This document shows positions 1 through 37,320 of a DNA stretch of 37,320 bases, one piece after another; the first letter of the stretch is position 1, and each line of letters begins with the position of its first letter. The stretch comes from Chloroflexota bacterium. GTDB taxonomy: Bacteria; Chloroflexota; Dehalococcoidia; Lucifugimonadales; VXLM01. Under the pieces are notes generated by a model. It was not told the DNA's origin. It was given only the letters and a program-made list of their open reading frames with translations, and did not search any database. The position numbers were made by a program, and so were the translations under genes. Where the stretch lies: contig JAPOPA010000348.1 of the NCBI GenBank assembly GCA_026713145.1, forward strand, positions 1-37,320, read 5' to 3'.

Positions 1-309
1 CCCGATCTCATCCTGCTCGACCTTAACCTTCCGATGAAGGACGGTCTGGAAGTGCTGAAGGAGATGGCGAGCGATGAGAGCCTGAGCTCAATCCCCGTCA
101 TGATACTTACGGGCACGGAGGCAGAAGAAAGTCTCCTGGAATCGTATAACATCCCTGTCAGCCGCTTCAGCAGGAAGCCCATTGAACTCAGGCGGTTCAA
201 TGACGTGATCAACTGGCTGAACAATCCTGCGGCAAAACGTCCTATCGTTGCGCCCCCGCCGCCTCCCCCGGCCGCTGAACCCAAGAAGAAGTGGTGGTGG
301 CCGTTCTAA
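1..309 (+). CDS. CheY-like response regulator receiver domain protein, 5'-truncated by window edge; Pro-rich tail ending KKKWWWPF
   Basis: Frame 1 is open from base 1: [22 protein letters not shown]...IPVMILTG...FSRKPIEL; REC motifs (D phosphosite, T, KP) present. TAA stop at 307..309. Confidence 0.85.
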   Translation, partial: PDLILLDLNLPMKDGLEVLKEMASDESLSSIPVMILTGTEAEESLLESYNIPVSRFSRKPIELRRFNDVINWLNNPAAKRPIVAPPPPPPAAEPKKKWWWPF

Positions 310-351
310 CGGCACGCCATTTACGAGGACGGAGCTAACGGGGAGGGAATT

Positions 352-2046
352 GTGGTTGTGCACGGCGAGATGAGCCGGGAGCAACTTGTTGCCGAAGTTG
401 AAGACCTGCGGCGACGTATCTCCGAGCTAAACAAAGAACAAGACATCTGGAGTGGGTCCGGAGAAGTTCCGGAAGCTCCATCCTTCGCCTACCACAATCC
501 TTCGCCGGTCGTGCGTTTCGACTCGAACGGCACCGTTCTCACTATAAATCCGGCAGCGGTGGAGCTCATCGGTCCCGAGGCGATGGAAGGTTCGTCTCTT
601 GTCAGTGTTCTTCCCGTTATAAGCAGCCTGAATGTTGAGCAGACAATAGCCAACGACGGTCAGTTCAGCTTTGAGGCTGAAGTCGAGGGCAGGTGGTTTC
701 ATTTCGTCGTCGTTGGAATGAAGGAATACGGCACCGGCCACATTTACGGCTACGACATCACGGGACGCCGCCGGGCCGAGGATGCCCTCAGGGCCAGTGT
801 GGCCGAACAGCGCAGGCGAACGCGAGACCAGGAAACCCTCTCCAACATCGCCCGCATCATTGGGTCTTCGCTTGCAATCAATGAGGTATATGAGCGTTTT
901 GCCGCCGAGGTCGCCCAACTCATACCGTTTGACCGCATTGTCATCAACGTCAATGCAGACCGCCCCGGATACATGGTTGATGCCTATCAGTCCAGTGCAG
1001 TGGAGGTTCCTAACCGTGCCCCGGACCATGCCTACGCAATCGAGGGTACGCTCTCTCAAGCAGTGATGGTGTCGCATCGCTGCATCGTCTTTCAACCGGG
1101 AAGTGAGAATGAGGCGGATGCAGGGTACGCCGGACTCTTAGGCGCCTATGAAATGGGCCTTCGATCGTTTCTCTCCGCTCCGCTCTTGTATCGAGGAGAG
1201 CCGATAGGGTGCCTGAACCTTCATTCCCTCGTTCAAAATGCGTATTCTGAGCGGCACCGGCTGTTGGCGGAACGAATCGCCGTCTACATAGCGGGCGCCA
1301 TCGCCAACGCGCAGCTTCATGCGCAAGTTACAAGACAGACGGATGAGCTGGCACGATCGAACCGGGAGTTGGAGCAGTTCGCTTACGTAGCTTCTCACGA
1401 TCTCCAGGAGCCGCTACGCATGGTTTCGAGCTACGTATCGCTCTTGGGACGCCGGTACGGCGATCAGCTCGACGACCGCGCTGACAAGTACATCCACTTC
1501 GCGGTGGACGGCGCCAATCGTATGCAGCGGCTCATTCACGATCTTCTTGCCTATTCCAGGGTTGGCACCAAGGGCGTAGAGTTGATGCCGACCGATACGG
1601 TTCCCTTAGTCCGCGAGACCTTGTCCAACCTGGAGGTCGCCATAGGCGAGAGCGAGGCCCAGGTCGTATTCTCCGATCTCCCTTCGGTCATGGGAGACCC
1701 TTCACAACTGAGGCAGCTCTTTCAGAACATCATCGGGAATGCTCTGAAGTTCCGGTCGGAAAGCCGCCCGCGTGTCGAGCTTGGCGCAAAGCAGGAGGGC
1801 GACCAGTGGACGTTTTCTATACGGGACAATGGCGTAGGATTCGACCAACGATATGCGGAGCGAATTTTCGGAGTCTTCAAGAGGCTCCACCGAGACGCCG
1901 ATATCCCCGGCACGGGAATCGGCCTCGCGATCTGCCAGCGCATCATTGACCGGCATGGCGGACGAATCTGGGCTGAATCAAAGCTTGGCGAGGGATCGTG
2001 CTTCTATTTCACGCTTCCCGCCGTTGCCGAACATGGAGAGTCATAA
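352..2046 (+). CDS. PAS-GAF sensor histidine kinase (phytochrome-type HisKA + HATPase_c)
   Basis: 564 aa; H-box ELEQFAYVASHDLQEPLRMV, N-box QNIIGNALKF, G1 DNGVGFD, G2 GTGIGLAI; N-terminal PAS-like and central GAF-like region. Confidence 0.92.
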   Translation: MVVHGEMSREQLVAEVEDLRRRISELNKEQDIWSGSGEVPEAPSFAYHNPSPVVRFDSNGTVLTINPAAVELIGPEAMEGSSLVSVLPVISSLNVEQTIANDGQFSFEAEVEGRWFHFVVVGMKEYGTGHIYGYDITGRRRAEDALRASVAEQRRRTRDQETLSNIARIIGSSLAINEVYERFAAEVAQLIPFDRIVINVNADRPGYMVDAYQSSAVEVPNRAPDHAYAIEGTLSQAVMVSHRCIVFQPGSENEADAGYAGLLGAYEMGLRSFLSAPLLYRGEPIGCLNLHSLVQNAYSERHRLLAERIAVYIAGAIANAQLHAQVTRQTDELARSNRELEQFAYVASHDLQEPLRMVSSYVSLLGRRYGDQLDDRADKYIHFAVDGANRMQRLIHDLLAYSRVGTKGVELMPTDTVPLVRETLSNLEVAIGESEAQVVFSDLPSVMGDPSQLRQLFQNIIGNALKFRSESRPRVELGAKQEGDQWTFSIRDNGVGFDQRYAERIFGVFKRLHRDADIPGTGIGLAICQRIIDRHGGRIWAESKLGEGSCFYFTLPAVAEHGES

Positions 2047-2049
2047 GCC

Positions 2050-2517
2050 ATGACAACGACCGAGGTCGGACCACCAATAGAAATCCTGATTGTCGAGGAC
2101 AACCCCGGCGACGTTGAACTCGCCCGAGAGGCGCTCGACGATGCCAGCGTACGAAAGAACCTAACCGTTGCTGAGGATGGCGAGCAAGGGCTCTCACTCC
2201 TGCGACGAGAAGGATGCTATCGCCACGCCCACCGTCCCGACCTCATCCTGCTCGATCTGAACCTGCCAACAATCAATGGCCGCGAAGTCCTCGCCGAAAT
2301 CAAGTCTGACCCTGAACTCCGACGTATTCCGGTTGTAATCTTGACGAGTTCTGAAGATGACAACGACGTTATCGAGACCTACAACCTCCACGCCAACGCC
2401 TACGTAGTCAAGCCGGTCGACCTCGACCAATACATGCAGGTCATCAAGGCCGTTGAGGGCTTCTGGCTGGGGTTCGTCAAGTTGCCAACCAGGGGTCGTC
2501 TGGGCGAGTTCGCTTAG
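2050..2517 (+). CDS. Response regulator, Rcp1-like single REC domain
   Basis: 155 aa; [53 protein letters not shown]; starts 4 nt after the kinase stop. Confidence 0.93.
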
Positions 2518-2553
2518 ACGATGTACAGGGGAAGCGGCACTCGCCTGTTGGAG

Positions 2554-4158
2554 TTAAGGGTCGGGCTGGCAGATCTTGAAGGAATACAGATCGCAATAGC
2601 GGCTGTAGAATCGGAGCTTTGCCCCGCTCGATAACACCCTTGCGGGAAGCGCGGTTTGTCCCTTCCAAGTTACAACGTGCGCGGTCGAGTCGCCGGTGAA
2701 CGTGTCGCATGATGACCGCTCGTAACCCGGCACGACGTTGTCGTTGGCGTCGGTGAGTTCAACGGAAAGGAAGCCCTTTTCGGCGCACGCCGCATTCACG
2801 ACGAGGGCATCCCCGGCTCCGATGAAGGTATGGGTGCCCATAACCCCCTCGCGTGCGTCGGTGGCAAGCGATACGAAGCCCTCCGGTCGGAGGGTTGCCA
2901 GGCCTAGCCCTGTCTGCCCGCCGTTCCAGCCCGGTTGAGCCTCGGGAACGTCAAGTCCCTCCGGCTCGCCGAACATCCACCAGTCGTGGTGAAGATCCGA
3001 GCCTGCGTAGTAGATGCGGGTCTCGTCGTCGAGGAAGATGGGTTGGCTGCATGTCTCGGCCATGTATCGGTCCCAGCCTTCCGTCGACGTGGCAATGAAC
3101 GGAATGCCGCGGTTCACACGTTTCCAACTGAAACCATCCCTCGAATGCAGAAGGTGCAGGTCCACAGTGTTGAACGTGCGGTGGAAGATCGGCATCAGTC
3201 CGAGCCACAGGTCACCGACGCGGAAGCGGACGAGTCCATAGAACTCGTCGTCGAGCACGTCGTCCGTGTCGTCCGGGACGAGCATTTCGTTGAGAACGGG
3301 CCAGTTGGTGATGTCGTAGCTCGTCGAGGAGAAGACGCGTCGCTTGGCCATTCGCCACGGGTCGTTGGGGAAGTGAGCAGGACCCCAACCCGGCACGCGG
3401 GCGTGTTTGGGATTCAATGGCGGCTCCTGCATTGCCCTGGCGCGAGTGTCCAGAAAGTACATGCCCGTCTGCTCGTCCGCCGTCAGGATAATCACGTCTC
3501 CAAGCTGCCGGTCGGACATCTGGCCGATGGTAAAGGGTTTGTCGTACCTCGTCCATTTCCGCCCGTCGGCGGAGTATGCGGCAGAGATGCGGGAGTCCTC
3601 CAGGCCTGTGAATGCGTTCCAGTAGATTGCCTTGTATCGCTGTGAATCGTCCTCTTCAATTGGGTCCTTCAGGATCGAACAGGCGTGTATCCGCCCGTCT
3701 ACATCGTTGCCGAAGCAGATGTTCGTTTTGCTGCCATCGACAGCCCGGTAGTCGAGTTCGGGCTTCGTCCAGTGAATGCCGTCCTCGGACTCAGCATAGA
3801 GGAGCCTGTTATCAATGGTGGCGTCGTAGGAGGCGATTGCTGCGACTTCGTCGTCCTTCCTGCCCTCTCCCGACCGTTCGAGGCGCATGAACTCATCGTA
3901 GTCCCAACCCATGTCTTCGTACCAGAGCTTGTAAATTGACTCCCGTTCGTCCCAGTGGACGTTCCATGTATTCGTGCGGAAGTAGCTCGTTATCTCCCAG
4001 GGTCTGTCCGTCTTCACGATCGGGTTGTCCGGGTGCTTGACTGGTGTGTGCATTACGCGCGTGACGAAGTTCACGTACTCGATTACGTAGTTGTCGACAA
4101 GCAACTGGGGTGTGCTGCCTATGTAGATGGGTCTGGAAGTGGGCAAGATTCGCCTCAA
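2554..4158 (-). CDS. Beta-propeller glycosidase-like hypothetical protein (GH32/GH43-like fold suspected)
   Basis: 534 aa ORF; repeated YAESEDGIHWTKPEL / AYSADGRKWTRYDKPF / LLHSRDGFSWKRV blade-like motifs. Start codon uncertain (TTG in track). Confidence 0.65.
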   Translation of the reverse strand: MRRILPTSRPIYIGSTPQLLVDNYVIEYVNFVTRVMHTPVKHPDNPIVKTDRPWEITSYFRTNTWNVHWDERESIYKLWYEDMGWDYDEFMRLERSGEGRKDDEVAAIASYDATIDNRLLYAESEDGIHWTKPELDYRAVDGSKTNICFGNDVDGRIHACSILKDPIEEDDSQRYKAIYWNAFTGLEDSRISAAYSADGRKWTRYDKPFTIGQMSDRQLGDVIILTADEQTGMYFLDTRARAMQEPPLNPKHARVPGWGPAHFPNDPWRMAKRRVFSSTSYDITNWPVLNEMLVPDDTDDVLDDEFYGLVRFRVGDLWLGLMPIFHRTFNTVDLHLLHSRDGFSWKRVNRGIPFIATSTEGWDRYMAETCSQPIFLDDETRIYYAGSDLHHDWWMFGEPEGLDVPEAQPGWNGGQTGLGLATLRPEGFVSLATDAREGVMGTHTFIGAGDALVVNAACAEKGFLSVELTDANDNVVPGYERSSCDTFTGDSTAHVVTWKGQTALPARVLSSGAKLRFYSRYCDLYSFKICQPDP

Positions 4159-4269
4159 CCTTCAATCTCTTGTCGCCAAATCAAGCGTGACTACCGAGCC
4201 AATTGGTTCTTGCGCATAGGGACGTGCCACCCTGTGTTGCCTAGGAGGTCGACACGTCAGGTCGCTGCG

Positions 4270-4968
4270 CTACCCTTGATCGATCACATCCTGCGGGACT
4301 TCGGACCTGTCCTGCGGGCAGTAGCCGATGGCCTGTCTGCCGTGCTCGATATCGTAGAGGGGCCAGTTACTGTCGGACACGCCGAAGACTCGCTCATGAG
4401 TGATGCCCTCGGCAGTGAGGGCTGCTTCGAAGACCCGGACACAGTCGCCGTGACTCAGTTGGTGAGGATGGCCCGGCGCGTCGCGGTCTGTGTTGAAGTT
4501 CCCTATGCGCACGGAGACTACGCCGATGCCGTGCCGCGCGGAAAACATGTCGCCCATCGCTTCACCGAAGACCTTGGAGATGGTGTAGTAGCTGTCCGGG
4601 CGGGTAGGGAGGTCCTCCGTGCGGGTGATGCTGCGGGGATAGTAGGAGGAAGGATGGACTCCACCGCGACTGGCGAAGACGACCCTTTTCACTCCGTGTT
4701 CGAGCGCCGCCTCGAAGACGTGCCGAGTTCCGACCATCGACTGAAACGCCTGCTCCCAGTCCCCGCCCACGTTGCTAAGGTGGATTGTCGCGTCCACTCC
4801 ATTGGAGGCATGGTTGACGGCGTCCCAGTCGGTTACGCTTGCCACCGTATAATCGTCGATCTGCGGCGTTGGCCGAACGTCCAAGCCACGAAACTCGTAC
4901 CGGTCCTTGAGGTGCGTAATCAGGTGTTGGCCTATCTGTCCTGCTGAACCCGTAATCAATACCCGCAT
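4270..4968 (-). CDS. NAD(P)-dependent epimerase/dehydratase (extended SDR)
   Basis: 232 aa; MRVLITGSAGQIGQHL Rossmann motif, YYTISKVFGE (YxxxK) active site. Confidence 0.9.
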   Translation of the reverse strand: MRVLITGSAGQIGQHLITHLKDRYEFRGLDVRPTPQIDDYTVASVTDWDAVNHASNGVDATIHLSNVGGDWEQAFQSMVGTRHVFEAALEHGVKRVVFASRGGVHPSSYYPRSITRTEDLPTRPDSYYTISKVFGEAMGDMFSARHGIGVVSVRIGNFNTDRDAPGHPHQLSHGDCVRVFEAALTAEGITHERVFGVSDSNWPLYDIEHGRQAIGYCPQDRSEVPQDVIDQG

Positions 4969-5202
4969 TTTGCTGTCTCCTTGGGCTGTGCGCCCTGGGC
5001 ACGTGGGAGTTTACGGGTGGGCGGGGGGAGTGTCAAACATGCGGGTCTCCAGGGCGGGATTGAAGCCTGCGCCTATGGTACGTTTGGCGTGACTTATTCT
5101 CAGTCTTACGGCCTCAGCGCATCGAATTGGTGTGACTCTCGATGCAGTCCGGACGTTGGACGAACTGTCGTCTGTGGGTCAAGACCCCGTCGACAGTGAG
5201 GC

Positions 5203-6420
5203 TCACTCGACCTCGTTCATGCGGACGTTCACTCTTCTGGATGGAGAGTGACCTGTGAAGGAATACGTCGCTGTGGTTACGTAGTCGCCTCGGTCAACCT
5301 CGCCTGAGCCGTCGACATCGAGGTGGACCTCGACTCCGTAGTCTCCGAACGGCCTCGGCTCCTGATAGTCAATGGCGTACCGGAACCTTCCGGGGTCTGA
5401 CGACTCTGTCGAGAAGTTGGGGATCATTCGCTCGGTAATCCGGCGTTTCCCCAAGTCGGGCCTGCTCAGGTCTTCGAGTCTGATGTAGAGAGACTCGCCA
5501 GCGATAGGCTCAGTCGCTCCCACGAACTCAATGGTTCCGCGGATGGTTGAAAGTGTCGGTGGCTCGGCATTAATGGGTTCCAGCTTTGGCGGCTCCCCGG
5601 GCGTGAGCCGGTACGCGTCGTCGTTGACATGGACGTTGACCGTTACCTCCGGATCTTCGAACGTGCCGATAACGATGTCCCATTTGGCAGTGTCGATGAC
5701 CGCGGCGCAAACTATTTCGTCAGATGCCGGAACAACGTTGTAGATCTCCACGTCGATGCTGTCCTCGTCACGAAGCCGTCGTACCGCCTCATATCCATTA
5801 GGGCGGGCACACGAGTTGGGCTGGATGGAAGTTACCTTGAGGACGTACGTATTCGGATTGTCGTCGGCCGCTACTATGTCGAGTTCCGTGATCGGGGCCT
5901 CGACTAGGACTGTGGCCTGCGTGTCCTCGGTCTGTTCCGTGGCCACCGGCTCCAAGGTCACATTCACGGCGTTGAGTACGCTTGTGCCGACGGCCATGGA
6001 CGCGGAATATTGGGCAGTCCATGCGAAGTCACCCTCGGAAATGTCGCCCGAATTGTCGGTGTCGAGATGGACGCGAACCCTGTAAGTATCTTTGGGCTCC
6101 AACTCCCTGTGCTCGATCAGGTACTTGTAGGTCGGGAGTGCAGAGGGGTCGACGGACACGTCCCCAATGACCTGCTCGACCAGGGACTTCGCAGCGTCGT
6201 CCTGGATACTGATGTCTTCCAGTCGGACATAGATCGTTGCTCCACTGACTTGGCTTTCGACTCCCTTGAAGGTGATATTCCCCTCTATCAGCTTGTTGCC
6301 GCGTCGGCTCGGCTGCGGCTTTGGAGTAGCCGTCGGTTCACTGTCTCCGCCGTCGCTCGCGCAGGCGATCGCGATGGGCATAAACAGCGCTATCAGACCG
6401 ACAATCAGCCACATCCTCAT
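5203..6420 (-). CDS. Putative lipoprotein with two similar beta-domains (YbaY-like) and Ca-loop-like motifs
   Basis: 405 aa; lipobox-like IAIACAS; internal repeat GxIxFxGxxxxxxGxxxYxRLEDxS... HLDxDxSGxxxxGDY at both ends. TGA stop. Confidence 0.75.
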   Translation of the reverse strand: MRMWLIVGLIALFMPIAIACASDGGDSEPTATPKPQPSRRGNKLIEGNITFKGVESQVSGATIYVRLEDISIQDDAAKSLVEQVIGDVSVDPSALPTYKYLIEHRELEPKDTYRVRVHLDTDNSGDISEGDFAWTAQYSASMAVGTSVLNAVNVTLEPVATEQTEDTQATVLVEAPITELDIVAADDNPNTYVLKVTSIQPNSCARPNGYEAVRRLRDEDSIDVEIYNVVPASDEIVCAAVIDTAKWDIVIGTFEDPEVTVNVHVNDDAYRLTPGEPPKLEPINAEPPTLSTIRGTIEFVGATEPIAGESLYIRLEDLSRPDLGKRRITERMIPNFSTESSDPGRFRYAIDYQEPRPFGDYGVEVHLDVDGSGEVDRGDYVTTATYSFTGHSPSRRVNVRMNEVE

Positions 6421-6622
6421 TTCTTCTTGCTTCCTCCTGTTTCCAATAACGCTCTGCGCAATGACCCGTTACCGTGCATGATGACGAAATTTGAGTGAAA
6501 CGGGGCCTTCTTTCATACAAGAAACGTACCACCGCCGGGCCTTCCGAGTCCAGACGGCGCACTATATATATTCATGCTGAATGCTACAATAAGTCGCCAT
6601 ATACCAAACGACGGAGAGCACT

Positions 6623-7507
6623 ATGTCCGATTTTGAGGGCGTCTACCCGGCGATCGTCACACCGATGACTCGAGCCGGCGATCTGAACGAAGATGCGTTT
6701 CGGGTGGTATACGAAGGCAACGTTCGCGCGGGGGCACACGGCTTTTGGATCGCCGGGGGCACGGGCGAAAGCGTTTACCTCACAGAGGCCGAGAACAAGC
6801 GTATCGCGGAGATCGCGGCAGACCAGAACGACGGACGCGTCAAGAACATCATGCACGTCGGTGCGGCTACAACCGCGCAGGCCGCTCGACAAGCCGAGCA
6901 CGCCGCGAAGGTGGGAGTCGAGGCGATCTGCGCCGTTCCTCCGTTCTTCTACGGCGTGGAGGACGAAGCCATTGTCGAATACTACCGCGTAGTCGGGAAC
7001 GCAGCGGACTTGCCGCTGTTCGCCTACAATCTCCCCCACGCAACCGGTGTCGACATTGTCCCCGACCTTATGGCGAAAATTCAGGACGGCGTGCCCCAGC
7101 TTCGCGGTCTCAAGCACTCTTCTACGGAGTTCCACAACGTGTCATCATACGTGGAGATGGGGCTTGACTGCTTCATCGGCAGTTCGCTGCTGATGGCGCC
7201 CGCCCTGGCGATAGGGGCGGTAGGGTGCATAGACGGTCCCCTCTGCATCGTGCCCGAGCTCTGGGTGGACATCTGGAACGCTCATCGCGATGGGGATGGC
7301 GGGGCGGCGCTGGCCGCCCAGAGGCGAGCCATCGAGTTCGTGACCCTCAGCCGTTCCATACCGTTTCCGGCAGGATTCAAGGCCCTGGCGGGTGCTCGCT
7401 TCGGCATCGATTGCGGCGACCCCCGTCCTCCCTTTTCGCCTGCTACGGAAGAGGTGAAGGCCCTGCTCATAGCGAAGGCCAAAGCGGAAGACTGGTTCGG
7501 CTGCTAA
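6623..7507 (+). CDS. Dihydrodipicolinate synthase/N-acetylneuraminate lyase family protein
   Basis: 294 aa; GVYPAIVTPMTRAGDLN, GGTGES, YNLPHATG, Schiff-base Lys in LRGLKHSS. Confidence 0.93.
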   Translation: MSDFEGVYPAIVTPMTRAGDLNEDAFRVVYEGNVRAGAHGFWIAGGTGESVYLTEAENKRIAEIAADQNDGRVKNIMHVGAATTAQAARQAEHAAKVGVEAICAVPPFFYGVEDEAIVEYYRVVGNAADLPLFAYNLPHATGVDIVPDLMAKIQDGVPQLRGLKHSSTEFHNVSSYVEMGLDCFIGSSLLMAPALAIGAVGCIDGPLCIVPELWVDIWNAHRDGDGGAALAAQRRAIEFVTLSRSIPFPAGFKALAGARFGIDCGDPRPPFSPATEEVKALLIAKAKAEDWFGC

Positions 7508-7523
7508 CCGCTGAAACCCTCTT

Positions 7524-10500
7524 GTGAATTCAATACTGGCACAGCGCGCTCCCTCGTTATCCTCGACGGTGAGGGCTTTCTTACTTGTTGCATTCGTTTC
7601 CCTCTTGGTCGTCATGAGCGTCGGCGGCGTTGGGGGACAGACGTCGGACGACCATGGGAATACCCTAAGCACCGCGACGAACCTTCCCCTCGGGTCTTCG
7701 ATAGAAGGCCGCATTAGCCCTGCCGACGATAGGGATGTCTTCAGGCTGGACCTCTCGAGCGCATCAGGGACCACTGACGTATGGATTTACACCACTGGCA
7801 GCCTCGACACCGTTGGGGGTCTGTTTGATCGGAACACCAACAGGCTGGCAGTCAACGATGACAGCTTTATCGTGGGCAGGTTCAACAATTTCCACATTCG
7901 GGCCAATCTCACGCCGGGCGTCTACTACATCCTCGTCGTCAGTTTCCGAAACCTGTTCGTAGGCGATTACACCCTCCACGCACAGGCCGTAGCCGACCCC
8001 GGCAACACCATCGACACCTCAACCCGACTGACTCTTGATTCCCCAACTCCCGGCACCATTAACACAGCAAACAACTCGGACTACTTCAGGTTGGAGTTCA
8101 CGGAGTTCACCAATGTGGACCTCTATGCAAGAAGCACCAATAACCAGCCGATTGACATTACGGTGCTTGACTCTCAGAGATCGGAAGTCTCTGTCAATAT
8201 ATCTCCTCGGCATATCAATACGCCTACGGGAATATTCAGGCACGGCTTTTGGATTCGTGACGATTTTGATCCTGGTACGTACTACGTAAGGATTTTCACT
8301 CGACCTGGGGTAGATTCCTACCCGGTGCCATACACCATCCACACATTCGAGGATGTGCGTTACACCGACTATATAGACGAGTGCGAAGCCAAAACAAGCC
8401 AGTTGAACGACCCTCTGATCCGCGACTCCTTGTACGCGTGCCAGTGGCACCTCGACAACCCCAGCGAGACGGATATCAACGTCGAGCCTGTATGGGAGGA
8501 GGGGATCAAGGGTGAAGGCGTCAATGTCGCAATAGTCGACGACGGGATGTATTACGCCCACGAGGACCTGAAGGACAACGTCGACACATCACGAAATCAC
8601 GACTACACCGACCGGAACGACATCTACACCCCCTTCGAGCACCATGGGACGCATGTAGCCGGCCTCGTCGCTGCGCGAGACAACGACATTGGCGTGCGCG
8701 GAGTGGCCCCTAGGGCGACGGTGTACGGCTATAACTTAATGGTAGACCCGACCTTCTTGAATCGAGCAGACGCGATGGGCCGCAATTACGATGTTACGGC
8801 GGTGTCCAGCAACAGCTGGGGACACCTTGATGGTCCTTGGCTTAGTCGCGCCATGGCGTTCTGGAATCGTGCGATAGAGACTGGAATCAACGACGGTAAC
8901 GGTGGCAAGGGAGTCTTTTACGTCTTTGCGGGTGGCAATGGGCACTTGGACGGAGACAATTCGAACCTTGATGAGTACAACAACCACTATGGCGTGACTT
9001 CGGTCTGCGCCGTGAACGACCACGACACGAGGAGTGGCTACTCCGAGATGGGCGCGAACTTGTGGGTCTGTGCGCCCTCGAACGACCGCTCCGACATTCA
9101 TCAGGGCATCCTCACTACGGAAAACTCAGATCGGTATTTCGAAGAGTTTGGCGGGACGTCCGCGTCAACTCCCGTTATCGCGGGCGTGGCCGCCCTCCTT
9201 AGAGGCGTCAACCCCGACCTTACGTGGCGGGACGTGAAACTGATTCTTGCCGGGTCCGCACGAAAGAACGATGCTCGGAACTCCGGTTGGCTGGGAGGAG
9301 CGAGGAAGTACGGTTCCACGTCCGACGCCGACCGCTATCACTTCAACCATGAGTATGGCTTCGGAGTCGTGGATGCCAAGGCGGCAGTTGATCTCGCCAA
9401 GGAGTGGCGTAATCTCCCGTCATTGGAGACTGCAGGGCTGGAGTCGAACAGGCTCAGCCTGACCATACCCGACGCGCCGCCGATTGGTCCGCCCGCGACT
9501 GTATCGACATCACTCAGACTCAATACCGGCATAGGGTTTGTCGAGTTCGTTGAAGTCAACGTTTCCTTCCGGCACAACTCCTTCCGTGACCTGCAGGTCG
9601 AGCTGGAGTCTCCGTCCGGCAAAGTCTCCCAACTCTCCGTCCCGTTTGATACGCGCACTGACGCCTTTCCCTCGTTCGCCCACGTGCCACTAAACGGCAC
9701 GTTTCGATTAGGTTCTGCAAGACATCTGGGTGAAGACCCAAACGGCGAATGGAAGTTGCATGTGACCGACCATTTCCAAACGGTGAGGGGTTCCCTCGAT
9801 TCGTGGAGCATCGAGGTCTACGGACATGAAAGCCCGCCTGGCCCCCCCCAAATAGACTCGATCACGCCGGGAGTCGGGAGCCTAACCGTTGTATGGAGTG
9901 CTCCCGACGACATCGGAAGTTCACAGGTCAGTTCCTATGACCTGCGCTACATCCAATCGGATGCCGACGAAACAGTGGACTCCAACTGGACCTTCGTTAA
10001 GGATGCGTGGAAGACGGACTCGGCCGGAAGCTTGGAGTATGTCATTTCTTTCCTGGTGGGCGGAGTGCGGTACGACGTTCAAGTCCGCGCCGTCAATCAA
10101 GCCGGAGCCGGACCTTGGTCGGACAGTGTCACTGGAACGCCGGTCCAGGTGACGTCGGGCGAGTGCGGGACTGCGGGCGCAGTGGCCGATCCTGAGAACA
10201 ACGCCGGTCTAGTGTCCGACTGCAACGCGCTCCTGGCGGCACAGAGTGCTCTGGCAGGTTCCGCAACATTGAACTGGTCTGCCGGCACTCCCATTGCGGA
10301 CTGGGAGGGAGTGACAGTGGGTGGGACACCGCAACGTGTTACCGAATTGAGCCTTTTCGACAGCGAGTTGACAGGAGCCTTACCCCTAGAGCTGGGAAGG
10401 ATCTCCAACCTGAAGCGACTGGTGCTATCCAGGAACCGACTGACGGGACAGGTACCTGCATGGATTGGCGACCTTGTCGAGCTGGAAGAACTCTCCCTCT

Positions 10501-12917
10501 GGGGGAACCAGTTGTCGGGGACGATACCTGCGTCGCTTGGCGGAATCAGCAACCTGGAGGAACTCTACCTGTCTCAAAACCGGTTGACCGGCCCAATACC
10601 GGCGTCGTTGGGCGACCTCAGCAACCTAAGGGAACTGTCACTTTGGCGAAATGAATTGACAGGGTCGTTGCCCATCGAATTGGGCAATCTCACCAAGCTT
10701 CAGCGAATGGTCCTTTCACGGAACCAATTGACTGGGACACTGCCGGTGTGGCTCGGTAACCTCACCGGCCTGGAGGCGCTATCGCTCTGGGGAAACGACT
10801 TCAGCGGTGCAATACCCGACGAGATTGGCGATCTCGGCAACTTGAAAGAGCTATATCTCGCCCAAAACAACCTGAGCGGCCCCATACCGAGTTCAATTGG
10901 CAATCTTGCCAGCCTGGAAGTGCTCTCGCTCTGGCGGAATCTCTTGACTGGGCCAATTCCGCCTGAACTCGGAAGCCTCACGAACCTTGAACAGTTGCTG
11001 CTCAGGGAGAATCTGTTGACGGGGTCGATACCCCTCTCATTAGGAAATCTCACGAATCTCCGGCAGCTGACCCTCCGGCAGAACCAGTTGGAAGGGTGCG
11101 TACCTGACGGACTGCGAGACGTGGAAGGCAATGACTTTGATGAACTCGCTTTGCCCTTCTGCGATGTCCTGCTCAGTGGTCTCGTAGTAACGCCGGGAAC
11201 GCTGGTCCAGTCGTTCGATCCCTATCACACCGAGTACACGGCGTTGTCGAGCGCGTCGCGGGTGACGGTGACTCCCGAAAACGAATACAACGCCACAGTG
11301 ATGTTCCTTGACCGGAATAATCGTGAAATCGCGGATGCCGATGCCTCGCTGGAAGGCCACCAAGTCGACCTCAACAGAGGGATCACCGTCATCAGAATCA
11401 AAGTTATGTCCCACGACGGCCTGGCCACCTTGACCTACTCCGTGGCTGTGAGCCGCGTGCCCAGCGCTCCCGCAGTGAACGATGTTACTTCAGGTAGCCG
11501 TGAACTAACGGTCTCGTGGACTCCGCCTGCCGAGACCGGAGGGTCGGATATCACCGCATATGACATTCGCTACATTCGGACTATTGATGACGAAACGGTG
11601 GAGTCCAACTGGGACGTGGTGGAAGACGTGTGGACTGCCACCGCCGGGGGTGCCTTTGAGTCTACGATTACCGGCCTGACAGGCAGCACACAATATGACG
11701 TTCAGGCACGAGCGGTCAGCCAAATAGGGTCGGGTATTTGGTCGGACACCGTAACAGAGTCAACGGCGGCCAGCGTCTGCGTCTCCGGTGGTGCGGTCGC
11801 GGACTCGACCAACCCTGACCTGATCGCCGACTGCGAGGCGCTGCTTGAAGCGAAGAACGTGCTGGCGGGGAACGGCTCGCTCGATTGGGATCCGTCGACT
11901 CCCATCGCGGCGTGGCAGGGCATCACCCTCCGCGGAACGCCGGCACGGGTGGCATGGCTGGACATTCGGGGAGGGGGACTGGACGGTTCGATCCCGGACG
12001 AATTGGGTCTGCTACAGGGCCTCACTTACATAAACCTTCGTAACAACAGCCTTGATGGTTCCATCCCATCCGAGTTGGGCAAGCTGACCGACCTCAGAAT
12101 CTTGGGACTGAACAACAATCAACTGAGTGGACGAATTCCGGACCTAAGCCGGTTGACCAAGTTGGAGCAACTGTACCTCTCAAATAACGACCTCACCGGC
12201 AGTTTGCCGGACTGGATGGGTACGTTGGAGAACGTGCGGGAACTCTGGCTTTGGGGCAATGAGTTTGAAGGGCCGATCCCGGACCTAAGGGGCATGACCT
12301 CTCTTGTTCGACTAAAGCTGCAGAGCAACAACCTGACGGGAGGCGTGCCGGGATGGTTTGGCGATATGGACAGTCTTGAGTACCTCTATCTTCACAAGAA
12401 TCCACTGGGCGGGACAATTCCACCGGAGTTGGGGGGTATGAGCAATCTTCGGTACCTGTGGCTCAATACGAATGAGTTGACCGGAGGTATACCGTCGGAG
12501 TTGAGTCAACTCTCCCGTCTCTGGGACTTGAACCTGCACTCTAATAGACTGAGTGGGTCGATCCCTCCTGAATTGGGTGGGATGCAAGGCCTGACGCATC
12601 TTCGACTCCACCGCAACCAACTAAGCGGCGGGATTCCACCCGAATTGGGCGAGTTGGAAAGTTTGAAGTTCCTTTGGCTGCATGGGAATTTGCTGGGCGG
12701 GTCAATTCCTGCCGAGTTGGGAAGGCTGACGAATCTGGAGAGGCTCTGGCTTAGGGAGAACAGGCTGACAGGGGCGATACCGGCGGAGCTTGACGAACTC
12801 AGCAAACTGACCCAGTGGCGGCTTGCTCGAAACCGGTTGGAAGGGTGCGTCCCGCAGGGTTTGAGTGAGGTGCCGGACAATGACCTTGCCGAGCTCGGTC
12901 TGAATGTCTGCCCCTAG
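7524..12917 (+). CDS. Giant secreted S8 subtilisin-like protease with pre-peptidase-like domains, P/homoB domain, FN3, cadherin-like beta-sandwich and two plant-type LRR blocks
   Basis: 1797 aa single ORF; triad motifs VAIVDDGM (D), HHGTHVAG (H), FGGTSASTPVIAG (S), oxyanion SSNSWG; many NxLTGxIPxxLGxLxxLxxLxL repeats; N-terminal signal-like segment. Confidence 0.93.
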   Translation: MNSILAQRAPSLSSTVRAFLLVAFVSLLVVMSVGGVGGQTSDDHGNTLSTATNLPLGSSIEGRISPADDRDVFRLDLSSASGTTDVWIYTTGSLDTVGGLFDRNTNRLAVNDDSFIVGRFNNFHIRANLTPGVYYILVVSFRNLFVGDYTLHAQAVADPGNTIDTSTRLTLDSPTPGTINTANNSDYFRLEFTEFTNVDLYARSTNNQPIDITVLDSQRSEVSVNISPRHINTPTGIFRHGFWIRDDFDPGTYYVRIFTRPGVDSYPVPYTIHTFEDVRYTDYIDECEAKTSQLNDPLIRDSLYACQWHLDNPSETDINVEPVWEEGIKGEGVNVAIVDDGMYYAHEDLKDNVDTSRNHDYTDRNDIYTPFEHHGTHVAGLVAARDNDIGVRGVAPRATVYGYNLMVDPTFLNRADAMGRNYDVTAVSSNSWGHLDGPWLSRAMAFWNRAIETGINDGNGGKGVFYVFAGGNGHLDGDNSNLDEYNNHYGVTSVCAVNDHDTRSGYSEMGANLWVCAPSNDRSDIHQGILTTENSDRYFEEFGGTSASTPVIAGVAALLRGVNPDLTWRDVKLILAGSARKNDARNSGWLGGARKYGSTSDADRYHFNHEYGFGVVDAKAAVDLAKEWRNLPSLETAGLESNRLSLTIPDAPPIGPPATVSTSLRLNTGIGFVEFVEVNVSFRHNSFRDLQVELESPSGKVSQLSVPFDTRTDAFPSFAHVPLNGTFRLGSARHLGEDPNGEWKLHVTDHFQTVRGSLDSWSIEVYGHESPPGPPQIDSITPGVGSLTVVWSAPDDIGSSQVSSYDLRYIQSDADETVDSNWTFVKDAWKTDSAGSLEYVISFLVGGVRYDVQVRAVNQAGAGPWSDSVTGTPVQVTSGECGTAGAVADPENNAGLVSDCNALLAAQSALAGSATLNWSAGTPIADWEGVTVGGTPQRVTELSLFDSELTGALPLELGRISNLKRLVLSRNRLTGQVPAWIGDLVELEELSLWGNQLSGTIPASLGGISNLEELYLSQNRLTGPIPASLGDLSNLRELSLWRNELTGSLPIELGNLTKLQRMVLSRNQLTGTLPVWLGNLTGLEALSLWGNDFSGAIPDEIGDLGNLKELYLAQNNLSGPIPSSIGNLASLEVLSLWRNLLTGPIPPELGSLTNLEQLLLRENLLTGSIPLSLGNLTNLRQLTLRQNQLEGCVPDGLRDVEGNDFDELALPFCDVLLSGLVVTPGTLVQSFDPYHTEYTALSSASRVTVTPENEYNATVMFLDRNNREIADADASLEGHQVDLNRGITVIRIKVMSHDGLATLTYSVAVSRVPSAPAVNDVTSGSRELTVSWTPPAETGGSDITAYDIRYIRTIDDETVESNWDVVEDVWTATAGGAFESTITGLTGSTQYDVQARAVSQIGSGIWSDTVTESTAASVCVSGGAVADSTNPDLIADCEALLEAKNVLAGNGSLDWDPSTPIAAWQGITLRGTPARVAWLDIRGGGLDGSIPDELGLLQGLTYINLRNNSLDGSIPSELGKLTDLRILGLNNNQLSGRIPDLSRLTKLEQLYLSNNDLTGSLPDWMGTLENVRELWLWGNEFEGPIPDLRGMTSLVRLKLQSNNLTGGVPGWFGDMDSLEYLYLHKNPLGGTIPPELGGMSNLRYLWLNTNELTGGIPSELSQLSRLWDLNLHSNRLSGSIPPELGGMQGLTHLRLHRNQLSGGIPPELGELESLKFLWLHGNLLGGSIPAELGRLTNLERLWLRENRLTGAIPAELDELSKLTQWRLARNRLEGCVPQGLSEVPDNDLAELGLNVCP

Positions 12918-13017
12918 AAGGTGAACCGCGTGTGGACTAAGGTCGACGCTGTGATGCAACTCAGGCGGGCCTCACTCTAGGAACAGGAAAGACGTAGACA
13001 CTTGAATCAGACGTCGT

Positions 13018-13875
13018 TCAGCTGAGATCCGGGTAGTGAAGGGGATTCCCGGTTATCCCTACGTCGTACCGGGTGATGTGCCACCTGCCAATGTTTGCGC
13101 CAAGGAGCATGTCCCGCTTCTTTCCACAGAAGGCGATATTCGTGGGAGCCGCGATTAGGGTGCCCTCGAAGTCCTCGGCAAGGATGTCGACCTGCCCTTC
13201 AGGCGTTCGACGGTAGATCACATCGGGCCTGTACATCGACACGTAGAGGTTACGGTCGGTGTCGAAAGCAACGCCGTCGGGGACGGTTTTCGGAAACTCG
13301 GCTACGGTTTCGTGGTGACCGAGGCTACCGTCGGATTCGATGCCGATACGGTCAACGCGGGGTGGGTTCACGCTCATGGCGACGTAGAGGTCATCGCCGT
13401 CCGGACCGATGCACAGGCCGTTGGGGAATTCCTTCGGTCGCCTGTCCCATACCTCCGACTCGCCTCCCGGTCTGATGCGGTAGATCACGCCGTTGTCTTC
13501 GTGCCAGTCTCCGGAATCACACACGTACAGGTTGCCGTCGGCGTCGAATGCGGGGTAGTTCGGGACGCGGAACGGCTCGTCTTCGGTACCTGTCGAATAG
13601 ACCGAGACCGCGCCGCCTTTTGTAATCTTCATGACGGCTTTGTTGCCGGTATCGCAGGCGTAAATGTTGTGGTCCGCGTCGAGGGCGATACCGAGCACAA
13701 ATCCGCCCGTATCGGCGAACTGGACGACCTCCTGCCTCTCAACGTCGATTCTGTAGACCTGCCCCGCCTCGCCGCCGGCATAGGCGTAGCCGTCAAGCCC
13801 CCAGGCAATGCCCTCCGGGTGGTCTAGTCCTTCCACAAACACCGATACCTGTGTGTCGTTATTCAGAAGACTCAT
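13018..13875 (-). CDS. SMP-30/gluconolactonase/LRE-like beta-propeller protein
   Basis: 285 aa; LDHPEGIAWGLDGYAYAGGEAGQVYRID, FPNGLCIGPDGDDLYVA, PDGVAFDTDRNLYVS. Confidence 0.88.
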   Translation of the reverse strand: MSLLNNDTQVSVFVEGLDHPEGIAWGLDGYAYAGGEAGQVYRIDVERQEVVQFADTGGFVLGIALDADHNIYACDTGNKAVMKITKGGAVSVYSTGTEDEPFRVPNYPAFDADGNLYVCDSGDWHEDNGVIYRIRPGGESEVWDRRPKEFPNGLCIGPDGDDLYVAMSVNPPRVDRIGIESDGSLGHHETVAEFPKTVPDGVAFDTDRNLYVSMYRPDVIYRRTPEGQVDILAEDFEGTLIAAPTNIAFCGKKRDMLLGANIGRWHITRYDVGITGNPLHYPDLS

Positions 13876-13941
13876 AATTCCTCCAGCAGGAAGTAAGGAT
13901 CGAACAGTCCCGGGTCGGGCAGGTATTGTCCTTGTACCCGC

Positions 13942-14742
13942 TTATTCTCGCTCCAACATGAAGCCGTTGTTGAGGAAGGCCCCGTCGATCGGGATGGCCG
14001 TTCCGCTGATGTGCGCCGACTTCTCGCTGCAGAGGAACATCACCAGGTCCGCCACTTCTTCCGGGTAAGCCTCCCTCCCGGCGGGCATCCTCTTCAGCCG
14101 CTGTCCCTGCAGGGTGGGCTCACGTTTGTAGACCATCTCGGTCATCGGGGTGAGCACCATGCCGGGACAGACGGCGTTGACGTTGATGCCGTATTCCGCC
14201 CACTCCAGCGACAACACACCCGCGAGTCCGATCAGGCCCGCCTTGGCCGGAGTGTATGCTCCGCGCTCCGGCACCGGGGCCCTCGCGGCGACCGACGACA
14301 TGAACACGACGCGCCCTCCCTCGCCCTGCTCCACCAACCGTTTGCCGACGGCCTTGCTGAACAGGAACGCACCCGTCAGGTGCGTGTTGAGGGCCCTGCT
14401 CCAGTCCTCGGCAGCCAGTTCCAGAATGGGGCCCCTGATGTTGTTTCCGGCGCAGTGGACGAGAAAGTCAACTCTCCCGAATTGGTCGACCGTTTGCCGC
14501 ACTGTGGCTTCTACTGAGTCTTCTTCGGTAACCTCGACTTCTATACCGATCGCTCTGCCACCACGGGAAGAAATGGCGTTGGCCGTTTCACCGGCCCGGG
14601 TTGCATCCACGTCGGCAACTGCCACGCCGACGCCCGCATCGGCGAATGCACGGCTTACCGCGGATCCGATCCCGCCGGCTCCGCCCGTAACGATTGCCAC
14701 CTTGCCCTGCATCTCCAGCCTCCTCATTTGGCTGTGGCGCAA
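13942..14742 (-). CDS. SDR family NAD(P)-dependent oxidoreductase
   Basis: GKVAIVTGGAGGIGSAV, HCAGN, S-YTPAKAG active site. True start may be the internal MQGKVAIV. Confidence 0.93.
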   Translation of the reverse strand: MRHSQMRRLEMQGKVAIVTGGAGGIGSAVSRAFADAGVGVAVADVDATRAGETANAISSRGGRAIGIEVEVTEEDSVEATVRQTVDQFGRVDFLVHCAGNNIRGPILELAAEDWSRALNTHLTGAFLFSKAVGKRLVEQGEGGRVVFMSSVAARAPVPERGAYTPAKAGLIGLAGVLSLEWAEYGINVNAVCPGMVLTPMTEMVYKREPTLQGQRLKRMPAGREAYPEEVADLVMFLCSEKSAHISGTAIPIDGAFLNNGFMLERE

Positions 14743-14837
14743 TATATACCGTCCCGCGACGACCGGTCAATCTTGACCTATCGTAGCCGATTGTTTCTCG
14801 GTACAATGGCCGGAAAAGAGGGTCTACGGAGGTACCC

Positions 14838-15674
14838 ATGGGAAGACTTGAGGGCAAGGTGGCAATCGTTACAGGAGGCGCCCAGGGTATCGGTGGAGCC
14901 ACTGCGAGACGCCTGGCCGAAGAGGGGGCCAAGGTACTCATCGCCGACATAGACGATGCGATGGCCGAGAAGAACGCGGAGTCAATACGCGCGGCAGGCA
15001 ACGTAGCGGACGTTGTCAGGGTGGATGTGAGCAAGCACGCGGACATCGAGATGATGGTGGGAAGGGCGATGGAGAATTGGGGGCGCCTGGATATTCTGTT
15101 CAGCAACGCCTTCGGCGTGCTGACGGCGGGCAGCGGCGGCGCTGTGGAGGTGTCTGAGGAAGACTGGGACTCTCAGATGGCGGTGCTTCTCAAAGCCATC
15201 TTCCTCGGGGTCAAGCATGCCGTGCCCGAGATGAGGAAGGTTGGGGGCGGGAGCATTGTCAATGTGTCGTCGGTCCACGGCATGTTCGGTGCTCCGGGTG
15301 CTCTCGTCTACGAGACGGCCAAACACGCCGTGATAGGGGCGACGCGACAGATGGCTACCGAGTACGGCCCGGACGGCATTCGGGTAAACGCCGTGCTCCC
15401 CGGCCACATGCTCACCGAACGCCTTCGGGAACACATGTGGAAGGATAACCCGTCCGGACTCGAATTCTTCAAAAACCAGTATCCCCTGCGCGACGTGGGA
15501 CGAGCCGAAGATATCGCCAACGCCGTGCTGTTTCTCTGTTCGGACGAGGCGTCGTTCATCACGGGTCATCCCCTGGTTGTGGACGGAGGTCATTCGATCC
15601 AGCTCCAGGAAAATTTCGGCGTACGCCAAGCCCACTTTGTGCAAGAAAACCCGGATACCCAGCTTCCTTACTAG
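14838..15674 (+). CDS. SDR family NAD(P)-dependent oxidoreductase
   Basis: 278 aa; GKVAIVTGGAQGIGGAT, YETAKHAV active site, C-terminal FITGHPLVVDGGHS. Upstream purine-rich RBS. Confidence 0.94.
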   Translation: MGRLEGKVAIVTGGAQGIGGATARRLAEEGAKVLIADIDDAMAEKNAESIRAAGNVADVVRVDVSKHADIEMMVGRAMENWGRLDILFSNAFGVLTAGSGGAVEVSEEDWDSQMAVLLKAIFLGVKHAVPEMRKVGGGSIVNVSSVHGMFGAPGALVYETAKHAVIGATRQMATEYGPDGIRVNAVLPGHMLTERLREHMWKDNPSGLEFFKNQYPLRDVGRAEDIANAVLFLCSDEASFITGHPLVVDGGHSIQLQENFGVRQAHFVQENPDTQLPY

Positions 15675-16006
15675 CGCTGAAGGCGACAACAATGCGGGTC
15701 AATCGGTTTTGCGGGACGGTTGCAGGACTTACCGGCATCTGACTTGGAAGATGTGAGTCACGCTCGCGTCCCTTCGTGTCAAATTAGTTGTGATTTCCAC
15801 TCTTAATCAGTTTCGCTGACCTTCAGTATTAACCTGGATCCTGACCTCCCAGCAAGGTCACGAAATAGCGTCTCGCTTGACTTTGTGAAACCGGTGTGAT
15901 AAATCCCTTGCACCCCAAATGTTCCTGAATCTTGACTTTTTGTCCAAAAGGCTGATTGAAGTCCTAGACTAGTAAAATCATGCTACGATTTTCGTGAAAA
16001 ATTCCC

Positions 16007-16045
16007 CCAAGTGTAACTGTTATCGTTACATCTCTGTACACTTGG
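16007..16045. promoter_or_regulatory. Inverted repeat with two alternative stems upstream of the ABC substrate-binding protein gene
   Basis: Outer CCAAGTGTA(16007..16015)/TACACTTGG(16037..16045); inner TGTAAC(16012..16017)/GTTACA(16025..16030). Confidence 0.5.
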
Positions 16046-16216
16046 ATTGAGCAAACACCGACAACTCGAAAGGAACAAGACGGCGTAAGTAGGTCCTTAC
16101 ATTTCACAACGGACGAGCAACCGCTAACCCCTCGAATCTCGAATCAAGAAATCGAAGTGCTAAACGAAGTGCTTTTGAAGGCCTTTCGAGGCCGTATCGT
16201 GTAGGAGGGAGAAATC

Positions 16217-19081
16217 ATGAAGTACCGTCTTTTGAAGTTAGGATCAATTTCGCTGATTGTTGCGGCGGCGGTGGCGCTGATCGTATCGATCGCATGCGGC
16301 ACCAGCGATGAAGAAGCTGCACCCACGCCGGATGTGGCAAGAATAATTCAGGACGCCGTTAGCAGCGTTCCACAGGGCGCGAGCGCTGCTGAAATTCAGA
16401 GTCTGGTCTCGGACTCGGTAGCGTCGGCCCTTGCAGCACAGCCGGCGGGCGTCACGCGGGCTGAAGTTGAGGCGGCGGTCAACTCTGCTTCCGCGGGTCA
16501 GCTTTCGGCCGCCGATGTTCAGAGGATCGTAGACCAGTCGGTTCGTGCGCTGCCCGCGCCCGAGGCCGCCGAGATCGATCTGGGCCAGCTCCGTTCCCTT
16601 GTACAACAGTCGGTTGTCGACTCTGTTCCTGAGGGGGTGAGCGCTGCCGACATTAACCGTATGGTTCAAGCGGCTGTGGGCGCTGTGCAGGCCGGAGCGG
16701 TTACGCGTGGAGACTTGGAAGACCTTGTCGCCAAGTCCATCCAAGATGTCGCCGCTGACCAGCTCACTGCTGCCCAGGTACAGGACATTGTGGACGCATC
16801 GCAGGCGGCGACTCGGGCCGCAGTGGACGCTTCGTTGACGGCAACGCAGGCCGCTGTGGACTCGGCGTTGATGCAGACTCAGAGCACGGTCGAGGAGGCT
16901 GCGATGGCGGCAAAAGCGGCCCAAGAGGCTGCGGAGAAAGCGGCATCAGATGCGGCGATGGCGGTCATCGAGCCGGTGCAGCCATTCGGCAAGCCGCTCG
17001 GCGTCGGCGGGTACTTCGACTACCGTTGGACCGGCCCCAAGCCCACGACTTTCCAGGAGTCTCCGATGTCGGCCGAACTCGTAAGGCAGGGTCAGTTGCC
17101 TCCATTGATGGAGCGACTGCCGGTGCCCGAGGACGTTCACGTAGTTCCGCCGCCGAACGAGATCGGCAGTTACGGAGGGACGTGGCGCGCGACGAGGCAC
17201 AGCCAGCGTTACCTGCAGCAGTACGCCAACGGGCATCCGCTGCAGTTGAACGCTGACGGTGCCAGCTACGTCGAGCGCGTGGCAAAGGGTATGGATCATT
17301 CCGAGGATGGGAGGGTCTACACGTTCTACCTCCGACGAGGAGGCAAATGGTCGGGAGGCTCCGACCTCACATCCGAGGACTTCCGCTTTACTTGGGAAGA
17401 CATCAATTACTACAACAATGCTGCCTCCAATGAGGCGGGACTGTCGGGCAACGGCCTCGGTCCTGACACTCCCTACAGCCGGGCCCGCGACCCCGTTACC
17501 GGCGCAGGCGCACGATTCGCGGTGATCGATGACTATACGTTCAGCTTCACGTTCGATTCCCCGAACTACACGTTCTTCGCGGGAACAACCAGCGCACGCG
17601 GCCCCGTTTCCTGCGGTTCGGGCTGGTGCTGGTACACGTCGGACGAGTACGCCAAGCAGTTCCACGAGAAGTACGCCGACCCAGCTGCACTTGCGAAGAT
17701 GGTAGCGGACGGAGAGCACGAAGACTGGACGAATCTGTTCCAACAGAGGGTGTCCTGGACGAACTGCGGCGACAACTGTATTGAGAACGGCCAACCGTCC
17801 GCCGGCGCCTGGAAGATGGAGTACTTCCTCGATGACCAGTCGTCCATGGTTCGCAACCACTACTACTTTGGAGTCGACCCGGATGGGAACCAGCTCCCCT
17901 ACGTGGACGGCATCATCAATTTCAAGATGGAGAGCGTGGACGTCGCAATCCTGCGCGCCATGCAGGGTGAGTCCGACCTGGATGCCGATACCCTCTCCCG
18001 CCAGATGAGCGGAATCCCTCTGTTCATCACGAACATGGAGCGGGGGGACTACAGCATCTACCACTGGCCCGATCTGTCGGGCGGTGACCATAGCCTCTTC
18101 TTCAACCAGACTTACAATGACGACCAGGAGATTGGGAGATGGATCAGAACGCAGGACTTCCGGATTGCGCTGTCTCTGGCCATCGATCGCGATGCGATCA
18201 ACAACATCGTCTTCTCGGGCGTCGCTCATCCCCAGAACTATGTCGTCCACGAGACCTCGCCCCATTATCCGGGCAAGCGATTCGAGACGATTGACGCCAT
18301 CCCGAAGGACATCGCCAGGGCCAACCAGATCCTGGACGATCTTGGCCTTGTTGACACCGACGGCGACGGCTTGAGGAATAGGCTGGACGGTGGCGGAAAC
18401 CTTGCGATCTATGCCGGAGTGGACTCCGCAAGGGTCAGTATAGCTGAGCTCTTGGCGTCGGACTTCGCTAAGATCGGAATCAAGTTCGATTGGAAGGAAG
18501 ACGGCGGTCACTGGGGTCTCATCCGGCAGAACCAGCAGTACCTTGGGATTTCGAACGTCAACGGCAGTTCCAACCTGTGGGCGCGTGGCAATCCTGTTGC
18601 CCCCTATCGCTCCGGCGAGCCTCAGGGGCCGTTGATCGGGCAGTACCTGACTAGCGGTGGCTCGGAAGGCATGGCCCCTACCGGACCCGATCCGGACTGG
18701 TTGCCAACGGCGCCTGATGACACCTGGCCTGCCGATGCCACCGGGAATATCAAGTTCCTGCTCGATAGCTGGACTGAAGGCGCGCAGCTTCCCGACCACG
18801 ACCCACGGAAGGTCGAGTTGGGGAAGGCGATGAGTAGAGTGGTCGCGCTAGAGAAGTACCAGCTAGGCACCATTGCCTTCACGGGCTTCAGTCGAGGTCT
18901 CATCGTCAAGCGGAACAACTTCCGGAACGTTCCCGAAAGGCAGATCAGGTACGAGCACGGCCTCTACAACATGGTCAACGCATTCGAGGATGGCACGGAC
19001 AACTACCATAACCCGGGCAACCGCTCGCGACGCTACACCAGCAAGGCGGTCTTTGCCTCCGGCGAGACCATCAGGCCGTAA
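16217..19081 (+). CDS. ABC transporter substrate-binding lipoprotein (family 5, peptide/opine type) with long helical N-terminal stalk
   Basis: 954 aa; lipobox VSIACGT; Ala/Val-rich stalk about 16319..16975; then SBP_bac_5-like region (EDFRFTWEDI, RIALSLAIDRDAINNIVFSGVA). Confidence 0.9.
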   Translation: MKYRLLKLGSISLIVAAAVALIVSIACGTSDEEAAPTPDVARIIQDAVSSVPQGASAAEIQSLVSDSVASALAAQPAGVTRAEVEAAVNSASAGQLSAADVQRIVDQSVRALPAPEAAEIDLGQLRSLVQQSVVDSVPEGVSAADINRMVQAAVGAVQAGAVTRGDLEDLVAKSIQDVAADQLTAAQVQDIVDASQAATRAAVDASLTATQAAVDSALMQTQSTVEEAAMAAKAAQEAAEKAASDAAMAVIEPVQPFGKPLGVGGYFDYRWTGPKPTTFQESPMSAELVRQGQLPPLMERLPVPEDVHVVPPPNEIGSYGGTWRATRHSQRYLQQYANGHPLQLNADGASYVERVAKGMDHSEDGRVYTFYLRRGGKWSGGSDLTSEDFRFTWEDINYYNNAASNEAGLSGNGLGPDTPYSRARDPVTGAGARFAVIDDYTFSFTFDSPNYTFFAGTTSARGPVSCGSGWCWYTSDEYAKQFHEKYADPAALAKMVADGEHEDWTNLFQQRVSWTNCGDNCIENGQPSAGAWKMEYFLDDQSSMVRNHYYFGVDPDGNQLPYVDGIINFKMESVDVAILRAMQGESDLDADTLSRQMSGIPLFITNMERGDYSIYHWPDLSGGDHSLFFNQTYNDDQEIGRWIRTQDFRIALSLAIDRDAINNIVFSGVAHPQNYVVHETSPHYPGKRFETIDAIPKDIARANQILDDLGLVDTDGDGLRNRLDGGGNLAIYAGVDSARVSIAELLASDFAKIGIKFDWKEDGGHWGLIRQNQQYLGISNVNGSSNLWARGNPVAPYRSGEPQGPLIGQYLTSGGSEGMAPTGPDPDWLPTAPDDTWPADATGNIKFLLDSWTEGAQLPDHDPRKVELGKAMSRVVALEKYQLGTIAFTGFSRGLIVKRNNFRNVPERQIRYEHGLYNMVNAFEDGTDNYHNPGNRSRRYTSKAVFASGETIRP

Positions 19082-19102
19082 GACAACATCGGCGACCATA
19101 GT

Positions 19103-19140
19103 CCATCGCGGGGGCCTCCCAGAGGAGGTTCCCGCGATGG
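19103..19140 (+). terminator. Rho-independent terminator after SBP gene
   Basis: CCATCGCGGGGGCCTCC-CAGA-GGAGGTTCCCGCGATGG: 17-bp stem (two G-U pairs), tetraloop, followed by TGTTTGTT. Confidence 0.88.
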
Positions 19141-19173
19141 TGTTTGTTATGAAAACCTAAGAGAAACGCCAAA

Positions 19174-20136
19174 ATGAGATATTTCACTGCTGAAGAAGCT
19201 CCGTATGGCATTCCTGATCGGTGGGAAGACGAGGCCACGAGACTGCTTAAGGTGGGCTGGAAAGGTCGTCTCGTGGCGGGTCTCTCCCAGTCCGCCTACC
19301 GTTCCTACGTCTTCCCTGTGGTCAGTCCAGCGGGAGTCTATGTCACCACCGAACGTTCCGCCAGCGATCACCCTTGGCACCAGTCGGTCACCGTTGGCAC
19401 CGACCGCTTCTACACCTACCTGCAAAGCCCGGAAGGCCCTGTCGAGCAGCCACCCCTCAACATGTACTGGGACTGGCCGTTTCAGGGCCGTGACGCAGGT
19501 CGTATCATCAGCAGCGTGGTCGACGAGCGCACCGAGCGGGCCGAGGACCATCTTGAAATTACGCAGAGGCTCCAGTGGCAAGGGCCGGAGGAGTATGGCG
19601 TCGGAAGCTATCGGCGCGTCCTCGCCGATGAGATTCGCATCATCGACGTGCGCCCAGGCGACGTTGCCAACATCATCGACGTGCGGAGCCAGGTGCGTCC
19701 GACCGACTGGGACCTCCGCATAGGCCCGTGTCGGCATGGGTACTTCACCATCCGTGTCGCGGATCATCTCCGTGTGGTCGATCGGCATGGCGACAAGGTC
19801 GGCGGAAAGCTCACCGCTTCGGGCGGCCGGGTAGGGGAGAAAGAAATTCGCTGGCAACTGGCCGATTGGGTGGACTACTCAGGCAAGGACGAGAGGGGCC
19901 GGATGGCCGGCGTCGCCATGTTCCAATTCCCGTCGGTCGGAAACGTCCCCTGGTACCTTGTCGACTACGGGTCGGTGCGAATCAATCCCCATCGCATGTC
20001 TCACCGATACATCAAGCGGGGAGAAATGCTCGACCTCGCGATTCGAGTTATCGCCCACGACGGCGACGCCGAGGAAGCGGGAATTGCGGACCTGTACGCA
20101 GCGTTCGCCGACGAATTCGGGATCCCGACGACCTAG
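19174..20136 (+). CDS. DUF6807/PmoA-like family protein
   Basis: 320 aa; SPAGVYVTTERSASDHPWHQSV and C-terminal FQFPSVGNVPWYLVDYGSVRINP. Family assigned from memory of the pattern. Confidence 0.7.
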   Translation: MRYFTAEEAPYGIPDRWEDEATRLLKVGWKGRLVAGLSQSAYRSYVFPVVSPAGVYVTTERSASDHPWHQSVTVGTDRFYTYLQSPEGPVEQPPLNMYWDWPFQGRDAGRIISSVVDERTERAEDHLEITQRLQWQGPEEYGVGSYRRVLADEIRIIDVRPGDVANIIDVRSQVRPTDWDLRIGPCRHGYFTIRVADHLRVVDRHGDKVGGKLTASGGRVGEKEIRWQLADWVDYSGKDERGRMAGVAMFQFPSVGNVPWYLVDYGSVRINPHRMSHRYIKRGEMLDLAIRVIAHDGDAEEAGIADLYAAFADEFGIPTT

Positions 20137-20150
20137 CCACGAGACCCTTC

Positions 20151-21296
20151 ATGCCCCAGGTGGAATCAGAATCCCAGTTAGTGCACCCTACCCAAAAATA
20201 TCGGGCCGGCGTCATCGGTCTCGGCTGGATGGGGATGCTGGCCGACATAGCCGTAGTCTACGAGCGGGGAACGTACACCGTCGACGACATTGAGCGTCCA
20301 ACGCCGGAGCTAGACGTTCACCGTGAGTTCCATCATCACCAGAACGTCGGCGGCGCGAATATACCCCACACGTGGGCCGAGGTCTTCCACGACAGGCCCG
20401 ACGTAGAGCTAGTCGCCGGAGCGGAGCGCGACCCTCAGCGCCTCAGCGCCTTCGGCGAGCGTTACGGAGTAGATGCTCTATACACTGACGCCGAGGAGAT
20501 GCTGCGCCGTGAGGCGCTTGACATCGTCGCCGTCGCCACCAATGTCAAGGGACGCGCCGACCTGACCTGTCTCGCCGTCGAGTCCGGGGCGAAGGCCATA
20601 GCGATAGAGAAGCCGATCGCCCACACCCTTGAAGAGGCCGATCGCATGGTCATTGCCTGCACTGTTGCGGGCGTGCCCCTCGTCGCGGGCGCAACTCCTG
20701 CGAATCATCCCTCCTATGCTCGCGCCAACGAACTCATTTCCGGCGGAGCAATCGGTGAGGTCGTCTCCATTGAGGCGGAGGCTCCGGCATCCCAGAAACC
20801 GCACTGGATGTATTTCGTCGACGAAATGCCTTTGTGGGTCGTGGGCGTAGGCGACGGCGAGCGGCGAGATAGCGGCAGCGACGAGTTTCTCGGACAGGGG
20901 CTGGCACAGACACGCGGCGAATCCGTCGTGCATTTCAGAAAGGGCGCCGGCCTCGTTCGTGTTTCCGGCACATCCGGCGAGATACTGCTGGACAGCAATC
21001 CCGGCTCCCAGTGGAGACTGTGGCAGGACGTGGACGTAGGGGCCGGTACGCGACGTGTGGAAATGCCATGGCCCTCACCCCAGTTCGAGGGCGGATACAA
21101 CGCCGTGTGCGGACTGACCGACCTGATTGACTGTCTGGAAGGCAGGCTCGTCGAGCCCAAGAACTCTGGCCGGCGCGCGGCCATCGCGCTTGAAGTTGAA
21201 ATCGCCCTGAAGATATCAGCGGCCAGCGGCGGTTCGCGGGTCGATCTTCCGTTGCGAGACAGGTCCCGCGGCCTTAACTACGACTGGTTCCGCTAG
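20151..21296 (+). CDS. Gfo/Idh/MocA family oxidoreductase
   Basis: In-frame ATG at 20151 inside the longer track ORF; YRAGVIGLGWMG Rossmann motif, AIEKPIAHTLEEADRMV (EKP). Confidence 0.9.
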   Translation: MPQVESESQLVHPTQKYRAGVIGLGWMGMLADIAVVYERGTYTVDDIERPTPELDVHREFHHHQNVGGANIPHTWAEVFHDRPDVELVAGAERDPQRLSAFGERYGVDALYTDAEEMLRREALDIVAVATNVKGRADLTCLAVESGAKAIAIEKPIAHTLEEADRMVIACTVAGVPLVAGATPANHPSYARANELISGGAIGEVVSIEAEAPASQKPHWMYFVDEMPLWVVGVGDGERRDSGSDEFLGQGLAQTRGESVVHFRKGAGLVRVSGTSGEILLDSNPGSQWRLWQDVDVGAGTRRVEMPWPSPQFEGGYNAVCGLTDLIDCLEGRLVEPKNSGRRAAIALEVEIALKISAASGGSRVDLPLRDRSRGLNYDWFR

Positions 21297-21410
21297 ATAA
21301 GTTCCACGAGCGGGCGCTACCCTTTTGGAATGCAGTTACGTTCATGGTGTTGAGAGGGTAAGGTACAATCAGCTTTGCCCAGAATACCCAAATCCCGTCG
21401 GACCGCACCA

Positions 21411-21992
21411 ATGCAGAAAGCGTACAGCGTCAAAGCGACAATTGCCTCCGTAGCCGTACTTATCGCCCTGATGTGGGTAGTCGGTATGGTCAACGCTTTG
21501 CTCGACTACCGGCTAAGCGAGTACGGTGTCGTCCCGCGCACGGCAGAGGGGCTGATCGGAATCCCCCTGATGCCGTTTCTTCATGGCAGCTTCGATCACC
21601 TCGTTGTGAATACGCTGCCGGCAGTGGTGCTGGGCGGATTCGTGGCTATACAAGGCAGCAGGAAATTCCTGACGGCGACGGTGTTCATAACGCTGGTTGG
21701 CGGCGGCGCATTGTGGGTGGTCGGGAGGACCGCCGTCCACGTCGGCGCGAGCGGGCTGATATTCGGGTACTTCGGGTACCTTATTGCGAGGGCCTGGTAC
21801 ACCCGCAGCCTCGCATCGGTGCTCATTGCCGTTGTGGTAGCCGTCGTGTACGGCGGTATTCTTCTCGGGGTCCTGCCGTTCTTCCAGGAAGGGGTCTCTT
21901 GGGAGGGACACCTCACCGGCCTCATCGCGGGAGGGCTCGCCGCGCGATTGATGTGGAAGGAAGACGGGCCGGAAGAGTCCGATCAGGACTAG
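21411..21992 (+). CDS. Rhomboid family intramembrane serine protease
   Basis: HGSFDHLVVNTLPAVVLGG, catalytic GASGLIFGYFGYL, catalytic His in WEGHLTGLIAG; multiple hydrophobic helices. ATG 21411 preferred over TTG 21375. Confidence 0.9.
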   Translation: MQKAYSVKATIASVAVLIALMWVVGMVNALLDYRLSEYGVVPRTAEGLIGIPLMPFLHGSFDHLVVNTLPAVVLGGFVAIQGSRKFLTATVFITLVGGGALWVVGRTAVHVGASGLIFGYFGYLIARAWYTRSLASVLIAVVVAVVYGGILLGVLPFFQEGVSWEGHLTGLIAGGLAARLMWKEDGPEESDQD

Positions 21993-22023
21993 TCCGAGCG
22001 GGCCTCGGGCGCGCCGGATTTCG

Positions 22024-22053
22024 TTGACACTCTGATTTTTCCTATGTTAGACT
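22024..22053 (+). promoter_or_regulatory. Sigma70-like promoter for ATP synthase operon
   Basis: TTGACA (22024..22029), 18-nt spacer, TAGACT (22048..22053), 38 nt before atpZ/I ATG. Confidence 0.6.
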
Positions 22054-22090
22054 TCGGTCGCCTTAAGGGTACTGTTCTGAGGCTGTTACG

Positions 22091-22294
22091 ATGCGGTTGG
22101 TAGCCCGTTTAGTGGGTGTCGGCTGGTACGTCGCAATTTGCATCGTAGGCGGGGTGTGGGGTGGCGTCTGGCTCGATGAAAAGCTGGGTACCAGTCCGCT
22201 CCTTTTGCTGATCGGCCTCATGTTGGGGATCGGAGTTGCCGGAGCAGGCGTGTACCGGATGCTCGCGGCGCTGTTCCCAACGGGCGGTGAGTAG
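22091..22294 (+). CDS. AtpZ/AtpI-like F0F1 assembly protein
   Basis: 67 aa, two hydrophobic helices, GxWLDEKLGTSPLLLLIGLMLGI; first gene of the operon. Confidence 0.8.
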   Translation: MRLVARLVGVGWYVAICIVGGVWGGVWLDEKLGTSPLLLLIGLMLGIGVAGAGVYRMLAALFPTGGE

Positions 22295-22315
22295 TCGGAG
22301 GAGAATAACTAGAGC

Positions 22316-23380
22316 GTGACCAGAGCGATTCTGCTAGTCGTAGTTATTGCGCTCTTCATATCCATTGCCGGAGGCGCCGTCGGAAACGCATTTGGCCTCG
22401 GCTTCCTCGGCGCTCCCATGGCGCACATCCAGCTCCCTGCCGAGCCCGTTATTCCCGAGCCCCTGGCGAAGACAGATACCGCCTTCATTCGGGACATCAC
22501 CATAACGAACACAATGGTCGCCTCTTGGGCGGCCATTATTTTGCTCGTCGTCGTTTCGGTCATCGTTTCGCGCAAGGCCTCAACGGTCCCCGGCCGGCTG
22601 CAGGGGATGATCGAGATGGTCTTCGAGTTCTTCCTCGGTATTGGCGAGAGCATCGCAGGAGAACACGCCCGCCGATTCTTCCCCCTGGTGATGACCATCT
22701 TCCTGTTTATCATCGTCAACAACTGGATCGGCATCCTTCCCGGTTTCGGCACAATCGGATGGGTCGAGTCACCGAAGAAGGTGTTATACCACGCAGAGGA
22801 GAAGGCCGAGAGAGCCGGAGAGCACGTAGACCTAGCACACGTCGATCTTCAGGTGTTCGAGGGTACGGGAGCGCTGGTGATGCTGCCTCCCGGCTCAGTC
22901 GACAACCACATCTCGGTCGAGGAGTATGAGCGAGGCGAAGGCTTTGACAAGGAGAGTCAGACGCCCGGACTGCTGATCCCGTACCTCAGGAGCGCCAACA
23001 CCGACATCAATACACCGCTGGCCCTCGCCCTCATAGCGATGGTCGCGATCCACTGGTGGGGCCTGAGCACGCTGGGGATATTCGGTCACGTCGGCAAGTT
23101 CATCAACTTAAAGCAGGGACCGATCATGTTGATCGTCGGTCTCCTGGAGATCATCGGCGAGCTTGCGCGGATCGTCAGCTTCACCTTCAGGCTATTCGGC
23201 AACATCTTTGCGGGCGAAATGCTGCTCATAATCATGGCGTTCCTCCTGCCCGTGATCGGACTCATACCGTTCCTCGGCCTGGAGCTGTTCGTGGGATTCA
23301 TGCAGGCCATTGTGTTCTCGGTACTGACCCTCGTGTTCGCGTCGATGGCGGTCGTCGCTCATAACGGCGAGCACCACTAA
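22316..23380 (+). CDS. atpB: F0F1 ATP synthase subunit a
   Basis: FPLVMTIFLFIIVNNWIGILPG and FTFRLFGNIFAGE with essential Arg; GTG start. Confidence 0.94.
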   Translation: MTRAILLVVVIALFISIAGGAVGNAFGLGFLGAPMAHIQLPAEPVIPEPLAKTDTAFIRDITITNTMVASWAAIILLVVVSVIVSRKASTVPGRLQGMIEMVFEFFLGIGESIAGEHARRFFPLVMTIFLFIIVNNWIGILPGFGTIGWVESPKKVLYHAEEKAERAGEHVDLAHVDLQVFEGTGALVMLPPGSVDNHISVEEYERGEGFDKESQTPGLLIPYLRSANTDINTPLALALIAMVAIHWWGLSTLGIFGHVGKFINLKQGPIMLIVGLLEIIGELARIVSFTFRLFGNIFAGEMLLIIMAFLLPVIGLIPFLGLELFVGFMQAIVFSVLTLVFASMAVVAHNGEHH

Positions 23381-23656
<276 letters not shown>

Positions 23657-23687
23657 GCACGCCCATTAGGTGAACCGACGTGAAGGT

Positions 23688-23706
23688 CCGGCCTGGGAAT
23701 GGCCGG
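23688..23706 (+). promoter_or_regulatory. atpE-atpF intercistronic hairpin
   Basis: CCGGCC-TGGGAAT-GGCCGG, 6-bp GC stem between subunit c and b genes. Confidence 0.55.
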
Positions 23707-23730
23707 TAGGCTTCGCGTCAAGGAGAGAGC

Positions 23731-24231
23731 ATGGAAGCCCTAGGATTACACCTGCCGCAGTTGATTGCGCAGATCGTTGGCTTTCTCGTCCTGCTGTTCA
23801 TCCTCAGCAAGCTACTCTACAAGCCGCTGCTCAAAGTCATAGACGAGCGTTCGGCCAAGATCAAAGAGAGCCTCGAAGCGGCTGAGAGTGCGAAAGAGCA
23901 GGCCGCCGCCAGCCAGGAGCAGATGCAGGAGGACATAAGGAAGGCGCGCGAGGAGGGCCAGCAAATGATCGCGCAGGCCCGGGATGTCGCAGCGCGGTTC
24001 CGCGACGAAGAGATGGCGAAGGCAAGAGACGAGATCGCCGCCGAGCGCGCAAAGGCCGAGGCCGATATTCAGCGTGAACGAGACTCGGCCATCGAGGACC
24101 TGCGACAGGAGTTCGCCGGACTCGCGATCAGCGCCGCCGAACGCGTGGTGGAGCGTTCGCTCAGCGAGTCGGACCATCGCGACATCATTGATAGAGTGCT
24201 CGAAGAGAGCGGGACCATAGGAAAAGGATAG
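23731..24231 (+). CDS. atpF: F0F1 ATP synthase subunit b
   Basis: 166 aa; N-terminal TM LIAQIVGFLVLLFILSKLLYKPL then charged coiled coil. Confidence 0.95.
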   Translation: MEALGLHLPQLIAQIVGFLVLLFILSKLLYKPLLKVIDERSAKIKESLEAAESAKEQAAASQEQMQEDIRKAREEGQQMIAQARDVAARFRDEEMAKARDEIAAERAKAEADIQRERDSAIEDLRQEFAGLAISAAERVVERSLSESDHRDIIDRVLEESGTIGKG

Positions 24232-24244
24232 ACCTCAGCCCGAC

Positions 24245-24309
24245 CTCCTCAAGATGTCTTCAGGATTGAGGAGATTTCGGGAGGCACGTTTGTGACTGCT
24301 GATAGTCAC
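24245..24309 (+). promoter_or_regulatory. Two tandem hairpins between atpF and atpH
   Basis: CTCCTCAA(24245..24252)/TTGAGGAG(24266..24273) and GTGACT(24292..24297)/AGTCAC(24304..24309). Confidence 0.45.
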
Positions 24310-24347
24310 GGACTGCTGTGGAACCAGACGGAGTAGACGAAGAAACT

Positions 24348-24890
24348 ATGCCACGATATCCGTCGGCAAGAAGGTACGCACAGGCCGTGTTCCAGATTGC
24401 ATTGGAACACGACAGCCTTGATGTGTGGGTCGACGACCTGCAAACGTTGGCCGATCTGCTTGACGACAAGCAGGTTGCCGCGTTTCTCGACGCGCCGCAG
24501 GTGCCGGAAGCCAGGAAGCTGCAGGCCATTCAGGAACTGCTCGGCGATTCGGTCGGCACGCTGTCGGGCAACCTGCTACGCCTTCTCGCGACAAAGAATA
24601 TGACGCTCTTGATACCCGCCGTCTTGGAGCAGTTTACCGAAATGGTCGACAAACACCGAGGCATTGAGTGGGCAGACGTCACGACCGTGGTGCCGCTGGA
24701 CGATGCCCAGCAGAAGGAAGTAGCACAACTCTTGAGTGGCATTGCCGGAAGCGAGGTCAGTCTCCGGACCTACGTCGAACCGGAGCTTATCGGCGGCATA
24801 GTCGCTCGACTGAACGACCGTGTTATCGACGGGAGCGTCCGTAGCAAGCTGAGGAACATGCACCGGCAGGTAGTGGAACAGATCGGATAG
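24348..24890 (+). CDS. atpH: F0F1 ATP synthase subunit delta
   Basis: RYAQAVFQIALEHD N-terminus, C-terminal ELIGGIVARLNDRVIDGSVRSKL; ATG 24348 preferred over GTG 24318. Confidence 0.94.
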   Translation: MPRYPSARRYAQAVFQIALEHDSLDVWVDDLQTLADLLDDKQVAAFLDAPQVPEARKLQAIQELLGDSVGTLSGNLLRLLATKNMTLLIPAVLEQFTEMVDKHRGIEWADVTTVVPLDDAQQKEVAQLLSGIAGSEVSLRTYVEPELIGGIVARLNDRVIDGSVRSKLRNMHRQVVEQIG

Positions 24891-24944
24891 AACGTAGCGT
24901 ACTGCTTGGCTGTGACGAGCAATACGCAATAGCCGGAGGGTTAT

Positions 24945-26456
24945 ATGGCAGTACGAGGACAGGACATAGCGTCCGTAATCAAGCGTCAGATCGAGGAGTT
25001 CGGTCAGGAACTCACGATGGTGGACGTTGGCACCGTCGTAGAGGTGGGAGACGGCATCGCCCGGGTCCACGGCCTCTCCGGTGTAGGAGCGAACGAGCTC
25101 CTTGAGTTTGAGGGCGGCGTCATCGGAATGGCGCTGACCCTCGAAGAGGACAGCGTGGGATCGGTCATCATGGGCGACCCGCTGGCTGTCAAAGAGGGAA
25201 GCGAGGTGCGCGGCACGGGCCGCGTCGCCGAGGTGCCCGTTGGCGAAGCCCTCCTGGGTCGAGTCGTTGACGGCATCGGCAGACCCATCGACGGCAAGGG
25301 CCCGATTCGCACGACTGAGACGAGGGCCGTCGAATTCCTTGCTCCCGACGTGGCGTCCCGTGAGCCCGTGAATGTCCCGATGCAGACCGGCGTCAAGGCA
25401 ATCGACGCAATGGTGCCGATCGGGCGTGGACAGCGCGAGCTCATCATCGGCGACCGCTCCACCGGCAAGACCGCAATCTGTACCGATACGATCATCAACC
25501 AGAAGGGCGGCGACCTCATCTGCATATACGTCGCCATCGGCCAGAAGGTCGGCAAGGTCGCGCAGCTGCAGGCAACATTGGAGCAGCACGGGGCGATGGA
25601 GTACTCCATCATCGTCGCCGCCAACGCCTCCGACCCCGCCCCGCTCCAATATCTCGCGCCGTACGCCGGCTGCGCGATGGGCGAGTACTTTATGTACAAG
25701 GGCCAGGACGCCCTCATCATGTACGACGACCTTTCGAAACATGCATGGGCCTACCGCCAGATGTCCCTCCTGCTCAGGCGACCTCCCGGACGCGAGGCCT
25801 ATCCCGGCGACGTGTTCTTCCTGCACAGCAGGCTTCTCGAACGTGCCGCCCGTGTGTCGCAAGATCTTGGCGGCGGTTCGCTTACCGCCCTACCGATCAT
25901 CGAGACGCTGGCGGGCGACGTGTCGGCATACGTTCCGACCAACGTCATCTCCATCACGGACGGCCAGATCTATCTGGAGCCGGAGCTGTTCGCGTCGGGC
26001 ATCCGCCCCGCCGTGAACGCAGGTCTCTCGGTGTCCCGCGTCGGTGGAAGCGCGCAAACGCGAGGCATGAAGGGTGTGGCCGGTAGGATGCGCATCGAGT
26101 TGGCGCAGTACCGCGAGCTTGCCACCTTCGCCCAGTTCGGAACCTCCGACCTTGACGCGGCGACCAGGAGGCAGCTCGAACGAGGCCAGCGCGCCGTCGA
26201 GGTCCTCAAGCAGGACCAGAGCGTTCCGCTTCGAATGGAGCAGCAAGTCGCCATCCTCTTTGCCCTCGTTAACGGACACCTCGACGATGTTGAGATATCC
26301 AAGGTAATCGCATTCGAGCGGGCGTTCCACGACTTCATGAGTTCGAACCACCCGGCGATTCTTGAGAGCATCGCCGATTCCAAGGACGTTACGGAGGAGA
26401 CCGGCGAGTCACTGAACAAGGCGGTCATGGAATTCAAGGAGAGCGTGCCGTATTAG
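24945..26456 (+). CDS. atpA: F0F1 ATP synthase subunit alpha
   Basis: 503 aa; [10 protein letters not shown] Walker A-like, [22 protein letters not shown]. Confidence 0.98.
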
Positions 26457-26462
26457 GTCGAG

Positions 26463-26753
26463 ATGCAAAAGCAGCGCCGAGTCCTGGTAGTCGGAAGAAA
26501 CACGGACGATATGGATACCGTAACCGCGACGCTTGAGGGCAACGGCTACTCCGTGACGGGAACGCTGCACGACGACATAGCCGTCGACCTCGCGGGTTCG
26601 TCCGAGTTCGACGCCATCCTGATGGCAGACATGACACAGATAGAGCGGACCGGGCTGAGAGGCCAGATCCTGAAGAAACAACCGAAGATCAAGGTGGTGC
26701 AAGCCGAAGGCCCCGAATCGGTGCTGACACTGCTCAAGCAGGCCCTGCGGTAG
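26463..26753 (+). CDS. Receiver-like (degenerate REC) small protein embedded in the atp operon
   Basis: 96 aa; RVLVVGRNTDDMDTVTATLEGNGYSVTG...FDAILMADMTQIERTGLRGQILKKQPKIKVVQAEG...LTLLKQAL: receiver-like alternation with altered active-site positions; starts 7 nt after atpA stop and ends 10 nt before atpG start. Confidence 0.75.
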   Translation: MQKQRRVLVVGRNTDDMDTVTATLEGNGYSVTGTLHDDIAVDLAGSSEFDAILMADMTQIERTGLRGQILKKQPKIKVVQAEGPESVLTLLKQALR

Positions 26754-26763
26754 GGAAGAGAAA

Positions 26764-27639
26764 TTGCCAAGCGTAAGACAGCTTAGGCGACGCATCCGAA
26801 GCGTCGAGAACACAGCCAAGATAACGAAGGCGATGTCGATGATCGCGGCTTCCAAGATGCGCCGCGCCCAGGAGATGGCCCTTCAGAGCAGGCCGTACGC
26901 CGAGGACATGCGCAATCTTCTCGCCGACCTTGCCGCCCAGCCCGCCCCGGACGACGAGGAGTACATCCATCCATTGCTCCGCCGACGCGAGATCAAGCGG
27001 GCGGAGATCGTAGTGATAACTCCGGACCGCGGACTCACGGGTGGACTCCACAGCAGGATCAACCGCGCCGTAGGCGAGTTCATCTTGGAGCGACAGAAGG
27101 AAGGCGTTGAAACCAGCATCATTGCCGTCGGGCGGAAGGGCCGCGACTTCTTGGTGAGGACGGGGCAGGAAGTCCGGGCGGTATTCAGCGACCTCGGCGA
27201 CCGTCCCGAGCTAGAGGACGTTCGCCCAATCGCCACGTTAGTAAACGACGAATATGGCGAGGAGCGCGTGGATGCCGTGTACTTGGCCTACGCCGACTTC
27301 GTGAGCACGGTCACGCAGAGGCCGGTTGTCCAGCCGCTCCTGCCCGTTGTCCCGGCAGAACTGGAGTACAAGGACATGGTCGGGTACATCTACGAGCCCG
27401 ACCCGCTCACCGTGATGGCCGCGTTGCTGCCGCGCTTCGTTGACATGCAGGTCTACCACGCGGTCTTGGAGAGCGTGGCGAGCGAGCAGTCGGCCAGAAT
27501 GGTGGCGATGAGGAACGCGACGGACAACGCCAACGACATGGTTGCCGACCTTACGTTGGCAATGAACAAGGCCCGCCAGGAGTCGATTACGTCCGAGTTG
27601 CTGGACATCGTGGGCGGCGCGGCGGCTGTCGAAGCATAG
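26764..27639 (+). CDS. atpG: F0F1 ATP synthase subunit gamma
   Basis: MPSVRQLRRRIRSVENTAKITKAMSMIAASKMRRAQ; C-terminal MVAMRNATDNANDMV; TTG start. Confidence 0.96.
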   Translation: MPSVRQLRRRIRSVENTAKITKAMSMIAASKMRRAQEMALQSRPYAEDMRNLLADLAAQPAPDDEEYIHPLLRRREIKRAEIVVITPDRGLTGGLHSRINRAVGEFILERQKEGVETSIIAVGRKGRDFLVRTGQEVRAVFSDLGDRPELEDVRPIATLVNDEYGEERVDAVYLAYADFVSTVTQRPVVQPLLPVVPAELEYKDMVGYIYEPDPLTVMAALLPRFVDMQVYHAVLESVASEQSARMVAMRNATDNANDMVADLTLAMNKARQESITSELLDIVGGAAAVEA

Positions 27640-29091
<1,452 letters not shown>

Positions 29092-29102
29092 CAAGGACAA
29101 AG

Positions 29103-29534
29103 ATGCCGCTGACACTTCAAATAGTAACCGCCGAACGAATCGTCTACTCCGAAGAGGTGGACGTGCTCGTCGCCCCCGGAGTTGTCGGAGAGCTCGGCAT
29201 TCTGCCGAGCCACGCGCCACTGCTGACCATCATGCAGCCTGGCGAGATCCGCGTCGACAAGGGGGAAGAGCAGACCTACATCGCAGTTAGCGGCGGGTTC
29301 CTCGAGGTCATTGGCAACAAGGCGACCATCCTCGCCGACACGGCGGAGCGTGCCGAGGAGATCGACGAAGCTCGTGCTGAGGAAGCCGTCAAGCGAGCAG
29401 AAGAGCGAATCGAGTCAGCTACTTCCGCACAGGACTTGGAGCGCGCCCTCGCATCCGTTAGACGCTCACAGGCCCGTCTCAAGGTCGCTCGCCGGCGCAA
29501 TCGCGCCCCACGAGCGGAGATGCCCACAGGGTAA
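29103..29534 (+). CDS. atpC: F0F1 ATP synthase subunit epsilon
   Basis: 143 aa; VTAERIVYSEEVDVLVAPGVVGELGILPSHAPLLT. Confidence 0.95.
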   Translation: MPLTLQIVTAERIVYSEEVDVLVAPGVVGELGILPSHAPLLTIMQPGEIRVDKGEEQTYIAVSGGFLEVIGNKATILADTAERAEEIDEARAEEAVKRAEERIESATSAQDLERALASVRRSQARLKVARRRNRAPRAEMPTG

Positions 29535-29685
29535 ACTCCCTACCGGACCAGGACGCGCCTGCGCGGGAACTTCCAATGGTTGAGCGCAATCCGGCGTCCT
29601 ATTGCTAATCCGCTGAGGCGCTTTGTACAGGCGCTCATCCGGTTTGGTAGTGTCTCATCCTTAGTACCGGTTGAAGCCGTAATCC

Positions 29686-29714
29686 TTGACTTATGGGCGG
29701 TTCGATGCTACGAT
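29686..29714 (+). promoter_or_regulatory. Sigma70-like extended -10 promoter upstream of citrate synthase
   Basis: TTGACT (29686..29691), 17-nt spacer, TGC-TACGAT (-10 at 29709..29714). Confidence 0.65.
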
Positions 29715-29844
29715 TCCCTGAACCTTTCCGAGCCGTTTGAGACGACTTCAGACCCTTGGGAATGGTCATTCCCAAAGATTGCTCTAAGCGGCGCGTAGGC
29801 ATCCGAACTGGTTCCCGCGCCGTGTCGTGGAGGTTCCGGCGTCA

Positions 29845-30993
29845 ATGGCCAAAGACACCGAGGTGGAACTAAAGAAGGGTTTCCGTGATGTCTACTTTGA
29901 CCGAACGACAACAAGCCTGATCGTTGGAAAACCCGGGAAGCTGCTCTACCGGGGCTACGGCATTGACGACCTCGCCGAGCACTCCTCCTTCGAAGAAACG
30001 AGCTATCTACTCCTTTACGGAGCGCTGCCCACATCCTCACAGTTCGACTCATTTTCCTCGGACCTGAAGAACTCTCGCGCACTTCCTGACGAAGTTGTGC
30101 AGATCATCGATCTGACGAAGGCCAGCCATCCGATGAACGTCTTGCGGACGGCCGTTTCGGCGATGGGCATGTCGGACGCGACCGAGATGGACGTTACGCC
30201 GGAAGGCGCACTGATCAAGGGCGTACGGATGACGGCTGCTCTCCCCACCATTGTTGCGGCCCACCATCGCTTGCGGAACGGCAATGAGCCGGTGGAACCG
30301 AACGCCGAACTTGACCACGCGGCGAACTTCCTCTACATGCTCAGGGGAGAGACGCCCGATTCACGCGATGCCAGGCTCATCGACAAGGACTTCGTCCTGC
30401 ATGCTGAGCACGGTGCCAATGCCTCGACATTTGTGGCTAGGGTGGCCGCCTCCACGCGAGCCGACTTTTATGCCGCGCTGGCTGCCGCGATTGCGACCCT
30501 GAAGGGGCCTCGCCACGGAGGAGCCGCCGAAGGCGCCATGAGAATGGCGGAGGAAATTGGGAGCGTCGAGAACGCCGAGGCGTACGTAAACTCCAAGCTC
30601 GAGGCCCGTGAGCGAATAATGGGCTTCGGTCACGCCGTATACAAGGATGTCGACCCGCGTGCGAAGCACTTGCGCGCAGGCGCGAAGGCACTCGGAGAGC
30701 GGGAAGGTCAGACCAAGTGGTACAGCATCATCGATGCGGTTACCAAGACCGACGCCATGCAGCGCAGGTCGCGCGCCGGATTGAATCCGAACGTCGACCT
30801 GTGGGCAGGAGCGGTCTATTCTCTTCTGGGAATTCCAGAGGACCTCTTCGTGCCCCTGTTCGCGATAGGCCGGATGCCCGGCTGGGCCGCTCACATCGTT
30901 GAACAATTGACCGCTAGAGACATTCTTCGGCCCAGGCTTCTGTACAGCGGGCCGGAAGACGTAGAGTACGTTCCTATCGAGGACCGTACATAA
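29845..30993 (+). CDS. Citrate/2-methylcitrate synthase family protein
   Basis: GKLLYRGYGIDDLAEHSSFEE, HAEHGANASTFVARV, KGPRHGGAAEGAM, MGFGHAVYKDVDPRAK. ATG 29845 or GTG 29827. Confidence 0.95.
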   Translation: MAKDTEVELKKGFRDVYFDRTTTSLIVGKPGKLLYRGYGIDDLAEHSSFEETSYLLLYGALPTSSQFDSFSSDLKNSRALPDEVVQIIDLTKASHPMNVLRTAVSAMGMSDATEMDVTPEGALIKGVRMTAALPTIVAAHHRLRNGNEPVEPNAELDHAANFLYMLRGETPDSRDARLIDKDFVLHAEHGANASTFVARVAASTRADFYAALAAAIATLKGPRHGGAAEGAMRMAEEIGSVENAEAYVNSKLEARERIMGFGHAVYKDVDPRAKHLRAGAKALGEREGQTKWYSIIDAVTKTDAMQRRSRAGLNPNVDLWAGAVYSLLGIPEDLFVPLFAIGRMPGWAAHIVEQLTARDILRPRLLYSGPEDVEYVPIEDRT

Positions 30994-31023
30994 GGACCCG
31001 AAACGCCACGGAGGGGGTGTGCA

Positions 31024-31257
31024 GTGTCGGAGCAGGAACAAGAATCAGCCGCCGCGATCGACGATTGTTCGCATCGTTGGATGATCGAAAGTCCCAATGG
31101 TCCAACGAGTATGGGCACGTGTATGGATTGTGGCGCTGAAGGAGAGTTCAAGAATTCCGTCCCGATATCGGGGTGGGACAGGGACGGTTCCAGGGCCAAG
31201 AAGAACGCCGCCAACAAGAGCGCGAATGCGGCCCGCGCGGGATCCAAGACCAGCTAG
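31024..31257 (+). CDS. Small Cys-containing protein (possible zinc-binding knuckle)
   Basis: 77 aa; CSHRW...GTCMDCGAEGEF (C-H ... C-x2-C); GTG start 31 nt after citrate synthase, followed directly by a terminator. Confidence 0.65.
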   Translation: MSEQEQESAAAIDDCSHRWMIESPNGPTSMGTCMDCGAEGEFKNSVPISGWDRDGSRAKKNAANKSANAARAGSKTS

Positions 31258-31283
31258 GTACTCACACCATTGGTGACGATTCC

Positions 31284-31310
31284 AGGGACACCTGAAATGG
31301 TGTCCCTTTT
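31284..31310 (+). terminator. Rho-independent terminator
   Basis: AGGGACACC-TGAAAT-GGTGTCCCT (9 bp) then T tract. Confidence 0.88.
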
Positions 31311-31316
31311 GGTTTG

Positions 31317-32501
31317 ATGGAGACCTGTTCTCGCATGGAGCGCAAACCTGAAGCAGAGATTCGAAGGCGCATATCGTCAAACGGCCCCATCACGTTTGCC
31401 GAGTTTATGGAGGTGGCGCTCTATCACCCCAATGGTGGCTACTACACCAAAGACAGACAGGACTCGACTCACCGGGACTACTACACCAGCCCTTCCGCGC
31501 ATCCCGCCTTCAGCGCGCTGATCGCCGTCCACCTAGAGACCTTGTGGAAGGCTCTCGATGAGCCCACCCCGTTTCATGTCGTCGAGATGGGGGCCGGCAG
31601 CGGCCTCATGGCCCGGGATATCACCGAGTATGCCCGCCAACATCTGCCGGCGTTCTCTCTCGCAATGCGCTACGTCACGGTGGATAAGGAGAGCGGCGAC
31701 GAGGCGCGGGGAGTCGTCGGCTGTGTGTTGTCCAATGAGCTTATCGACGCCTTTCCCGTACACCGCTTCGAAATCAAGGATGACGATCTCGTCGAGTTGT
31801 TTGTCGATGTTGATGCCGACGGGAGATTCCACTCCGTTGCCGGGGAGCCGTCGACTCCGCTCCTTGTAGAACGGCTCGACAGGCTCGGCCTTAAGCTGCC
31901 CGATGGCACGCGGGGTGAGGTCAACCTTCGAATCGGTGAATGGGCTGGCCGGGTAGCAGAGATAATCGAGCGGGGATTCGTCGTTACCATTGATTACGGG
32001 CACGAGTCGGAGGAGCTGTACTCGCCGGAACGTTCACGCGGCACCCTTCAGACGTACTACAAGCATACTTCCGGGTCGAGCCCGTACCAGTGGATCGGCC
32101 GCCAGGACATCACGGCGCACGTCGACTTCACGACGGTGATCGAAGAGGGCCGCGGTGCCGGGCTGAAGCCGCTTTGCCTGATGACGCAGGCGGAGTATCT
32201 CGACAGGCTGGGTCTGAAGGTGTGGACGGGCCGGCTGCGCAACCGGGAGTTGTCGCCACATGACATTCGCGCCAATGCCATGGCGATGAGGGGCCTGGTC
32301 GATCCTGATGGCCTTGGCGGGTTCAAGGTGCTCATCCATGAGGTGGGCATGCAACGCGAAGATATCGATGGGCTGTTCCCTTCACAAGAGCGCGTGGAGC
32401 AGTTGCCGATGCCTCTGCTGCGGAGCGACCATGTTCCCCTATTCGAGGGCGGATATTCCTCAGATATGTGGAATATGGAAGTTCCACCGAGGGATGGGTG
32501 A
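31317..32501 (+). CDS. SAM-dependent methyltransferase, MidA/NDUFAF7-like
   Basis: ITFAEFMEVALYHPNGGYY, DYYTSPSAHPAFSALIA, VVEMGAGSGLMARDI, SNELIDAFPVHRFE. TGA stop. Confidence 0.9.
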   Translation: METCSRMERKPEAEIRRRISSNGPITFAEFMEVALYHPNGGYYTKDRQDSTHRDYYTSPSAHPAFSALIAVHLETLWKALDEPTPFHVVEMGAGSGLMARDITEYARQHLPAFSLAMRYVTVDKESGDEARGVVGCVLSNELIDAFPVHRFEIKDDDLVELFVDVDADGRFHSVAGEPSTPLLVERLDRLGLKLPDGTRGEVNLRIGEWAGRVAEIIERGFVVTIDYGHESEELYSPERSRGTLQTYYKHTSGSSPYQWIGRQDITAHVDFTTVIEEGRGAGLKPLCLMTQAEYLDRLGLKVWTGRLRNRELSPHDIRANAMAMRGLVDPDGLGGFKVLIHEVGMQREDIDGLFPSQERVEQLPMPLLRSDHVPLFEGGYSSDMWNMEVPPRDG

Positions 32502-32525
32502 GTCCGAACCCTTGCCCGAGGCGCC

Positions 32526-33749
32526 CTACGAAGGATCAAATAGCCGCACCGTCTGAACTTGGGGAGTGCCGTAGCGTTCAGTCACGTAGGCGATGTGGCT
32601 CCCGTCGGGCGACCAGACAATGGGGCCTTGATTCCCATCGAGGTTTCGGGCCTGGGCATTGGTGAGATTCCTCAAATCTTCCCCTTCAAACTGCATCACA
32701 TAGATGTCCGCGCCCACCACGGTGTCTTGGGTAGGGAAGTTCGGACGACCCTCAAAGGCGATCCACTCGCCGTCCGGAGACCAGGATGGTCTGGAGTCCT
32801 GCAAGCTGGTTCTCTGGCTGCGGTTGAATACACCGCCTCCGTCCGGGTCCATGATGTAGATTTCGAAGTCGACGGTGTTGCCCGCCGTGGCAAAGTCCCG
32901 TCTTGCGGCTTCAGAAAGCTCCCCACCGAATTCGGACTTTGGGCGGTTCGAGGAGAAGGCAATATAGCGTCCATCGGGCGACCAGGCCGGGAAGACGTCT
33001 GCGTCTTGGTTGTCCGTGAGTCGGGTGAGGTTTGAGCCGTCAGCGTTTATGACGTAGATCTCGTGGTCTCCATCCTCTCGCGACTGAAATGCAAGCCGTT
33101 GGCTGTCGGGCGACCATGTGGGATTGCCGTCGAAGTAGAAGTTGAAAGTGAGTCTGGTTTGGTCGCTTCCGTCGGCGTTCATCACATACAGTTCCGGTCG
33201 TGGCGCGGCTCCGGGGAATTCCGGCGCGCCGTCAAAGAACGGTTCCGGGGTGGGCTGAAGCTGAGGAGGCGGATCGGCGTCGCGATTCGACGTGAAGGCA
33301 ATTTTCGTCCCGTCCGGCGACCAGATGGGACGAGAGTACATTTGGGCTGGGTAGACGGTAAGGCTGGAGAGGCCGGTCCCGTCAGGCTTTACGCGGTGAA
33401 TGTCGGTCCTGCCCTGCGTCCGGCTGAGGAAGGCAATCCACTCACCGTCGGGCGACCATGAGGGTTCCATGTCCTTGGCTTCACGGTTTGTGAGGTTCAC
33501 TCGCCCGCTGCCATCGGCGTTCATCACGTAGATGTCCATGTTGCCCGTTTCGTCCGAAGAGAAGGAGACCCTGGCGCTGTCCGCCGACCACGATGGGGCG
33601 CTGTCGCCCAACGCATCGGGACCTCTGTTCAGCGCAACGCCGGCGACGATCCAACCTCCGACAGTCGTGATGGCGATGATGCCTACAATGACCCCCACGA
33701 CTATCAGCCCCCGGTCGCGGCGTCCCTTTAGCTTTTGCGGCTTCTGCAT
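32526..33749 (-). CDS. Membrane-anchored TolB-like WD40/PD40 beta-propeller protein
   Basis: Repeats DIYVMNADGS..LT..DxxPSWSPDGxxIAFxS; N-terminal TM LIVVGVIVGIIAITTVGGWIVAGVAL after MQKPQKLKGRR. Confidence 0.9.
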   Translation of the reverse strand: MQKPQKLKGRRDRGLIVVGVIVGIIAITTVGGWIVAGVALNRGPDALGDSAPSWSADSARVSFSSDETGNMDIYVMNADGSGRVNLTNREAKDMEPSWSPDGEWIAFLSRTQGRTDIHRVKPDGTGLSSLTVYPAQMYSRPIWSPDGTKIAFTSNRDADPPPQLQPTPEPFFDGAPEFPGAAPRPELYVMNADGSDQTRLTFNFYFDGNPTWSPDSQRLAFQSREDGDHEIYVINADGSNLTRLTDNQDADVFPAWSPDGRYIAFSSNRPKSEFGGELSEAARRDFATAGNTVDFEIYIMDPDGGGVFNRSQRTSLQDSRPSWSPDGEWIAFEGRPNFPTQDTVVGADIYVMQFEGEDLRNLTNAQARNLDGNQGPIVWSPDGSHIAYVTERYGTPQVQTVRLFDPS

Positions 33750-34115
33750 GCTTCCTCCCTTACACGAAACGCGACCACGCTCCAACTCCAAGCATACCAC
33801 CAACGTAACCCAGTCGCATCAGCACCGCTTCCGAGCGCAGAAGCTGGGGCACACTGGGTGAGCCGCTGCGACGGTTTGAGAAAGTGAGACGGTTTGAGAG
33901 TCCTGCTCGCTCGCCTTATTCTGGTCGTTGTTCTCATTTTGTGTCGGTCGGTCTTGCCTATTTATAAGGGGCGTTTGAAGCTATTTCTGCGAGGCTCATC
34001 CTGCGGATGGCGTACTGGCGATACGGTTTGAGAGAGAAACCGAGATGCCAGAATTTCTGCGCCTTTTTTTTCTCAATTCGTTTCGCACGGATTCGTGCTC
34101 AATTCGCGGCTGCAC

Positions 34116-34135
34116 AGTGTCGCTTCAGCGACACT
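34116..34135. promoter_or_regulatory. Perfect hairpin in intergenic region
   Basis: AGTGTCGC-TTCA-GCGACACT (8 bp, tetraloop). Confidence 0.5.
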
Positions 34136-34240
34136 TTCAACATAGTCCATATGTGCTTGTGCGTCAAAGCGGCACCGGGTCACCCCACTCTGACGACAAG
34201 CTTGCCTGCAGTCACTCCTTCGCAATAGGCTGTAGACGAG

Positions 34241-35671
34241 ATGCCGTCCTCCAACTCATACGACGCGGTTGTCATCGGCGCGGGCCCGAACGGGCTGTCG
34301 GCTGCCATCGTGCTGGCGCAGGCGGGTAGGTCGGTCCTTGTCGTCGAGGGGAAGGAGACCGTCGGTGGCGGTATGCGTTCCGCCGAACTGACCCTGCCCG
34401 GCTTCGTTCACGATATCTGCTCGACCGCCTACCCGCTTGGGGCAGGCTCGCCGTTCTTCAGTTCCCTGCCTCTCGTCGAGCACGGCCTCGAATGGGTCCA
34501 TCCGATTGCACCGGTAACTCATCCCCTCGAAGATGGAGCGACCGCCGTGCTGCATCGTTCCGTGACGAAGACGGCAGATGGGTTGGACTCCGACGTTGAG
34601 GCATACGGCAAGCTCATGGGGCCGCTTGTAGCCGGCTGGGACGATTCCATCGAATACCTGCTGTCGCCGTTTCGAGGAACACCAAGGCATCCCCTGGCGA
34701 TGATGCGATTTGGCCTATCCGGTCTTCGGTCGGTCGAGTCGGTGGCGAACAGCAGGTTTGTGGGGGAAAAGGCCCGCGCCTTGTTCGCGGGAATTGGGGC
34801 CCATTCGATGCTTCCTCTCGACCGTTCATCCACAGCCGCAGTCGGACTCGTTCTCAGCATGGCGGGACACGCGGTGGGCTGGCCTTTCGCCCGTGGCGGC
34901 GCGCAGTCGATTGCGCGAGCGCTGGTGTCGTACTTGGAGTCGCTTGGAGGGGAGATCGTCACGAATTGGCAAATCGAGTCTCTTGATGATCTGCCGGAAA
35001 GCAGGGCGGTCCTCTGCGACATCTCTCCCGCTCAGCTACTAGGGATCGCCGGAGACAGACTGGACGGGCGTTATCGTCGGCGTCTTGAGTCGTATCGGTA
35101 CGGGGTCGGAGTCTTCAAGATAGACTTTGCGCTGGACGGGCCGATTCCATGGAAGTCGCCACAGACCGCATGGGGCGGGACCGTTCATGTCGGGGGAACG
35201 CTGGAAGAGATCGCCGATGCGGAGGCGACGGTCTGGAACGGTAAAGTGCCCGAGAGACCGTTCCTGCTGGTCGCTCAGCCCAGCCTGTTCGACGATTCGC
35301 GTGCACCGGACGGGAGGCACACGGCCTGGGCGTACACTCACGTCCCCAGCGGATCGACGTTCGATGCGACCGACCGGATGGAGACGCAGATCGAGCGGTT
35401 TGCCCCCGGCTTCCGTGAACGGATTCTGGCCAAGCATGTCATGAGTCCGTCGGCGCTGCAGGACTACAATGCGAACTACATCGGCGGAGACATCAACGGC
35501 GGCGTTCAGGACTCCCGTCAGACTTTCGCCCGACCGATGCTTCGTTGGAACCCGTACTCCACCCCGGTCAAGGGCCTGTATATGTGCTCCGCTTCCACGC
35601 CGCCGGGCGGAGGCGTCCACGGTATGGGCGGCTACCACGCCGCACGGTCGGCACTGCGTGACGTCTTTTGA
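34241..35671 (+). CDS. Phytoene desaturase-like NAD(P)/FAD-dependent oxidoreductase
   Basis: 476 aa; YDAVVIGAGPNGLSAAIVLAQAGRSVLVVEGKETVGGGMRS dinucleotide-binding motif, C-terminal STPPGGGVHGMGGYHAA. TGA stop. Confidence 0.93.
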   Translation: MPSSNSYDAVVIGAGPNGLSAAIVLAQAGRSVLVVEGKETVGGGMRSAELTLPGFVHDICSTAYPLGAGSPFFSSLPLVEHGLEWVHPIAPVTHPLEDGATAVLHRSVTKTADGLDSDVEAYGKLMGPLVAGWDDSIEYLLSPFRGTPRHPLAMMRFGLSGLRSVESVANSRFVGEKARALFAGIGAHSMLPLDRSSTAAVGLVLSMAGHAVGWPFARGGAQSIARALVSYLESLGGEIVTNWQIESLDDLPESRAVLCDISPAQLLGIAGDRLDGRYRRRLESYRYGVGVFKIDFALDGPIPWKSPQTAWGGTVHVGGTLEEIADAEATVWNGKVPERPFLLVAQPSLFDDSRAPDGRHTAWAYTHVPSGSTFDATDRMETQIERFAPGFRERILAKHVMSPSALQDYNANYIGGDINGGVQDSRQTFARPMLRWNPYSTPVKGLYMCSASTPPGGGVHGMGGYHAARSALRDVF

Positions 35672-35780
35672 ATTACTGTCCGCGTCGAGATCGAGTATTG
35701 TATACGGACCGCATCCTGAGCCCCACACCGGCATCGAATCCTGCTTCCCTGCATCGAATTAACTGAAGGAGAATTTGTAC

Positions 35781-37028
35781 ATGAACCTTAGTCCACCTCA
35801 TACCCTGCTCGCCGGACTCACCGTCGCTACGCTCGTGGTCGTGGCCGCGGCGTGCGGCTCCCAAGAGTCATCCGAACCGGCTCCGGAGGAAGGTACTGCC
35901 GTTGTGCAGCCTGCCTCCTCGCCTCAACCGGAGCCAACTTCGTCCCCGGAGCCCGAGCCGTCCCCCGAACCGACCGAAGCGCCGGTGGCCTCATCCGAGA
36001 CTCAAGCCGAAGAGGATGACCCTTGGGGAGACCGCTACGATCCCTTCAAGGTGAGTTCGGTAGACGTTGACGGCACGCGCTACGAGGTTATGAACATCCT
36101 TCCCAAGGACGCCATTCGAGCGATATTCGAACCAAACTTCTTCAGGGCGGATGAGGCCAGGAATCAGTACCGTGAAACCGATCTGGTAATTGGAGTTTCC
36201 GTAGGTGGCGAACACCGGGCATACAACGTGGCCTACCTCAGCGGGCACGAGATCGTCAACGACGTAGTTGGAGGCAAGCCGATTGCGGTCACATGGTGAC
36301 CGCTTTGCTTCACGGCCATAGTCTATGGCCGAGAACTTGAAGAAGAGACGGTTAACTTCGGCGTGTCAGGCCGGCTGATAATGAACGCTCTCGTGATGTA
36401 CGACAGGGAGACCAATTCGCTGTGGAGTCAATTTCTTGGCAAGGCCATCCACGGGCAGTGCAAGGGCACGGAGTTGGAGATCGTTCCCTCTCAACTCACC
36501 AACTATGGGACCTGGACCAAGGCTCACCCTGACACCAAGGTGCTCGACACTCACACGAGCTACCCGATTGACGACCATTACCTCACCTACTATCGGGAGC
36601 AAAAGGCAGGCATCCTCGGCGAAAGGAACCCCGACGAGCGACTCCGGATAAAGGACATCATCCTCGGAGTGACGGGCGATCAGGGCCAGATAGCCTACAA
36701 CTATCTCGACCTAATAGAGGCGGAGGTAATAAACCACGAGTTCGAAGGGACGCCAATCGTCGCCGCAGTGGACCGAGAGGGCGGTGGCACCGCGATATTC
36801 CGGCGCACGGTTGACGGTCAGGTACTGGAATTCGAGTCGCTCGACGGAACCACCATGACCGATACCGAGTCGAGTTCCGTATGGGACAAAGCCTCAGGCC
36901 TTGCGGTTAGCGGCTCGATGAAAGGGACTCAACTCGAAACCCACCCGTTCATCCTATCCTTCTGGTTCGCGTGGACGGACTTCTACCCGGACACCGACCT
37001 CTACGAACCTGTGCCGATGGAGGGTTAG
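35781..37028 (+). CDS. Candidate selenoprotein: DUF3179-like lipoprotein with in-frame UGA (Sec173) replacing the first Cys of CPLC
   Basis: ATG 35781 with AAGGAG upstream; lipobox VVAAACGS; HEIVNDVVGGKPIAVTW-[TGA 36297..36299]-PLCFTAIVYGRELEEETVNFGVSGRLIMNALVMYDRETNSLWSQF. Same frame before and after, no other stop until TAG 37026..37028. Confidence 0.85.
36313..36331 (+). promoter_or_regulatory. Candidate bacterial SECIS (bSECIS) stem-loop
   Basis: CGGCCATA-GTC-TATGGCCG: perfect 8-bp stem, loop begins with G, loop starts 22 nt after the last base of the in-frame TGA. Confidence 0.75.
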
Positions 37029-37320
37029 GCAGGGGCGCCCTGGGGCTGGGATGCTTGAAGCAATGCCAGGGCGGCCTCGTCTCCCGCCTCCGACAGGGAC
37101 CGTACGTAGTCCTGTATGACGGGCGCCGCCGCGATCAACCGGGCATTCGCCAGTTGGTTCCGGTCGTCACTCATGCGGCCAAACACTGACGCGATGGTGC
37201 TCGACTCGGCGTCGATAATCTGCCGGGGGTTGAAGTCGTCGTACTTCCACGGCCCGGATATATCGTCCTTGCTCTCCAGGGAGTCGACGATTTGCCGGGC
37301 GTCGCCGTCCCCCTCAAGCG
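37025..37320 (-). CDS. Hypothetical protein, 5'-truncated by window edge
   Basis: Reverse frame open to the edge: LEGDGDARQIVDSLESKDDISGPWKYDDFNPRQIIDAESSTIASVFGRMSDDRNQLANARLIAAAPVIQDYVRSLSEAGDEAALALLQASQPQGAPA*, TAA at 37025..37027. Absent from the Met-based ORF track. Confidence 0.75.
   Translation of the reverse strand, partial: LEGDGDARQIVDSLESKDDISGPWKYDDFNPRQIIDAESSTIASVFGRMSDDRNQLANARLIAAAPVIQDYVRSLSEAGDEAALALLQASQPQGAPA

Follow-up and report, generated by a model that had tools for sequence, protein, structure and literature searches.

The gene at 35781-37028 of the analysed window, a stretch of 37,320 nucleotides from the draft genome of a marine-type Chloroflexota bacterium, almost certainly encodes a DUF3179 selenoprotein in which UGA codon 173 is decoded as selenocysteine. 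The initial annotation had already proposed selenocysteine at residue 173, and the comparative evidence now supports it strongly, because the host possesses the selenocysteine machinery, Cys and TGA alternate at the codon among relatives, a SECIS hairpin covaries downstream of it and paralogues point the same way.

The gene and its reading frame

The open reading frames 35775-36299 and 36363-37028 lie in one frame and are separated solely by the TGA at 36297-36299; on reading the frame, both the coordinates and the description given in the initial annotation proved right. From the ATG at 35781 to the TAG at 37028 there are 415 codons, all open except TGA codon 173, in agreement with the 415-residue product with U at 173 that had been put forward. 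The ATG at 35781 is the best start, with AAGGAG located nine bases ahead of it. The features of the gene are as follows:

35766-35771, plus strand: Shine-Dalgarno-like AAGGAG, 9 nt upstream of the ATG, read from the sequence
35781-37028, plus strand: complete coding sequence of the predicted DUF3179 selenoprotein, 415 residues with Sec at 173; start ATG 35781, stop TAG 37026-37028
35781-35860, plus strand: putative signal peptide or lipoprotein signal (MNLSPPHTLLAGLTVATLVVVAAAC), read by eye from the translation; imperfect lipobox
36105-36995, plus strand: DUF3179 domain (PF11376), full length and spanning the TGA, from the Pfam match
36297-36299, plus strand: TGA predicted to be decoded as selenocysteine, residue 173, from frame reading, alignment of relatives and hairpin covariation
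36297-36308, plus strand: Sec-Pro-Leu-Cys (UxxC) motif, U-P-L-C at 173-176, from the translation and the alignment of relatives

Pfam model PF11376 matched residues 109-405 over its entire length (positions 1-292 of 292, E=2.5e-81) and continuously through the TGA, with 273.7 bits against a curated score of 27. Alignment of relatives bore out the proposal that the TGA stands in place of the first, conserved Cys in the CPLC motif of DUF3179. Export of the product is suggested by its N-terminal hydrophobic stretch. By eye, the lipobox region reads VVVAAAC with Ala at -3, an imperfect lipobox with which a lipoprotein is plausible.

Elsewhere in the window, 7524-12917 encodes a protein of 1797 residues that combines a subtilase and a P-domain with fibronectin type III domains and numerous leucine-rich repeats. 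Near the locus, a PD40 beta-propeller gene (32526-33803, minus strand) corresponds to a pair of neighbouring copies in the congener G003 (L066 2054-4835).

Selenocysteine machinery and DUF3179 paralogues of the host

The source genome is a draft of 3.46 Mb in 398 contigs with 92% completeness (labelled G000; the window is its contig C235), and we infer that it belongs to SAR202-type Dehalococcoidia. Bacterial selenoproteins require selA, selB, selC (tRNA-Sec) and selD, and the initial annotation had named a search for selA, selB, selD and tRNA-Sec(UCA) in the host as a check. All four were found: a tRNA-Sec with anticodon UCA, SelA (444 bits), SelB (338 bits) and SelD (387 bits).

Five DUF3179 genes are present in this genome, and four of them have one TGA at the same column, within the motif W*PLC in three cases and W*TLC in one, while the fifth reads YCTLC. 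As a mechanical ORF caller splits such genes in two, four of the five DUF3179 proteins of this genome would be mis-annotated. According to a review, selenoprotein-rich bacteria are mainly anaerobes (PMC13188914), and cultured SAR202 bacteria are described as aerobic (PMC10444878), which makes it notable that one SAR202-type genome should have several selenoproteins that are paralogues.

In three genomes (G000:C250, G003:C113 and G209:C1) the distance between selB and a DUF3179 gene is about 5-7 kb; the latter has the Sec form in two of them and the Cys form in Lucifugimonas (G209). The selD gene of the host (L056, G000:C319:2542-3462, minus strand) has an in-frame TGA of its own near the start (CAG*AGK), which fits a Sec-containing SelD; the position is presumably the Sec site of the known Sec form of that enzyme.

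Cys and TGA alternate at one codon

The initial annotation had pointed to Cys/TGA alternation at this column as a further check, and this is what the relatives exhibit. Among 139 distinct aligned sites, 101 were TGA and 28 TGC or TGT; TAA and TAG did not occur, one site each was Ser and Arg, and the remaining eight were alignments onto the second internal repeat. Once weak matches had been removed, 128 aligned genes were left, 101 with TGA and 27 with Cys, and again never TAA or TAG. The ratio of TGA to Cys is no unbiased census, since some of the loci were retrieved by searching with the Sec protein. TGA at exactly the same codon in 101 relatives, and TAA or TAG in none, is far beyond chance. 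The relatives with Ser and Arg at the Sec column were counted against the selenocysteine explanation. We note that the Sec/Cys alternation marks a functional residue of the uncharacterised DUF3179 domain.

On the tree, the U/C state needs eight changes, compared with about 25 when labels are shuffled. Across 151 sampled Chloroflexota genomes, most of the DUF3179 genes from outside the order are Cys forms, and TGA forms recur. All eight genomes from outside the order that have TGA forms also have SelB, and none of the six DUF3179 genomes without SelB had a TGA form, the site itself having been read in fetched loci. G034 and G044, two of the 60 nearest relatives, have no SelB above the cut-off, and their DUF3179 genes are of the Cys and Ser forms. 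G002, G029 and G049 of the same set have TGA forms without SelB above the cut-off; these assemblies are fragmented or incomplete, which is probably why SelB is missing.

The residue preceding Sec (36294-36296 and its counterparts in relatives) is Trp in 82 of the 101 TGA genes. In the Cys genes it is mainly Tyr or Phe, with Trp in 2 of 27; clade explains part of this preference.

A covarying hairpin follows the TGA

36313-36331, plus strand: predicted SECIS hairpin; stem 36313-36319 with 36325-36331, loop 36320-36324 (AGTCT)

The hairpin begins 14 nt past the TGA and has seven base pairs, formed by positions +14 to +20 and +26 to +32 after the TGA, and a loop of 5 nt. In this register 89.1% of cells were paired in the TGA genes (all 101) versus 44.4% in the Cys genes, and registers slid along the TGA genes gave 33-48%. 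Twelve TGA relatives have a shifted or different hairpin. All 101 TGA genes have G at loop position +22 (G36321), but so do 25 of 27 Cys genes, and its invariance is therefore partly a matter of coding constraint.

Covariation was assessed with 39 diverse TGA sequences. Six of the seven stem pairs showed changes on both sides (34 cells versus 7.3 in shuffles) and the covariation score was 0.403 versus 0.103 in shuffles, a value reached by none of 500 shuffles; as the set omits eight sequences seen to use a shifted hairpin, the statistic is to some extent selected and speaks for the main register alone. Folding energies relative to codon-preserving shuffles gave a mean z of -1.34 for TGA genes and -0.35 for Cys genes (p=3e-4, uncorrected for relatedness). 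A SECIS covariance model run on the host genome found exactly the four TGA genes with E<1e-11 and the next match at about 0.01; the four had been in its training set, and so the absence of further matches is the informative part. Those of the weaker matches that we read (L195, L198, L199 and L200, E 0.01-0.17) were dismissed as chance because their coding context was unconvincing. The Rfam scan of the window gave no matches.

A tandem pair of DUF3179 genes in a relative (L111 174-1404, plus strand) provides a natural before-and-after of the Sec/Cys change: the TGA copy has a perfect hairpin and the TGT copy has none. Taken together, the comparative data show a SECIS hairpin within the coding sequence that would direct selenocysteine insertion. 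UGA codon 173 would be read as selenocysteine via SelB and Sec-tRNA(UCA), steered by this hairpin.

Decay, error, reassignment and split genes

The source is a draft of 398 contigs, and the TGA might be a nonsense mutation in a pseudogene or a misread TGC or TGT. This is extremely improbable, since the same codon recurs in four paralogues and 101 relatives, the hairpin covaries and the part after the TGA is, judging from substitution rates against the orthologue of the congener G003, under purifying selection (dN/dS about 0.15; dS about 1.1, 1.09). The same pattern is found in the closed genome of Candidatus Lucifugimonas marina JH1073, a cultured SAR202 isolate (PMC10444878), which encodes SelB and DUF3179 genes with in-frame TGA; three of these were read with TGA solely at the Sec site. 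Since a cultured strain also has such genes, the selenocysteine claim is directly testable. A fourth DUF3179 gene of this strain (L274, G209:C1:2387562-2388005) has one TGA in the Sec position (W*PIC) and another about ten codons upstream, at the second Gly of the GG of relatives (VG*LPVLVSW*PIC), the latter being a nonsense mutation or something else.

The decoding of in-frame TGA in several genes could also be explained by reassignment of TGA, for instance to Trp, or by random readthrough. We give this practically no credence, because other relatives have Cys and never Trp in this column, a SECIS-type hairpin and complete selenocysteine machinery are present, and other genes of the window end in TGA. 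Of the 14 window genes checked, 4 terminate with TGA, so UGA is not globally reassigned, as the initial annotation had held. It is just as hard to believe that ORFs 35775-36299 and 36363-37028 are genes in their own right, which is the division a gene caller would make at this locus. Mechanical ORF lists do yield two ORFs, but a single full-length Pfam domain covers both, the second 'start' was confirmed to lie within the conserved FGVSG motif, and the Cys relatives are single uninterrupted genes.

Domain architecture and proposed function

36156-36494, plus strand: repeat 1 of the internal duplication, bearing U-P-L-C, from hhalign of repeat 1 versus repeat 2 and the AF2 model
36627-36959, plus strand: repeat 2 of the internal duplication, without UxxC, from hhalign of repeat 1 versus repeat 2

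As judged by profile comparison, the DUF3179 domain is an internal duplication (hhalign probability 99.9 for repeat 1 versus repeat 2), and in the sequences read the U/CxxC motif is confined to repeat 1. AF2 models reached a pLDDT of 94.8 for the whole domain and 93.8 for repeat 1 alone. In Foldseek searches of the PDB, the top matches of both models were mainly Rieske ferredoxins and NirD-type proteins with probabilities of about 0.9-1.0 and E values of 0.01-1; those of repeat 1 had TM values of about 0.4-0.56 over 80-91 columns. Profile similarity to the Rieske proteins of relatives was not significant in hhalign (probability 12% for the whole domain, 1% for repeat 1 and 33% for repeat 2). 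The Rieske ligand set C-x-H...C-x-x-H is absent: there is no C-x-H upstream of UPLC, and the motif is U/C-x-x-C/T. In view of these profiles, the absent ligands and the Foldseek E values, we present the Rieske likeness as a fold lead and not as membership. An equivalence of UPLC with the Rieske CPxH loop was considered and rejected, as hhalign gave nothing for repeat 1 and another register for repeat 2. PDB chains gave no convincing match by sequence, and none of the four family members tried had a model in NCBIfam.

The protein may be an extracytoplasmic oxidoreductase that is probably exported and perhaps lipid-anchored, with Sec173 probably serving as the nucleophilic redox residue and Cys176 as the resolving thiol. 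For the redox-nucleophile role of Sec173 we see about an even chance. In the aligned relatives residue 173 is, with few exceptions, Sec or Cys, and the +3 residue (176), mostly Cys, varies to Thr in two Gemmatimonadota Cys forms and to Arg in one TGA form, which favours a nucleophile with a resolving Cys over a two-thiolate metal site. The UxxC motif, still that of a selenoprotein, could instead mainly bind a metal or cluster in a Rieske-like fold. The resemblance of the models to Rieske and NirD-type proteins is consistent with this, and the invariant N, D, D and W and the near-invariant E of the DUF3179 alignment could supply ligands. We nevertheless consider a metal site rather unlikely, given the Foldseek E values of just 0.01-1, the hhalign comparisons at 1-33%, the missing Rieske ligands and a +3 residue that can be Thr or Arg. 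Returning to the nucleophile, we tentatively offer a broader proposal that we likewise hold to be doubtful: DUF3179 might derive from the Rieske fold by duplication and loss of the [2Fe-2S] ligands and bear a Sec/Cys nucleophile site, forming an extracytoplasmic selenoenzyme family that has expanded to several paralogues in SAR202-type Chloroflexota.

Comparison with known systems

The initial annotation had presented the gene as a candidate new selenoprotein, which is wrong at the family level. DUF3179 (pfam11376, UxxC/T) is tabulated among the known prokaryotic selenoprotein families in two reviews (PMC9312934, PMC13188914), and both cite Zhang & Gladyshev 2007 (NAR 35:4952), on the Olavius algarvensis symbiont, for it. 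The family is defined by Sec in the UxxC/T motif of a PF11376 protein, which corresponds to U-P-L-C at 173-176 here. Hence the gene is a well-supported added member of a listed family and not a new family. Apparently new are the multi-paralogue expansion of DUF3179 in SAR202-type Chloroflexota, the explicit SECIS and the fold lead, two tandem repeats that are each weakly Rieske-like but lack the Rieske cluster ligands; a limited literature search found no account of the SAR202 DUF3179 expansion or the fold lead, and nothing on SAR202 together with selenoproteins, though two papers mention both SAR202 and selenocysteine.

The Sec-DUF3179 family of the reviews is likewise PF11376 with Sec first in UxxC, a likeness drawn through Pfam and the motif; it differs from the genes described here, which belong to SAR202-type Chloroflexota and number four Sec paralogues and one Cys paralogue in the host genome. 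The predicted repeat fold resembles that of Rieske/ISP-fold ferredoxins (such as PDB 2qpz, 5cxm and 3c0d), but DUF3179 has neither their ligand motif nor significant profile similarity to them, and the relation is a possible fold resemblance only. In other Chloroflexota and in Gemmatimonadota, the Cys-type DUF3179 proteins lack a SECIS-type hairpin in register, and share with the selenoprotein the same domain, with Cys in place of Sec in a CPLC or CPLT motif at the site.

Follow-up and report, generated by a model that had tools for sequence, protein, structure and literature searches.

A predicted bacterial SECIS element within a DUF3179 selenoprotein gene of a SAR202-type Chloroflexota genome

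The DUF3179 gene and the hairpin behind its in-frame TGA

The window analyzed here is a stretch of 37,320 nucleotides from a draft MAG (92% complete, 398 contigs) of a marine Chloroflexota bacterium. Its assignment to the SAR202 type follows from the closest relatives that have names, Dehalococcoidia/SAR202-type MAGs including SB0661_bin_13 and IRC4_bin_30. Its forward strand carries a gene of 415 codons at 35781-37028, with a frame that stays open across a TGA and ends with a TAG at 37026-37028. The product matches the Pfam profile PF11376 (DUF3179) from position 1 to 292 of 292 (E = 2.5e-81; 273.7 bits against a curated cut-off of 27), while NCBIfam holds no model for it and a sequence search of the PDB returned no homolog. 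Its N-terminus resembles that of a lipoprotein, with a putative lipobox, VAAAC, that places Cys25 at 35853-35855. Elsewhere in the window, ATP synthase genes (A chain, alpha/beta-family subunits) were observed at 22316-29091. The features of the locus are as follows.

35765..35772, + strand: GAAGGAGA, a putative Shine-Dalgarno-like sequence
35781..37028, + strand: DUF3179-domain selenoprotein gene (predicted), 415 codons with TGA taken as Sec; Pfam PF11376, frame open across the TGA
36297..36299, + strand: in-frame TGA, predicted Sec codon (residue 173, the U of UPLC); Cys homologs have the leading Cys of CPLC in this column
36300..36312, + strand: 13-nt spacer CCGCTTTGCTTCA between the Sec codon and the stem, equal in length in canonical-register homologs
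36306..36308, + strand: TGC, Cys176, second residue of the UxxC motif; Cys in 41 of 43 aligned homologs and Thr in 2
36313..36320, + strand: 5' arm of the predicted SECIS stem, CGGCCATA, from fold and covariation
36321..36323, + strand: apical loop GTC of the predicted SECIS (AGTCT if the top A-U pair opens), its G and the following G/T conserved
36324..36331, + strand: 3' arm of the predicted SECIS stem, TATGGCCG, from fold and covariation

The hairpin at 36313-36331 was found exactly as the first-pass annotation had described it, with a perfect 8-bp stem, a 3-nt loop starting with G and 21 nt between the TGA and the loop. RNA folding of these 19 positions returned the drawn hairpin (-11 kcal/mol, z = -4.2), and the 49 nt at 36297-36345 again gave precisely this structure at -15 kcal/mol (z = -2.5), with 3 of 200 shuffles folding as well. 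Such hairpins are rare by chance: the window contains only three perfect 8-bp stems with 3-nt loops, a comparable structure (at least 7 perfect bp, G at loop position 1 or 2, a distance of 16-37 nt) follows about 0.5% of its TGA triplets, and the 8-bp stem arises in 0.3% of codon redraws that keep the protein sequence fixed. What relatives conserve is a stem of 7 bp closed by a loop of 5 nt, N-G-[G/U]-N-U, and the eighth A-U pair of the window is optional. A scan of the region against Rfam gave no matching or relevant model, a result that is uninformative for bacterial SECIS elements. The SECIS of E. coli fdhF carries a bulged U in its upper stem; the window hairpin shares with it a position in frame just after UGA and a small loop containing G (AGUCU or GUC here), and differs in having no bulged U, an absence on which we agree with the earlier annotation.

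A second perfect 8-bp hairpin with a 3-nt loop was noticed at 36285-36303 (GCGGTCAC ATG GTGACCGC), directly upstream of the predicted SECIS and with the TGA in its 3' arm. Its pairing in homologs reached 6.17 of 8 positions against 5.61 under a synonymous null, and clear compensatory changes were absent. As this is only slightly more than the codons require, we regard it chiefly as a side effect of the codons for VTWUP.

The window protein carries the motif UPLC where relatives carry CPLC. Downstream of the TGA, comparison with the ortholog L034 gave dN 0.16 and dS 1.09 (dN/dS about 0.15), and by this measure purifying selection is acting on the region after the TGA. The same stretch bears on the possibility that a SECIS at this site is mainly regulatory, with read-through that depends on selenium and a second product cut short at residue 172. 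Selenocysteine decoding does compete in principle with termination, and the genome also encodes a Cys paralog (L004) that lacks the hairpin. However, a functional truncated product is unsupported, and the residues just after the TGA are among the most conserved, so that we consider a mainly regulatory role unlikely.

Stem pairing and the TGA codon among homologs

The codon at the Sec/Cys column of each homolog was extracted with a profile HMM, yielding 114 distinct sequences with TGA, 63 with Cys and 3 others. Could the hairpin be conserved merely through the peptide that it encodes (GIVYAR and similar), with no function as RNA? A synonymous redraw of the TGA rows already pairs 4.02 of the 7 stem positions (sd 0.09), and part of the pairing does come from the peptide. 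The observed value, however, was 6.23 of 7. The Cys rows paired 2.92 of 7 positions against 2.72 under the synonymous null, and none of the 63 formed a full stem.

Compensatory change was equally clear. Among 73 non-redundant TGA sequences, six of the seven stem pairs showed changes on both sides, with 69 both-sides cells against 16.5 in shuffles and 92.4% of cells paired against 73.7%. The covariation score of 0.405 (0.097 when shuffled) was reached by none of 500 shuffles, although these do not keep relatedness and the tree test below therefore matters. Sliding the partner arm by one to three columns lowered pairing from 92% to 48% or less. The G at loop column 25 and the T at column 28 were invariant in the 73 sequences. 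Within the genus, the two arms differ together, reading CGGCCATA/TATGGCCG in the window, CGGCCGTA/TACGGCCG in L034, CGGGAATA/TATTCCCG in L030 and CGGGCATA/TATGCCCG in L035. Two outcomes that the first-pass annotation had named as speaking against a SECIS, UGA orthologs without stem conservation or compensatory change and Cys orthologs with an equal hairpin, were thus looked for, and neither occurred.

The encoded peptide follows the same pattern. Residues +6 and +10 occur as G-A, G-S, A-G, A-S and A-R, and their codons are complementary (e.g., GGC/GCC, GGA/TCC, GCC/GGC and GCT/AGC), whereas Cys homologs, which have no stem, carry mostly A and D at these positions. As read from these codons, the peptide residues covary in a way that keeps the RNA stem paired, and conservation through the peptide alone is, in our judgment, very improbable. 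Some departures from the canonical register exist. A subfamily with UPLCN..F.FRR has its register shifted by one nucleotide, and the stem of the UTLC paralog L005 from the window's genus appears to contain a one-nucleotide bulge. The Cys copies of this genus (L004, L032, L037 and L038, with CTLC or CVLC) have no stem.

One DUF3179 fragment (L127, 16-480) was seen to carry CGA (Arg) in place of TGA and PLS in place of PLC, yet to keep 6 of 7 stem pairs; it has possibly lost its Sec codon recently, or it contains a sequence error.

The tie between codon and hairpin was also followed on a maximum-likelihood tree of 178 proteins, from which the hairpin-coding residues were left out. Under a looser threshold, which allows any of three registers and was the same for Cys rows, the hairpin was present in 111 of 113 TGA rows, L173 and L126 being the two that missed it, and in none of the 65 other rows. 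Both the Sec codon and the hairpin changed 11 times on the tree. Seven supported independent pairs were available, for which an average of 6.5 changed in the same direction and none in the opposite one; the sign test gave a median p of 0.03, from 7 pairs only. At one locus (L100), tandem copies on a single contig differ in the same sense, the UGA copy having the stem and the Cys copy, at a tree distance of 0.29, lacking it.

A covariance model of the element matched exactly four UGA paralogs in the window's genome at E < 1e-9. As the model includes these paralogs or close relatives, and its E-values are rough owing to a shortened calibration, this is a check of specificity and not an independent discovery. 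Further matches on C188, C332 and C57 (best E = 0.015) gave no convincing Sec genes on translation and were set aside.

Selenocysteine machinery and reading of the UGA

The genome of the window encodes a tRNA-Sec with anticodon TCA, SelA, a SelB with the winged-helix domains SelB-wing_2 and wing_3, and a SelD with an in-frame TGA of its own in the motif HCAGUAG. Four of its five DUF3179 paralogs have a TGA in the domain, the Cys paralog mentioned above being without the hairpin. Across the order, DUF3179 is present in 90 of 147 genomes, many with TGA, and SelB was found in 135 of 147, so that SelB presence does not discriminate. One of the UGA copies (L108) belongs to Candidatus Lucifugimonas marina JH1073, a relative whose genome is complete.

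Several observations were made alongside. The selD gene (L025, 1393-2463, minus strand) is, by its TGA, a selenoprotein gene as well; 33 nt downstream of that codon stands a hairpin of 9 bp with a GUG loop. On contig G000:C250, about 6 kb separate selB (L017, 30579-32417) from a DUF3179 paralog with UGA (L003, 38671-39567), and G001:C113 likewise carries selB and a UGA DUF3179 paralog. In genome G044, where SelB was not found, a DUF3179 protein (L206) has Ser-Pro-Ile-Ser in place of CPLC.

We conclude that the hairpin is almost certainly a standard bacterial SECIS element, by which SelB and Sec-tRNA-Sec would deliver selenocysteine at UGA 173. This agrees with the first-pass interpretation, which is supported by the covarying stem in UGA homologs, its absence from Cys ones and the Sec machinery of the same genome. 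The hairpin, its covariation, its link to the UGA and the machinery genes are all read directly from sequence. The locus also shows what is expected of a selenoprotein gene, namely a UGA aligned with a conserved Cys and a host with tRNA-Sec, SelA, SelB and SelD.

In every respect the element falls within the consensus model of bacterial SECIS (bSECIS) elements, which constrains loop, stem, G position, distance and energy (PMC13188914, Fig. 2A). Its 3-nt loop and 8-bp stem (or 5 nt and 7 bp) lie within the ranges of 3-9 nt and 4-16 bp for loop and upper stem; its loop GTC has a G at position 1 (or 2) followed by U, where the model expects a G at one of the first two positions and usually a G or U next; its 21 nt lie within the 16-37 nt allowed between UGA and apical loop; and the hairpin alone, at -11 kcal/mol, is below the limit of -7.5 kcal/mol. 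Within the model, the window's family stands out for its regularity: most homologs of the order share a spacer of exactly 13 nt and a loop of the form NG[GU]NU, and one DUF3179 subfamily has a shifted register. The loop does become AGTCT when the top A-U pair opens, as earlier proposed, but the likeness to fdhF drawn from it is less apt than the general bacterial model (PMC13188914).

The following sequence of events is proposed. When a ribosome reaches UGA 173 of the DUF3179 mRNA, SelB loaded with Sec-tRNA-Sec(UCA) would bind the stem-loop through its C-terminal winged-helix domains, the target being 7-8 bp with a loop N-G-[G/U]-N-U about 21 nt downstream. Selenocysteine would then be delivered, and the ribosome would not stop after residue 172 but read on as far as the TAG at 37026-37028. 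This would yield a probably exported lipoprotein with a UxxC redox motif, the export being predicted and the redox role suggested by the UxxC motif only. Cys homologs use CxxC and lack the hairpin.

Two further explanations of the TGA were weighed against this reading. UGA might be reassigned genome-wide to another amino acid (code 4 or 25), leaving the hairpin unneeded, and the TGA does read as sense in the frame of 35781-37028. This is refuted by TGA serving as the stop of other window genes, including a Pfam-supported FAD oxidoreductase at 34241-35671; moreover, the Sec machinery is present and the TGA replaces the motif Cys in DUF3179, and the probability of such a reassignment is in our view negligible. 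Alternatively, the gene might be a pseudogene whose TGA arose by nonsense mutation or through an error of assembly, with a hairpin there by chance. This has nothing in its favor other than the draft status of the MAG and is just as improbable. It is refuted by independent genomes, in which both the TGA and a covarying stem recur; in addition, 114 distinct homologous sequences and four of five paralogs have TGA at this codon, the region downstream is under purifying selection, and the hairpin is tied to the TGA on the tree.

DUF3179 with UxxC/T has already been listed as a selenoprotein family (reviews PMC9312934 and PMC13188914). The window protein shares with the listed members the PF11376 domain and Sec at the first position of a CxxC-type motif, and differs from them in its setting, SAR202-type Chloroflexota with several UGA paralogs per genome, both UPLC and UTLC variants and a Cys paralog in the same genome. 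The type of signal and the protein family were thus both known before, and the evolutionary evidence here is unusually clear. In a literature search largely outside subscription papers, we found no paper joining DUF3179 with SAR202.

In a gene family common in SAR202, a stop codon is very probably read as selenocysteine, and if so, annotation that takes it as a stop would truncate DUF3179 proteins and could call them pseudogenes. For comparing bacterial SECIS elements the family is unusually clean, with more than 100 UGA genes and more than 60 Cys genes: codon and hairpin come and go together, and the needs of the RNA stem make peptide residues covary. It also offers client proteins for the selA and selB genes of sponge symbionts, in whose genomes both are reported to be enriched (PMC5649159).

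Predicted fold and likeness to Rieske proteins

The AlphaFold model of the window protein is of high confidence across the domain (mean pLDDT of 83, with 300 residues at 90 or above), and its best PDB matches by Foldseek are Rieske ferredoxins (E = 0.007, probability about 1.0). The spacing H156-x16-U173-x2-C176 resembles the Rieske CxH-x(15-17)-CxxH. However, the window protein has SGH...UPLC where Rieske proteins have CxH...CxxH, the first Cys being absent and the second His replaced by Cys, so that the iron-sulfur cluster ligands of Rieske proteins are not conserved, and a profile-profile comparison of DUF3179 with Rieske (hhalign) gave a probability of 1.3%, indicating no relation. Given this negative comparison and the ligands, the link is a lead only. 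A tentative and rather doubtful reading would make DUF3179 a descendant of the Rieske fold in which the CxxH half-site became a UxxC/CxxC redox pair, forming an exported, non-thioredoxin Sec redox family expanded in SAR202 to several Sec paralogs per genome, with the SECIS having shaped the sequence after the active site.

Two observations on the domain itself may be added. The domain at 35781-37028 possibly contains an internal duplication, since the strand pattern of its first half seems to recur in its second, which lacks the U/C motif. In addition, a structural match to the DUF3179 model (E = 1.2e-8) was seen in a protein of the giant virus Indivirus ILV1 (A0A1V0SD44), which suggests a viral DUF3179-like protein.
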